Program-made: the position numbers and the translations under genes
Notes under the pieces: model-generated
The model's input: the letters and a program-made list of their open reading frames with translations, nothing else
Database searches by the model: none
Told to the model about the DNA's origin: nothing
Shown here: piece by piece, positions 1 through 56,411 of the stretch
Layout of the letters: every line of letters begins with the position of its first letter
How positions within the stretch are numbered: the first letter of the stretch is position 1
Assembly: GCA_016183815.1 (NCBI GenBank)
Contig: JACPDW010000011.1
Coordinates: 1-56,411 of the forward strand
Source of the DNA: Flavobacteriia bacterium
Lineage (GTDB): Bacteria; Bacteroidota; Bacteroidia; Flavobacteriales_D; Crocinitomicaceae
Reading direction: 5' to 3'
Length of the DNA: 56,411 nucleotides

Positions 1-28
1 AAATGATAATAATAAATTGTTTTTCATG

Positions 29-61
29 TATTTACTTAATTAATTGCTAATCAAGTAAATA
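29..61. repeat. 9-bp inverted repeat in the leading intergenic region
   Basis: The arms TATTTACTT (29-37) and AAGTAAATA (53-61) are perfect complements around a 15-nt spacer. AT-rich flanks (about 8-16 and 64-72) extend the pairing imperfectly. It lies downstream of the minus-strand DUF2442 gene. It has no GC core or U-tract, so it is not a convincing intrinsic terminator. Nothing else was recognised in 1-233. Confidence 0.4.
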
Positions 62-233
62 TAAGAATTATTATTGACGCAACAATAAGTTAATTCATTT
101 ATTTTTAAATAGTTATTAAGTATTAATTGTTAATATCAATCTAAAAAAAAGTATGAGTTTGCCCTGTGTTGACTAAGCGATAAAGTAGTTTCGTATTATT
201 TTCTTTGTAAATGTTTTGCAGCATTCGTTTCTA

Positions 234-521
234 TTAGTCAATTTTACCTTTATATAAATCTCGAATTGGAAAAATCAAATCGTAGTCAGACCAGTTCAAA
301 TTTCCATCAACTATCTTAAATTTTGAAAAATTACTTTCATCTAAATATTTTTTAATTGAAGGATTTAAGGATTTATCCAAAAAGGATTTGAAATCTACAA
401 GTTTTTCAGTGCCATCATTAAATGTAATTCGAATAGCAAAGTCAGATAAATATTTTGCTAAAACAACTTTTAAATTAGCTTTTGTAGTTTCATTCTCTTT
501 GTATTCTATTACTATTTTCAT
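234..521 (-). CDS. DUF2442 domain protein
   Basis: This 95-residue protein resembles the DUF2442 family: an N-terminal strand-rich part with a 'ITFNDGTEKLVDF' segment (about residues 32-44), then a 'FKIVDGNLNWSDYDL' segment near the C-terminus. Members are small, predicted DNA- or partner-binding proteins with no proven reaction. Its ATG overlaps the stop of the upstream DUF4160 gene (ATGA), so the two are translationally coupled. DUF4160/DUF2442 pairs behave like small two-gene modules, and a toxin-antitoxin-like role is inference. The family call is fairly secure and the function is unknown. Confidence 0.7.
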   Translation of the reverse strand: MKIVIEYKENETTKANLKVVLAKYLSDFAIRITFNDGTEKLVDFKSFLDKSLNPSIKKYLDESNFSKFKIVDGNLNWSDYDLIFPIRDLYKGKID

Positions 522-823
522 GTTAATTTTTTTGTAATTTTTTCAAATTCAACTTCTTTATGATAAACAAAGTAGTTTATCCATTTTTCAACTATTTTAT
601 TTGCGTATTTTTCAATTAAAACTTCAAAATTTTTCAAATCTTTACCTTTTAAAGGTTTTGATTCTTTAATGTTAGTAATCTTAATTTCTGATATCTCGCC
701 ATTAACTATAAAAAAGGAAGCCTTACTTTCAAATTCGCCCTTTCTTGCATGAACATGAATTGGCTCATGTTCATTTGAGTAGAAAAAAATAATTATTCCT
801 AGATATTCAAAAATTTTCGTTAT
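518..823 (-). CDS. DUF4160 domain protein with no ATG start
   Basis: An uninterrupted frame of 101 codons encodes a DUF4160-type protein. It contains the family signature 'FFYSNEHEPIHVHA' (about residues 13-26) followed by 'SKASFFIVNGEI', and it ends in a Lys-rich helix. No ATG exists: a TAA lies three codons upstream, and alignment to the usual family start (M-x-K-I-F-E-Y) puts the initiator at an ATA codon (821-823). ATA is one base from ATG. Either an AUA/AUU start is used or the start codon has mutated. The stop overlaps the DUF2442 start by 4 nt. A TAnnTTTG promoter element lies about 50 nt upstream. Confidence 0.65.
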   Translation of the reverse strand: MTKIFEYLGIIIFFYSNEHEPIHVHARKGEFESKASFFIVNGEISEIKITNIKESKPLKGKDLKNFEVLIEKYANKIVEKWINYFVYHKEVEFEKITKKLT

Positions 824-871
824 GGTTATTTAAGAATCTATATTTTAATTTGTTATTTAAGTTCTAACAAA

Positions 872-879
872 CAAATATA
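872..879 (-). promoter_or_regulatory. -7 promoter element for the DUF4160/DUF2442 pair
   Basis: TATATTTG on the minus strand matches the Bacteroidota -7 consensus TAnnTTTG. It lies between the recombinase remnant and the DUF4160 frame, about 48 nt before its presumed start. No clear -33 TTG at the expected distance was found. Confidence 0.4.
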
Positions 880-919
880 CAAATTTTAAGTTAAAAAAAT
901 ATTTTTACGTTTTTTTTAT

Positions 920-2044
920 TTATAAATCATCAAACGGACTTCTAATTTGTTGAATGGATTTTTGACTAACATGCGTGTAAATCTCTGTAGTTCGGCTACT
1001 ATTATGACCTAATAGTTCCTGAATGTAACGAACATCTGTCCCGCTTTCTAATAAGTGTGTTGCATAACTATGACGTAACCAATGTAATGTAACAGGTTTG
1101 TTGATTTTAACAATATGCACGCTTTTTTTTAAAACTAATTCCAAACTTCTTTCAGAATATTTACACTCTCCATTTTGACCTTCAAACAACCATGTTTTTG
1201 GTCGATAACTTTTATAATATGCTCTTAAAAGTTCAATTAACTTATCACCAATTGGTACTACACGATCTTTTTTCCCCTTAGATTGTCTTACAATTAATAA
1301 ATTTCGATTAGAATGTATGTCTTTTAGTGTTAAATTCAATAACTCACTCCTTTTTAAGCCACACGCATATATCAAACTCAACATTGCCTTATGTTTTAAA
1401 TTTCTTGTTGAATCTAATATTGCTTTTACCTCCTCTTTGGATAAAACATTGGGCTAACGATGTTCCCTTCGTGGTCGCAATAATAATTCCGGAACAATAA
1501 TTTTATCGTTTACAACCTTAAAAAATAATTTGATAGCATTTACGACTTGATTCTGAAAACTAGCAGAGTAATTGTTTTTCAGAATATATTCGTTATTGAA
1601 AGTTTCGACATCTAAATTTACTATTTCATGTAATTCTTTTGTTGCAAAAAATCTTAAAAAGATGGAAATTGAATCCGAATAAGTTTTTATTGTACTTTCA
1701 CTATACCGATTAGCAGATAGGTAGTTTTTAAATCGTAAAATTGCTTCTCTTTTTTTTTCAGATAATGGCTCCAACTGAAGATGAGGTTTTAACTGTGCTT
1801 TTTGACCAACTTCTTTTTGCTCTAAATTGGAATAATCAATCCAAACTTTTCCTCTCAAAATTTGAAATAATTCATTTTTGATTTTGCTTTTATGGGGGAG
1901 AAGCCATGCTTTTTGTGAGTTACTCCATCTAAGCTGTGAAAAGTTGTTTCTTAATAAGGTGATGATTTCACCATTTTTTTCAAAATACAAAGCCAATTTA
2001 GGTTCATCTTTATATAAAACATGTTTTAATTGTATTTTTTGCAT
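920..2044 (-). pseudogene. Tyrosine recombinase/integrase interrupted by an in-frame TAG
   Basis: One reading frame of 375 codons encodes a tyrosine recombinase but is split by TAG at 1454-1456. The N-terminal part (about residues 1-196) has an 80-residue extension and a SAM-like core-binding domain. The C-terminal part carries the catalytic set: Arg in 'GLKRSELL', Lys in 'KGKKDRVVP', 'HWLRH', 'LLGHN' and Tyr in 'IYTHVS'. The C-terminus 'IRSPFDDL' resembles the XerC/D and integron-integrase branch. Sequence on both sides of the stop reads as one protein ('PRREHR', stop, 'PNVLSKEEV'). A Leu codon is usual at that place, so TTG to TAG is a likely single change. An ATG at 1382-1384 could start a catalytic-domain fragment. 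Inactivation is inferred; a sequencing error is possible. Confidence 0.8.
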
Positions 2045-2176
2045 TATTAAAGTTTTATTACCCTAATTTAAGCAAAATATTGAAACAAAATAAGATTAAA
2101 TACATTTTTTTATCCAATTCAGAATGAACAAGCTAATCAATCTCAAACTCTTTAGAAGTCGAAAAAAAACCTCTTT

Positions 2177-4780
2177 TTAATACCTTAAAACTAATTTTAA
2201 GTTTATTCTTCTTTGTGTTAAATAGTTTGGTACAGCATAATACTTTCCACCAACATCTTGTACCCACTGCATGGACAACACATTTCGGATTCCCATTAAA
2301 TTAAATACTTCAAGGGATAAAATAGCATCTTGTAATTTGCGTTTTTTGGAATTTTTAATTTTAGATTTAGAAATAAAATCATAAGAAAAACCAACATCAG
2401 TTCTGAAATATGATTTTTGTCTTAATGTATCCTTATACCTTTCAAAATCAGGTGGACCATAAGGTAATCTTGAGCCGAAAAATAAAGCCAATTGAACAGT
2501 AATATTTTCATTCCCTGGCATGTTGTCTTGAAATAATATAGCAAAATTTACCATTTGATCAGTTGGACGTGGAATGTATTTTGGATAAACTATTGCACTA
2601 TCCACCACTTCTTGGTCTTCACTGTAACCAAAATAAATTTGTTCACCTGCTTGATTATAATACACAGTATATTGATCGTCTTTTAAGTTCTCTTTAGTGG
2701 ACAAAAATCCCATTTTAAAATAAGATTCAATACCGTCAACAAACTCACCATGTAAATTCAAGTCTAAACCGTAAGCATACGCAACAGCATTATTTTGAGC
2801 ATAATACCTTGTTCTTACATTATCTACTTCATAGGGATTGACATCCCACAAGTATTTATAATACACTTCTGAACTGAATTTGAAAGGTACTTTTCTGTTC
2901 CACATAGTAAATAAAAATTCGTTTCCTGCAACTAAATGAAAAGATTTTTGAGCTGTAACATCGGTATTGAGTTTTCCGTCAAATGTCCTGTATTCTCTAT
3001 ACAATGGAGGTTGGTAATACAATCCAGTAGAAAGTTTATAGACTAAATTTCTTCTTTTTATTTTTTTGTCATTATAAAAATAACTACGTGGATAAAAAAG
3101 TAAATTAACTCGTGGAGTGATGAAAAATTCTTCGTTTATTTGATTTAATCCTGTTCTTAGACCATAGGAAAGTAAAATTCTGCGATAAGAGTGTTCAATG
3201 GTATCGAAAACCGATTTTTTAATTTTTTTTCCTTTTTCTGAGTCAATATATTTCACCTTCACAGGAAAATTCGTTTTATCCTTAGAAAAAGTAGTGTTCC
3301 ATTGCAAAAAAGCGTTGTATTTAGAATTGTTTAAATGTAGTTTTCCTTTGATTGATTCATACAAATCTATTTCTTGATCTTCATTTTGAGGCAAACTATA
3401 ACCAGCAGAATCAATCATTTTCCATTCACTTAATTGGTCGTTGAAATTTTCCTTCTGAAATGAAATACCCCATTGAAATTGTTGTTTTTCATTTTTTTGA
3501 AATTCACCTTGTAACTGTGTAACAAATAAGTCAGCCAATAGTTTGTTGCGTGCATGATTAAGAAAAGTACCAACCCCTAAGGTTGCAATAGAATCGCCAA
3601 ACTCCTCTTTTGCTGGGTCTTTCTCTAACAAATTAATATAATATTGACCTTGTATATCGTATTTTTCTGCTTCATTGGAGTGAAAATAAGAATTTAACCA
3701 AGTTATACTATTTCTTTTACTTGTATTCCATTGAAGGGAAGTACCTGCTGTAGAAGTGTAAAAACGTGTTCTTTCTCTACCATCGAAATAGATATTTAAG
3801 CGGTAAGCTTCATTCACTGTTCCAAATTCTGTTTCTTGAGATTCTGGTTGAAAACGGTATTCATTTCCAGAAAAATGAAATAAAGTACTGAAAATTAGAT
3901 TGTCTTTTAAATGAAATCTAAAAATACTTTGTGCATCATAAAAAATTGGATTATAGCTTCCTTTTGTAGGTAATGATTTAAGAAAATACCCATTATTTCT
4001 ATATCTAGCTCCTACAATGTAGTTCACACGCGGACTAAGAGCATCACCAATTGTGATTTCTGCACCAAGCAAAGACGCTGTAATTGAAGCGATTAGACTG
4101 TCAGGAACTTTATATTTGATATCTAGTACTGAACTGAGTTTATCCCCATATTTTGATTCAAATCCACCTGCACTAAATTGAATATTATCCACTAAGGCGG
4201 TATGAATAAAACTTAAACCTTCTTGTTGCCCTGTCCTAGTTAAAAAAGGTCTATTAATTAAAAAACCATTGACATAAACTAGATTTTCGTCGTAATTCCC
4301 TCCTCTCACATTATAATTTGAACTTAATTCATTGTTAGAAGTAGCAGCAGTTGTGAAAATTAATGCACGTTCAACACTGCTTAAAGGAAGTAAAACCAAG
4401 TCTAATTTTTCTAAGTGTATTGGAGTAATTGGGTCATCGGCTTTACCTTGAACTTCAACGCTTTGCAAATTTTGAAAGGAAAAAGTAATCTGATTTAATT
4501 CAATCCATTCGTTGGTTTTAATATTGACTTTTTTTCTAAGGTCGTATTTTTCAAAACGAAACAGAATTTCGATTTCACCTGTTATATTTTCTGGAATTGG
4601 CAATAAAAATTGACCTTTAGAATCTGAATAAACAATTGGAATATCGGAAAGTGGAACTCCAATTTTTACATTTTCTATTGCTTGTCCTAATTTATCAATA
4701 CATTGACCTTTTATACCTGAATTTTGTGAAAAACTTACAAAAGAAATACAAAATAAAAGAGTAAAAAAAGTATGCTTCAT
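2177..4780 (-). CDS. TonB-dependent outer-membrane receptor with carboxypeptidase-regulatory N-domain
   Basis: This 867-residue outer-membrane protein has a signal peptide ending near 'FVSFSQ'. A carboxypeptidase-D regulatory-like domain (about 22-100, 'GIKGQCIDKLGQAIENVKI') follows. A plug domain comes next (about 120-225, 'NYNVRGGNYDENLVYVNG'), then a long beta-barrel ending in the aromatic 'LKLVLRY'. The family imports ligands across the outer membrane using TonB energy. The substrate cannot be read from sequence, and no SusD partner lies beside it, which argues against a typical glycan-uptake pair. It is 151 bp downstream of sprE on the same strand, with its own TAnnTTTG element. Confidence 0.88.
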   Translation of the reverse strand: MKHTFFTLLFCISFVSFSQNSGIKGQCIDKLGQAIENVKIGVPLSDIPIVYSDSKGQFLLPIPENITGEIEILFRFEKYDLRKKVNIKTNEWIELNQITFSFQNLQSVEVQGKADDPITPIHLEKLDLVLLPLSSVERALIFTTAATSNNELSSNYNVRGGNYDENLVYVNGFLINRPFLTRTGQQEGLSFIHTALVDNIQFSAGGFESKYGDKLSSVLDIKYKVPDSLIASITASLLGAEITIGDALSPRVNYIVGARYRNNGYFLKSLPTKGSYNPIFYDAQSIFRFHLKDNLIFSTLFHFSGNEYRFQPESQETEFGTVNEAYRLNIYFDGRERTRFYTSTAGTSLQWNTSKRNSITWLNSYFHSNEAEKYDIQGQYYINLLEKDPAKEEFGDSIATLGVGTFLNHARNKLLADLFVTQLQGEFQKNEKQQFQWGISFQKENFNDQLSEWKMIDSAGYSLPQNEDQEIDLYESIKGKLHLNNSKYNAFLQWNTTFSKDKTNFPVKVKYIDSEKGKKIKKSVFDTIEHSYRRILLSYGLRTGLNQINEEFFITPRVNLLFYPRSYFYNDKKIKRRNLVYKLSTGLYYQPPLYREYRTFDGKLNTDVTAQKSFHLVAGNEFLFTMWNRKVPFKFSSEVYYKYLWDVNPYEVDNVRTRYYAQNNAVAYAYGLDLNLHGEFVDGIESYFKMGFLSTKENLKDDQYTVYYNQAGEQIYFGYSEDQEVVDSAIVYPKYIPRPTDQMVNFAILFQDNMPGNENITVQLALFFGSRLPYGPPDFERYKDTLRQKSYFRTDVGFSYDFISKSKIKNSKKRKLQDAILSLEVFNLMGIRNVLSMQWVQDVGGKYYAVPNYLTQRRINLKLVLRY

Positions 4781-4823
4781 CGACAGATTAAACGCTTAAA
4801 ATTTGATTTCATTCATTTTTTTT

Positions 4824-4831
4824 CAAACGTA
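4824..4831 (-). promoter_or_regulatory. -7 promoter element before the TonB receptor
   Basis: TACGTTTG on the minus strand fits TAnnTTTG and lies about 43 nt before the receptor ATG. It suggests the receptor is transcribed separately from sprE. Confidence 0.35.
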
Positions 4832-4931
4832 CTGATTAATTTTGAGATTTAATCCTAAATTAAATAATACTTGATTTCTTTTTAAGAAAAAATTATTGCT
4901 GATTGAAAGAAGTGAGAAAAAACTCAGGGTT

Positions 4932-7595
4932 CTAATAAAACTCTGTGAAAAAATCTTCATATTCTTGTAGTTTTTGTGTTTCAAAAAGTAATTTTAAATT
5001 TTCTTGTGTAATGGAGAACATTTTTTCGTTTTGTAAATCCATCAAATCCGTTTGAGAACTTTTAAATTCCCTCATGTATTCTTTAGCAGTATATTCATTA
5101 AATGTTTTTATAACAATAACACTTTGGTCATTTCCAAATATTTTGGACGACACATTCAATTTATCTTTAGAAAAGAAAGACTTATTGTAATCAACAATTT
5201 TAGTTTTGGTTAACATTGAATTTTGATTTTTCGGTAAAAAAATAATCACCCAATGTTCAACTCCTTCTTCGTATTTATAGATAAACTCTTTGTTAAAATT
5301 TGATTCTTGGAAGGGTGAAACTCCTTTTTCTAAAATTAACAATAATTCATTGGCTCTTTTTTGTTCATTTGTTCCTGGATATTCAGCAACAATTCTATTC
5401 AGCAGGGGTTTGATTTCTTTTTTATTACTAGTTGTTTGTCCAACTGCCATTGCAGTCAATAACATATATTTTGAACGATAAGGATTATTGATTTGATTTT
5501 CAATTATGTCTTCAGAATTGGATATAACAAGTGAATATAAACCACGATTGTATCTATCTAATGTTTTAACAAAATCTTCTTCGTTTAAATTCTCAAGCTG
5601 TTTTTGTTTTACAAAATATTCAGGATCGTTTAAATATTTGGCAAAGTCGGATTGAGGATATTGTAAAATTATTTTCTCCTTGTATGTAAAGGCAATATTT
5701 GGGTCTTTAGTTTCATAAATTTTATACAATTGAAAAAGTGCCATGGGAACTAATTTGTTTTCAATTCCTCTGTTTACAATCTTTTCAAATTGTTGACTAG
5801 CTAATTTTTCTTCATTTAATTGGTCTTTATATATAATTCCTGCATCAAATAAAGCGTTAAACAAAATGGTGTAGGCAGCTGTTTTACTAGAATCACCAAT
5901 CGGAATATTTTTAATTAATGTTTCTACAGAAAGTGTGTCTTTAACTTCATTGTTTTCCTGATTTTCAGCTAGAGAATCGTTTGGATTTTCAATATTGTCC
6001 ACACTCCATTTTATTTTATCGTTTCGTCTCCAATCGTCTTCATTCTCTCTTTGACCCCAAACTTTTCTAAATGTTTCTAAACCTTCCGTTCTTGTTTTGC
6101 TGTTGTTCCAAAAGAACTTTGTTTTTGATTTAGATTCTGCGTCAGCCAATTGTTTTGCTTGTAAAAGTTTTAATTTTTCTTCTTCGAGACGTTTTTTTCT
6201 TTCTTCGTCTTCTTTTATTTTTTTGATTAATTTTTCAGCAAATCTGATTTGCTCTTCAGGAGATAATTCAGACAAACGTAACACACTGTCTTGAAATTGA
6301 GCAGTCTCCACAGCGATTACTAAAGCTTTAAGGTTTTCTGACTTATTTTTAACTACAAAAGCATTTTTATAGGTTTCTGGCATGATTTGCACACAACTAT
6401 CATAGTATTTTTGAGCATAGACATAGTTTTTTTCTTCATAAGAAAAATCACCTAAACGCTCATAACATTGGGCTTTTTGTCGGTTGTTTGCTGTTGAATA
6501 AAAAATGGCTTTGTTTAAGTTCGTCTTACACAACTCTTTATCTCCTTCTTTGTAAGCAATCTCAGCTAAAGCGAAATACAATTGATCTTTATAATCTGCA
6601 TTTTTTTGATCTCTCAACATTTTGATTAACTCATTTTTCAATTTTGAATCTCCACCAAGAATAGCTCTATTAATACGAGCAGTAAAAGCCATTTCAAAAG
6701 GGGCATTTTGTTTTAGTAGTTTTGTATAATGTTTTACGGCATCTGGATCTTTAGCTTGTTTTTGATATAATTGAGCTAAAAGAAAATTTAACCTCGCTTT
6801 TTGATTGGATTTTTTTGTGAAAGCTAATGCTATTTTAATTTCATCAATGGCCTTCTCATACTCTTCTTCAGAAATTAATAATTCAGCTTTTGTTAAAGCG
6901 AAAAGTCGTTTACAATCTTTGGTAAACTCAGCTTTTTTCTCTTCTTCTTTACCTTTTTTCTTTTTTTTCTTTGTAAAGGAAAAGAATCCTTTTTTATCTT
7001 TTTTTGCTTCTTTTTTTATCTCCTCTAAATCTTTAAGTGTTTTGTCTAATTTTTTCAAAATAATTTGGGCTTCATTAGAATCACCATTTTGTAGATGAGA
7101 TTTAGCAATCCAAACCGCTGCAAGATAGGTTGTTGGGTCGTTTGAAAAAAATCTTTGTATATAAGTAAAACTTTTAATGGCTACATCATATTCACTTTTA
7201 TAATAATTGGCAATTCCTATTGTCATCCAATTTTCATCTATCCAAGAATTAAACTCATTTTTCTTAATCCCTTTATCAGAAATCGATGGCATCGAATGAT
7301 TGGAAATAACTTTTTTACATTTTGCTATTGCAGTATCAATCGAAGGTAACATTCCTGGTATATCATTTTTCCCAGGAATCAGTTCAATTGGAATTAAGTT
7401 TTGATAGTCTTCTTTAACGGAAGAACGAAAAGAGTTTAAACTATTGTTAAGTAATTCATTGGCATTAAAATGGCCGTTGTATTTTGCAGTAGTGCCATGA
7501 TAAGTTCTGTTGACAAACGTATTTTTTTCAGTCGAGCAAGCCGATAAAATACTAATTAATACAACGATAAAAAAATGAAAATTAAACCTAATCAT
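4932..7595 (-). CDS. sprE: SprE/PorW-type TPR lipoprotein of gliding motility and type IX secretion
   Basis: This 887-residue lipoprotein has the lipobox 'LISILSAC' (Cys about residue 20) followed by 'STEKNTFVNRTYHGTTAKYN', the start typical of SprE. Tetratricopeptide-like helical repeats fill about 120-430. They are broken by a Lys-rich stretch near 195-220 ('GFFSFTKKKKKKGKEEEKK') and a Lys/Glu coiled-coil segment near 435-490. A second helical region and a C-terminal mixed domain follow. Flavobacterium SprE is of similar length and is needed for secretion of SprB-type adhesins through the T9SS. The several T9SS-sorted proteins in this window fit that role. Confidence 0.85.
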   Translation of the reverse strand: MIRFNFHFFIVVLISILSACSTEKNTFVNRTYHGTTAKYNGHFNANELLNNSLNSFRSSVKEDYQNLIPIELIPGKNDIPGMLPSIDTAIAKCKKVISNHSMPSISDKGIKKNEFNSWIDENWMTIGIANYYKSEYDVAIKSFTYIQRFFSNDPTTYLAAVWIAKSHLQNGDSNEAQIILKKLDKTLKDLEEIKKEAKKDKKGFFSFTKKKKKKGKEEEKKAEFTKDCKRLFALTKAELLISEEEYEKAIDEIKIALAFTKKSNQKARLNFLLAQLYQKQAKDPDAVKHYTKLLKQNAPFEMAFTARINRAILGGDSKLKNELIKMLRDQKNADYKDQLYFALAEIAYKEGDKELCKTNLNKAIFYSTANNRQKAQCYERLGDFSYEEKNYVYAQKYYDSCVQIMPETYKNAFVVKNKSENLKALVIAVETAQFQDSVLRLSELSPEEQIRFAEKLIKKIKEDEERKKRLEEEKLKLLQAKQLADAESKSKTKFFWNNSKTRTEGLETFRKVWGQRENEDDWRRNDKIKWSVDNIENPNDSLAENQENNEVKDTLSVETLIKNIPIGDSSKTAAYTILFNALFDAGIIYKDQLNEEKLASQQFEKIVNRGIENKLVPMALFQLYKIYETKDPNIAFTYKEKIILQYPQSDFAKYLNDPEYFVKQKQLENLNEEDFVKTLDRYNRGLYSLVISNSEDIIENQINNPYRSKYMLLTAMAVGQTTSNKKEIKPLLNRIVAEYPGTNEQKRANELLLILEKGVSPFQESNFNKEFIYKYEEGVEHWVIIFLPKNQNSMLTKTKIVDYNKSFFSKDKLNVSSKIFGNDQSVIVIKTFNEYTAKEYMREFKSSQTDLMDLQNEKMFSITQENLKLLFETQKLQEYEDFFTEFY

Positions 7596-7617
7596 TACAC
7601 CATGAACGTAAAAAGCA

Positions 7618-7625
7618 CAAAAATA
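7618..7625 (-). promoter_or_regulatory. -7 promoter element before sprE
   Basis: TATTTTTG on the minus strand fits TAnnTTTG, 22 nt before the sprE ATG. No -33 TTG is evident at the usual spacing. Confidence 0.45.
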
Positions 7626-7847
7626 GTATAAATTTAGAAAAATCTACTAAGAAAAATCTGTTTGTCTTTTGGATAGTCAAACTAGAATTGAGTTGAAGAA
7701 TTAAAAATTTTAAAAAGAAGTCATTTCAAAACATTAAGAGATGTGTAATAAATAATTAAAGATTTATACTCATATGTCATAGAATAATCATTTTTTTTTA
7801 ATTTTGAATAAAATTTTTAAAATAATATTTAACTTAAAAAACAAAAC

Positions 7848-8915
7848 ATGAAAAAAAATGTAATTTTAATAGTTTTCTACTTATTATTTGCTTTTTATAA
7901 TGGATTTATGTTGGCTCAAAGTGGCTATGCTAATAAAAAAGATATTGAAGAAATAAAAAATCGAACACTCGTTGTTTGTGTTGAAACTGGTGACGAAAAA
8001 GCTATGGAAAAATTAGCAAATTCACCAAACACTTTAAAAGAATATAAGGATAAGTTGGATTACTTTAATGAATCCATGAAAAAAATTATCACTAAAAATT
8101 GGAAATTACATACTAAAATTGAGTATAAAAATTTCGATGAAGTTAGAGAAATTGAGAAAAGTAACAATAAAGATTATGTTGTTCTAATGTTCAATAAAGT
8201 AAATGTTGGAAATGGACTCACTGCTAAATTTAGTAGTGGAGGAAATTATGCTGTAAATAGATATGATCCTTTAATAAGTACAAAAGGTAATCGATGGGTT
8301 GATTTGTTTACAATAACTAAAAGAAATTTAGACGTTGGAACTTTACAATTACGTTTACCTGAAAGAGGTGGCACTATTCCTTCAGTTTACGTCAATTTAT
8401 CAAGCACAGATCCTTTAGAAGAAGATATTTATTATGCCATTTATCAGTTACAAAAATATGTTGAAATTGTACCTCAAACAAATGCTTTAAATAGAGATTA
8501 TTGGGTAAAATCTACAAGAGAAAATAGTCATAAACTCAAAGATAAAAAATTATATATTTTAGAACCATTTTTAAATAAAAGTTTGACAATAGGTATGTTT
8601 AAAGATTTATATCCTCACGAAATTGTGGTGGCTGACGAAGAAACATATAGAAATGTAATTGTAAACAATGTGCCAGATGCTGCTTATGTAATGATTGTTC
8701 CTATGATTGATCAAACTGCATTAATTTATACAACTAAAGATACTAAGGATAATTCTGTAAAAATCTGTTGGACTCACTACATTGTTGATGCTAGTAATGG
8801 TGAAATTATAGCATATTCAGATTGGTACGACAGTAATCCTTTTTCATTAATTGAAGAAGATTACAACTTAACCATTAAAAAAGATAATTTAAAACATTAT
8901 TTAAAGAAAAGATAA
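7848..8915 (+). CDS. Exported protein of unknown function
   Basis: I do not recognise this 355-residue protein. It begins with a signal peptide (about residues 1-24, hydrophobic 'VILIVFYLLFAFYNGF', likely cleaved after 'MLAQ'). There is no lipobox and no T9SS sorting domain, so it is probably periplasmic. The body is mixed alpha/beta and rich in Lys and Asn. An 'IVVADEETYRNVIVNN' segment (about 260-275) is followed by 'YVMIVPMIDQTALIYTT', which looks like a repeated sheet unit. It stands alone, convergent with clpB (23-bp gap) and divergent from sprE (252 bp). Confidence 0.6.
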   Translation: MKKNVILIVFYLLFAFYNGFMLAQSGYANKKDIEEIKNRTLVVCVETGDEKAMEKLANSPNTLKEYKDKLDYFNESMKKIITKNWKLHTKIEYKNFDEVREIEKSNNKDYVVLMFNKVNVGNGLTAKFSSGGNYAVNRYDPLISTKGNRWVDLFTITKRNLDVGTLQLRLPERGGTIPSVYVNLSSTDPLEEDIYYAIYQLQKYVEIVPQTNALNRDYWVKSTRENSHKLKDKKLYILEPFLNKSLTIGMFKDLYPHEIVVADEETYRNVIVNNVPDAAYVMIVPMIDQTALIYTTKDTKDNSVKICWTHYIVDASNGEIIAYSDWYDSNPFSLIEEDYNLTIKKDNLKHYLKKR

Positions 8916-8938
8916 CTTATATTCAATCAATAGTTATT

Positions 8939-11557
8939 TTAATTTGATTTTTCTTCTAATTCGTTTATTGGTTTTCTAAACACAATTTTATTGTCAAATA
9001 AATCCATCACAACTGTATATTGAGAATCAATGCTTCCTGCTAAAAGTGCTTTCGATAACTCGTTTAAAACTTGTTTTTGTATCACTCTTTTAACCGGTCT
9101 AGCTCCAAAATGAGGGTCGTATCCCACAGCACAAATCCATTGAAAAGCTTCCTCTGAAACATGAAGTCGTAAGTCTTTTTCTAAAAGTAACTTTTTTAGA
9201 TGGTTTAACTGTAATGTTACTATTTCCTTTAAATTAGATTGACTTAGTGGTTTAAATAAAACAATTTCGTCAATTCTGTTTAAAAACTCTGGTCTGATAC
9301 TTTGTTTAAGTAATTCCATCACTTTAAATTTAGCTTTTTCTGCTGCTTCATCATAGAACTCTTCTTTAACACCATCAAAAGTTTCTTGGATTAAATGTGA
9401 ACCTAAATTCGAAGTCATAATAATAATAGTGTTTTTAAAATTAACAACACGCCCTTTATTATCTGTCAATCTTCCATCGTCTAACACTTGAAGTAAAATA
9501 TTAAAGACATCGGGATGTGCTTTTTCAATCTCATCTAATAAAACTATTGAATAGGGTTTTCTCCTTACTGCCTCTGTCAATTGACCACCTTCATCGTAAC
9601 CAACATATCCTGGAGGAGCTCCTACTAATCGACTCACTGAGTGTTTTTCTTGATATTCACTCATATCAATTCTTGTCATTGCATTTTCGTCGTTGAATAA
9701 ATATTCAGCAAGTGCTTTTGCTAATTCCGTTTTTCCAACACCTGTCGTCCCCATAAAAATAAATGAACCTATTGGTCTTTTTGCGTCTTGTAATCCCGCT
9801 CGACTTCTTCTAACCGCATCGGATAAAACTTCGATTGCTTCTTCTTGCCCTACAACTCTTTTTTTCAATTCATCTTCTAAACGAAGTAATTTTGATTTTT
9901 CTGATTCTACCATTTTGGAAACAGGAATTCCTGTCCATTTGGAAACAACTTCAGCAATTTCCTCAATATCAACCTCTTCTTTGATCATTTTTTTGTCTTT
10001 CTGAAGTTCAATTAATTTAGCTTTTGTATCGTCAATCTTTTGTTCGGTTTCTTTAATTTTTCCATATCGAATTTCAGCTACTTTACCGTAATCCCCATTT
10101 CGTTCAGCTGTATCGGCTTCTAATTTTAATTGCTCAATCTCTTCTTTTAACTTTTGCATGGAATCTATCACTTCTCTTTCAGATTTCCATTTGGCCATAA
10201 AAGCATCTCTTTGTTGACTTAAATTAGCTAACTCATTACCAATGTTGGCTAATTTTTTTTCGTCTTTTTCTCTTAAAATGGCAGCTTTTTCAATTTCAAG
10301 TTGCATAATTCTTCTCTCTAACTCATCTAATTCTTCTGGTTTAGAATTGATTTCCATTCTTAATTTTGAAGCGGCTTCATCAATTAAATCAATTGCTTTG
10401 TCTGGTAAGTGTCTTTCTGTAATGTATCTTTGTGATAACTCTACTGCCGAAATAATAGCTGCATCTTTAATTAAAACTTTATGGTGATTTTCGTATTTTT
10501 CTTTTATTCCACGTAAAATAGAAATGGCATCTTCTGTGGAAGGTTCGTCAACTAAAACCGTTTGAAATCTTCTTACAAGTGCTTTGTCTTTTTCAAAATA
10601 TTTTTGATATTCATTTAAAGTAGTAGCACCTACAGCTCTTAATTCACCTCTAGCTAAAGCGGGTTTTAATATGTTTGCCGCATCCATTGCTCCTTCTCCA
10701 CCACCAGCTCCAATTAAAGTATGAATCTCATCAATAAATAAGATTATTTCTCCTTCAGCTTGAATTACTTCTTTTACCACAGCTTTTAATCTTTCTTCAA
10801 ACTCCCCTTTGTATTTAGCTCCTGCGACTAATGCACCCATGTCTAAGGAATATACTTTTTTAGACTGTAAATTCTCAGGTACATCGCCAGAAATTATTCT
10901 ATGTGCTAATCCTTCTGCTATTGCTGTTTTTCCAACACCTGGCTCGCCAATTAAGATCGGATTGTTTTTTGTTCTCCTTGTTAATATTTGTAATACTCTC
11001 CGTATTTCATCGTCTCTACCAATTACTGGATCTAATTTTCCTGATTTTGCCAGTTCATTTAGATTTTTAGCGTATTTTTCTAATGATTGATAAGTCCCTT
11101 CTTGACTATTAGAAGTAACTTGCTGTCCATTTCTTAATGTCATAATAGCGTTTTTTAATTTTGTAGTTGTGATTTGATTGTCTTTTAATAAATTTCCGAT
11201 CTGATCATTTGATGTTAACAAACTGTAAAACAACACTTCTATTGAAACAAATTCATCTTTAAATTCTTTCATTGTTTCTAAAGCATTGTTTAACACCTTA
11301 TGGGCATTATTACTTAAATGCAATTGACCTCCACTTACTTTAGGAACACTCTCCAAAATAGATAAAGAAACATTTGTTAATCGTTTTACATCAACTTGTA
11401 TTGTGTTTAATAGATAGGGAATCACTTCTTTGTCCGCTTCTAAAATTCCGAGCAAAAGATGTACAGTTTCTATACTTCCATTGCCCTTTTTTTCGGCTAA
11501 ATTCTGAGCATTCTGTATCGCATCTTGAGATTTGATTGTAAATTTATTAAAATCCAT
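8939..11557 (-). CDS. clpB: ClpB disaggregase chaperone
   Basis: This 872-residue AAA+ protein has the full ClpB layout. A Clp N-domain (about 1-145) comes first. AAA-1 has Walker A 'GEPGVGKTAIAEG' (about 205) and Walker B 'ILFIDEIHTL'. The long coiled-coil middle domain (about 405-525) is rich in Glu and Lys. AAA-2 has 'GTTGVGKTELAKA' (about 605) and 'IVLLDEIEKAH', followed by the C-terminal D2-small domain. ClpB works with DnaK to resolubilise cytosolic aggregates. The middle domain separates it from ClpA and ClpC. TATTTTTG at 11571-11578 on the minus strand is a plausible -7 element; no heat-shock-specific site was seen. Confidence 0.96.
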   Translation of the reverse strand: MDFNKFTIKSQDAIQNAQNLAEKKGNGSIETVHLLLGILEADKEVIPYLLNTIQVDVKRLTNVSLSILESVPKVSGGQLHLSNNAHKVLNNALETMKEFKDEFVSIEVLFYSLLTSNDQIGNLLKDNQITTTKLKNAIMTLRNGQQVTSNSQEGTYQSLEKYAKNLNELAKSGKLDPVIGRDDEIRRVLQILTRRTKNNPILIGEPGVGKTAIAEGLAHRIISGDVPENLQSKKVYSLDMGALVAGAKYKGEFEERLKAVVKEVIQAEGEIILFIDEIHTLIGAGGGEGAMDAANILKPALARGELRAVGATTLNEYQKYFEKDKALVRRFQTVLVDEPSTEDAISILRGIKEKYENHHKVLIKDAAIISAVELSQRYITERHLPDKAIDLIDEAASKLRMEINSKPEELDELERRIMQLEIEKAAILREKDEKKLANIGNELANLSQQRDAFMAKWKSEREVIDSMQKLKEEIEQLKLEADTAERNGDYGKVAEIRYGKIKETEQKIDDTKAKLIELQKDKKMIKEEVDIEEIAEVVSKWTGIPVSKMVESEKSKLLRLEDELKKRVVGQEEAIEVLSDAVRRSRAGLQDAKRPIGSFIFMGTTGVGKTELAKALAEYLFNDENAMTRIDMSEYQEKHSVSRLVGAPPGYVGYDEGGQLTEAVRRKPYSIVLLDEIEKAHPDVFNILLQVLDDGRLTDNKGRVVNFKNTIIIMTSNLGSHLIQETFDGVKEEFYDEAAEKAKFKVMELLKQSIRPEFLNRIDEIVLFKPLSQSNLKEIVTLQLNHLKKLLLEKDLRLHVSEEAFQWICAVGYDPHFGARPVKRVIQKQVLNELSKALLAGSIDSQYTVVMDLFDNKIVFRKPINELEEKSN

Positions 11558-11669
11558 TTTTTCGTTTTTACAAAAATAATCAAATGATGTTCCAATATTA
11601 AAATACTGTCAATATGGCGTTAAAAATTGTAAAAGCATGTCAAAATGACAATTTTGCTCATATTTACAA

Positions 11670-11702
11670 TTGTCTATAATTAAAAAATAAACAGTATATT
11701 TG
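11670..11702 (+). promoter_or_regulatory. Promoter of the B12 uptake operon
   Basis: TTG at 11670-11672 and TATATTTG at 11695-11702 are 22 nt apart and match the Bacteroidota -33/-7 pattern. Transcription would start just before the cobalamin riboswitch, giving a leader of about 335 nt before the first gene. Confidence 0.6.
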
Positions 11703-11707
11703 CACGT

Positions 11708-11845
11708 TTTTTAGAATAAGGGAATGTCGTGAAAATCGACAACTGTAACTGCAGCTGTAAGTTCTGCCATGTTTTTCAAAAGTCACTGTCTGTTTGATGG
11801 GAAGGCGAAAAACTTAGGAACATAGTCAGAAGACCTGCTAAAAAT
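11708..11845 (+). promoter_or_regulatory. Cobalamin (AdoCbl-family) riboswitch
   Basis: The conserved core elements appear in order. 'AAGGGAATGTCGTGAAAATC' opens near 11718, then 'AACTG', 'CTGCAGCTGTAAG', 'AGTCACTG' (11780-11787) and 'GGGAAGGCG' follow. The B12 box AGTCAGAAGACCTGC is at 11824-11838. These match the cobalamin riboswitch class. When ligand binds, such leaders lower expression of B12 uptake genes, and the three downstream genes are of that kind. Class and exact ends need a covariance model. Confidence 0.92.
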
Positions 11846-11931
11846 GAGTAACGAAGACTTCAGATTAAAGTCGAAGTACGCAAATAAAACCGTTTAGTAT
11901 TTAAGGTTTTAAAATCCTTATTTTAATCGGG

Positions 11932-11972
11932 TTTTACCAATAAATGACTGTTAAAAGTACGATTTGGTAAAA
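11932..11972 (+). promoter_or_regulatory. Leader hairpin, possible riboswitch expression platform
   Basis: TTTTACCAA (11932-11940) and TTGGTAAAA (11964-11972) are perfect 9-bp complements between the riboswitch and the first gene. A smaller AAGG/CCTT hairpin (11903-11919) followed by a T-rich tract lies upstream. Either could be part of an on/off switch, but neither is a textbook terminator. The mechanism is not established. Confidence 0.4.
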
Positions 11973-12042
11973 GTGCAAGTTATTTGCTGGTTTCATTTCT
12001 GAATTCTTCACGTTGATTATTAATTATTTAAAATTTAAAACG

Positions 12043-12771
12043 ATGAAGAAAAATGTATTTTTTTTGAGTGTATCACTCATTTTGTTTCTAAATGTCAGCA
12101 AGGCACAAGTAGCTAAATCTGATATTATTTATTGGTCTGGTTCTGGACCTGATTCTGCTGTTTTTGTGGTTGATTTTAACGATCAAAGCACAAATCCTTC
12201 ACATGCTTGGGGATTTCTTTTTGATGAAAATAACTCTGTAAGCATACAAAACATGATTGAAAGTTTTATTGCAAATGGAATGGAAGTAACTGCGGATATG
12301 AATGGAGGTTTCCTAAATAACTTTAGTTTTTTGAATCATGATGGTATTGGAGGCACAAATTCCTATTATTGGGCAACTTATTCTGGTGAATCCTTTCAAG
12401 ATTTAACATTAAATTTGGGTATTTCTGAAATGTTGACAAATAATAAATGGCTTGCTTTTTCTTTTACTGATTGGCAAGCTGTTGAGCCGTACAACCCAAT
12501 ACAATCTATTGATTTACCAATCATGTTTCAATCAACTGCCAGTTTAAATAATGCAAAACAGAATTCATTTAGTGTAGTACAAAATGAAAACGATTGGATG
12601 ATAACAGGTGAAGCTCAAAAAATTGAATTATTCAATCAAATGGGACAAAAAATTGCTTTTTGGGAAAATAGTTCCGAACTTCTAATTAATCATAGTGTCT
12701 TTCCAAAAGGAATGTATTTTTTACAAATTGAAAGTGAAAGTCAACAAACTACAATCAAATTATTAAAATAA
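12043..12771 (+). CDS. T9SS-sorted secreted protein of the B12 operon (DUF4465-like)
   Basis: The preferred start is the ATG at 12043 (242 residues), because it begins a clean signal peptide ('MKKNVFFLSVSLILFLN', cleaved near 'SKAQ'); an in-frame ATG exists 30 nt upstream. The middle ('IIYWSGSGPDSAVFVVDF', 'HAWGFLFDEN', 'GGTNSYYWATYSGES') resembles the Trp/Asp-rich DUF4465-type domain found beside TonB receptors in B12 loci of Bacteroidota. The last 70 residues look like a type A T9SS sorting domain ('IELFNQMGQKIAFWE', 'FPKGMYFLQIESESQ'), so it should reach the cell surface. As first gene after the riboswitch it is expected to help capture corrinoids. The domain name is from memory; the T9SS call is strong. 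Confidence 0.75.
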   Translation: MKKNVFFLSVSLILFLNVSKAQVAKSDIIYWSGSGPDSAVFVVDFNDQSTNPSHAWGFLFDENNSVSIQNMIESFIANGMEVTADMNGGFLNNFSFLNHDGIGGTNSYYWATYSGESFQDLTLNLGISEMLTNNKWLAFSFTDWQAVEPYNPIQSIDLPIMFQSTASLNNAKQNSFSVVQNENDWMITGEAQKIELFNQMGQKIAFWENSSELLINHSVFPKGMYFLQIESESQQTTIKLLK

Positions 12772-12772
12772 C

Positions 12773-14713
12773 TTGAAAAAATCTTTTATTTATCTGTATT
12801 TCCTCTCTTCTTCTTTTCTTGCACAAGAAAAAGAGCAGGATTTGCAGGAAGTAAAAGTGAGCAAGCATTTTATACAATTTTTAGATAAAAACCCCTTTTA
12901 TGTTTTGAATCAAAACAAAATAGAATTGGGGTCTTTCAACGATTTAGGCGAATTATTAAGTCGCTTGCCTGGAATGAATATCAAAGATTACGGAGGATTA
13001 GGAGGTTTAAAAACCATTTCATCTCGTGGTATAAATGGCACTCATATAGGAATTTATATAGACGATTTTGCACAAAATTCAGTCGCTTTAGGTGAAATGG
13101 ATTTAAGTAAAATACCAAGCAATAATTTAAAAGAAGTTAAATTTATTCATGCCGGGCAAGACAATCGTTTGCATCAGGTTTCTTCTTATTTAAATGCTCA
13201 GAATATTTTCCTTTATACTTTGGATGATGAGATTGATGAAAAAAAATGGAATTTCCGTTTACAAAATAAAATAGGTTCTTTTTCTCAAAGAGAGGCGTTT
13301 TCTTCACTTCAATATAAAAAAAATAGATGGGCTTTGTCTGGGTTTTATCAAAATCGTTATTGTAAAGGTAATTTCCCTTTTGTATTGACTAACTATTCAC
13401 AAAAAATTCAACTAAAAAGGGAACAGAACGAAATTAAAGAACAATACGGTGGTTTGCGTTTGTCTTATCAAAATAAGAAAGGTGGAGTTTTTCGTTACCA
13501 TTCTTCAATTTATGATATTTTTAGAGAATTACCCTCCGCTGTTATTCTTTATTCAAATGAAAAAGGACAATTTATTACAAATCAACAATTTAACCAACAA
13601 TTGTCTTATTTTTATAATTCAAAAAAACGTAGGGCTCATTTCCTATATGTTCAACATCAAATAGATAAAATTCAATATACAGATTCCACTTTTTTGAATT
13701 TAGAACACGTTTTAAGAAACGATTATTTAAGCAAACAATTTACCTCAGGAATTCATTCTAAAGTAAAAACTTTTGCTGGTTTTATATCTTTTGGTACAGA
13801 ATACGAAATTAGTACTTTAACGATTGACACTACAAATTATCAAAGAACTGTTTGGAAAAGTATCATGATAATTTCAATTCCCTTGAAAAAATGGAATGTA
13901 GAACTATTAATGGGTGTATTAAAAATTAATAATCGTTCGCTTAATCTTCAACAAAACGGTTATATCTGGACTCCAGGCATTCAATACCGTTCTAAAAAAA
14001 GCTTTCCAATTGTCGGTGAAATTTTAATCAACTTAAAACGTTCTTCAAGACTACCAAGTTTCGCTGAAATGTATTTTCAAAGTGTTGCAAATCCAAACTT
14101 GTTACCTGAAATTGCTAATCAATTGTCTTGTAATTTAAACCAACATTTTCAAATATTCAGTAAAAAAATCAGATTGAATCACGCATTTTTTGTTTCTTCT
14201 ATTCTTAATAAAATTGTTGCTATACCTTCAAAAAATCTTTTTACATGGACAATAAAAAATTACAATAAAGTATTGTCTTACGGTTCGGAACACTCACTTC
14301 AAATTGAATTATTTGAACGAGTTAATCACTTAGTATCGCTTTCTGCTTCATATACTTTTCAAAAAAACATTAATAACGAAAAAACTTCCCTTCTTTATGC
14401 ACATCAGTTGCCTTATATGCCAATTCATTCTGTACAATCAGGACTTAGTTATCAATTAAAAGATTTTCAAATACAAGCTAGAGTGTATTATCTTTCGTCC
14501 CGTTATGCTTTACCTGAAAATATTTTGACTAATGAAGTGAAGTCCTTTTATACTTATGATTTACTTCTGTCTTATAAATTGAAAATAAAATCAACACAAA
14601 TTATTCATTTTCAGTTTTCAATACTTAACATTCTTAATTATTCCTATGAATTTATTCGTTCATATCCCATGCCGGGAAGACATTTTACTTTTCAACTCTC
14701 TTATGAAATATAA
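12773..14713 (+). CDS. btuB: TonB-dependent receptor, BtuB-like (cobalamin)
   Basis: This 646-residue protein begins at a TTG one base after the previous stop; no ATG gives the signal peptide. The plug carries 'LGELLSRLPGMNIKDYG' and 'ISSRGINGTHIGIYIDD' (about 50-105), and a beta-barrel follows. The size is near that of BtuB and shorter than glycan-type SusC receptors. Substrate is inferred from the upstream cobalamin riboswitch and the BtuG-like gene after it. The stop overlaps the next gene by 11 nt, so the three genes form a tight operon. Confidence 0.85.
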   Translation: MKKSFIYLYFLSSSFLAQEKEQDLQEVKVSKHFIQFLDKNPFYVLNQNKIELGSFNDLGELLSRLPGMNIKDYGGLGGLKTISSRGINGTHIGIYIDDFAQNSVALGEMDLSKIPSNNLKEVKFIHAGQDNRLHQVSSYLNAQNIFLYTLDDEIDEKKWNFRLQNKIGSFSQREAFSSLQYKKNRWALSGFYQNRYCKGNFPFVLTNYSQKIQLKREQNEIKEQYGGLRLSYQNKKGGVFRYHSSIYDIFRELPSAVILYSNEKGQFITNQQFNQQLSYFYNSKKRRAHFLYVQHQIDKIQYTDSTFLNLEHVLRNDYLSKQFTSGIHSKVKTFAGFISFGTEYEISTLTIDTTNYQRTVWKSIMIISIPLKKWNVELLMGVLKINNRSLNLQQNGYIWTPGIQYRSKKSFPIVGEILINLKRSSRLPSFAEMYFQSVANPNLLPEIANQLSCNLNQHFQIFSKKIRLNHAFFVSSILNKIVAIPSKNLFTWTIKNYNKVLSYGSEHSLQIELFERVNHLVSLSASYTFQKNINNEKTSLLYAHQLPYMPIHSVQSGLSYQLKDFQIQARVYYLSSRYALPENILTNEVKSFYTYDLLLSYKLKIKSTQIIHFQFSILNILNYSYEFIRSYPMPGRHFTFQLSYEI

Positions 14714-15749
14714 ACTTTTTTTGATTGCTTTAATAGTGTTATTTTCTTGTAAAAAGAAAGAACAAATTACTATTCCTATCCCTGTCAGTGAATTAAAAAA
14801 TGGACTTTTAGTTTTAAATGAAGGATTGTTTCAACACAACATCTCAAATCTTACATGGGTTGATTTGTCAAACAACGCTATTAATAACGAGTTTTTTGAA
14901 CAAAAAACAGGAAGAAAATTAGGAGATACTGGAAATGATATTCAAAAATATGGAAATAAAATTTATATTATTGTTAATATGTCTGGAACAGTTGAAGTTT
15001 TAAATGCCAATGATGGTACTAGTTTAAAACAGATTTCTTTTGTGGAAAACAATCAGAACAAACAGCCTAGAAAAATATCATTTTCAGAAGGAAAAGCATT
15101 TGTCAGCTGTTTTGATGGTTATGTTGATGTGATTGATACAACAAGTCTGAAAATTATTAAACGTATTAAAGTTGGATCAAATCCAGATAATATTTTAAGT
15201 TTTAATCAGAAAATATATGTAAGTAATTCAGGTGGACTTAATTTTCCAGAATTAGATTCAACTCTTTCAGTTATCGACCCAGTATTATTGACTGAAATAA
15301 AAAAAATAACAATTGGTAAAAATCCTGGAAAAATCGTAGGAATTAATCAACAACTTTACGTATTAACTAGAGGAAATTACTCTACCATACCAGCCAAAAT
15401 AAAAAAAGTTGATGTATCAAGTGAAAATGTTACAGAACTTTCAATTAGCGACCCTTTATTAATTGAAAAAATGGAAGATCAGTTACTTGTTGTATATTCA
15501 AATTCAAATCAAGTAAAATTGGGGAAATATTCAATTCTCAATTCTGTTTGGGAGAATACACAATGGATTTCATTAAATGCTTTTCAGCAACTTTATTCTT
15601 TACATTATGATCAAAAAACTTCTAAACTATATCTTTTTGACGCAATGGATTATACAAGTAGTGGTTATTTAAAAGAATACGATTTAAATGGAAGTTTTAT
15701 TCAAGAATTTAAATGTTCGATAATACCAAGCGAGTTGATAGTATTTTAA
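14703..15749 (+). CDS. btuG: BtuG-like beta-propeller surface lipoprotein (DUF5074/YVTN)
   Basis: The start chosen is the ATG at 14703, giving 348 residues and a lipoprotein signal ('LIALIVLFSC', Cys about 15). The body has beta-propeller repeats: 'LGDTGNDIQKYGNKIYIIVN', 'PRKISFSEGKAFVSCFDGYV', 'VGSNPDNILSFNQKIYVSNS'. This is the DUF5074/YVTN pattern of BtuG, a surface lipoprotein of gut Bacteroides that binds B12 and caps BtuB. Riboswitch control and adjacency to the receptor support the assignment. An earlier in-frame ATG at 14646 lies inside the receptor gene and would bury the signal peptide. Confidence 0.82.
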   Translation: MKYKLFLIALIVLFSCKKKEQITIPIPVSELKNGLLVLNEGLFQHNISNLTWVDLSNNAINNEFFEQKTGRKLGDTGNDIQKYGNKIYIIVNMSGTVEVLNANDGTSLKQISFVENNQNKQPRKISFSEGKAFVSCFDGYVDVIDTTSLKIIKRIKVGSNPDNILSFNQKIYVSNSGGLNFPELDSTLSVIDPVLLTEIKKITIGKNPGKIVGINQQLYVLTRGNYSTIPAKIKKVDVSSENVTELSISDPLLIEKMEDQLLVVYSNSNQVKLGKYSILNSVWENTQWISLNAFQQLYSLHYDQKTSKLYLFDAMDYTSSGYLKEYDLNGSFIQEFKCSIIPSELIVF

Positions 15750-15827
15750 AAAAAATAATAATCCACTTCATCGCTATTTTTTAGAGCTTTTGTTGATTAT
15801 TGGATAAATGTAATGGTGTCGTTATTT

Positions 15828-16112
15828 TCAGACAGTTTTTGGGTTCACTTGTATTTGACCACCAATAGCTTTTAAAATTTTCATTATTGTTGAAAATTGA
15901 GGCTTTGCACCTTCCGATAAGGATTTATAAAGACTTGGTCTGCTCATTCCTGTTTCTTGTGCAATTTTAGTCATTCCGATAGCTTTTGCAATATGACCAA
16001 TTGCATTGATAATGTCATCATTGTCGCCTTCTTCCAATGCAGCATTAAGATATTCAGCAATCATTTCTTTACTATCTAAGTAATCAGCTATTTCAAATTT
16101 TGATGTTCCCAT
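15828..16112 (-). CDS. HigA-like antitoxin (HI1420 family)
   Basis: This 94-residue protein contains a Xre-type helix-turn-helix (about 46-88: 'MTKIAQETGMSRPSLYKSLS', then 'PQFSTIMKILKAIG'). It matches the 'addiction module antidote' group that lies downstream of a RelE-like toxin. It should bind and neutralise the toxin and repress the operon with it. The toxin gene lies 3 bp upstream, in the toxin-first order usual for higBA-type modules. Confidence 0.88.
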   Translation of the reverse strand: MGTSKFEIADYLDSKEMIAEYLNAALEEGDNDDIINAIGHIAKAIGMTKIAQETGMSRPSLYKSLSEGAKPQFSTIMKILKAIGGQIQVNPKTV

Positions 16113-16115
16113 TTT

Positions 16116-16415
16116 CTATTCGTTTAATTTTTTCCAAATTTCTTTAGATTTCTTTATGTCCTTTTCTTGAGTTGATTTGTCTCCTCCAGATAATAGAACG
16201 ATTATTTTCCCATCTTTTTCTACAAAGTAAACACGATAACCTTTAGCAAAATTTATTCTTAATTCGCGAATTTCATCACCAACAGGCTTACAATCACCAA
16301 AATGTTCATCTTTTTCTAATTTCTGTAGTCTAAACAAAATTTTTGCTTTGGCTTTTAAGTCATTTAGTTTTCTTAGCCATTTGTCAAATTCTTTTGTTTT
16401 CTCAATAAAAAACAT
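16116..16415 (-). CDS. RelE/HigB-superfamily toxin (HI1419 family)
   Basis: This 99-residue basic protein has the 'addiction module killer' pattern: 'KTKEFDKWLRKLNDLKAKA' at the start, 'FGDCKPVGDEIRELRI' in the middle, and 'GYRVYFVEKDGKIIVLLSGG' (about 64-83) followed by 'DKSTQEKDI'. Homologues cleave mRNA at the ribosome. The length is normal and no lesion was seen. It is the first gene of the pair, with an inverted-repeat operator and a promoter just upstream. Confidence 0.88.
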   Translation of the reverse strand: MFFIEKTKEFDKWLRKLNDLKAKAKILFRLQKLEKDEHFGDCKPVGDEIRELRINFAKGYRVYFVEKDGKIIVLLSGGDKSTQEKDIKKSKEIWKKLNE

Positions 16416-16421
16416 ATAAAC

Positions 16422-16445
16422 TGTATCTATTTGGATACAAAATTA
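16422..16445 (-). promoter_or_regulatory. Promoter and inverted-repeat operator of the toxin-antitoxin operon
   Basis: On the minus strand TAATTTTG (16445-16438) fits the -7 element. Overlapping it is TGTATC-N6-GATACA (16422-16439), a perfect 6-bp inverted repeat ending 7 nt before the toxin ATG. The position suits autorepression by the HTH antitoxin. The operator role is inferred. Confidence 0.6.
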
Positions 16446-16507
16446 AACAAAAAAAATGATTATTTCAAATTATATTTTTGGGTTTTAGATGGAACAGCTA
16501 TAATACA

Positions 16508-16640
16508 CCATAACGGCGGACTCATTGTGAAGTAGCCGATTTATAAAATTAATATTATTTGCGGACATAAATCTGAAATTTTATACTTTATAGTTTTTCG
16601 TTACTCAAATTTCGGCTCTTTTGCCAGACGTGTGTTATGC
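16508..16640 (-). other. attC-like folded site downstream of the T9SS gene
   Basis: The ends CCATAAC (16508-16514) and GTTATGC (16634-16640) pair. Inside them GGC/GCC (16515-16517 with 16623-16625) and AGCCGA/TCGGCT (16534-16539 with 16612-16617) also pair, giving one long imperfect fold of 133 nt. On the minus strand it starts with GCATAAC and ends with GTTATGG, like the R''/R' boxes of integron attC sites, and follows the end of the T9SS gene as a cassette attC would. The boxes do not match the classical consensus perfectly. Confidence 0.4.
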
Positions 16641-16694
16641 ACATTTTTTCAAATGTAGAAAAAGTATACTTTGTTTTATTTACAAATATGATAA

Positions 16695-18275
16695 TTATTC
16701 AATAAAAATTCTTCGGCAATAAGATTTTGTCAAGTTGTCTGTGATTTTCAGAATGTATAAACCTGAGTTATATTTTGAACAATCTAGATTTGTAGACAGT
16801 ATTTTATCAGTATCGATATCGACTAAAGTTTTGCCATCTAAAGTCATCAGTTCAATTGTTCCTGAATCAAACGGAGTTATAATGGTCAAATTTGAATTTG
16901 TTGGATTTGGATAAACTAAGATATTTTGACTAGTGATTTCTAGTTCTTCTTGCCACAAAATTTCTCCATCCAATTTTAAAACATAAGATCCAAATCCACT
17001 TTCTGGACTCATAGTAAACCCACAAACGTTCACTTGAGCTGACGAATTTCCAACAATAACCACTTTACCATTATCAAAGCCTCTTATATCCTGAATATAA
17101 TCGGTATTTGATGAAACGATGGTAATGGTATCTTGGATTATACCATGAGTGTCAAACTTTTCCATATAGCCATCTGATTCCCAATTAATTCCAACTGTAT
17201 AAATATGTGATTGATTCGAATACAAGCCTCTTATTTCAAAAGGAATAGAAGTTGTAATGAATAAAGGATTCAAGGTTAAATCATAGGCTGTTAAAAAATT
17301 CTTTACTGAAGTTGTGTTCACAGTTTGAGTACCATTCGTTACAAAACCATATACTTGACCAGAAACATATAAAATAGAATCGGTCGCATACAAAGAAGAT
17401 AGATAATGATATCCTGAACCCTGAATTGTACGAAAGTCAATTTCGTTACCATTAACGTCTAAAAAAATTAGCAAAGTCTCTGGTCTAGGGAAAATCATTG
17501 TGTCATTCCATTGATCAATTATAGTATCAATAACTGGATAAATGGTAACACCTGCGATAGTGGTGGTGTCTGAGATACTTCCAGCAATCACATATCCGCC
17601 ATTGAATTCTGCTATTAAATTATCATTATACATTCCTCCAGTATTTATGCTTGTGTTATATCTCCACAGTACATTTCCATTTTGGTCAAGTTTTGTGAGC
17701 GTGTAAAAACCATTATTTGTAATACCATTTATGGTTGAAGTATTATAATTCTCGAAGAGAACATTACCTGAATCATCGACTTCTAAATATTTTGCAAAAT
17801 AACTATTAGAACCTGGAATTATTTTTCGAATCCAATTCAAATCTCCGGCAGGATTTAATTGAGCGACAAAACCATGTTCGTCAGTAGAAGATGGAGTCGT
17901 AATGGTGACACCATCAACTGTGAGATTGGATGTAAATTTTCCGTGAATTGTTGTGTTTCCTGCATAATCAGCATCCATTCCAAAAGTAAGGACACTATTT
18001 GAACTACTGAATGAAGTTACCCAAAGTCGATCGCCAACGGGTGAATATTTCATAATGTGGCCATTAAGATGACTTTACGTAAAAACAGTATCTATTCCTG
18101 CTTCTAGTTGATCTCCAAAATATCCAGAAACATAGGTACATCCTTCACCATCAACAGCGACTTCGGTAAAATACGAATCTGCAAATTCGGAATAATCGCC
18201 CCATTCGCATAACAGTTGAGAATTCACGGGTGAATTAAAAAAGTATAGAAATACTAATAAAAGAATTTTTTTCAT
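16695..18275 (-). pseudogene. T9SS-sorted surface protein with repeat domain, interrupted by TAA
   Basis: One frame of 527 codons starts with a signal peptide (18275, 'MKKILLLVFLYFFNSPVNSQ') but meets TAA at 18075-18077. It continues in frame through 'SHLNGHIMKYSPVGDRLWV' to the end. The body has SBBP-like repeats of the form 'GYFG...HIMKYSPVGDRLW', and the C-terminus is a type A T9SS sorting domain ('ILVYPNPTNSNLTII', 'YNSGLYILKITDN'). The stop falls inside a repeat and reads naturally if replaced by Ser (TCA to TAA is one change). The downstream part has an ATG at 18051-18053 but would lack a signal peptide. Function unknown. Confidence 0.78.
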
Positions 18276-18410
18276 ATTATGGCAAGTTATAAAATTTTAA
18301 ATTTATATTGATACAATTGTTTAAAATGCATAGTGTAAGGTATTCGTATACCTAATCTGTTTGAACATAAAAAGTTTTTATATCGTTCCAATTTCTGTAT
18401 GTTTAATTGT

Positions 18411-18447
18411 GCACAACGGCAGTTCCCCGATTTGTCGGGGTAAACTG
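18411..18447. repeat. Strong hairpin next to an AACGGC motif, possible attC half
   Basis: GCACAAC (18411-18417) is followed by CAGTT-CCCCGA-TTTG-TCGGGG-TA-AACTG (18420-18447), an 11-bp stem with a 2-nt bulge. It is the most GC-rich hairpin in this intergenic region (18276-18671). GTGCACAAC and the AACGGC motif recall the ends of the fold at 16508-16640. No U-tract follows directly, so it is not a standard terminator. Confidence 0.4.
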
Positions 18448-18595
18448 TCTAAAAACCTCCTTTTTTTTTAAATTCAACTCAAAAATAAGCAAATATTTCC
18501 ATTTTAAGCCACTTTCATTAATATTTTTTTTACTTTTTATCAAAGTATCAAGTATAAAAAAAGTTGCTCTTGTTTGTGAATATTAACATGGTGAC

Positions 18596-18621
18596 TTTTT
18601 CCTATTCAAAAATAGGAAAAA
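18596..18621. repeat. Perfect 11-bp hairpin in the 18276-18671 intergenic region
   Basis: TTTTTCCTATT (18596-18606) and AATAGGAAAAA (18611-18621) pair perfectly around CAAA. The outer bases are T at 5' and A at 3', the reverse of an intrinsic terminator on either strand. The rest of 18276-18671 holds the hairpin at 18411-18447 and no recognised gene. Confidence 0.45.
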
Positions 18622-18671
18622 ATATTGAAAATCAACAGTTTTATACTATTAAATTATTGACAATCATATTG

Positions 18672-18860
18672 TTAATAACTGTATTGCCTTGCAACGGTCT
18701 TATATTCTGTATATATTTCCACTAACTTCAACTCGAATTTCTTACTGTCTTTTGTACCTTCCAAATGTTTAATATATTTTTCTGGTACTTTTTGAGATGT
18801 TTGTATCAAATTCAAAGTCCATTCTATTTTTCTTTGTACACTTTTTCGATTTGTTTTCAT
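18672..18860 (-). pseudogene. Frameshifted remnant of a HigB-type toxin
   Basis: The open frame (62 codons) starts like a Gp49/HigB toxin: 'KSVQRKIEWTLNLIQTSQ' then 'VPEKYIKHLEGTKD'. At that point homologues continue with a 'LYEIRV...GNIYRIF' strand. The matching text 'EIRVEVSGNIYRI' is present here in a different frame of the same strand, then a stop follows. An indel plus loss of the C-terminus has therefore destroyed the gene. A CCGTTGCAAGG motif (minus strand, about 18690-18699) lies at the break and resembles the ends of the attC-like site. No antitoxin partner is present. Confidence 0.65.
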
Positions 18861-19060
18861 AAAAGTCTAGAAAATAATTTTTTTTATGCAATTACTTTTC
18901 TTTTACTCTCCACAACACAGAGTTAACTAATTAGACAACAATTTCCAAATTTTCTTTATATTTTTTTTACGAGTGGGTTTCTCACTAAATACTCAAAAAA
19001 GCACTTTTTACTTCCCTTTGGTCAGTGAGATCGTCCACGAAAGACTTCGGGACTAAGGTG

Positions 19061-19088
19061 TTACTTTTTTTGCTTTGGAAAAAAGTAA
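19061..19088. repeat. Hairpin within a probable dispersed intergenic repeat
   Basis: TTACTTTTTT (19061-19070) and AAAAAAGTAA (19079-19088) pair around TGCTTTGG. The gene-free stretch 18861-19243 contains this hairpin, a GAGTGGG...CACT mini-hairpin near 18972, and a tail ('CTGCGAATATCAGCGGGAAA', about 19214-19233). The tail resembles fragments I recall scattered between genes in flavobacterial genomes. No coding frame was recognised. Confidence 0.35.
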
Positions 19089-19243
19089 AAAGAAATTTTT
19101 TAAATCTAAATTTTTGCTACGAATTTCTCGGATTTAAACAGATTTGGTTTAAGATAATAAATTAAAGATTTCTTACTGAGTTATATTTTTTTCTGAAAAT
19201 ATCTGCTTAAAGAATCTGCGAATATCAGCGGGAAATAAAAACT

Positions 19244-20422
19244 TTATTCAAACAAATGCTCCACTTTATTTTGATTTTTCAACTTTAAAAAATTATCGTA
19301 TTGAATGAATTTTAATCCTGGAAAATAGTACAAAGCAATTTGTTTATAAGAAAATTGAAAACGAGCCATTCTCATCGCACCCTCTTGACAAAGCCCCACC
19401 CCATGTCCTACTCCTCTTCCTCTTAAAACTACATATTTTCCTTCTGGATAACAGTTAAAAAAGGTTGATTTTAAGTCGAATTGATCACGAATATCTCTTA
19501 AAGGTATTCCTAAAGATGAAGAATGATAAAATGCTTGTCGTTCGCTTTGATTAAAAGAAAAAATTAATGGCCCATACACGCTGTCATAAATAGGATAGTT
19601 GTACTTGTCCACTAAAAAATCAGCCCATATTTGTTGTAATATCTTTTTTTCCCAAGTGGCTTGTTTGGTATATATACAAAAAGTATCTATAAAAGTATTC
19701 AAATAAGGCAAATTTTTATTCCAAATATAGGCAGCTTCAGAGGTTTGTCCACCACAATTGGCATGAAAAAATGTGCCTGCTAGGTGTCCATCAGAATCAA
19801 TTAATATTTCACCTTTTGTCTGATTCACTGCATCTTGAATTTTCGGTGAATACCTTAACATGTGATGGTAGGCCTGACAATGTACTCTATCACAAAGCAT
19901 AAAATCTTCGCTTTCATGTCGTTGTAAATTTTTTAATGCATAAGTTCTGCACATTACCCCCTGCACTTTATAATACTCAATATCTCTACCAGCACCACCT
20001 TCGGATTCAATAACTCCTGCTAGATAAGAATCCATATCGACTACATTAATTACTTGTAATTTAGATTTTTGAATAAATATTTCTAGGTTTCCTTTGTATT
20101 TTCTTTCTTTACTTTGTGGAATTTTAGAAACAATAGTAAAAGACGAATTGGAATCGTTTGCAATTAAAAATACTTTATTAAAATATCCGATTTTTTGAAC
20201 ACCTTTTTTAACTAAAATAGAATTTTCATCTGTTTGAAATTCAAATAATTGATGTTCAAATAACGAATCCAACAAAAGTGTGTCACCAAATAAAGAATAA
20301 CTTCCTTGGTTATAAGAAACAACAGAGCGTTGAATAGCATAATCTCTTAAAATCCCAATTCTAAGTTCTTGAGAAAAGTGAAGGTGAATGATACCGAATA
20401 AAAATAAAATTAAGCATTTCAC
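19244..20422 (-). CDS. SpoIID/LytB-domain protein
   Basis: This 392-residue exported protein starts at GTG (20422-20420) with a signal peptide ('CLILFLFGIIHLHFS'). The SpoIID domain spans about 130-375: 'VVDMDSYLAGVIESEGG', 'QGVMCRTYALKNL', 'GTFFHANCGGQTSEA' and the C-terminal 'GRGVGHGVGLCQEGAMRMA'. SpoIID proteins are lytic transglycosylases acting on denuded peptidoglycan. In Bacteroidota, which do not sporulate, the role is probably wall remodelling. Its TAnnTTTG element ends 4 nt before the start codon, suggesting a nearly leaderless mRNA. It lies 36 bp downstream of lpxB. Confidence 0.85.
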   Translation of the reverse strand: MKCLILFLFGIIHLHFSQELRIGILRDYAIQRSVVSYNQGSYSLFGDTLLLDSLFEHQLFEFQTDENSILVKKGVQKIGYFNKVFLIANDSNSSFTIVSKIPQSKERKYKGNLEIFIQKSKLQVINVVDMDSYLAGVIESEGGAGRDIEYYKVQGVMCRTYALKNLQRHESEDFMLCDRVHCQAYHHMLRYSPKIQDAVNQTKGEILIDSDGHLAGTFFHANCGGQTSEAAYIWNKNLPYLNTFIDTFCIYTKQATWEKKILQQIWADFLVDKYNYPIYDSVYGPLIFSFNQSERQAFYHSSSLGIPLRDIRDQFDLKSTFFNCYPEGKYVVLRGRGVGHGVGLCQEGAMRMARFQFSYKQIALYYFPGLKFIQYDNFLKLKNQNKVEHLFE

Positions 20423-20426
20423 TTTG

Positions 20427-20434
20427 CAAAAGTA
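20427..20434 (-). promoter_or_regulatory. -7 promoter element abutting the SpoIID-protein start
   Basis: TACTTTTG on the minus strand fits TAnnTTTG and is followed by CAAA and then the GTG start. Transcription would begin at or within a few bases of the start codon, so the mRNA may be leaderless. The -33 TTG is not clear. Confidence 0.4.
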
Positions 20435-20458
20435 GAGGACAAAAAGTATCTAAAAATA

Positions 20459-21500
20459 CTAACTCAAAATAGTTTTCAACATTGAATGTGCAATTTTTTG
20501 ACTTGCACCACCATTACCAAGTTGATTGATTAATTCATCATACAGGTTTAACATTTCTTTTCTTTTTTGACCACCTTCAATAATCAATTGTAAATCAGCA
20601 TATATATTCTCCGCATTACATTCATTTTGAATCAACTCTTTCACTACTTCTTTTCCCATTATAAGGTTGACCAAAGAAATGTATTTTATTTTTACCAAAC
20701 TTTTTGCAATAATGTAAGAAATCCAAGATGTTTTATAACACACCACTTGAGGAACTTTAAACAAAGCCGTTTCTAAAGTAGCTGTACCTGAGGTAACTAA
20801 AGCAGCATGAGAAACATTCAACAAATCATACGTCGCAGCAAAAACAATTTTAATTGGATAGTTTTGAATCAAAGGTTGATAAAATTGTTCATCTAATGAC
20901 GGTGCTCCAGCGATGACAAATTGAAAATTATTCATTTTTTTGATTGCATCTAACATTATGGGCAACTTAGCAATGATTTCTTGTTTTCTACTGCCAGGCA
21001 AAAGAGCAATTATTGATTGAGAATTTAATTTATTTTTTTGAATAAATTCAATTCTTGAGTCTTCATTTTTTCTATATTCTTCAATTGCATCGAGAAGCGG
21101 ATGACCTAAATATTCTACCTGATATTCAAATTGAGCATAAAAATCCTTTTCAAAAGGTAAAATAACGTACATCTTCTCTACATTTTTTTTTATTTGAAAT
21201 ACACGTGATTGTTTCCAAGCCCAAACTTGAGGAGATATATAATAAAAAACCCTAATATTATTTTTTTTAGCCCAAGAGGCGATGCGAAGATTAAAACCAG
21301 GATAATCAATTAAAACCAACACATCAGGATTAAATTTCAAAATGTCATGTTTACAAAAATCGATGTTTTTAAAGATTGTTTTGATGTTCTTTAACACTTC
21401 AATAAAACCCATGAAAGCTAAGTCTTTAATATGTTTCATTTGAACCATGTAAATCTCCAGAGGCTTCACCAGCAATGATATACCATTTTTTAGTATTCAT
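20459..21500 (-). pseudogene. lpxB: Lipid-A-disaccharide synthase, broken by an N-terminal deletion
   Basis: The true start is the ATG at 21500, overlapping the upstream stop (TAATG). It reads 'MNTKKWYIIAGEASGDLHGS', the LpxB signature, for 24 codons and meets TAA at 21426-21428. The rest of LpxB follows in another frame from 'MKHIKDLAFMGFIEV' through 'VFYYISPQVWAWKQSRV', 'ALLPGSRKQEI', 'ALVTSGTATLETALF' to the end. About 30-35 residues normally between these parts are missing, so a deletion of roughly 100 nt, not a multiple of three, is inferred. LpxB condenses UDP-diacylglucosamine with lipid X to make lipid A. A fragment starting in the other frame would lack the N-terminal substrate-binding part. 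An assembly error is the main alternative. Confidence 0.8.
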
Positions 21501-21805
21501 TAAAAAAAGATTAGAAACACGATATAAGGAAGAAAAGAAAGCGTTCCTAAAATAATTCCCATGGCAAAATCATATTTTTCTTTGTTTAAGAAAAAATAAA
21601 ACCATGCTAAGTTAGGAAGGATGGAAAGGGAAACAAATTTTCCTTTAATGGCATCAAAATGGTTGAATTTATACCATATTTGTTCAAAAGGAAAATGTTG
21701 AATTAAGGAAATAATCCATAAAATAAAAGGAATAAATACAATTGGACTTAAAATTCCAATAAGTATTCCAAATGTATGTTGTTTTGACCAGCGTCTTAAG
21801 TTCAT
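21500..21805 (-). CDS. Small membrane protein between valS and lpxB
   Basis: This 101-residue protein has about three hydrophobic segments (about 12-33, 57-72, 81-100) and a basic N-terminus ('MNLRRWSKQ'). I do not recognise a named family. Its ATG overlaps the valS stop (ATGA) and its stop overlaps the lpxB start (TAATG). Such tight coupling suggests an envelope role alongside lipid A synthesis, but this is inference. Confidence 0.7.
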   Translation of the reverse strand: MNLRRWSKQHTFGILIGILSPIVFIPFILWIISLIQHFPFEQIWYKFNHFDAIKGKFVSLSILPNLAWFYFFLNKEKYDFAMGIILGTLSFLPYIVFLIFF

Positions 21806-24447
21806 TTATTGACAGATTCTTTAATTATTAATGAGATTTTTTCGTTTAAAATTTGAATTTTTATTAAGGAGTCACTTTCTTTTTTTCTTTCCATATCAAC
21901 AACATTTTGTGGAGCTGTAGAAACAAATTTTTCGTTTTGCAATTTCTTTTGAACAGAAGCTAAAAAACCTTTCACATATTCAAGTTCAGTTTCTAATTTA
22001 ATTTTTTCACTCTCAATATCAATATTTTCATTGAATGGAATAAAATATTCAATGGATTGTACGATAAATCCGTTTGCTTTACTGATCTTTTCAGAAGTAT
22101 AATTTAAGGAAGTTAAATTACCCATTTTAATCAACAAACTATCTAAATAAGTAATTGAAGTAGATTTTGCCAAAATATGTAAATCTATTTTAACTTTTTG
22201 TGCAATTTGTTGCTCTTTTCTGATGTTTCTGATGTGAGTTAAACAATCGGTAAAGATAGTAAAATCAATGATTTTTTGTTTGTCAAAATTTTCAACTTTT
22301 GGCCAAGAAGAAATTACTATATCGTCGCCATCTGCTCTATTTTTCAATAAATGCCACAATTCTTCGGATATAAAAGGCATAAAAGGGTGAACCAATTGAA
22401 GGCATTTTTCAAAAAAATCAACTGTTTTTTGGTAGGTCAAGCTATCGATTGGTTGCTCATAGGCAGGTTTAATACATTCGAGATACCACGAACAGAAATC
22501 GTCCCAAATTAGTTTATAGATACACATTAACGCTTCTGAAATCTTGAATTTGTCAAAAAGTGCATTAATTTCAAGTAATTGTTCGTTAAATTTAGCTTCA
22601 AACCATTCAATAGCGTTTTTACTGGCAACACTTTGTACCAATTCCTTAACCTCCCACATCGAACATAAACGGTAGGCATTCCAAAGTTTGTTGCTAAAAT
22701 TTCTACCTTGTTCACATTGCGAACTGTCAAAAGGCAAATCATTACCTGCTGGAGAAGAAACTAAAATTCCCATTCTTACACCGTCAGCACCATACTTTTC
22801 AATTAAATCAAGGGGATCAGGTGAATTACCGAGAGATTTGGACATTTTCCGACCCAATTTATCTCTTACAATTCCAGTATAATAAACGTTTTTAAAAGGT
22901 AAATCTCCCATATATTCATATCCAGCGATAATCATACGAGCTACCCAAAAAAACATGATTTCTGGAGCTGTAACTAAATCATTTGTAGGATAATAATAGT
23001 TTATTTCTTTGTTGTTTTTGTCAGTTAGACCATTAAAAACAGAAATTGGCCACAACCAACTTGAAAACCAAGTGTCTAAAACATCTTCGTCCTGTTTGAT
23101 GTCTTTTTTATCAATTGTTTTTCCCGTTTTTTTCTGTATCAATTCTTTCGCTTCTTCAAGAGTTTTGGCAACCACATAATCATTCGTACCACTTCCATAA
23201 TACCAAGCAGGAATTTGATGACCCCACCATAACTGACGTGAAACACACCAATCTTTGATATTTTCCATCCAATATTTATAAGTATTTTTAAATTTTTCAG
23301 GATAAAAATTAATGTTACCATTTAAAACATTATCCAAAGCCGGTTTAGAAAGTTCTTTCATTTCTAAAAACCATTGCAAAGACAATCTTGGCTCAATTAT
23401 AGCATTGGTACGTTCAGAAAACCCAATCTTATTGATATGGTCTTCCGTTTTCACTAAATAACCTTTTTGATCTAATTCCTTTTCGATTTGTTTTCTCACT
23501 TCAAAACGATCTAATCCTTCATAATGTAAACCGTAATGATTGAGTGTTCCATTGTCGTTAAAAATATCAATACTTTCTAAATTATGTTTTTTTCCTAACT
23601 CATAATCATTGACATCGTGTGCTGGAGTAACTTTTAAACAACCTGTTCCAAATTCAATATCGACATAATCATCGCAAATAATTGGAATTGAACGGTTACA
23701 AAGAGGAACAATCGCTTTTTTTCCTATTAATGACTTGTAGCGTTCATCGTCAGGGTGAACACAAATAGCACTATCTCCTAAAATTGTTTCAGGTCTTGTT
23801 GTGGCAATAACTACCCATTCATCATGGGAATTTTCTAACTTATATCTTAAATGAAAAAGTTTTGAATTAACTTCTTTATGAATAACTTCTTCATCAGAGA
23901 GTGCAGTTTTTGCTTCGGGATCCCAATTTACCATTCTATGACCACGATAAATTTTTCCTTTGTTATATAAATCGACAAAAACTTGAATCACAGATTCTGA
24001 GTATTCTTTGTCCATTGTAAAACTAGTTCTTTCCCAATCGCAGGAACAACCTAACTTTTTTAATTGTTCCAGTATAATTCCACCATGTTTGTCTTTCCAT
24101 TCAAAAGCATGTTGTAAAAACTCAGCTCTGCTTAAATCCCCTTTTTTAATGCCTTCTGCTCTGAGTTTTTGTACTACTTTAGCTTCGGTAGCAATAGAAG
24201 CATGATCTGTTCCAGGCACCCAGCAGGCATTTTTTCCTAACATTCTTGCTCTTCTAACCAAAACATCTTGAATGGTATTGTTGAGCATGTGCCCCATGTG
24301 TAAAACTCCTGTTACATTAGGCGGAGGAATGACTATAGTGTAAGGTTCTCTGTCATCTGGTTCTGAATGAAAATATGCTTTTTTTATCCAATGCTTATAC
24401 CATTTTTCTTCTGTTAATTTTGCATTATATACCTTTTGATTTTCCAT
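21802..24447 (-). CDS. valS: Valyl-tRNA synthetase
   Basis: This 881-residue class Ia synthetase charges tRNA-Val. The HIGH-type motif is 'VLHMGHML' (about 47-54), the editing domain lies at about 190-350, and the KMSKS loop is in 'GRKMSKSLGNSPDPLDLIEK' (about 530-549). The anticodon-binding domain and the C-terminal Val-tRNA coiled coil (about 815-875) are complete. ValS is preferred over IleS and LeuS because of the terminal coiled coil and the 'WFSSWLWPISVF' segment. It heads a coupled run: valS, small membrane protein, lpxB. Confidence 0.96.
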   Translation of the reverse strand: MENQKVYNAKLTEEKWYKHWIKKAYFHSEPDDREPYTIVIPPPNVTGVLHMGHMLNNTIQDVLVRRARMLGKNACWVPGTDHASIATEAKVVQKLRAEGIKKGDLSRAEFLQHAFEWKDKHGGIILEQLKKLGCSCDWERTSFTMDKEYSESVIQVFVDLYNKGKIYRGHRMVNWDPEAKTALSDEEVIHKEVNSKLFHLRYKLENSHDEWVVIATTRPETILGDSAICVHPDDERYKSLIGKKAIVPLCNRSIPIICDDYVDIEFGTGCLKVTPAHDVNDYELGKKHNLESIDIFNDNGTLNHYGLHYEGLDRFEVRKQIEKELDQKGYLVKTEDHINKIGFSERTNAIIEPRLSLQWFLEMKELSKPALDNVLNGNINFYPEKFKNTYKYWMENIKDWCVSRQLWWGHQIPAWYYGSGTNDYVVAKTLEEAKELIQKKTGKTIDKKDIKQDEDVLDTWFSSWLWPISVFNGLTDKNNKEINYYYPTNDLVTAPEIMFFWVARMIIAGYEYMGDLPFKNVYYTGIVRDKLGRKMSKSLGNSPDPLDLIEKYGADGVRMGILVSSPAGNDLPFDSSQCEQGRNFSNKLWNAYRLCSMWEVKELVQSVASKNAIEWFEAKFNEQLLEINALFDKFKISEALMCIYKLIWDDFCSWYLECIKPAYEQPIDSLTYQKTVDFFEKCLQLVHPFMPFISEELWHLLKNRADGDDIVISSWPKVENFDKQKIIDFTIFTDCLTHIRNIRKEQQIAQKVKIDLHILAKSTSITYLDSLLIKMGNLTSLNYTSEKISKANGFIVQSIEYFIPFNENIDIESEKIKLETELEYVKGFLASVQKKLQNEKFVSTAPQNVVDMERKKESDSLIKIQILNEKISLIIKESVNK

Positions 24448-24470
24448 TACACAATAAACATTTTTTTTTG

Positions 24471-24478
24471 CAAAGATA
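24471..24478 (-). promoter_or_regulatory. -7 promoter element before valS
   Basis: TATCTTTG on the minus strand fits TAnnTTTG and lies 23 nt before the valS ATG. It would drive valS, the small membrane protein and lpxB. Confidence 0.5.
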
Positions 24479-24597
24479 ATGGAAGTTAATGAGATTTTAA
24501 AGCTCTTTAATTCATTCTTTTTAATTATTCAATACCTATTGAAAATATTTTAATTTAGGATTCATAATTAAAGTACTACTCTTTTTGAAAATAAAAA

Positions 24598-24620
24598 AAG
24601 GGCTGTAAAAAACAACCCTT
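24598..24620 (-). terminator. Intrinsic terminator of the small membrane-protein gene
   Basis: On the minus strand AAGGGTTGT-N5-ACAGCCCTT forms a 9-bp stem with one G-T pair and is followed directly by a run of seven Ts. It lies 60 bp after the stop at 24681 and before the valS promoter. It is the clearest intrinsic terminator in the window. Confidence 0.8.
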
Positions 24621-24680
24621 CACCTAAAACAAGTTATGTATTAAATTACCGTAATCGAGAAAAACGGCAAACTTGTTGTG

Positions 24681-24953
24681 CTAAATAATAGCAAATACGA
24701 TGATTAAAATAACATCTACAACTACACTTACAATAGCTGAATTCATAATCCATTTCATTGGTGAAACAGAGATAATTAATGCTAATGTTGTCATTGTTGT
24801 GATAGTAACTAAAATTAATGCTGGCATAAAGGTTACAGCTCCTAAGCCAATTGTAACACCACCTAAACATCCTACTATTAATAAAATTGCACAAATTAAT
24901 CCAAAACGATTAAATTCGAGTAATTTATCTTTCAATTGAATTTCTTGTTCCAT
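24681..24953 (-). CDS. Small three-helix membrane protein
   Basis: The preferred start is the ATG at 24953 ('MEQEIQLKDKLLEFNRFG'), giving 90 residues; an in-frame ATG 21 nt upstream is less likely. Hydrophobic segments at about 19-40, 43-64 and 70-90 follow a short charged cytosolic N-terminus. Gly and Val are common in the helices. I do not recognise a family. It is a single gene with its own terminator. Confidence 0.6.
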   Translation of the reverse strand: MEQEIQLKDKLLEFNRFGLICAILLIVGCLGGVTIGLGAVTFMPALILVTITTMTTLALIISVSPMKWIMNSAIVSVVVDVILIIVFAII

Positions 24954-25153
24954 TTTCTTGTTTTTACAATACAAAATAACAAGCTTATTTAAAAATAAAA
25001 AATGATTTAAATCATTATAAAATATGATGGTGAGAAATATTGATTATAACTAGTGAAAATAAAGGTCAAATCTAAATTTAATCTTCAAATTTAAAAATTG
25101 AACAAATGTTACTATTCTTTCTTGAGAAATAAAATAAAACTGTTTACATTTTC

Positions 25154-25225
25154 ATGAAAGACAATAAAAAATTATCTTCATTGCTACCTTTGCTGATATC
25201 TATTTTCATGATGTTTGGCATATAA
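25154..25225 (+). CDS. Possible 23-residue hydrophobic peptide or gene remnant
   Basis: The gene-free stretch 24954-25325 contains one short frame: 'MKDNKKLSSLLPLLISIFMM' plus three residues. The charged start and hydrophobic core look like a signal anchor, for example the N-terminus of a C-terminal processing protease. There is no clear promoter and no continuation in any frame. It may be a remnant or chance. Nothing else was recognised in this stretch. Confidence 0.2.
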   Translation: MKDNKKLSSLLPLLISIFMMFGI

Positions 25226-25325
25226 TTATCCCGATTTTATTCTAGTGTACTTTATATTTTAGAATATTTAATAAATTTATTTGGTATAAACAAATAGGCT
25301 ACTTTTGGATTGAAGGATAATAAAA

Positions 25326-26450
25326 TTACTCTTTAAGCCATTTAAATACTTTGTTATTTAATTCAAAAAAGTAAACGCCTGATTTTAAGTGATTGAAATT
25401 CAATTCTGTAGTTTGTTTTTCTAAAAGAAATGATTGAACTTCTTTGCCTTCTATGTTTTTTAGTTTACATTGAACAGGAAAGGAAGGAGTTTTAATCGTA
25501 ACTGAGTTTTTACTTGGGTTAGGATATAATGAAAAACTTGAAGTGGTACTTTCAATAAGATGATTGGTTTTTTGATGTTGTGAAAAAAATCTCCAAATTT
25601 CTTTACTTGCAGAAAAATCTTGATTAGTTACAAGACCAATAATAGGATAACTTGATCCCGGCCATGTGTGACTTCCATTTATAACTTTATAAAGTTCGAC
25701 AACAGCGAAATTTTGATTATTTTCATAAGTGTAATGACTCACCGTACTCAAATCATTCAGACTACTATTTGCCAAATTTTCTTCAATTGAAGTACTGGTA
25801 TTTTGATTGTGATTGACCCAAAAAGAAATGAGATTGTCCACAGAAACAGATGAGAGTATTCCTCCAACACCTGTATAACTCACTGTAAGGTCGTTAGTTC
25901 CATGGATATGCATTACAGGAATTGATTTTGAAGGATTACATGCCGAAAGGTGTGAGGAAATCATTGTACCTGCCACTGAAGCGATTGCTGCAAAATGTTC
26001 GGATAAAAAACAGGCCAAATCATAGCTGAAAAAACCACCATTACTTAAGCCAGTACTATAAATTCTATTTTCATCAATTGAATAATTTTGTTTTAGATAA
26101 GTTAGCATTTCTTCCACAAAACGATAATCGTAATTAGAGTTATCTGTATTTTGAAAAGCATTAAATCCAAATCCTCCACCAATATCTAAACCTTGTGGGT
26201 GAACAAGGATAAAACCTGCTGTATCAGCAATACTTTGAAAATCAGTGTAATCACTTTGAGCTGTAGCGTTAGATGTGTATCCATGAAAATTAAAAACCAA
26301 AGGAGCGTTGATATTACTTTGATAAATATTAGGTACATAAAGTAACAATGTTCTGTTCACGCCATCAACATTTATTGTTATTTGTTGATTCGTTTGAGAG
26401 AAACTAAAAATTGTAATAGTGAAAAAGTAAATCAAATAAAATTTTTTCAT
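25326..26450 (-). CDS. T9SS-exported PHB-depolymerase-like esterase
   Basis: This 374-residue protein has a signal peptide cleaved near 'FSFSQ' and an alpha/beta-hydrolase domain of the PHB depolymerase/feruloyl-esterase group (LpqC-like). The oxyanion region is 'LVFNFHGYTSNA', the nucleophile elbow 'GLSNGG' (Ser about 142), the acid 'HIHGTNDLT' and the catalytic His in 'GSHTWPG'. Residues about 300-374 form a type A T9SS sorting domain ('FSLYPNPSKNSVTI', 'LKSGVYFFELNNK'). It likely hydrolyses an ester polymer or ester-linked side group outside the cell; the substrate is not deducible. Its ATG overlaps the tamB stop by 4 nt. Confidence 0.85.
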   Translation of the reverse strand: MKKFYLIYFFTITIFSFSQTNQQITINVDGVNRTLLLYVPNIYQSNINAPLVFNFHGYTSNATAQSDYTDFQSIADTAGFILVHPQGLDIGGGFGFNAFQNTDNSNYDYRFVEEMLTYLKQNYSIDENRIYSTGLSNGGFFSYDLACFLSEHFAAIASVAGTMISSHLSACNPSKSIPVMHIHGTNDLTVSYTGVGGILSSVSVDNLISFWVNHNQNTSTSIEENLANSSLNDLSTVSHYTYENNQNFAVVELYKVINGSHTWPGSSYPIIGLVTNQDFSASKEIWRFFSQHQKTNHLIESTTSSFSLYPNPSKNSVTIKTPSFPVQCKLKNIEGKEVQSFLLEKQTTELNFNHLKSGVYFFELNNKVFKWLKE

Positions 26451-29400
26451 TCTTCAGGTTTTAACAATGGATTAAATGCGGATTCATCAATCTCTTTTCG
26501 TTTACGTTTCTTTTTAATAGGATATCTTTTGTTTTCTTGGGATCTAAATATATCCAAAAAATATTGAGCCATTTGAAAATCTCTAAAATTATTAAAATCT
26601 TCTTGATAATTTACACCTGCTCCTTGAGTAAATTGTCCCATGGTTTTTTCTTGAATAACAGTGTTGTCATTTGATTCATTAAAAACACTTACCCTAAATG
26701 TACCTTTTTCATTTATGAGGTATTCAATGTTTACATCTCCTATTATAGAGCTTGGATTTTGTTCGTCAGAAGTGCTCTCAACACCTAGACTTCCTTTAAG
26801 AATCAAGCGATCGTCCATCAAGTTTTTTTGAAAACCAAGTGCTGCAGATTTTTCTTGATCAGAATTAGATAAAGCCACATTAAATTTAACATCTGTTGAA
26901 ATTTTATTCAACATGTCATTAATTTGCCCAGAAACTAAATCTAAACCTGCTCCAGCACCTGCAGATAAAGTGCCTTGAATAGGTTGAAATTTTTTCACAA
27001 GTAATAAAGAGAAAAATTGTTTATTTAATTCGTCTTTATCTCCTTTTACTCTATTTAAAGCAGCTTTATCGTTTTCGTTCGCTTTTGGAACATCAATGTC
27101 AAAAGAAATTAATGGTTCTGATAACGATTGAGTTAAATTCAAATAACATTTAACATCGTGAACTGGGTAAACTGGATCTTCTTCAACAGATGGCATAATA
27201 TCTGCCAAAGTAGTTTTAACTATGCTATACGTTTTTAAATCCAATATGGCATTAATTGGGTCACCTGTCCAGCTTATCGTTCCTCCTTCTTCTATAAAAA
27301 ATGCTTGTTTAATAGGACCCATAGCAAAATTATAGACACTTCCTTTATTTATTTCAAACACCCCATTCATAAATAAATCACCAATATTATCCATGGTCAT
27401 AGCAATATTCCCAGTACCATAAGCAGTGATTTCATCGCCTAAATTTTCATCGAAAATGATTTTTAATTGAGCTTCAGGCGTAACTTTAAAATTAAGAGCC
27501 ATATTTACACCTGTATAATCAATAGGTTTTTTTACTTGCTGAGTGGTGTCTCTAGAAACGAAATTTATAAATTGGTCTTCAGTAAGCTCACTTGATCCAT
27601 ACATTGGGAAATTGATTTGTGAACCTTTTTCGGTTTCCATGTCAACGGAAATTTGCATATTATCAGCATAACCAAAGATATTGGCAGTTCCTGTAACATA
27701 AGCTTTTCCATAATAAATATCACCTTCTTTGTATTTGGTATTCATAACTAAAAACCTAGGCAATTCATGACCAAAATTGTACGCATCGTCTTGCAAATTC
27801 AAAGAAATATCAAAATTCCAATCAGAAAATTCATTATGAAAAACAGTGGCTACTAAAGTTCCAGTATTGGTTTCTTCGTCCATTATTGGCATATTATCTA
27901 TAAATATCCCATCTTTTTCAATGTTAATTTTACCTTCATAACCAAAATTCACACCGAACATTTCCACTTTTGCATTACCTCCATGAAGATTTATATCACC
28001 TTGAATTTCAGGTTTTTCTGTTGAGCCAGTTATTTTTATTCCACCTTCAACCAATCCTCTGATATTGGAGAGAACTTGTGGATCCATAAATGCATTGGTA
28101 AATTGTAAATCGGTATAATCAAATTGTAAATCAAAATTTAAATTTTCTTTTCTGTTGAGGTAATAACTTCCTCCAAAACCAAAAGTTCTACTTTTTTTAT
28201 GAAACAATTCACCGCTTAAATCAATACTTTCAGTAGCTTTACCCCAATTGGCTTTGACGTTAATATCTCCAATTTCGGCATCGGATAAAAACAATTCTCT
28301 AATTTGTAAATCACTTTTAAAATAAACGTCTTTAAAAGGGTCGGAAATTGTAGCAACACCATTTAGATATCCTTTTATATTCATGTCCAGGCCAAGCAAA
28401 TTGTTGAAATCATTTAATTCTAAATCTTTAATACTTACTTTTAAAATGTCATCATTTTGCTCAGAAATACAGCCATCAATTAATAAAAACTGTTGGTCTC
28501 TTTGAATTTTAAAATTTTGAATTTGAATGTCATCTGGAGCCAATAGGACTTGAGAATTATCCACAATATCCCATCTATGCTTTTTTAACGAAAAATGGGA
28601 AGGGTTGATATTGAAAAAATAACTATTTACATCATTTACAATTGTTTTCCATGAGAAAAAAGTCTCATCTATAGAATTAGGATTCCAACTAAGTTCAGAG
28701 TCCATTTCGTCATTATTTCCAATGGTTTTAAAAAGTAAATTTTGGACTCCAATTGAATCTGATAATTGAAAATTAGTAATAGAATAAGTTGCTTCCAGTC
28801 TTTGAGCGTCTATTTTTTGATTTACTTGTAAATTTTCGATTTTTAGATCGTCATAATTAATTTTAGATGAAGCTATTTGTAGATTAAACTCTTTGATATT
28901 TCCATCAAAATTCCCTGATACTGAACTTTGTGGGGCAATTCGGAGAGATGGAACAAAAATTGACAATAAATCGTCTGTATTTTTAAAAGTAACACGATAA
29001 TCAAATTTAGATGGTTTGGTCTTTTTTGGAGGTATCTGATAAGTAAAAAAAGTTGGAATAATTTTATTAAATTGATTATTTATTTCCGTCGAAATTCCAT
29101 TTACATCAATTTTTCCTTTCAAAATAACATCTGCTATACTGCTATTAACAAAAATTTCATCCATTTGTGCAGATCTGTTTAGATTAATTTCCAAACGTGG
29201 AACCTGAAACGCATCTTTCCCTTCTTGATAAAATAAGTCGTGAATGAATAGTTGTCCTGAATAATTGTTAATGTCGTTGCCCGAAATGTTGACTTCAAAA
29301 GAAGTTTTTAAAATATTTGTGTCAATATCAGATAGATGGAGTTTGTCAAAATGTGCTTTAGCTATATCAACTTTAAAATTAAACTGTTGTTTTTTGTTTA

Positions 29401-30985
29401 AATCGATAAATCCATCATAAGAAACTTCCAAATTTTTATCGTTTATGTCAATGTTCCCTTTAAATACATTGTTTACAAAAGAAGCATTATAAATTTCAAC
29501 TGCACTATATGGATAGGATAAATATGAAAAATTATTCAACTCGGCTTTAATCTCATTTAAGTTAAGTGAACCATTTTCATAAAAATCACCTTTCAAATGA
29601 AAATTTCCAGTTAAACTTCCAATATCTTTATTATCAATGAATTTCCCTAATAAAAAAGTATCTAACTTCACTGTATATTCTGCATTGAGGTCTTGAGAAA
29701 AAGAATAAGATTTACTCTTTTGATTATGAACGATATGAATAGGATAATCCATTTCAATACTGCCCATTTTAGAGGAAATTAAATCACTTTTAATTTGAAA
29801 ATCAGATAATTTCCCATTTAATAACAAGTCTTTCACATTTATAAAAGCTAAATCATTTACTTCTTTTGGTAATATTAAATATCTTTCTTTTGAAGATTTA
29901 GGAAGTTTTATTTGTTGTATTTCTTTAAAGTCAATATAACAAAGTTTTATATTTTCATTTAACAATGAATGGTTTAAGTCATTAAAATCAGGGAGTTTAA
30001 AAGATCCTTTTAAATAGGTATTTTTTGCTGTCTTAAGTTCAAAATTATTTAATTCCAGCTTGTTAATTGAATTTTTGAGTTGAGTTTTTAAAGTGATTTT
30101 TTGATCCATTCCTTCCATGTCTGGCACAAAATAGGAAACGTCTTCAAGCGAGATGGTACTTTCATTCAACAAAATATCAAATTGAACTTTTTCGGTGAAC
30201 TGTGAAAAATCGTCTAAATTTTCAACTCTTAAAGCTAAAAGAGGGAAATACAACTTTGTTTTTGGAGTATGTAAAATAAAATTTTTGCTTTGTAATCCTT
30301 TTTCGCCAAAAAGTAAAGAAGTGGAAAACCGTTCGATTTTCAAACCACACTGTTCTTTCAAGGACAAATTACTGATTTTAGCTACAATAGTTCCAGATTT
30401 TTTCATTACAAACTCTGTGTTTAAACACAAATCTTTGATGTCTAAATGACTATAATCCAATCCATAAGGAATTTTTTCTACTCTTCTATCGTCCATTTTA
30501 AAATCTAAATCTAAAACGCTGATTTGATTGATTTTGAATTGTAGAGGTTCTGCTTTCGTTGTGTCTTCAGATGCAAAATAATCCGCTATAAATTGAAAAT
30601 TAAAGTTCCCATCTTTTTTGTCTTGATACAATTTTACTTTTCCTTTTTCTAATTCAACTGCATTTACCGTAATTTGATTGTTTTCTAAATCAAAATTTTT
30701 GAGTGCAAAATGTGCTTTGATATGTTGTATGTCAGCTAAAGTGTCTTTTTGTAAATCTAAAAGAAAAACACCATCTAAATATAGTTGATCAAAAAAAACT
30801 AAATCAATTTTTTTGATTTGAATTTTAGTATTAAGTTCTTTAGAGAAATAATCAGTAGCTTTTTTACCTAAATAAGTTTGAAAACTAGAGCTTCTTATAG
30901 CAAAAAGTAAAAGTATAATACAGATTAAACTCCATTCTAATATACTGCCTAAAATAAAAATAAATATTTTAAGTATTTTTGCCAT
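26447..30985 (-). CDS. tamB: TamB-family inner-membrane/periplasmic protein
   Basis: This 1512-residue protein has one N-terminal membrane helix (about 8-28), a very long beta-rich region and a C-terminal DUF490/TamB domain (about 1080-1470). The last includes 'GTGNIAMTMDNIGDLFMNG' and 'AGAGAGLDLVSGQINDM'. TamB-like proteins form bridges of stacked strands implicated in outer-membrane protein insertion and lipid transport. Its length is normal for Bacteroidota. The promoter ends 6 nt before the ATG, so a nearly leaderless mRNA is likely. It is divergent from tsaD with only 20 bp between the start codons. Confidence 0.9.
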   Translation of the reverse strand: MAKILKIFIFILGSILEWSLICIILLLFAIRSSSFQTYLGKKATDYFSKELNTKIQIKKIDLVFFDQLYLDGVFLLDLQKDTLADIQHIKAHFALKNFDLENNQITVNAVELEKGKVKLYQDKKDGNFNFQFIADYFASEDTTKAEPLQFKINQISVLDLDFKMDDRRVEKIPYGLDYSHLDIKDLCLNTEFVMKKSGTIVAKISNLSLKEQCGLKIERFSTSLLFGEKGLQSKNFILHTPKTKLYFPLLALRVENLDDFSQFTEKVQFDILLNESTISLEDVSYFVPDMEGMDQKITLKTQLKNSINKLELNNFELKTAKNTYLKGSFKLPDFNDLNHSLLNENIKLCYIDFKEIQQIKLPKSSKERYLILPKEVNDLAFINVKDLLLNGKLSDFQIKSDLISSKMGSIEMDYPIHIVHNQKSKSYSFSQDLNAEYTVKLDTFLLGKFIDNKDIGSLTGNFHLKGDFYENGSLNLNEIKAELNNFSYLSYPYSAVEIYNASFVNNVFKGNIDINDKNLEVSYDGFIDLNKKQQFNFKVDIAKAHFDKLHLSDIDTNILKTSFEVNISGNDINNYSGQLFIHDLFYQEGKDAFQVPRLEINLNRSAQMDEIFVNSSIADVILKGKIDVNGISTEINNQFNKIIPTFFTYQIPPKKTKPSKFDYRVTFKNTDDLLSIFVPSLRIAPQSSVSGNFDGNIKEFNLQIASSKINYDDLKIENLQVNQKIDAQRLEATYSITNFQLSDSIGVQNLLFKTIGNNDEMDSELSWNPNSIDETFFSWKTIVNDVNSYFFNINPSHFSLKKHRWDIVDNSQVLLAPDDIQIQNFKIQRDQQFLLIDGCISEQNDDILKVSIKDLELNDFNNLLGLDMNIKGYLNGVATISDPFKDVYFKSDLQIRELFLSDAEIGDINVKANWGKATESIDLSGELFHKKSRTFGFGGSYYLNRKENLNFDLQFDYTDLQFTNAFMDPQVLSNIRGLVEGGIKITGSTEKPEIQGDINLHGGNAKVEMFGVNFGYEGKINIEKDGIFIDNMPIMDEETNTGTLVATVFHNEFSDWNFDISLNLQDDAYNFGHELPRFLVMNTKYKEGDIYYGKAYVTGTANIFGYADNMQISVDMETEKGSQINFPMYGSSELTEDQFINFVSRDTTQQVKKPIDYTGVNMALNFKVTPEAQLKIIFDENLGDEITAYGTGNIAMTMDNIGDLFMNGVFEINKGSVYNFAMGPIKQAFFIEEGGTISWTGDPINAILDLKTYSIVKTTLADIMPSVEEDPVYPVHDVKCYLNLTQSLSEPLISFDIDVPKANENDKAALNRVKGDKDELNKQFFSLLLVKKFQPIQGTLSAGAGAGLDLVSGQINDMLNKISTDVKFNVALSNSDQEKSAALGFQKNLMDDRLILKGSLGVESTSDEQNPSSIIGDVNIEYLINEKGTFRVSVFNESNDNTVIQEKTMGQFTQGAGVNYQEDFNNFRDFQMAQYFLDIFRSQENKRYPIKKKRKRKEIDESAFNPLLKPEE
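30974..30981 (+). promoter_or_regulatory. -7 promoter element for tsaD inside the tamB start
   Basis: TATTTTTG fits TAnnTTTG and lies 24 nt before the TTG chosen as the tsaD start. It overlaps the first tamB codons on the other strand. It argues against the earlier TTG at 30979, which would sit inside the element. Confidence 0.45.
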
Positions 30986-30991
30986 CGTTCA

Positions 30992-31021
30992 CAAAAGTAA
31001 TAAACTTGTCTGAAAAATCAA
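30992..31021 (-). promoter_or_regulatory. Promoter of tamB
   Basis: On the minus strand TTG (31021-31019), a 19-nt spacer and TACTTTTG (30999-30992) match the Bacteroidota -33/-7 pattern closely. The tamB ATG starts only 6 nt after the -7 box. The promoter lies in the first tsaD codons. Confidence 0.6.
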
Positions 31022-32028
31022 TTCATATTCTAGGAATAGAATCCTCTTGCGACGATACATCTGCTGCAATACTCTGTAATACAAAGGTTTTATCTAATAT
31101 TACAGCAGGACAAAAAGTTCATGAAATGTACGGAGGTGTTGTTCCTGAACTGGCTTCAAGAGCTCATCAACAAAATATTGTTCCAGTGGTGGATACAGCA
31201 TTAAAAAATGCTGGAATTAATTTAAAAGATATTGATGCCATTGCATTTACCTCAGGACCAGGTTTGTTGGGTTCGTTAATGGTTGGGACTTCCTTTGCTA
31301 AGGGATTGGCTTTGGCTCTGTCCATACCTTTGATTGAAGTTCACCATATGAAAGCACACATTTTAGCCCATCTTATTGACGATCCTGAAAAAAATAAACC
31401 TACATTTCCATTTTTATGTCTTACTGTATCAGGTGGACATACACAATTGGTTTTGGTTCATGATTATAATAAAATGGAAATTATTGGTTCAACCATTGAT
31501 GATGCTGCGGGTGAATGTTTTGACAAATCAGCTAAAATGCTGGGATTGCCTTATCCAGGAGGACCATTTATTGATCAATATGCTCAAAAAGGAGATCCTA
31601 ATAAGTTCTTTTTTTCTAAACCTAAAGTACCTGATTTCAATTACAGTTTTAGTGGATTAAAAACTTCTATATTGTATTTTTTACAGAAAGAAACAGCCAA
31701 AAATAAGGACTTTATTCAACAAGAATTGAATTCGCTATGTGCTTCTATACAAGAGAGTATTATTGATGTATTGTTTGACAAATTGATTTTAGTTACACAA
31801 AAACTTCAAATTAATCAAGTTGCAATTGCAGGTGGCGTATCGGCCAATTCTGCTTTAAGAAAAAGACTTTTATTAGAGGGACAAAAAAGAGGTTGGCAAA
31901 CTTTTATTCCAAAATTTGAATATTGTACTGATAACGCTGCAATGATTGCCGTAACAGGATATTTTTCTTATTTACAAAAAGATTTTGTTGGGCAAGATGT
32001 TGTTGCTAAGGCGAGGAGGATATTTTAA
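31006..32028 (+). CDS. tsaD: tRNA N6-threonylcarbamoyladenosine transferase TsaD
   Basis: The preferred start is the TTG at 31006, giving 340 residues beginning 'MSEKSIHILGIESSCDDTSA', where homologues start. An in-frame TTG at 30979 lies within the -7 promoter box. TsaD transfers threonylcarbamoyl to A37 of ANN-decoding tRNAs. Visible features are the metal-binding His pair in 'IEVHHMKAH', the ASKHA-fold glycine loops 'LTVSGGHTQLVLV' and 'AIAGGVSANSALRKRL', and a terminal Asp in 'FEYCTDNAAMIA'. The gene is complete. Confidence 0.95.
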   Translation: MSEKSIHILGIESSCDDTSAAILCNTKVLSNITAGQKVHEMYGGVVPELASRAHQQNIVPVVDTALKNAGINLKDIDAIAFTSGPGLLGSLMVGTSFAKGLALALSIPLIEVHHMKAHILAHLIDDPEKNKPTFPFLCLTVSGGHTQLVLVHDYNKMEIIGSTIDDAAGECFDKSAKMLGLPYPGGPFIDQYAQKGDPNKFFFSKPKVPDFNYSFSGLKTSILYFLQKETAKNKDFIQQELNSLCASIQESIIDVLFDKLILVTQKLQINQVAIAGGVSANSALRKRLLLEGQKRGWQTFIPKFEYCTDNAAMIAVTGYFSYLQKDFVGQDVVAKARRIF

Positions 32029-32275
32029 ATATTAACCTGAGTTGTACTGTTTGTTTCAATAGGGACTTCTAAAGATTGTTAAATTATCAAAAAAATCAAT
32101 TATTCTCGTTTTAGCCATAAAAATATATTCACCTGATTATCTAGTAAATACACGAATATAAATTGAATCTAAAACAAGTTTTTTATTTTTGAATACTAAA
32201 TAGTTATTAACAATTTATACCATTTACAATTATTAATAAGTCCAAAATTTTAAAATATGCCGATACAATATGAAA

Positions 32276-32297
32276 ATAGACCATTATTTCGGTCTAT
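32276..32297. repeat. Hairpin in the tsaD downstream region
   Basis: ATAGACC (32276-32282) and GGTCTAT (32291-32297) pair around an 8-nt loop. The gene-free stretch 32029-32486 holds only this. Short broken frames around 32310-32450 do not resolve to a known protein on either strand. It may be decayed DNA at the edge of the restriction island. Confidence 0.35.
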
Positions 32298-32486
32298 ATT
32301 GAAAATGTAGTCGGTGTCAAATCATAAAGGATTTACAGGACAAGCAAGTGATTGGGAGATTTAACCACCAATATGTCTGTACAGCTGTTAATGTGCTTTT
32401 AACAAATACTGCAACTTTTTTTACTTTGTTGAATAATTTCAGTAGGTTTTTTGTGTAATATGTGGCTTTTTTCTAATTTGTTTATG

Positions 32487-33956
32487 TTATGAAAATTTAC
32501 GAGTTGCCTTTATGAAATGGTAAATAAAAAATCCATTTATAAATCTCATAAAGCAACTTATAAAAATGGAAAGGTCTGTCCAATGTTTTGGTAAAGTAAA
32601 AACAGGATTTAACCACAAAAAAAATTCTTTTAAGCCTTTTAGAAAGTCATTTGAGCAATTGGTATTAATACCACAATGGTTATATACTTCAATATTCCAA
32701 ATAACTAAGCAAAAAATGAAATGAATTTTCAAGAGTAAACATAAGGGTCGTAGATAACTTTGACCAAAATCAGATACCCATTTATTAATCCAAATCAATA
32801 TTCTGTTTTCTTTTGTTTCTGTTTTTGTTAATTTAAACTCCTTCCAATATAATAACATTTCATTTCTATAAAATGCCAACTCTTCAATCTTATTGTTTGT
32901 TGATTTATATGCAGATTTTATTTGTCTAAAGGTATCTCGTTGGTACTTTATTTCAAGTAAATCTTTTTGCTTTTTATCAAAAACAGTATCGGGTGTAAGT
33001 ATTCTGTTTTTAAGCCAAGTAACATTATTTGGTTTAAGACCAGACAAATCACTAGCCTTAATAATTAATTCCTTCTTAAAAATAACTTGATTCAAATAAA
33101 AATTTGAAATAATAACATTATTTAAAGAAGTAGTGCAAATTTCAATATTATTAAATCTAACATTTCCATTAACACAGGTTAAATCTTTAAAATCTAACTT
33201 TTTGATTTTAGAATTCTGCAAGATTAATTGACCTTCAAAAATTCTATTTGTATAAGTTAGAGATTCAATATTTGACAAAACATCAGATTTGTTTCCAATC
33301 GATATGACTTTAAATAATTCCCCAAAAATAGTAACCACCTTATAATCTCCAATTAATCTTGCTGTGCCAATATTATCAAGATAAATTATGTCAATATTAT
33401 TATGAGAATTAATATCTAAAAATTTTAAATCTGGGTTATCTCCGAAATCAATTCTAGATATTTTATTCTGCATTAAAGAATTTATTTGAAATCTATCTGC
33501 TTTAATTTCCCAAAATTTTGCATTGTGAATTATATTTTCATTTAAACAAATATAACTAGCTTTAATGCGGTCAAATGCTAAATAACTTTTTACGGTGCAA
33601 TTAGTAAAATTTAGAGTTTCAATTTCAGAATTCGCAACAAAAGTGTCAAGTTCAAAAGAACAAAGCCTAAAATCAACTTGTATACAACTAATGTTTGTTA
33701 AAATAACTTTTATTTTAAATGAACAATTGTGAAAAATAATTGGTACTCTTTCTAATAAAACTATATTTGAAAGAATAACAGATCCATTAAAACAACAATT
33801 ATGAAACTCAATATTACGATTTGTAATTTCAGAAAATATATCTTTTTCATCTATGATTACATCAAAGTAGACATCAATGTTTTTAACATTAGAATTTGTA
33901 TTTATTAGTTCTATCAGCGGTTCTTGATGAAATAATTCCTGTCGTTCGTCTTTCAT
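32487..33956 (-). CDS. Beta-helix (pentapeptide-like) protein with C-terminal membrane segments, linked to the restriction gene
   Basis: This 489-residue protein has an N-terminal half (about 40-300) of repeated short strands with recurring Asn/Cys/Phe positions ('IEFHNCCFNGSVILSN', 'IIFHNCSFKIKVILTN', 'LDFKDLTCVNGNVRFNN'), like a degenerate pentapeptide beta-helix. A charged helical linker ('FRQIKSAYKSTNNKIEELAF', about 340-360) leads to hydrophobic segments near 405-425, 437-455 and 460-485. Related Bacteroidota proteins share the linker and membrane part. It starts 2 bp after the restriction-methyltransferase stop, so the two are one operon. Function is unknown; a membrane effector or accessory defence role is inference. 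Confidence 0.7.
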   Translation of the reverse strand: MKDERQELFHQEPLIELINTNSNVKNIDVYFDVIIDEKDIFSEITNRNIEFHNCCFNGSVILSNIVLLERVPIIFHNCSFKIKVILTNISCIQVDFRLCSFELDTFVANSEIETLNFTNCTVKSYLAFDRIKASYICLNENIIHNAKFWEIKADRFQINSLMQNKISRIDFGDNPDLKFLDINSHNNIDIIYLDNIGTARLIGDYKVVTIFGELFKVISIGNKSDVLSNIESLTYTNRIFEGQLILQNSKIKKLDFKDLTCVNGNVRFNNIEICTTSLNNVIISNFYLNQVIFKKELIIKASDLSGLKPNNVTWLKNRILTPDTVFDKKQKDLLEIKYQRDTFRQIKSAYKSTNNKIEELAFYRNEMLLYWKEFKLTKTETKENRILIWINKWVSDFGQSYLRPLCLLLKIHFIFCLVIWNIEVYNHCGINTNCSNDFLKGLKEFFLWLNPVFTLPKHWTDLSIFISCFMRFINGFFIYHFIKATRKFS

Positions 33957-33958
33957 GT

Positions 33959-36900
33959 TTACTCCCCCTCCACAATTTTAATTTCCTCCTCTGTCAATTC
34001 ATACAATTTATAAACCATTTGGTCAATTTCTTTGTCGGCTTTGTCGATTTCTGCCTTGAGGTCTAAGGCTTTCTTTTTGTTTTCCTCGAATAAATCCATC
34101 CATTCAAACTCATCTTTTTTGGTAAGTGCTGCACCACCAACAGTTTTAATACTTTTATTTAGTTCTTTGATGAAATCGGTAAATTCTAATTCGTACCATT
34201 TTTCTAATTTTCCAGATAGTTTTTCTATGTTGTATTGGGATGAGAAATATTTAGAAAATTTTTGTGAAATTGATTGCAAATCCTTGTTTAAAGTGAGCAT
34301 GAGATCCGCTTTTTCGATGAAAGGGATTTGATTAGTTGTTTTATTGTATTTAATTGGTAAATTCTTGCAATTTGCAATTAATATCTTTTGAAACAATTCT
34401 TTTTCAAGATCTATAAATCTGAATTTGTGATAAAAATTTAATAATTTTGAATTTAGAAGACAAAGGAGGAATTTTGTTTTTAATTCCTTGGTAATAATTC
34501 CAAATCCGATTTGAGTAAAATATAATGCCTCATTGGTATAACCTGCATATATTCTTGGTGGATTACCTGAAACGATTTGTCTTACTATAATTCTTTCATT
34601 TTTAAAGAATCTTTCATTTCGAGCAGCCCCCAGCCAATCACCATATTTGATAAATTCCTTGATTTCATTAGTAACTTGATATCTAGTTATATTTTCGCCA
34701 GTAATTAAAGGTTTGTATGTGTCGTCAATTTTTATATCAGCATGAAATTCTCTATTTTTTATTGTTTCTTCTGAATGACCCTTATATTTGTCATAGGGTG
34801 TTATGCCAAGACAGAAGTCCGCATAATCTGATAGACGTTTGTTGTTTTTTTCAATTTTAGATAGTACTTTTTGTTGAGAGACAGAAATAAAGATATTAAA
34901 ATTACAATCATCACTTTTAGACCAACTACTTTTATCAAAAATACTTATTCTAGAATTATCCACAAAAGTTATTTTTTCACTTTTAGGATAAACTATAGCT
35001 TCTAATGTTGGACAATTTAATTTTTTTTGGAATTGGAAAATGATAGTTTCCACTGTTGCATCCTCGAACACATCATCAGGAAGTTTAATTATTTTAGTCA
35101 TATCAGAAATTAACATTTTTCTGATTTTAGTATATGAAGAATTTATTAATATAGAATTAGGATTAATAAATGATAAAATACCATTGTTTTTTGTTATTTG
35201 ATAACCTTTTTCTATAAAAATTGAATACAAATTAATCCGATTTTCTGCAGTTGTATATTTTGCAAAAAGCTCCCTTACTAAATTGTTATCTAAACCTTTT
35301 ATATCTACATAAGGCGGATTACCAATAATTACATCAAAACCTCCTTTAAATTGTGTTTTTAAACATTCTTCTCTTGTCTTTATAAAGGTGTTGATTATAC
35401 CTTTAAGTTTAGGGTTGCTGGGTAATTTGTGTTTTACTTTGTTGTCTTCGATGTAGTTGAAAGTATTCCAAAATTGATCGTCGGAAGTAATAGGTTTGCA
35501 ATAATATTTTTGTGTCCAAAATGGTGTTGAACCATCTTTGAGTACAGTAGTACTGCCAAGGGGATTAATCCCCTTGACGGAATTAATTATTCTTGCAGTT
35601 CGTCCTTTTATTTTTTGCATTATTTTTGGCACTTCCTCTTCTTCACAAACCAACAAAATATGCATATGATCCCAGCATAAATTAAACGCAGCAATATTTA
35701 AATTGTCCTCTTTCACTATTTCTGCTACGGTTTGAGCAATCAATTCTTCTTCCTCTTTAGTCATTGGAAAGACCTCTGCTTCTGGCTTTGTCCCTCCAAA
35801 TCTACGTTCACGTGCTTTGTAGGTAATCATACGATTAGAAGTCCGACTATCATGCAAACATGTTGTTATATGATAAGCAAATTTATTTTTCTCTTTAAAG
35901 ATTTCAGGAAATTCTTTTTCCCACGAAAAAGCTTTATCACCAGCAACTGCAGGGTCATCAATTAATGAATTACCACATTTGATGTTGTTGTTTAAGGAAT
36001 TGAGTTTTCTGCCTTTTTGAGCAGTTCGCAACCACAAAGAAAGTTTGGCTATTTCAACCGATTCATCGTTTAAGTCAACACCGTAAATGTTGTTTTCCAA
36101 GATGTGTAATTCTGCACCAGGGAAACCAATGGTTGTGCCAAAAAGTTGGCTTTGTAGGTCGTCAATCTGTTTGTGTTCTTGAATTAGAAATTCCAAAGCT
36201 TGGTTTAAAAAGGCACCCGAACCACAAGCTGGGTCGCAAATAGTGATTTGTAATAACCACTCTCGATAATCTTGTAAAGATTTATCAAGTTTTTGTATGG
36301 TTGTTTTATTACGGTTTTTACGACCTTTTGCAAATTCTTCATCTATAATTTCTAACTCAGCTTTCTTTTCCTCACACAATTTGCCAATAGTACTTTCCAC
36401 AATGTATTTAGTGATGTATTTTGGTGTATAAAAAACTCCGTCTTTTTTGCGTTTGGTTTTGGTTTTGTCAATTGTATTTCCTTCAATTTCGGATTTGATT
36501 TCATCTATTTCATTTAATGAATTTTCGAAAATGTGTCCTAAAATATTAACATCGACATCACTTTCAAAATCATAATCACTTAAAATAATAGAATGTTTGT
36601 GTAAAATATCGTCATCAATCACTACATTATCGAGAACCTCATCTGGTTGAAACAATCCTCCATTATAGGCGAAAATTTCAAATTCTGCTGTAATCGCATC
36701 GCCTGTCTTTTTGCCAAAAGCGGGTAAAGTAACTGTTGCTCCAATGTTTAAATCTTCAAAATACATTTTGTATCTGTCGTACAATGAAACAGGGATACGT
36801 GCTTTTTTAAGATTTTCCCATTCTAAATTTATTCGTCTGATAAGGTTTGTAGGAACTAATTGTCTGTCTTCAGCAAAGAAAATGAATAAAAATCTGTCTA

Positions 36901-37594
36901 ATAATTTTTGCGTTTTTTTAAATAAAAGTAGTTTATCTTTTTCAGGATTTTTTTCTATTAAATTGTTGTATAATGCTTTTTTAAAATCTGAATAATCCTT
37001 GTATAATTTTTTTGTGATTTGGTTTTCTTTGGAAACAGATTCGTCTTTTAAATGTTTGGGAATGTTGCCTTTAATATTTTCATAAGCTAGACAACAATAC
37101 AATAAATCAAACTCTTCTCGTTGGAGCTTAAATAAATTAAACTCTATAAAATCTACAGCATTTTCTATATAAAAACGAATTTTTTCAAAGTTAGAAGTAA
37201 TGACATAAACACATTCGGGTTGATTGTTTTTATAAGCAAATGCTTGATTTTCAATTCTATTTAAATCACTTGTATCAGTACCCTTTAATTCAATAACGAC
37301 TTTGATTTTTCCGTCAATTAAAATCGCTCCATCTGCTTTTTTAGAATTGTTTTGGTTTTTTTGCTCAGTTAAAAGATTAAAATTTACATCTGGATTAATT
37401 GTATAGCCCAAAACATTTACGAATAATTCTCTTAAAAATCCTTCTTGATATTGTTCTTCCTTACTGTTTCGAATATTTGTTTGTTTTTCTTTATTATGGA
37501 AAATAATTGAAAAATCATTCCACTTTTGTTCCAAGTTATTTTTGTCTAAAGAATTTATATGTTTTGTTATAACAGATTGTTGGAATAATGCCAT
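33959..37594 (-). CDS. Type IIG restriction-methyltransferase with an embedded REP-associated transposase domain
   Basis: The preferred start is the ATG at 37594 ('MALFQQSVITKHINSLD'), giving 1211 residues. The nuclease domain shows 'KKADGAIL' (Asp 88) and 'VVIELKG' (Glu 102, Lys 104), a PD-(D/E)xK site. The N6-adenine methylase follows: 'DPACGSGAF' (motif I, about 454-462) and 'VIIGNPPYVD' (motif IV, NPPY 759-762). A C-terminal specificity region (about 900-1150) and a coiled-coil tail complete it. Such single-chain enzymes (Eco57I type) both cut and methylate. Oddly, about 572-745 is a REP-associated tyrosine transposase domain placed between motifs I and IV in frame. A TAnnTTTG promoter precedes the gene and a membrane protein follows. 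The catalytic motifs look intact. Confidence 0.88.
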   Translation of the reverse strand: MALFQQSVITKHINSLDKNNLEQKWNDFSIIFHNKEKQTNIRNSKEEQYQEGFLRELFVNVLGYTINPDVNFNLLTEQKNQNNSKKADGAILIDGKIKVVIELKGTDTSDLNRIENQAFAYKNNQPECVYVITSNFEKIRFYIENAVDFIEFNLFKLQREEFDLLYCCLAYENIKGNIPKHLKDESVSKENQITKKLYKDYSDFKKALYNNLIEKNPEKDKLLLFKKTQKLLDRFLFIFFAEDRQLVPTNLIRRINLEWENLKKARIPVSLYDRYKMYFEDLNIGATVTLPAFGKKTGDAITAEFEIFAYNGGLFQPDEVLDNVVIDDDILHKHSIILSDYDFESDVDVNILGHIFENSLNEIDEIKSEIEGNTIDKTKTKRKKDGVFYTPKYITKYIVESTIGKLCEEKKAELEIIDEEFAKGRKNRNKTTIQKLDKSLQDYREWLLQITICDPACGSGAFLNQALEFLIQEHKQIDDLQSQLFGTTIGFPGAELHILENNIYGVDLNDESVEIAKLSLWLRTAQKGRKLNSLNNNIKCGNSLIDDPAVAGDKAFSWEKEFPEIFKEKNKFAYHITTCLHDSRTSNRMITYKARERRFGGTKPEAEVFPMTKEEEELIAQTVAEIVKEDNLNIAAFNLCWDHMHILLVCEEEEVPKIMQKIKGRTARIINSVKGINPLGSTTVLKDGSTPFWTQKYYCKPITSDDQFWNTFNYIEDNKVKHKLPSNPKLKGIINTFIKTREECLKTQFKGGFDVIIGNPPYVDIKGLDNNLVRELFAKYTTAENRINLYSIFIEKGYQITKNNGILSFINPNSILINSSYTKIRKMLISDMTKIIKLPDDVFEDATVETIIFQFQKKLNCPTLEAIVYPKSEKITFVDNSRISIFDKSSWSKSDDCNFNIFISVSQQKVLSKIEKNNKRLSDYADFCLGITPYDKYKGHSEETIKNREFHADIKIDDTYKPLITGENITRYQVTNEIKEFIKYGDWLGAARNERFFKNERIIVRQIVSGNPPRIYAGYTNEALYFTQIGFGIITKELKTKFLLCLLNSKLLNFYHKFRFIDLEKELFQKILIANCKNLPIKYNKTTNQIPFIEKADLMLTLNKDLQSISQKFSKYFSSQYNIEKLSGKLEKWYELEFTDFIKELNKSIKTVGGAALTKKDEFEWMDLFEENKKKALDLKAEIDKADKEIDQMVYKLYELTEEEIKIVEGE
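35370..35881 (-). mobile_element. REP-associated tyrosine transposase (Y1/HUH) domain inside the methylase
   Basis: Residues about 572-745 of the restriction-methyltransferase match the TnpA-REP (RAYT) group. 'YHITTCLHDSRTSNR' opens it, the metal-binding 'WDHMHILL' (His 643, His 645) gives the HUH motif, 'FWTQKYYCKPI' (Tyr 697/698) is the candidate nucleophile and 'YIEDNKVKHKL' closes it. It has no start or stop of its own, so it is a fused domain, not a separate gene. Standalone RAYTs process REP palindromes as single strands. Whether this copy is active is unknown. Confidence 0.75.
35557..35576. repeat. Perfect 20-bp palindrome inside the transposase domain
   Basis: CAAGGGGATTAATCCCCTTG is its own reverse complement and encodes 'KGINPLG' between the HUH and Tyr motifs. 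A second, imperfect palindrome (AGTAC-AGT-AGTACT, 35541-35554) is adjacent. RAYT proteins act on palindromes, so the placement is striking, but codons for this peptide could give it by chance. Confidence 0.55.
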
Positions 37595-37619
37595 GTTTTT
37601 TACTATAAACAATAAGAAA

Positions 37620-37652
37620 CAAATATACATTAAATAGGTCAATTACATACAA
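37620..37652 (-). promoter_or_regulatory. Promoter of the restriction-methyltransferase operon
   Basis: TTG (37652-37650) and TATATTTG (37627-37620) on the minus strand are 22 nt apart, and the -7 box lies 25 nt before the ATG at 37594. This supports the shorter start. No controller-protein box or C gene was seen. Confidence 0.5.
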
Positions 37653-37786
37653 TCAGTTTAAAATTTGCTAAAAATTTATGGGGAGATAGACTAATTTTTA
37701 AGTTTAAAAAAGTTATAAGACTTATTGAATTTGAACAAAAATATAATTGAAATGGAGTTTAAGCTAGTATTAACCGTTGAATTTGA

Positions 37787-37794
37787 TATTTTTG
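37787..37794 (+). promoter_or_regulatory. -7 promoter element for the thioesterase-arginase genes
   Basis: TATTTTTG fits TAnnTTTG, 14 nt before the thioesterase ATG at 37809. No TTG at about 19 nt upstream is evident. Confidence 0.45.
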
Positions 37795-37808
37795 CATAAA
37801 AATTTTGA

Positions 37809-38246
37809 ATGAATTATTCTTACACTTATTCAACTTCTTTAAGAGTTCGTTATGGTGAAACAGATCAGATGGGCTATTGTTATTACGGAAATTATGCTCA
37901 ATATTTTGAAGTAGGTAGGGTAGAAACCATGCGTTCTCTTTCTTGGCCTTATAAAAGAATTGAAGAAATCGGAATCATGTTGCCTGTAACGGAATTCAAT
38001 ATTAAATATAAATTTCCAGCAAAATACGACGATTTACTGACGGTCGTTACCTACATCAAACAAGTGAAAGGTGTTAGGATTTTTTTTGAATATGAAATTT
38101 ATAACGAAGAAAATAATTTAATCTGTAGTGGAAACACAACATTAGTATTTATTGATTTTAAAACAAGATTCCCTACTGCAGCACCAAAACAATTTTTAGA
38201 ATCTTTATCCATTTATAAATTACCAGATCATGATAGTGGAAAATGA
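37809..38246 (+). CDS. YbgC/4HBT-family acyl-CoA thioesterase
   Basis: This 145-residue hotdog-fold protein has 'VRYGETDQMGYCYYGNYAQY' (about 13-32). Its Asp is the likely catalytic residue, as in 4-hydroxybenzoyl-CoA-type thioesterases, and 'FEVGRVETMR' follows. The family hydrolyses acyl-CoA esters in the cytosol; the chain preference cannot be read. The next gene starts 17 bp before its stop, so both are cotranscribed. Confidence 0.85.
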   Translation: MNYSYTYSTSLRVRYGETDQMGYCYYGNYAQYFEVGRVETMRSLSWPYKRIEEIGIMLPVTEFNIKYKFPAKYDDLLTVVTYIKQVKGVRIFFEYEIYNEENNLICSGNTTLVFIDFKTRFPTAAPKQFLESLSIYKLPDHDSGK

Positions 38247-39210
38247 ATATTTTATCTATCAACCTTTTGATAGTGAGAGCTATAAAAATTTAGTTTCAAG
38301 TCGAGTTGGCGAAAAAAAAATCGGTGAAAATCTATCAAATTCTCAAGAAGCTCAATTCGTTATTATTGGTGTTGAAGAAGATTTTGGTCCTCAACATAAT
38401 TTTGGAAGACCAGGTGCCGACAAAGCATTTTCTGCTTTTTTGAATACTTTTTTAAATAGTCAATCAAATGAATTTTTAACCGGAAATGAGTTTTTTATCG
38501 CTGGTTCAATAAAAGTTAAACATCAATACGCTGAAGTTCAACAGATTAAAAACTTAATCAATTTTTTAGATGAGCTTGTACTCTCTATTGTATCATATTA
38601 TATACAACAAGGTAAAATTCCCATTGTCATTGGAGGTGGACACAACAATGCTTATCCTTTAATATCTGCATCAAAACAAAATTATCCCAATCTTCATGTC
38701 ATTAATTTAGACGCTCACGCTGACATTCGTGCATGTGATTATCGTCACAGTGGCAATCCTTTTTCCTTTGCTTTAAATGAACATTTATTGTCTTCCTACA
38801 CGGTTTTTGGTCTTCATAAATCATTTAATAATCAGTTTATTATTGATGAGTTAAAAGAAAAAAATATTCAACATACCTATTTTGAGGATTACTTATTTGA
38901 AAAGAGAAATTTAATTGAAGATTTAATACATTTTACTATCAGCAATAAAAATACTTTTGTAGGAATAGAATTGGACATGGATAGTATTGAATATTTTCCA
39001 AGTAGTGCTCTTTCTCCCTCTGGGTTTACAGTAAATGAAGCCAGAAAATATGTTCAATTTCTTGCTGAAAATTTAAACAACATTGCATATTTACACCTTC
39101 CAGAAGCAGCTCCTACTTCTATTGAAGAACAAAAAATAGTGGGTAAAACTTTAACTTATTTGGTTTCTGATTTTATTCGAACTATGAAGCTAACCAATGA
39201 TAAACTTTAA
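38230..39210 (+). CDS. Arginase/formimidoylglutamase-family ureohydrolase
   Basis: This 326-residue protein has the binuclear metal ligands of the ureohydrolase fold: 'VIGGGHNNAYPL' (His), 'INLDAHADIRACD' (Asp-His-Asp) and 'VGIELDMDSIEYFPSSAL' (Asp-Met-Asp). The usual 'DVDVxDP' is replaced by an 'ELDMDSIE' version common in Bacteroidota homologues annotated as formimidoylglutamase. No hut genes lie nearby, so the substrate (formimidoylglutamate, arginine or agmatine) stays open. It overlaps the thioesterase end by 17 bp. Confidence 0.82.
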   Translation: MIVENEYFIYQPFDSESYKNLVSSRVGEKKIGENLSNSQEAQFVIIGVEEDFGPQHNFGRPGADKAFSAFLNTFLNSQSNEFLTGNEFFIAGSIKVKHQYAEVQQIKNLINFLDELVLSIVSYYIQQGKIPIVIGGGHNNAYPLISASKQNYPNLHVINLDAHADIRACDYRHSGNPFSFALNEHLLSSYTVFGLHKSFNNQFIIDELKEKNIQHTYFEDYLFEKRNLIEDLIHFTISNKNTFVGIELDMDSIEYFPSSALSPSGFTVNEARKYVQFLAENLNNIAYLHLPEAAPTSIEEQKIVGKTLTYLVSDFIRTMKLTNDKL

Positions 39211-39250
39211 ACGAATTGTTTGAACCCACTGATAGATTAAAAAATTGTTG

Positions 39251-39258
39251 TAAGTTTG
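39251..39258 (+). promoter_or_regulatory. -7 promoter element before the EI24/mut genes
   Basis: TAAGTTTG fits TAnnTTTG, 25 nt before the ATG at 39284. It may give an internal promoter for the membrane protein and the methylmalonyl-CoA mutase genes. No well-spaced -33 TTG was found. Confidence 0.4.
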
Positions 39259-39283
39259 TTTTTTCATTCAAAAGAACAGTTTT

Positions 39284-39994
39284 ATGAACGAATTTTCTAT
39301 GTTTTCGTCTGCAATTCGGATAGCTTTTGAAAAAATGCTTGCCGGAAAGTACTGGTTTTACCTTTTGCCCGGATTGTTATTATCTTTACTTTTTTGGGAA
39401 ACAAATGTCCATTACTATGATTTTGAAGATTTTAGCAAAGAATATTTTGAAAATGAAGGTTTTTGGGATAAAATAGGGCGATTTTTCACCTATGTATCTA
39501 GGGCAATCTATCTTTTTATAGCTCTAACTGTTCTTTCCCCTGTTTATTGTTTATTGTCAGAAAAAGTAGATGCTGATTTAACAGGTCAACATTTTGACTT
39601 TAGCTGGTACACTTTGATTAGAGATACTTTACGTGCTTTTTTTAGTATTATTTTAGTCTATTTTATAATTTTTTTTATAAAAGGAGCATGGTTTCTAATC
39701 GCTCTAATATTTGGAATTAACGACATCAATAAATTCATTTATTTGGCTTTAGATACTATTTTGTTTGGTTTTGCTTTGTTTGATTATTCTATGGAAAGGT
39801 ATAAAATTAATGTGTTCAGTAGCTTTAGTTTTGTTTTCCAAAATAAATTAAGTTGTTTGTTTTTAGGTATTATATTTTCTGTTTTATTATTGATTCCTTA
39901 TGTTGGAGCTTTTTTTTCACCTTTTTTCACCACAATAATCGGAACGATAGTTTATCTATACAAAACAAATAAAATTACCACTTTAGAAACATGA
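39284..39994 (+). CDS. EI24-domain (CysZ-like) membrane protein
   Basis: This 236-residue protein has four or five hydrophobic segments (about 22-38, 73-90, 115-145, 150-168, 190-225) with the spacing of EI24/CysZ-like proteins. Escherichia coli CysZ is a sulphate transporter, but Bacteroidota members are uncharacterised. The stop overlaps mutA by 4 bp (ATGA), so it is coupled to the mutase genes. A transport role for it is inferred. Confidence 0.7.
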   Translation: MNEFSMFSSAIRIAFEKMLAGKYWFYLLPGLLLSLLFWETNVHYYDFEDFSKEYFENEGFWDKIGRFFTYVSRAIYLFIALTVLSPVYCLLSEKVDADLTGQHFDFSWYTLIRDTLRAFFSIILVYFIIFFIKGAWFLIALIFGINDINKFIYLALDTILFGFALFDYSMERYKINVFSSFSFVFQNKLSCLFLGIIFSVLLLIPYVGAFFSPFFTTIIGTIVYLYKTNKITTLET

Positions 39995-41301
39995 TACAGT
40001 TTGATGAATTTCCAATTACTTCTAAAAATCAATGGATTGAGGCATTAAAAAAAGAGTTAAAAGGCGAAAATCCACAAGAAAAACTTGTTAAGTTTGACGA
40101 AATAGAAGAAATATCTTATCCACAGTTTATTCATCATCAAGATGTTCAATTAAATACAGAAACACCTGGAAGTTACCCTTTTAAACGCTCTTTTAAATCA
40201 AAAAACAATGATTGGGAAATAGTTCATGCCATTATAGTAAAGAATGAAAAAGAAGACAATGAGTATTTGAAACAATTACTGATGAATGGTGTAAGTGCCC
40301 TTCATTTTCAATTTATTGAGGAGAGAAAATATAATTTAACTACTTTGTTTAATGAGATTGAATGTAAATACCTAACTCTTACCATAGAATGTTCATGTTT
40401 AAGTGTTTGGAGTCAAATTATTGAATTTTTAAATACTATTGAAACATCAGCTGTTTGTCTTCAAAATAAAGAAAATCATTTTATTCCTAATTCTATAATT
40501 ACCTATCGAGAAAAATGTATCGATGCTTATAATTTAAAAGAATGTGGTGCAAATGCAATTCAAGAAATATGTTTTGCTATGTGTCAAGGACATCAGTATT
40601 TATATGAAGGTTTAAAAAACGGTAAAAACTTAAATGAAATCAATAGTAAAATGTATTTTACATTTGGTATTGGTTCACATTTTTTTATTGAAATAGCTAA
40701 ATTAAGGGCATTTAGAATGTTGTGGTCTAAAATTTTACATTCATATTCTAGTCAAGATTTTACAATTGAAAATACATTGATTGTTGCCAAAACAGGTTTT
40801 GTGAACAAATCTTTGTCCGACCCACATACAAATTTGTTAAGACAATGCACAGAAGTTTTGTCAGCGGCTTTAGGTGGTGTTGATTTAATCCATAACCAAG
40901 CTTATGATACTATTTCAACTCAAGGTTCTTCAAAATTTTCTGAAAGATTAGCAAAAAACATTTCTTTATTACTGAAAGAAGAAAGTAATATAGACAAAGT
41001 TGTTGATGCTGCAGGTGGGAGTTATTTTGTAGAGTATCTAACTGATGAAATTGCAAACAAATCATGGAAATTATTTCAAGAGTTTGATGGTCAAGAGATG
41101 ATTAATTCATCGTTTTTAGAAAAAGTAAAAGAAACTGCAAAAAAAAGAGTAGAATTTGCACAAACAAAAAAATCTAAATTTATTGGAATCAATCAATTTG
41201 AGAATAGTGAAAATAGCAAATTAGAATGGAAAAAAGAGTACCCTACTTTTTTGGGATTAAAACGTTTAATTATTGAAAAAGAACTGAATGGAAAGGATTA
41301 A
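39991..41301 (+). CDS. mutA: Methylmalonyl-CoA mutase small subunit
   Basis: This 436-residue protein matches the mutase beta (small) chain. It keeps the barrel-type core ('[20 protein letters not shown]', '[19 protein letters not shown]', '[17 protein letters not shown]'). It ends before any cobalamin-binding domain, with no Asp-x-His-x-x-Gly motif, so it is a structural partner. It overlaps the large-subunit gene by 14 bp. Confidence 0.9.
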
Positions 41302-43426
41302 TTTTAAAAATATTGACTGGAAATATTCTACAATAGTTGAGAACAAAGCCAAAAAATCGGATACGTCATTTGTTACCGCGGAAAAAATTAAAATAAAAAA
41401 TTTTTATACAAATGAGGACAGTTCCGATTTGATGTTTACTCAATTTGTCTCAGGTAAAACACCTTTTTTAAGAGGACCTTATGCGTCTATGTATTCCATT
41501 AGACCGTGGACTATCCGACAATATGCAGGATTTTCAACAGCTGAAGAATCGAATGCTTTTTATCGTAGAAACTTAGCAGCTGGGCAAAAAGGATTATCCG
41601 TTGCTTTTGATTTAGCCACCCATAGAGGTTACGACTCTGATCATGAGCGTGTTGAAGGAGATGTAGGAAAGGCTGGTGTTGCAATCGACTCAGTGTTGGA
41701 CATGAAGATTCTTTTTGATCAAATTCCTTTAGATGAAATGTCTGTTTCGATGACCATGAATGGTGCTGTTATACCAATACTCGCTTTTTATATCGTTGCA
41801 GCGGAGGAACAAGGTGTTAAACAAGAACAATTATCAGGAACAATTCAAAACGACATATTGAAGGAATTTATGGTGAGAAACACCTATATTTATCCTCCTT
41901 CTCCATCAATGAAAATTATTGCTGATATTTTTGAATACACTTCAAAGTACATGCCAAAATTCAATTCAATTTCTATCTCAGGATACCACATGCAAGAAGC
42001 TGGAGCTACAACTGCTTTAGAATTGGCATACACTTTAGCAGATGGTTTAGAATATTTACGAGCTGGTATAAAAGCAGGATTGTCAATAGATGAATTTGCC
42101 CCCCGTTTGAGCTTTTTTTGGGCAATTGGAATGAACCATTTTATGGAAATTGCCAAATTACGTGCTGGTAGATTACTTTGGGCTAAAATTGTAAAGTCTT
42201 TTTCTCCAACTCAAGAAAAGTCTATGGCACTTCGAACCCATTGTCAGACTTCAGGTTGGAGTTTAACGGAACAAGATCCTTTTAATAATGTTACAAGAAC
42301 ATGTATAGAAGCATTAGCTGCGGCTTTAGGTGGTACGCAAAGTTTGCATACCAATGCCTTAGATGAAGCCATCGCCTTGCCAACTGATTTTTCAGCAAGA
42401 ATAGCTAGAAATACACAATTGTATCTTCAATTAGAAACAGGGATATGTGATTGCATAGATCCTTTGGGAGGTAGCTATTTTGTTGAAAAGCTTACCGATG
42501 AATTGGTTCAAGAAGCATGGAAATTAATTCAAGAAGTGGAAGAGTTAGGCGGAATGGCAAAAGCAATAGAAACAGGTTTGCCTAAAATGAAAATTGAAGA
42601 AGCCGCTGCTAGAAAACAAGCAAAAATAGATGCTTGTAAAGAAATTATTGTTGGAGTAAATCGATATCAAGTGGAAGATGATCATTCTTTTGAAATCCTT
42701 GAAGTGGATAATGAAAAAGTAAGAAAATCTCAAATTGATAGATTACAGCAACTAAAAAAAGAAAGAAACAATGAATTGGTTGCAGAATCATTAAAAAAAC
42801 TTGAAGAAATTGCAAAAACTGGAAAAGGTAATTTACTTGAATTTGCTCTGATTTGTGCAAGAAATCGTGCGACATTAGGTGAAATTTCCACTGCATTGGA
42901 AAATGTTTTTGGAAGATATCAAGCAACTATTCAATCAATTAGTGGAGTTTATTCATCAGAAGCTATGAATGATAAAGATTTTGAAAAAGCTAAAGAGTTA
43001 GCAAATCATTTTGCTGAATTAGAGGGCAGAAGACCGAGAATAATGATTGCCAAAATGGGACAAGATGGTCATGATAGAGGGGCTAAAGTTATCTCTACTT
43101 CCTTTGCAGACATTGGTTTTGATGTAGATATGGGACCATTGTTTCAAACTCCTGCTGAAGTGGCAAAACAAGCCGTGGAAAATGATGTACATGTGTTGGG
43201 AGTTTCTTCCTTAGCTGCAGGCCATAAAACATTGGTGCCACAAGTTATTGAAGAGCTTAAAAAATACGAAAGAGAGGATATAATGGTTATAGCTGGTGGA
43301 GTAATTCCTCAACAAGACTATGATTTTTTATATCAAAAAGGAGTGTTTGGTGTTTTTGGACCAGGAACAAAAATCTCAAAAGCAGCAATTGACATTTTAG
43401 AGTTACTTATTAAGAGTATAAAATAA
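41288..43426 (+). CDS. mutB: Methylmalonyl-CoA mutase large (catalytic) subunit
   Basis: This 712-residue enzyme interconverts succinyl-CoA and (R)-methylmalonyl-CoA with adenosylcobalamin. The substrate barrel spans about 60-550 ('[20 protein letters not shown]', '[20 protein letters not shown]', '[20 protein letters not shown]'). The B12 domain follows with '[12 protein letters not shown]' (Asp 593, axial His 595), '[14 protein letters not shown]' and '[12 protein letters not shown]'. It is complete. It depends on cobalamin, and the window's B12 uptake operon is 26 kb away. Confidence 0.97.
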
Positions 43427-43473
43427 AATATAAATCGAACAATTTTATTTTTCAGCTGACTCTAGAAAGTTAC

Positions 43474-44655
43474 CTATTTTGCTTTAACAATCTTTTTTAC
43501 AATGCTTTTATCTTTTTGATTTATAATCAAAACATAGATTCCATTTGAAAAATTTGAAATATCAATCGATTTCGTTTCAGCAGTTTCATAAATTTTTTCC
43601 CCAAGTGACGAATAAACAGAAATTGAGAATTCCTCATTTGAATTAGGTAATACAACATTAAAAATCGAATTTGTCGGATTTGGATAGACTTTAATACTGT
43701 TATTATTTATATAATCAACTATCCCTGTTGTACCAGTTCTATATCGTAAAAAAATATGAAATCTTCCTGTTTCATCTTTTTGATGATAATATATTTTATG
43801 ATTGTCAGAACTAGGACTGGCTGCTTCAGGAACAAAACCAAGTTTTGAACAAATGACCATAGGACTACTAAATGAATCATTTAAATCATTTCTTAAAGAA
43901 AAACAAATTTCAGTATTTATTGTATTTTTTTTTAAACGAGTATAATAAAGTTCAAGTCCATTATTCGAAATTTGTGGAGCATAAATAAGATAATCGATAG
44001 TGTCATTTATATTACTAAAAATAGTTTCTGTATTAGGTAATTTATTGAATGTTGTATCATTAACCTTTTCTGCAATACCTAATTTAGATTCACAAGGTAA
44101 ACCAACACAAGTTGTATTGGAAAAATCGAATTTAGCATTACAATAGTATAAAAAGTTCCCTGTATAATCAATTGCTGCATCCATAATTAAATTTCCAAAA
44201 GGAAAATTGAAGCTGTAAATATTAAAATTACCATAAACTCGACTTATGTTTGTGATATTTCCATTTTGATAGTTGCCTTTATGTAAATTTTCCATATTAT
44301 TTGGATAATCACGCATTGAAACCCAAAAGAAATTGTTAATGGTATCTAAGGAGGCAACACCATCTAAATGATTAGCAGAAGTATCATATATTCCACCGAT
44401 TAAACCTATATAAGTAAAAGTTGAATCATTTACCCTATTTGCATAATAAAGATTGGTATTGCCCCCTGCATTTAAAGAATTAAAAAAAAGCACATTTCCA
44501 TCATATGAAATGAAAGGTTCCATTGCATCAAAATTAAGTCCATTTATACTTACTTTAATCTCAGATCCAAAAGTTGGAAAATTCTGAGAATAAAATTGTT
44601 GATTTATTGAAATCAATACTGAAAGAATTAGAATTTCTAATTTCATTTTTATCAT
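43474..44655 (-). CDS. T9SS-sorted protein with WD40-like (PD40) repeats
   Basis: This 393-residue secreted protein has a signal peptide ('MKLEILILSVLISINQQFYS'). The start may be the ATG at 44646, because the track from 44655 only adds 'MIK'. Its body has 'YDGNVLFFNSLNAGGNTNLY'-type strands resembling PD40 beta-propeller repeats. The C-terminus is a type A T9SS sorting domain ('IKVYPNPTNSIFNVVLP', 'FSNGIYVLIINQKDKSI'). The function is unknown. The gene is convergent with mutB (47 bp gap). Confidence 0.82.
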   Translation of the reverse strand: MIKMKLEILILSVLISINQQFYSQNFPTFGSEIKVSINGLNFDAMEPFISYDGNVLFFNSLNAGGNTNLYYANRVNDSTFTYIGLIGGIYDTSANHLDGVASLDTINNFFWVSMRDYPNNMENLHKGNYQNGNITNISRVYGNFNIYSFNFPFGNLIMDAAIDYTGNFLYYCNAKFDFSNTTCVGLPCESKLGIAEKVNDTTFNKLPNTETIFSNINDTIDYLIYAPQISNNGLELYYTRLKKNTINTEICFSLRNDLNDSFSSPMVICSKLGFVPEAASPSSDNHKIYYHQKDETGRFHIFLRYRTGTTGIVDYINNNSIKVYPNPTNSIFNVVLPNSNEEFSISVYSSLGEKIYETAETKSIDISNFSNGIYVLIINQKDKSIVKKIVKAK

Positions 44656-44673
44656 TTTTGATTAATATTAAAC

Positions 44674-44681
44674 CAAATTTA
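44674..44681 (-). promoter_or_regulatory. -7 promoter element before the T9SS/PD40 gene
   Basis: TAAATTTG on the minus strand fits TAnnTTTG, 18 nt before the ATG at 44655 (27 nt before 44646). Confidence 0.4.
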
Positions 44682-44753
44682 TCGTTTTATTTTAAATTGA
44701 ACACTATAAAAGGATATTTCAACATATCAAATTAAAACAAGTAGAAAATTGAA

Positions 44754-45524
44754 TTAAGGGGACAATTTTATTAATTTACCACTGCCAAAAATTTTAAGCT
44801 CATTTGATAGCAAATTTCCTTTATAGTAAACGTTTCCAGCTCCAATAATTTTACCTGTTAATTGATTTTGGTCAGCATTGATATACACATCGTTAAACGA
44901 CTCATTAATAACATTTAAATTGTTTTTCACCTTTAAAAAAAGTGTATTACAATATGAATAATCACGGATATCAAGTTTTAAATTTTCGACTTCACCGCTA
45001 AAGGTAAAATTGCTGTTTCCCATTGGAGCTAGAGCTTCTAAATTATTTGCTTTTAGAATTAAATGACTACTTCCACAAGCATCAATACTTTCAAATTTAA
45101 AATCTTGAAAATGTAATGTATCTTTATTGATTAAATTTTCTGTGCCTTCATAACGGATATACGACAATTGTGTAAAGTGAATTTTAACTTTAATTATATT
45201 TTTTTCATATTTCCTTAAAAAATTACATTTATTGTTGTTACTTATACTAATTGAATTGGACTCAGTTTCTTGAATATCAATAAATTGGATTAAATTTTTT
45301 CCTCCAATAATTTCTATTTGATTTAAAGAATCTTGAATTAGTTCATAATGAATACCTTTTTTAAGAAGTAATTGAGGAAAATTATTCAAATAAACGATTT
45401 TAATATCCTCATTTCCAGCTCTTTTCCAACATTTTCTATCTTCAGCTTTTTTACATGAAAAAACACTTCCAATAATTAATGAAAATATAATGAATTTAAT
45501 ATTTAATTTGGTTTTAAAAAACAT
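44754..45524 (-). CDS. Head GIN-domain (DUF2807) lipoprotein
   Basis: The preferred start is the ATG at 45524, giving 256 residues and a lipoprotein signal ending in 'GSVFSC'; an in-frame ATG 12 nt upstream also exists. The body is a right-handed beta structure of the 'putative auto-transporter adhesin head GIN' type: 'LKKGIHYELIQDSLNQIEII', 'FKFESIDACGSSHLILKA', 'LTGKIIGAGNVYYKG' and 'LKIFGSGKLIKL'. It overlaps the PagL-like gene by 11 bp. A cell-surface or outer-membrane role is probable, with the specific function unknown. Confidence 0.8.
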   Translation of the reverse strand: MFFKTKLNIKFIIFSLIIGSVFSCKKAEDRKCWKRAGNEDIKIVYLNNFPQLLLKKGIHYELIQDSLNQIEIIGGKNLIQFIDIQETESNSISISNNNKCNFLRKYEKNIIKVKIHFTQLSYIRYEGTENLINKDTLHFQDFKFESIDACGSSHLILKANNLEALAPMGNSNFTFSGEVENLKLDIRDYSYCNTLFLKVKNNLNVINESFNDVYINADQNQLTGKIIGAGNVYYKGNLLSNELKIFGSGKLIKLSP

Positions 45525-46596
45525 ATCCCAATCCATATTCCAAATAATCCGCTTTTGCCCAATGTGATTTCAAAGTAAGATTCAGCAAGAATTTTTGTTT
45601 TATCGTATATCTTAATCCTATTCTATGATACAATCTGTTTTCTGGAAAATATTCATCTTTCAAATAAATTCCCATTCCAATCACCATTTGTAATTTTTCT
45701 AAAGTAATCACATAACCTTGATAAAATCCTGTCTGAACTATTGATTCATCACTTTTTTCAATTACTGGTTTGTATTTTTTTACCGTTGGTTTATACAACA
45801 AATCAACTCCTGCTTCATATCCAAGACCTAAACGAAAACATTTTTGGGTAACAAACTGCAGTGCAAATATTTGACTTCTTTTTTGACCAACTGGATAATA
45901 ATCTTTAAATGAAGTTATTAATGTAACAAAGTATGTCCATGGTTGTTGAAGTTTGGTTTTAGTTTTACTTAATTCATTTTGTTTTAATTCATCGAAATAT
46001 TTTGAATAAGAAATACTAATATAAGGAAGATTTAAACCTAGATTGGGCAATTTTACTGAACCATTACTAAAGTGTGACATGTCTATCCCAAATTGAAGAC
46101 TTGATTTTTTAAAATATTTGTTATAATACAATCCAAAATTGATTAAAGCATTAAAATGAGTGCTGATAGCGTTGTTTTTCGGATTAGTTATTTTATCATA
46201 CACTTTTGGGTTATAACCTAAACCACAGCCAATTTTCCCATTAAAATTATTTTTTTTCCATCTTAAAAAGGGAAATTGTAAAAAAGCATATGATCCAAAA
46301 TATTGTCCTAAAATTTTATTATTTCCTACACTTGTGGTTAAAAATGAAAAACCATACGTTGGATATGAGTAGGCGGAATGCCATTTTTTATTACCCATTG
46401 TTTGATACACTATATTGACTTCAAAAGCTTGTGTATGGTCTTTTGGAAGATGACTCATGATTGGTCGATGAGCAATTAAAAAGCCATATTTATATTTTAT
46501 TTCAATTCCAGGAATAGATTTTTGAGCCCTGTAAAAAGAGGAAAAAAAAAGAATGAGTATTAAAAGAGTTTTTAAAATAAAATTCAAGGCAATCAA
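45514..46596 (-). CDS. PagL-like acyloxyacyl hydrolase (lipid A 3-O-deacylase family)
   Basis: This 360-residue outer-membrane protein has a signal peptide ('LILILFFSSFYRAQ'), beta-barrel strands and 'MSHFSNGSVKLPNLGLNLPY' (about 189-208), which contains the catalytic His-x-Ser of the PagL family. PagL removes a 3-O acyl chain from lipid A. The start is uncertain: TTG at 46596 or TTG nine bases later. It shares an operon with the GIN lipoprotein. Confidence 0.8.
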   Translation of the reverse strand: MIALNFILKTLLILILFFSSFYRAQKSIPGIEIKYKYGFLIAHRPIMSHLPKDHTQAFEVNIVYQTMGNKKWHSAYSYPTYGFSFLTTSVGNNKILGQYFGSYAFLQFPFLRWKKNNFNGKIGCGLGYNPKVYDKITNPKNNAISTHFNALINFGLYYNKYFKKSSLQFGIDMSHFSNGSVKLPNLGLNLPYISISYSKYFDELKQNELSKTKTKLQQPWTYFVTLITSFKDYYPVGQKRSQIFALQFVTQKCFRLGLGYEAGVDLLYKPTVKKYKPVIEKSDESIVQTGFYQGYVITLEKLQMVIGMGIYLKDEYFPENRLYHRIGLRYTIKQKFLLNLTLKSHWAKADYLEYGLGYVF

Positions 46597-46606
46597 AGAA
46601 TATCAA

Positions 46607-46632
46607 CAAAAGTAATAAATAATCTATTTTTG
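46607..46632. promoter_or_regulatory. Divergent -7 elements between the PagL-like gene and mazG
   Basis: TACTTTTG on the minus strand (46614-46607) faces the PagL-like gene. TATTTTTG on the plus strand (46625-46632) is 16 nt before the mazG ATG. Both fit TAnnTTTG, so the two transcripts start back to back. Confidence 0.5.
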
Positions 46633-46648
46633 TACATAAAATTTTAAA

Positions 46649-47416
46649 ATGGACAATCGATTAATAGCATTTGAAAGACTACTTCATATAATGGATGAGT
46701 TACGTGAAAAATGTCCTTGGGATAAAAAACAAACTTTTGAAACATTAAGGACTTTAACCATTGAGGAAACCTTTGAATTGTCTGACGCTATTATAAAAAA
46801 TGATGTTGATGAAATAGGAAAGGAATTAGGAGATCTTTTTTTGCATCTTGTATTTTATTCTAAAATTGGAGAAGAAAAACAAATTTTTTCTGTTGAAAAA
46901 GTATTAAATCAAATTTGTGAAAAATTAATTTTTCGTCACCCTCATATTTATGGAGAAACAAAAGTTAAAGATGAAGAGGAAGTGAAAAAGAATTGGGAGC
47001 AACTTAAATTAAAAGAGGGTAAAAAATCTGTATTGGAAGGAGTACCTAAATCTGTCCCACCTTTATTAAAAGCATTTAGAATACAAGAAAAAGTAAAAGG
47101 AGTTGGTTTTGAATGGGATAAAATCGAAGATGTTTGGTCTAAAGTGGAAGAAGAAATAAATGAATTAAAGGAAGCAAGTAAATCTAAGTCCTTTTATGAT
47201 ATGGAGTTAGAATTTGGTGATGTATTTTTTTCCTTGGTCAATGTTGCAAGGTATTTGAAAATCAATCCTGATGACGCATTGGAAAGAGTGAATGTAAAAT
47301 TTATTAAACGATTTCAATTGATGGAAGAATTGATATTAAGAGAAAATCTTAAAATTAACGAGCTTGAATTGAAAGAATTAGATGAATATTGGGTAAAAGC
47401 AAAAAAAATCGAATAA
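46649..47416 (+). CDS. mazG: MazG nucleoside triphosphate pyrophosphohydrolase
   Basis: This 255-residue protein has two MazG domains. The first carries 'CPWDKKQTFETLRTLTIEE' and 'EIGKELGDLFLHLVF' with metal-binding Glu and Asp residues (about 35-65). The second is at about 150-220 ('EEEINELKEAS', 'LEFGDVFFSLVNVAR'). MazG hydrolyses NTPs to NMP and pyrophosphate, thought to clean damaged nucleotides and modulate ppGpp. It is complete and of typical length. Confidence 0.93.
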   Translation: MDNRLIAFERLLHIMDELREKCPWDKKQTFETLRTLTIEETFELSDAIIKNDVDEIGKELGDLFLHLVFYSKIGEEKQIFSVEKVLNQICEKLIFRHPHIYGETKVKDEEEVKKNWEQLKLKEGKKSVLEGVPKSVPPLLKAFRIQEKVKGVGFEWDKIEDVWSKVEEEINELKEASKSKSFYDMELEFGDVFFSLVNVARYLKINPDDALERVNVKFIKRFQLMEELILRENLKINELELKELDEYWVKAKKIE

Positions 47417-47452
47417 CTAAGTAATTTATTAATCTGTTTCTTTGAATAATTT

Positions 47453-47460
47453 ATATATTT
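47453..47460 (+). promoter_or_regulatory. -7 promoter element before the OmpA/TPR lipoprotein
   Basis: TATATTTG fits TAnnTTTG, 17 nt before the ATG at 47478. It lies inside the longer frame that could start at a TTG at 47442, which supports the 47478 start. Confidence 0.45.
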
Positions 47461-47477
47461 GCATAAAAAATAGTATT

Positions 47478-49169
47478 ATGAGAAATGTACTTTCGCTGTT
47501 TGTTTTAACATGTGTTGTATTGTTGGTAAGTTCTTGTGACTTATTGAAAGATTTAAAATATACTGTCACACCTAACCCATTAGAAATGCATGGCGATAGT
47601 GTGCGAATAAGCGTAACAGCTCAATTACCTAAAAAAGGTATTCATAAAAAAGCCAAAGCAGAGATTATTCCTATGTTAGGGAACACTGAATTAAAACCTG
47701 TTACCATTTTAGGAGAAAAAGCTCAAGGAAATGGAACAACAATTAAGTACAAACCTGGTGGAACGGTTACTTATTCAGATGTTGTAAAATACAAACCGGA
47801 GTATGAAGTAACGGATTTAATGATAACTGGAAAGTTATACAAAGGTTCTAAAAGTAAAGAGGAGATAAAACCAATTAAAATTGCTGATGGTACAATCATT
47901 ACTCCTTTATTAGTGAAAAAAGATTTTAAGATGATTATGTCGTCTGATAACTTTCAGAGAGTTGAAGAGAAAAAATTTACTGCACAAATCAATTTTGAAA
48001 AAGCCAAAGCAACTCTTCTACCAAATGAGTTGAAAGACAAAGATATGTTTGAATATGAACATTTTTTAGCTGCTGCACAGACCAATCCAAAAATTACTAT
48101 AAAATCAATTTATATTACAGGTTACGCATCACCAGAAGGAGAAATTGGAGTTAATAATAATTTATCTTCTGAACGTGCAATGAATGCTAAAACAGCTGTG
48201 CAAGAGATTGCAAAAAAAGCTAACAATGAGAAAGCACAAAGTGAGATTTATCAAATAAGTGGTAAAGGAGAAGATTGGGATGGTTTTAAACTTGAATTAG
48301 ATAAATCTCCGATGAATATTGATGAAAAAAGATTAATAATCAGAGTGTTAGAAATGTATAAAGACCCTGTTCAAAGAGAAACAGAAATTCGTAATATGGC
48401 AAAAACTTTTGATTATATGGAAAAATTTGTCTTACCACAATTAAGAAGAGCAGAAATCAATATTATTTACGATGAGATAGGTAAAACAGATGAAGAAATT
48501 GTGGCTATGTCCAAAACGGATGTTGACAAATTGTCCATTGAAGAGTTACTTTTCGCAGCAACTTTAACTCAAGATTTGGAGGAAAAATATAGAATCTATA
48601 GTGAAGCAAGCAATTTTTATCCCTTAGATATTCGTTTTTTTAATAATGCTGGTGTGATTCTTCATAAATTAGGTAGAAATGATGAAGCAGGTTATAAATT
48701 TGAAGCAGCTCTTAGTTTGCAGGATAATGCCATCGCAAGAAATAATATGGGTGTATTAGCTGCTACCAAAGGAGATATTGTTAAAGCTAAACAATTGTTT
48801 TCTTCTGCAACAGAAGCAGGTAGTGTGGTGTCTTATAATTTAGCTTATTATGATATACTCGAAAATCGTTATCAAAAAGCACTAGTGAATTTTGGAACTG
48901 AACCCTCATTTAATAAAGCATTAGCGGAATTTCTGAACGCATCTTACGATAATGCACTCACTACTTTACTAAAATCTGAAGACAAAGAAACCGCTTTAGG
49001 TTATTATTTTAAAGCCGTAATTTTTGCTCGACAAGGATTTATTGATCCATGTATGGATGCTCTGAAACTTTGCTTAACTAAAGACAGTAAATTCAAAGAA
49101 AAAATTAAAAAAGACAGAGAATTTGTAAAATTTCATGCTAGCCCAGCTTTTGCTACTTATATTAAATAA
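47478..49169 (+). CDS. OmpA-like/TPR lipoprotein
   Basis: The ATG at 47478 gives 563 residues and a lipoprotein signal ('VVLLVSSC', Cys about 20). A beta-rich domain (about 20-175) is followed by an OmpA-C-like part ('YITGYASPEGEIGVNNNLSS', about 216-235) and then TPR-like helices (about 370-540). A role in linking envelope to cell wall or in a surface complex is plausible. I cannot assign a specific family name. Confidence 0.68.
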   Translation: MRNVLSLFVLTCVVLLVSSCDLLKDLKYTVTPNPLEMHGDSVRISVTAQLPKKGIHKKAKAEIIPMLGNTELKPVTILGEKAQGNGTTIKYKPGGTVTYSDVVKYKPEYEVTDLMITGKLYKGSKSKEEIKPIKIADGTIITPLLVKKDFKMIMSSDNFQRVEEKKFTAQINFEKAKATLLPNELKDKDMFEYEHFLAAAQTNPKITIKSIYITGYASPEGEIGVNNNLSSERAMNAKTAVQEIAKKANNEKAQSEIYQISGKGEDWDGFKLELDKSPMNIDEKRLIIRVLEMYKDPVQRETEIRNMAKTFDYMEKFVLPQLRRAEINIIYDEIGKTDEEIVAMSKTDVDKLSIEELLFAATLTQDLEEKYRIYSEASNFYPLDIRFFNNAGVILHKLGRNDEAGYKFEAALSLQDNAIARNNMGVLAATKGDIVKAKQLFSSATEAGSVVSYNLAYYDILENRYQKALVNFGTEPSFNKALAEFLNASYDNALTTLLKSEDKETALGYYFKAVIFARQGFIDPCMDALKLCLTKDSKFKEKIKKDREFVKFHASPAFATYIK

Positions 49170-49185
49170 TTCAATAATCTGCTTT

Positions 49186-51693
49186 TTAAAAATTCCATTT
49201 CATATTTCTGTCGTCTAATACTGAAAAAGAAACTTTCCATGTCGTGCTTGGTTTGATATTGTTTCCATAAGACATAATGCCGTAAATACCTATTCTCAAA
49301 CGTCTTTTTGAAAATTTAAAATTTCTTTCTAATCCTCCTAAAATTTCGGAGTGAAACCAAGAAAATTCTTCAACATACAATGCTCCACCACCAAATACCA
49401 AACCAATATTGATTTTTTTCATTAAAGGTATTTTATTAATAATCGCTCCATTGTCATGATGAACTAAATGTGCTTCATAAAATATTTCTCTTGAAGGTAA
49501 TGAAACTTCTAATTGTTGAAAGGAATGTAAAGGGTTTGAGAACCAAATTGGATCAGATCTTCTATGGTATTTAAAATCAGCATCATACAATCTGGAAGTA
49601 TTTAAAAATTTTCCACTTTTTATGTGATAATTACTTGTACCAATTGTCCCGACTTGAAAACTTTGATAAAATCCAAATAATAAGTAGTCGAAGTTAATAT
49701 CGCTACCGAAAATGCTTGGTATTCCTTTTTCATACAACAAATAAATAGTTGGCCATTTGGATCCTAAAATTACTTTTCTGTAAGGTTCTTTCATGTATTT
49801 TTGAGCAGGAGTATAACTTAAGGTGAAATTTCCAATCATCGCTTGATAGGTAGGAAAATCTGTAAAGTAATTTTTAAGTTGGGTACTGTCATATAATCCA
49901 AAAAATTGATAACCATCTAGACTCCTTCTTTCAGAAAATGAAAATTGTGCATCAAAAAATAATCCGTTAATCAGTTCGTAATCATGTCCTAAATTTAAGG
50001 TTGTTACCCCAATAAAGTTGTTTGGATTAAATATTTGAGATATGGCATCGTAACTTCTAATTACATCAAAACCATGTCTAAATGAGGCGTTTAACGTACC
50101 ATAATGAAAAGGACTATATCTGTAACGAAACCAATGTTGGGTAAACATGTTTTTATCAATAATACCATAGGAAATTTCGTCATACATATCGATAAATCGT
50201 TCGTTTTTCCATTTTTTAAAATAACTGAAACCAGGTGCGATTTGTGGACCTGTAACTTGTAATGGTCTTGCAGTTGCAGCAATAGAATTAATGGTCCATT
50301 GAGTTCTTTTTTCTCTGTTTCTGTGATCCACTCCAAACCAAACAATTTTCCAAAAAGTAAGTTTATTAAAAACTTTATCTATTGAATCTAAATAATCCTT
50401 TCTATTCAATCGTTCATGAATACTGTCTTTGATTCTAATATATTTTTTTTCTTCCTCGCTTAATTCTAATGCCCTTTGTTTTTTCCAATAAATACTGTCT
50501 TTTTCATAGGCCTCTTTTTCTGTAGAGGCAAGTTCATTGGTGAAGAATTTGGCAGGAAAATTTTTATTGAATTCATAATCTGAAAAAACTGTTTCTGTTT
50601 TGCAATGGGCTAAATTATTTCCAAAACTCAAATTATAAGTCAAATTTTGTTTGGACAATACATTTAAACTATCTCCACGAATTTCATATTCTTGAAAAAT
50701 GTTGAATTGATCGTATTTTAGTAAGTTTCCTTTTTCTAAACTTAACTCTAATTTTTGTATCATCCAAATAGAATCAATAACATAGATATAACCTGTTAAA
50801 GTTGAAGTAGAAGTATTTCTTGCAATAATTTTAATCTTATGGATTTTTTTACCATTTTCGATGTATTGCTTTTCTAATCGATATTTATACGATAATATTC
50901 CAGGAGAAGAAATGGGTGAACTTACGGGTGATTGATGTAAATCTGTTAAATGCAACAAGTTTTCAAAAAAATTGAAATTCGATTTTACAGTGGTTAGATA
51001 ATATAAATCTTTGTCTTCTCCTCTTTTTGTATAAGCGTTCCTAACTTCTTTCACTTTGTTGTAGGGCATAAAATGACGGTCAATTTGCACTTCTACCAAA
51101 TTCATTTTATTGTTTTCAGCAAGAATCTTGTTTTTTTCTTCAAGAAAAGGATCTTCAATATCTTTTTTGTTCGATGTTGATTTTTTCTCTTTTTTCTCTA
51201 TTTTTTGTTCTTTTCCCTTTTTTTCCTCTTTATTTTTTTTATCACCTATTTTTTCAAAAGCTTTGGTATAGACTTTACAAGAATGAGGATAATTCCATGG
51301 ATTAATTTTTTCTCTTTTCTCAATTACCTTAAGCATGATTTCCCTTCCAGGATTACTTTTTTTAGCACTTGCTTCAACATCTGATATTTGTAAAACATTA
51401 TAAGTTAAAAGTTGAATATCTTTCTGAACATCTTTATCTATCAACATTACAATCGTTTCTTTTTCTTCATATCCAAGAGCTTGCGTGATTAAAAAATACT
51501 CACCGGGCATTAATCTCATAGTGTATTCTCCATTTGAATTCGCCTGAAATCTTAAATCAGTAGAATTTTTGATGTAAACTTTTGCATAGGGAACAGGATT
51601 GTTTTTTTCATCACGAATAGTGCCACTGACTTGAAATTGCACAAGACAATAGAAGTGCACGAATGAAAATACTATGAGAAGAAAATTTTTCAG
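49186..51693 (-). CDS. DUF5686 / carboxypeptidase-regulatory outer-membrane protein with a CTG start
   Basis: The best start is a CTG at 51693 (835 residues, 'MKNFLLIVFSFVHFYCLVQF' when CTG initiates as Met), because only this frame includes a whole signal peptide after an in-frame TAA. A GTG at 51660 is the alternative but truncates the signal. A carboxypeptidase-regulatory domain (about 22-100, 'VSGTIRDEKNNPVPYAKVYI') precedes the DUF5686 body, which ends in predicted beta-barrel strands. A Lys/Glu-rich loop (about 140-170) is unusual. Function unknown, probably at the outer membrane. Confidence 0.78.
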   Translation of the reverse strand: MKNFLLIVFSFVHFYCLVQFQVSGTIRDEKNNPVPYAKVYIKNSTDLRFQANSNGEYTMRLMPGEYFLITQALGYEEKETIVMLIDKDVQKDIQLLTYNVLQISDVEASAKKSNPGREIMLKVIEKREKINPWNYPHSCKVYTKAFEKIGDKKNKEEKKGKEQKIEKKEKKSTSNKKDIEDPFLEEKNKILAENNKMNLVEVQIDRHFMPYNKVKEVRNAYTKRGEDKDLYYLTTVKSNFNFFENLLHLTDLHQSPVSSPISSPGILSYKYRLEKQYIENGKKIHKIKIIARNTSTSTLTGYIYVIDSIWMIQKLELSLEKGNLLKYDQFNIFQEYEIRGDSLNVLSKQNLTYNLSFGNNLAHCKTETVFSDYEFNKNFPAKFFTNELASTEKEAYEKDSIYWKKQRALELSEEEKKYIRIKDSIHERLNRKDYLDSIDKVFNKLTFWKIVWFGVDHRNREKRTQWTINSIAATARPLQVTGPQIAPGFSYFKKWKNERFIDMYDEISYGIIDKNMFTQHWFRYRYSPFHYGTLNASFRHGFDVIRSYDAISQIFNPNNFIGVTTLNLGHDYELINGLFFDAQFSFSERRSLDGYQFFGLYDSTQLKNYFTDFPTYQAMIGNFTLSYTPAQKYMKEPYRKVILGSKWPTIYLLYEKGIPSIFGSDINFDYLLFGFYQSFQVGTIGTSNYHIKSGKFLNTSRLYDADFKYHRRSDPIWFSNPLHSFQQLEVSLPSREIFYEAHLVHHDNGAIINKIPLMKKINIGLVFGGGALYVEEFSWFHSEILGGLERNFKFSKRRLRIGIYGIMSYGNNIKPSTTWKVSFSVLDDRNMKWNF

Positions 51694-51763
51694 TTTTTTA
51701 AATTAGAACAAATTTAATATAAGAAAGTTACATTTATCAATTTCTAAAAAACATTAACAAAAT

Positions 51764-53560
51764 TTAATCATTTAATTTTAGGACAGCTAAAAATGCTTCT
51801 TGAGGAACTTCAACCCTTCCTACCTGTCTCATTCTTTTTTTACCTTCTTTTTGTTTTTCTAGTAATTTTCTTTTTCTTGTTATATCACCACCATAACATT
51901 TTGCTGTAACGTCTTTTCGGAGTGCTTTGATGGTTTCTCTAGCTATTATTTTCGCTCCAATTGCAGCTTGAATAGGGATTTCAAATTGTTGGCGTGGGAT
52001 TAATTCTTTTAATTTGACACATATTTTTTTTCCTAAATCATAAGCGTTACTTCTGTGAACTAAAGCCGATAAAGCATCAATTTGTTCACTATTTAATAGT
52101 AAGTCTAATTTAATCAAATCAGAAGATTTATATCCAATAGGATGATAATCAAATGAAGCATAGCCTCTTGAAACTGACTTTAATCTGTCATAAAAATCAA
52201 ATACTATTTCTGCTAAAGGCATTTCAAAACTAAGTTCAACTCGATTTTGAGTTAAATAAACTTGATTTTTTAATTCTCCTCTTTTTTCTATACACAAATT
52301 CATAACTTGCCCAATGTATTCTGATTTAGTGATGACTTGAGCTTTTATAAAAGGTTCTTCAATTCTATCTATTCCAGAAGGATCGGGTAATTCTGATGGA
52401 TTGTTTACAATTTGAGCTTTGTCTGGATTTTTTTTCATGAAACAATTGTAAGAAACATTCGGAACGGTAGTTATAACCGTCATATTGAACTCTCTTTCCA
52501 ATCGTTCTTGTATGATTTCCATGTGTAACATACCTAAAAAGCCACAACGAAAACCAAAACCTAAAGCAGCTGAGGATTCAGGTTCAAACACTAGTGAAGA
52601 ATCGTTAAGCTGAAGTTTTTCCATCGAATAACGCAACTCTTCATATTCATCGGTTTCTACTGGATAAATTCCTGCAAAGACCATTGGTTTCACGTCTTCA
52701 AACCCCTTTATTGCTGTAGTACAAGGGTTTATTGCTGAAGTGATAGTGTCTCCTACTTTTACTTCATTGGCTTGTTTAATACCAGAAATGATATAGCCAA
52801 CGTCACCCGCTTTAACTTCATTTTTTGGACATAAATCCATTTTTAAAATTCCTACATCATCGGCATTATAAGTTCTTCCTGTGTTAAAAAACTTCACTTT
52901 ATCTCCTTTTCTTATAATACCATTTTTAACACGATAATAGGCGATAATACCTCTAAATGAGTTGAAAACAGAATCAAATATCATGGCTTGAAGTGGAGCA
53001 CTTTCTTCACCTTTAGGGTATGGAATTCTTTCAATAACTGCTTGAAGTATTTTGTCAACGCCCATTCCAGTTTTTCCTGAAGCAGGAATAATTTCTTCTT
53101 GTTTACAGCCCAATAACTCAATAATTTGATCGCTAACTTCTTCTGGCATTGCACCTGGTAAATCCATTTTATTTAAGATTGGAATGATTTCTAAATCATG
53201 TTCAAGTGCTAAATATAGATTTGAAATGGTTTGGGCTTCAATACCTTGTGATGCATCTATGATTAATAAAGCTCCTTCGCAAGCTGCTATTGAACGTGAT
53301 ACTTCATAAGAAAAATCAACGTGACCTGGGGTATCAATTAAATTTAAAACATAAGGCGTCCCTTGATAGGTATAATTCATTTGAATAGCGTGACTTTTGA
53401 TTGTAATACCTCTTTCACGTTCCAAATCCATATCATCAAGGGCTTGGTTTTGCATTTCTCTATCTGAAATAGTTCCAGTAAGTTGTAATAATCTGTCTGC
53501 TAAAGTGCTTTTACCATGGTCAATGTGTGCAATAATACAGAAATTTCGTATGTTTTTCAT
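51764..53560 (-). CDS. lepA: Elongation factor 4 (LepA)
   Basis: This 598-residue translational GTPase has G1 '[14 protein letters not shown]' (about 10-23), G3 'DTPGHVDF' (about 77-84) and G4 'NKMDLP' (about 131-136). The LepA-specific C-terminus is present ('[20 protein letters not shown]' near 550-570). LepA back-translocates or remodels ribosomes under stress. The -7 element TAACTTTG at 53583-53590 (minus strand) precedes it. Confidence 0.97.
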
Positions 53561-53582
53561 TTAAAAATCCCAAATTGGAGTG

Positions 53583-53590
53583 CAAAGTTA
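53583..53590 (-). promoter_or_regulatory. -7 promoter element before lepA
   Basis: TAACTTTG on the minus strand fits TAnnTTTG, 22 nt before the lepA ATG at 53560. Confidence 0.45.
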
Positions 53591-53653
53591 CGTTAAATCG
53601 TTCAATTCATTTTGAATTATAATAAAAATACCCTAATTTAGTAAAAAAAATGT

Positions 53654-54115
53654 ATGAATGCTTATAGAAATGTGTCTTATGTAGGATTTGTTTTATTATT
53701 TATTGGCTTAGTTTTATTTGGCTATGGAATATACAATTTGAATATTGAAAAAGAATTAGATAAGGTTGGAGTGAGTACTAAAGGAATGGTTTATGAATTG
53801 GAAACAATTGAACCTTACAAAAGAGCTTGGGTGAAGTTTGCTGACCAAAAAGGTGATACGATTCGTTTTTTAGATAAGTTGTATTGGAACAAATCTTTTG
53901 AAAAATATACTATTGGTCAAGAAGTTGAAGTGTTATATAATCCTAATGATCCAATGCAAACAGCGACAATAAATGATTTTTTTCAGCGAAATACTGCCCC
54001 TTGGTGGCCTGTTGTTTTGGGAGGAATTGTTTCACTAATAGGATTGTTGTTGAGAAGAAGAATGTTGAAAAAAGCCAAAAAATTTGATGAAAGTTATAAG
54101 AAATACAATCAATAA
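53654..54115 (+). CDS. DUF3592 membrane protein
   Basis: This 153-residue protein has two hydrophobic segments (about 8-28 and 118-136). Between them is the DUF3592-type domain ('GMVYELETIEPYKRAWVKF', then 'YTIGQEVEVLYNPNDPMQTA'). The second segment is followed by a basic tail. The family is widespread and uncharacterised. It is a lone gene, divergent from lepA and convergent with the TPM gene. Confidence 0.75.
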   Translation: MNAYRNVSYVGFVLLFIGLVLFGYGIYNLNIEKELDKVGVSTKGMVYELETIEPYKRAWVKFADQKGDTIRFLDKLYWNKSFEKYTIGQEVEVLYNPNDPMQTATINDFFQRNTAPWWPVVLGGIVSLIGLLLRRRMLKKAKKFDESYKKYNQ

Positions 54116-54156
54116 AAAAGTTGTCTCTTTAATAAAATTAATTTTATAAAAAAATT

Positions 54157-54939
54157 TTACCAACTGCCTCCAGATCCTCCTCCTCCGAAGCTACCTCCTC
54201 CAAAACCACCAAATCCACCACCACCACTGGAACTACCTCCACTAAAAGCACTGCTGAAAAAAGCAGCTGAACCCAACGTGCGACCGAGTCCACCGCCACC
54301 TCCGCCACGTCCTTTTCCTTTAATTATTGAAAATACGATAATAAAAATGATGAAAAGAATAAACAATACACCAAAAATCCCTATATCATCTCCTTTTTTC
54401 GCATAGTCTTTTTTATTAATTTCTCCTTTTGCGAGTTGCATTAGCACCGTAATACCTTGATCAATACCTTGGTAAAAGTCTCCATTTTTAAAATTTGGAA
54501 TGACTTCGTTTTCAACTATTCGATTGGCTGTTAAATCAGGAATAGCACCTTCTAATCCTCTTCCAACCCCAATAAACACTTTTCTTTGTCCAGCATCTCC
54601 TGTAGGTTTAATCAGAAACACAATTCCATTGTCTTCTTTTTCTTTTCCTACTTTCCATTGGTGACCAATTTCAGTTGCAAAATCCCAAGGTTCATATCCT
54701 TTTAAATCGTCAACTATAACTACGGTAATTTCATTTGAAGTTTCTTTTTCAAAATTTAAAAGTTTGGATTCTAAAATTTGTGTTTGTTCTGATGAAACAA
54801 AATCGGGGAACTCCTTTGAAAGATTATTAAATAAACGAGGAGGATTTGGTTTTTCAGGAATGCCTAGTCGTTGGGAAGACCCATACAAATGAACTGTTAA
54901 AACAAATAATGTAATAAGAAACTGTCTAATCATGTTCAA
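54157..54939 (-). CDS. TPM-domain protein with Gly-rich tail (YgcG-like)
   Basis: This 260-residue protein has a signal peptide ('FLITLFVLTVHLYGSS'), a TPM/PsbP-like domain (about 38-165, 'ESKLLNFEKETSNEITVVIV', 'GVGRGLEGAIPD'), one membrane helix (about 190-207) and a Gly/Ser-rich C-terminus. The YgcG/TPM family is common beside LemA. The start could be the ATG at 54939 or 54933. It overlaps the upstream TPM gene by 14 bp. Confidence 0.85.
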   Translation of the reverse strand: MNMIRQFLITLFVLTVHLYGSSQRLGIPEKPNPPRLFNNLSKEFPDFVSSEQTQILESKLLNFEKETSNEITVVIVDDLKGYEPWDFATEIGHQWKVGKEKEDNGIVFLIKPTGDAGQRKVFIGVGRGLEGAIPDLTANRIVENEVIPNFKNGDFYQGIDQGITVLMQLAKGEINKKDYAKKGDDIGIFGVLFILFIIFIIVFSIIKGKGRGGGGGGLGRTLGSAAFFSSAFSGGSSSGGGGFGGFGGGSFGGGGSGGSW

Positions 54940-55369
54940 AAGAGATATCGTTACTAAGTTCGTTGGTGTCTCTACTTTTAATAGGGAAATATTTTTTTAA
55001 ACTATTTCCCGCTTCTTCAATACCTTCAGTTAGACCTTGAACAAATTGACCATTTCTAAAATGATTTTGCATGTTATCACGTATATTATCCCAAAAGTTT
55101 ACAGGAACTAATTCATTGATTCCTTTATCGCCAATAATTGCAAATCGTTTGTCTTTATATGCTAAGTAAAAAAGTACACCATTTCTTTGTTCTGTTTGAT
55201 GCATTTTTAATTTTTCAAAAATTTTTATGGCCTCGCTTTTAGGATCACCAGATTGACATTTGTCTGTTAAATGAACTCTCAACTCACCAGATGTTTTTTC
55301 TTCGGCACGAGATATACTCTCAACAATCTGTTGAATTTGTTCTTCAGAAAAAAAATCTTTTGCTTTCAT
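54926..55369 (-). CDS. TPM-domain protein
   Basis: This 147-residue protein has a single TPM domain ('EEKTSGELRVHLTDKCQSGD', 'GVLFYLAYKDKRFAIIGDKG') and no signal peptide, so it is probably cytosolic or peripheral. It sits between the lemA-like gene (17 bp after its stop) and the Gly-rich TPM gene, and completes the usual three-gene set. Confidence 0.85.
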   Translation of the reverse strand: MKAKDFFSEEQIQQIVESISRAEEKTSGELRVHLTDKCQSGDPKSEAIKIFEKLKMHQTEQRNGVLFYLAYKDKRFAIIGDKGINELVPVNFWDNIRDNMQNHFRNGQFVQGLTEGIEEAGNSLKKYFPIKSRDTNELSNDISFEHD

Positions 55370-55386
55370 TAAAAATTAAATAAAAA

Positions 55387-55983
55387 TTACTCTAACACTT
55401 CAATATCTGGTGCATTTTCAGCTCCCTTGTCGGATTGGAAATAAGGTTTTGCTTTAAATGAAAAAACCATTGCCCAAATATTTTTTGGAAAACGACGAAT
55501 ATAGGTGTTGTAATCTCTTCCCATTTCGTTGAAACGAACACGTTCAGTAGCAATTCTATTTTCCATTCCTTCGTATTGAGCTTGAAAATCTTGAAATCCT
55601 TTAACTGCTTTTAAGTCTGGATAACTTTCTGCAACTGCCATTAATCTGCCTAATGAACGACCAAATTGCTCTTGTGCTTCCTGAAATTTAGCTAAATTTT
55701 CTTCGGTTAAATCGTCAACATTGATTTGTATTTTTGTTGCATTACTTCTCGCATCGATTACATCTTTTAGTGTTTTTTTCTCAAAATTAGCAGCCGATTG
55801 AACAATTTTAAATAAGTTTTTTGTTTTGTCCATTCTCGCTTGATAAGCTACTTCTACTTGTTGCCATTGTGCCGTCACTCCTTCTTCTTTGGTTACCATA
55901 GAGTTGTATGAACTACAACCGTTGAAAAAAATCAACAATAAAATACCACCGATGATTAAATAAGATTTTTTTATTCCTTTCAT
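55387..55983 (-). CDS. lemA: LemA-family protein
   Basis: This 198-residue protein has a short hydrophobic N-terminus ('SYLIIGGILLLIFFNGC', a possible lipobox). The LemA helical domain follows (about 28-190: 'EEGVTAQWQQVEVAYQARMD', 'LMAVAESYPDLKA', 'FNEMGRDYNTYIRRFPKNI'). LemA is a membrane-associated protein whose function is not settled. It begins the LemA-TPM-TPM operon. Confidence 0.92.
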   Translation of the reverse strand: MKGIKKSYLIIGGILLLIFFNGCSSYNSMVTKEEGVTAQWQQVEVAYQARMDKTKNLFKIVQSAANFEKKTLKDVIDARSNATKIQINVDDLTEENLAKFQEAQEQFGRSLGRLMAVAESYPDLKAVKGFQDFQAQYEGMENRIATERVRFNEMGRDYNTYIRRFPKNIWAMVFSFKAKPYFQSDKGAENAPDIEVLE

Positions 55984-56082
55984 TTTTAAAAATTTTTGAT
56001 AAATATAGGTATAATTTTGATTGCACGGAATTCTTTTATTAAAAAAATGTTAAAATGTGTTTTCTAATCTATAGTTTTAGAA

Positions 56083-56162
56083 GGTTGGATACGCTTCGCT
56101 ATGGATTGTTAGATTGTTGGATTGTTAGATGGTAGGAAACGCTTTGCTTTGGATTGTTAGAT
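56083..56162. repeat. Two-copy imperfect 32-bp direct repeat
   Basis: 56083-56114 and 56131-56162 match at 28 of 32 positions, a 48-nt period. The 16 nt between them (56115-56130) repeat the shared GATTGTTAGAT word. It lies in the gene-free stretch 55984-56283. Nothing else there is recognised except possible remnants of a HEPN gene (see the last entry). Confidence 0.6.
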
Positions 56163-56283
56163 GTTGATAATGTTTTTAAATTGAGTGAATGTGGTTTAAA
56201 ATTTTAATTTACAAATTTCTTCTGAAAATAAGGGAATATTTTTCTTCTAATTACTTTCAATATCAAGAATGTATTTTAAAATT

Positions 56284-56411
56284 TTATGCTGCATACAAAT
56301 CAATTTTTGTATTATTGATTTCTTCTATTAAAATTCTATTTTTTAAAGACTTAGAAGAAACAAGATCTACTGATTTTCCTGTTATTTTCTCTAAAGATTC
56401 CAAAAAAATAA
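56284..56411 (-). CDS. C-terminal part of an MNT-type nucleotidyltransferase (cut by the window edge)
   Basis: The frame runs off the right edge and encodes 41 residues ending in TAA. 'LEKITGKSVDLVSSKSLKNR' matches the end of MNT/MntA-type minimal nucleotidyltransferases ('GRKVDLVT.KSLK'). These often pair with a HEPN toxin gene. Just downstream (56248-56277, minus strand) 'KYILDIESN' then stop, and 'KKNIPLFSEEI', resemble small pieces of a HEPN protein, suggesting a decayed partner. The partner reading is weak. Confidence 0.5.
   Translation of the reverse strand, partial: IFLESLEKITGKSVDLVSSKSLKNRILIEEINNTKIDLYAA

What the first reader, a model, noticed from the sequence alone, without database searches (positions are those of the whole stretch)
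33959..37594. Type IIG restriction-methyltransferase with a transposase domain inside its methylase
A full REP-associated tyrosine transposase domain (HUH and Tyr both visible) lies in frame between methylase motifs I and IV, while the nuclease, motif I, NPPY and specificity parts remain. It may be a mobile domain parked in a tolerant loop, a new DNA-processing activity of the restriction enzyme, or a single-strand nicking step in defence. This is the best candidate here for an undescribed system.
Basis: partly seen in the sequence, partly recalled or inferred. Interest (0 to 1): 0.8.

Follow-up and report, generated by a model that had tools for sequence, protein, structure and literature searches.

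The report
Restriction enzyme carrying a hairpin transposase
A bacterial restriction enzyme holds, in the middle of its methylase, an apparently intact domain of a hairpin-cutting transposase together with what is probably that transposase's own DNA hairpin, a combination that recurs in dozens of bacteria and may move from restriction gene to restriction gene.

Summary
The 1211-aa Type IIG protein (37594→33959) has a complete HUH/Tyr Y1 transposase domain (aa ~568-750) between methylase motifs I and IV. It recurs: of 37 loci from one genome scan, 34 have it in frame at the same site of the same enzyme family. DHxH and Tyr are invariant in 31 of 31 aligned copies and in 8 of 8 copies found through the host alone; 8 of 40 host-bearing genomes have the domain. 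Presence is patchy on the host tree and the trees conflict. Best reading: a RAYT/TnpA_REP-like transposase with its hairpin lives inside restriction genes, is kept intact by selection and has moved between alleles. Activity and function are untested. No report was found in searches.

The parts
33959..37594 (-). Type IIG restriction-methyltransferase gene with inserted Y1 transposase domain, 1211 aa
36206..36235 (-). methylase motif I DPACGSGAFL (aa 454-463)
   Evidence: motif name recalled
35345..35893 (-). in-frame insert: HUH/Y1 (RAYT/TnpA_REP-like) domain, aa ~568-750; boundaries approximate, from homologues that lack it (EFPxVFxx|GGFDVVIGNPPY)
35441..35764 (-). Pfam Y1_Tnp match (aa 611-718)
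35660..35668 (-). HUH motif H643-M-H645
35557..35576 (.). perfect 20-bp palindrome CAAGGGGATTAATCCCCTTG (read VKGINPLG, aa ~673-680), between HUH and Tyr, at the start of a poorly predicted loop; presumed cognate REP-like hairpin
35453..35455 (-). presumed catalytic Tyr Y714 (NYIEDNKVKH)
35309..35320 (-). methylase motif IV NPPY (aa 759-762)
   Evidence: motif name recalled
34352..34714 (-). TaqI_C-like specificity domain (aa 961-1081)

Best explanation
The insert is a REP-type Y1 transposase (RAYT/TnpA_REP-like) that, with its cognate palindromic hairpin, resides inside Type IIG restriction genes. SHOWN: the domain has the predicted fold and the catalytic residues of TnpA_REP and IS608 TnpA; it sits at one site; it is under purifying selection; palindromes, mostly with CAAGG arms, accompany it in the gene and are read in two frames; presence is patchy and its tree conflicts with the host's. 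INFERRED: the domain binds and nicks the folded palindrome in single-stranded DNA, forming a 5'-phosphotyrosine and a free 3'-OH as described for TnpA_REP. This acts in cis, seeding further palindromes in the same gene, and helps move the domain-coding segment between alleles of the restriction gene by recombination over the shared flanks. The restriction host tolerates it because the site is a linker before motif IV that also accepts other inserts, and the host's lateral spread carries it along.
For: Fold: domain model pLDDT 85.4; best PDB matches IS608 TnpA Z 11.3 and TnpA_REP 4er8 Z 11.2, next unrelated fold 8.3. Conservation: D-H-x-H, W, Y, N, K-H invariant in 31 of 31; DHxH and Y in 8 of 8 host-found copies. 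Insert dN/dS 0.06-0.27 in 8 of 9 pairs, the ninth saturated. Palindrome: strict CAA[GT]GG type in 26 of 31 filled and 0 of 25 empty genes up to NPPY, p 2.7e-11; any GC-rich perfect palindrome in 31 of 31 against 3 of 25. Of 39 CAA[GT]G palindromes in inserts 21 are centred at codon phase 0, 18 at phase 2, 0 at phase 1. Cis: of 18 filled genomes asked (of 34 fused loci), in 13 every CAAGGG-N8-CCCTTG copy lies in the fetched restriction locus. Stand-alone close relatives L049 and L058 have such palindromes beside or in them, L053 not; of 37 loci with more distant Y1 genes none has CAAGGG arms. Patchiness: 33 filled and 14 empty hosts need 11 changes, at least 10 forced by supported branches. Insert data reject the host topology (AU 3.1e-8) and the reverse (1.8e-5), 29 taxa. 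Clean presence/absence: L113 (empty) and L024 (filled) align on both sides of the insert, 76% and 79%.
Against: No activity was measured. TnpA_REP is not known to move its own gene (recalled). No decayed insert was seen, whereas selfish homing elements usually leave decayed copies (recalled); a selected function fits this as well. No palindrome scar or target duplication at the empty sites looked at. Recombination of gene segments could cause the tree conflict without help from the domain; the part after NPPY is swapped in empty genes too. The hint that the insert is younger than its host DNA is weak: of the four filled pairs closest by host, two have clearly lower insert divergence, one slightly, one (L038/L039) the reverse; most pairs are saturated. 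Insert dN/dS exceeds the host's in 4 of 6 comparable pairs. Canonical GT[AG]G feet at only 5 of 53 palindromes. L060/L011 has an unrelated palindrome, and L024-L026 and L045 variants. Genomes G087, G283 and G306 have 43, 52 and 24 motif copies but only distant Y1 genes were found, so the motif is not exclusive to this subfamily.
Confidence: 0.48

Rival explanations
1. Domesticated accessory activity: the HUH domain nicks or holds single-stranded or hairpin DNA of invaders as part of restriction; the in-gene palindromes are side products.
For: Catalytic residues invariant, low dN/dS, no decayed copy among those read; the host is a restriction enzyme by profile.
Against: Only 8 of 40 host-bearing genomes have it, so the family does without it; patchy on the host tree; does not explain the link with palindromes.
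Confidence: 0.22
2. Plain lateral exchange: the domain moves only because restriction genes recombine often; it plays no part in its own spread but is kept for some function. (Overlaps with the other rivals, so the odds do not add to 1.)
For: Similarity stops just after NPPY in close empty pairs as in filled ones; the divergence hint for separate movement is weak.
Against: Clean domain-only presence/absence between L113 and L024; invariant cis palindromes need a second explanation.
Confidence: 0.22
3. Autoregulation: the domain binds the hairpin in its own gene or mRNA and limits expression of a potentially toxic restriction enzyme.
For: Hairpin stable as DNA (-11.9 kcal/mol, z -5.1) and RNA (-22, z -4.95); the window's palindrome is the only exact copy in its genome, and 13 of 18 filled genomes have it only at the locus.
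Against: Would not obviously need the conserved Tyr; number, frame and place of palindromes vary; those in inserts lie about 1.8-2.4 kb into the full-length genes.
Confidence: 0.13
4. Passive relic: a transposase domain that landed in a tolerant loop and is now carried without function.
For: The site tolerates other linkers and a repeat-like peptide (L137, L140, L142, L149, L154).
Against: Invariant catalytic residues in copies as little as 33% identical over the site segment; dN/dS far below 1.
Confidence: 0.06

Closest known systems
TnpA_REP / RAYT (REP-associated tyrosine transposase) with flanking REPs ('REPtron'), E. coli structure 4ER8
   Same: HUH and single Tyr, same predicted fold (Z 11.2), palindrome next to or in the gene; stand-alone relatives L049 and L058
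   Different: Here inside a Type IIG enzyme; Tyr motif YIxxNRxKH rather than YIxxNP-like; palindrome mostly without GT[AG]G foot; few dispersed copies in most filled genomes asked
TnpA_REP subclass 2.4 (PMC6006769: passages; sections 13, 18, 23)
   Same: REP sequences inserted in frame in the transposase gene itself, generally between HuH and Y; abundant in Bacteroidetes and Cyanobacteria
   Different: Published motifs NH[IFV]H, YIxNNP and GT[AG]G feet differ from ours; the word 'restriction' does not occur in the text; the paper discarded unexpectedly long proteins, fusions included
Type IIG restriction-methyltransferases (Eco57I/MmeI-like; PADLOC PDLC03609)
   Same: full-length profile, motifs I and IV, TaqI_C-like specificity domain
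   Different: transposase domain between motifs I and IV
Intragenic REPs and Rickettsia palindromic elements (PMC3733652, passages)
   Same: palindromes inserted in frame in protein genes
   Different: here concentrated in one gene family that also encodes a REP-type transposase domain
Inteins and homing endonucleases (recalled)
   Same: one site in one host gene, patchy distribution, nuclease-like domain inside the host protein, tree conflict
   Different: no splicing domain found; HUH/Tyr chemistry expected; no decayed copies seen

Membership tests
Type IIG restriction-methyltransferase | nuclease, N6-adenine methylase motifs and specificity domain in one chain | tested here: met
   by sequence: PADLOC full profile, Eco57I, TaqI_C; nuclease part rests on the PADLOC profile (MmeI_N below Pfam cut-off); activity not tested
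TnpA_REP / RAYT | Y1 HUH fold with HUH and one catalytic Tyr | tested here: met
   (predicted fold)
TnpA_REP / RAYT | curated NCBIfam REP_Tyr_transpos score | tested here: not met
   52.8 bits, cut-off 80
TnpA_REP / RAYT | association with a palindrome in or beside the gene | tested here: met
TnpA_REP / RAYT | GT[AG]G tetranucleotide at the hairpin foot | tested here: not met
   within 8 nt of a foot in 5 of 53 palindromes
TnpA_REP / RAYT | many dispersed REP copies in the genome | tested here: inconclusive
   1 copy in own genome; in 13 of 18 filled genomes only in the locus, but 15, 7, 47, 3 and 11 copies in G399, G400, G402, G404, G412
TnpA_REP / RAYT | cleaves single-stranded cognate REP through Tyr | not testable with these tools
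   needs biochemistry
TnpA_REP subclass 2.4 | in-frame REPs between HuH and Y | tested here: met
   window palindrome at aa ~673-680 between H645 and Y714
TnpA_REP subclass 2.4 | NH[IFV]H and YIxNNP motifs | tested here: not met
   DHxH and YIxxNRxKH-like (published motifs)
IS200/IS605 insertion sequence | free-standing element with end hairpins outside the gene | tested here: not met
   in-frame domain-sized insert in the junctions compared
Intein / homing element | self-splicing domain | tested here: not met
   Pfam finds Y1_Tnp and Eco57I in 31 of 31 site segments and no splicing family

The most novel reading that the evidence does not exclude
A homing-like element of a new kind: an unspliced HUH transposase domain that lives in one fixed loop of restriction enzymes, carries its recognition hairpin inside its own coding sequence, and uses single-strand nicking at that hairpin to copy itself into empty alleles of the restriction gene.
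Probability: 0.25. Interest if true: 0.88.

Novelty: new variant of a known kind. Interest (0 to 1): 0.68.

Why it matters
If right, it joins two systems usually treated apart: REP/RAYT hairpin elements, whose benefit to the cell is an open question, and restriction enzymes. It gives a defined protein, a defined hairpin and natural plus/minus pairs (L113 and L024), so that substrate, cis action and effect on restriction can each be tested. It would also show a route by which a transposase domain can spread as an unspliced part of another enzyme.

Tried and rejected
Insert drives exchange of the specificity half: rejected as unneeded, because DNA similarity ends just after NPPY in close filled pairs and in close empty pairs such as L126/L127 and L113/L120 (L113/L116 align throughout).

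Dispersed REP family in the window's genome: rejected; the exact motif occurs once.

Viral carriage: one viral contig scan found no relative. The neighbouring HalA-like gene as a partner: tblastn against the loci held at that point found only the window's own sequence (L003) and hits of E 0.33 and 0.73.

The model of methylase plus insert has pTM 0.50, so the placement of the domain on the methylase was not used.

Younger insert than host: my first view picked pairs by low insert divergence, which is biased. Ranked by host distance the four closest filled pairs give far-host/insert pS of 0.28/0.44, 0.44/0.10, 0.60/0.32 and 0.62/0.56; the three closest empty pairs show higher, not lower, divergence near the site. 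Suggestive only; I lowered the best explanation from 0.52 to 0.48 and the novel case from 0.27 to 0.25 for this.

Ascertainment: one pattern of the scan contains the DH of HUH, so HUH conservation there is biased; hence the host-only sampling. Rows dropped: of 35 fused copies (34 plus window) 31 were aligned in A3; L046, L050, L052, L054 were left out (cut or broken). Host tree: L046, L059, L131, L132 and the class-sample genes (L137-L158) were not in it. One search used 56 genes; L130-L132, L142, L145, L147, L150, L152, L153, L156-L158 and the five cut or broken fused genes were not in it; of these, L156 is an empty gene with the CAAGGG palindrome (N part), and L147 is filled with palindromes. 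In one search the segment counted as insert of L046 includes its N part.

Literature searches for a REP transposase or Y1 domain in a restriction enzyme: (open-access PMC papers only); no report seen in the listings. One search was for palindromic elements in genes. PMC6006769: passages and sections 13, 18, 23. PMC3733652 and PMC8266576: passages. All others: search listings only.
Full report
What is there. The window (30% G+C) carries on the minus strand a 1211-aa gene from 37594 to 33959. It is a Type IIG restriction-methyltransferase by profile (PDLC03609, 1.5e-258) with Eco57I, MmeI_Mtase and TaqI_C matches, and a Y1_Tnp match at aa 611-718 (1e-11, above Pfam's cut-off). The insert runs from about aa 568 to 750. 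HUH is H643-M-H645 and the candidate catalytic residue is Y714.

The fusion recurs. In 395 genomes of the phylum, 19 have a match to the insert domain; six carry it fused (G000, G020, G026, G046, G054, G196). A scan of genome contigs with an alignment of five inserts (A1) gave 37 loci. In 34 of 37 the domain is fused into the same Type IIG family at the same place, between GNSLIDD...EFPxVF and GGFDVVIGNPPY; L049, L053 and L058 are stand-alone. The fused hosts are titled Bacteroidota, Balneolota, Chlorobiota, Ignavibacteriota and one unnamed bacterium. Some of these loci are the same genes as the G-numbered ones. In several the host frame is broken outside the insert (L025, L027, L043, L059) or in the insert's loop (L052), which may be assembly error.

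Domain-less homologues are the rule. A search with the N-terminal 566 aa, which contains nothing of the insert, found hosts in 23 of 395 phylum genomes and 20 of 395 class genomes; three genomes are shared, so 40 in all. Eight of 40 carry the insert (the six above, G571 and G718; the matched N part of G196 holds one stop codon). The others are empty (for example EFPSVFENGGFDVVIGNPPY), hold other linkers (L137, L140, L142, L154) or a repeat-like peptide (L149), or could not be read because the contig ends or the motif was absent (for example L133, L145, L150, L152). L113 (empty) and L024 (filled) align on both sides of the insert, 76% and 79% identical: a clean presence/absence pair. No target duplication is visible in the junctions compared.

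The domain looks intact. In 31 aligned copies, identity to the window over the site segment ranges from 33 to 71%, yet DHxH, Trp, Tyr, Asn and KH are invariant. All 31 match Y1_Tnp and Eco57I. In the eight host-found genomes DHxH and Tyr are present in 8 of 8, which removes the bias of the scan patterns. Insert dN/dS is 0.06-0.27 in eight of nine pairs, the ninth being saturated; the host's is 0.03-0.11 in the six measurable, and the insert's is the higher in four of these six. The domain model has mean pLDDT 85.4. The palindrome-coded peptide (model residues 133-140, block mean 72) opens a loop whose next part, 140-148, is the only stretch under 50. Its nearest solved structures are IS608 TnpA (Z 11.3) and E. 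coli TnpA_REP with REP hairpin, 4er8 (Z 11.2); the next unrelated fold has Z 8.3.

The palindrome. In the whole 56-kb window one GC-rich perfect palindrome (arms of 8 or more, loop up to 6, at least 4 G+C per arm) exists: CAAGGGGATTAATCCCCTTG, 35557-35576, inside the insert between HUH and Tyr. It occurs once in the genome; with up to two mismatches one other, imperfect site appears. In 34 fused loci such palindromes number 49 in 25.2 kb of site segments and 55 in 273.5 kb of the rest (the rest includes further copies in the same genes). Comparing 56 genes with a readable site, the strict CAA[GT]GG type lies in the site in 26 of 31 filled and 0 of 25 empty genes (p 2.7e-11); the other five filled genes have variants (L024, L025, L026, L045) or an unrelated palindrome (L060). 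One empty gene outside that set, L156, has the palindrome in its N part; its genome also has a filled gene. The same DNA is read as NKGxxPLV or TRxHxPLS: of 39 CAA[GT]G palindromes in inserts, 21 are centred at codon phase 0, 18 at phase 2 and none at phase 1; L034 and L037 hold one and the same palindrome in both frames. What is conserved is therefore nucleic acid, not peptide. Of three close stand-alone relatives two have it: L049 has copies just after the gene, L058 (cut by the contig end) one before and one inside; L053, whose upstream side is cut off, has none. Of 37 loci (2.0-3.4 kb) around more distant Y1 genes none has CAAGGG arms, two have looser CAAGG matches; the window genome's other Y1 gene (L002) and L187 have none. 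Of the 34 fused loci, the genomes of 18 were asked for CAAGGG-N8-CCCTTG: 18 of 18 have it, and in 13 every copy lies in the fetched restriction locus; the other five have 15, 7, 47, 3 and 11 copies. Twenty stretches with dispersed copies were read. In G402, 2 of 17 have it inside an ORF over 250 aa, 4 at the edge of ORFs of 207-216 aa and 11 only in short ORFs. In G399, 3 of 3 lie in long ORFs, one of them a second fused gene. In 395 phylum genomes 72 have the motif, many with irregular centres that look like chance; three with 24-52 copies have only distant Y1 genes. Canonical REP feet (GT[AG]G) were seen at 5 of 53 palindromes. The hairpin is stable as DNA and RNA.

History. On a quick tree of host N parts (33 filled, 14 empty) the label needs 11 changes, at least 10 forced by supported branches; shuffled labels need 12.3 on average, and 126 of 500 shuffles were as low for the filled label. 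The insert and host trees correlate weakly (Mantel rho 0.35 over 30 rows, 0 of 999 permutations as high), but each data set rejects the other's topology (AU 3.1e-8 and 1.8e-5, 29 taxa). Examples: L047's insert groups with L041 and the window though its host is far off; L032's insert groups with L051, its host with L027. Ranked by host distance, the four closest filled pairs give insert divergence clearly lower in two, slightly lower in one and higher in one. So the insert has a history of its own; whether it drives its movement is not shown.

How it most likely works. E. coli TnpA_REP binds single-stranded REP hairpins and cleaves and rejoins beside them through a tyrosine (PMC8266576, passages). 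Intragenic, in-frame REPs are known (PMC3733652, passages), and TnpA_REP subclass 2.4 has REPs in frame, generally between HuH and Y, in its own genes (PMC6006769, section 13). By analogy the insert should act on its own palindrome when the gene is single-stranded, for instance on the lagging strand. That explains extra copies in the same gene (L031 has four) and, with recombination across the shared flanks, exchange between alleles. Shown: predicted fold, residues, selection, palindrome link, patchiness, tree conflict. Inferred: cleavage, cis action, contribution to spread, neutrality for restriction.

Novelty. The parts are known kinds; their nesting was not found in print in eight searches of an open-access library, which cannot exclude reports elsewhere or entries in protein databases. 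PMC6006769 states that unexpectedly long proteins, among them fusions, were discarded, which may be one reason why such fusions went undescribed. I file it as a new variant of a known kind.

Noticed in passing
window 32487-33956 (-): Gene 2 bp downstream of the restriction gene, with a C-terminal hydrophobic segment; weak match to Hailong effector HalA (3.5e-6, 26.5 of 250 bits) and sub-threshold pentapeptide match. No relative in the loci fetched by then.
   Followed up: partly
L014 (G260): A different Y1 transposase lies in one ORF with what looks like an HsdR N-terminal part, flanked by a repeated peptide (GGFSNP[PS]NYPNGGQECPPSF): perhaps another transposase in a restriction gene.
   Followed up: no
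L177 and L178 (G399): The palindrome sits in frame at about the same place in two related genes with ...DIVSGDFYW...DCTGHGVPGAFMS.
   Followed up: no
L128, L145, L155, L149: Other palindromes in frame in domain-less restriction genes (aa ~430 in L128, aa ~96-101 in L145 and L155) and a repeat-like peptide SLRGTKQS at the insert site in L149: the family seems prone to in-frame repeats.
   Followed up: partly
G087, G283, G306: 43, 52 and 24 copies of the CAAGGG-N8-CCCTTG motif in genomes where only distant Y1 matches were found.
   Followed up: partly
G399 C219 and C74 (L179, L190): One genome with two fused copies of different sequence, useful for watching exchange.
   Followed up: no
L052: Frame broken in the palindrome-bearing loop, leaving two ORFs; could be assembly error or a real switch.
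   Followed up: no
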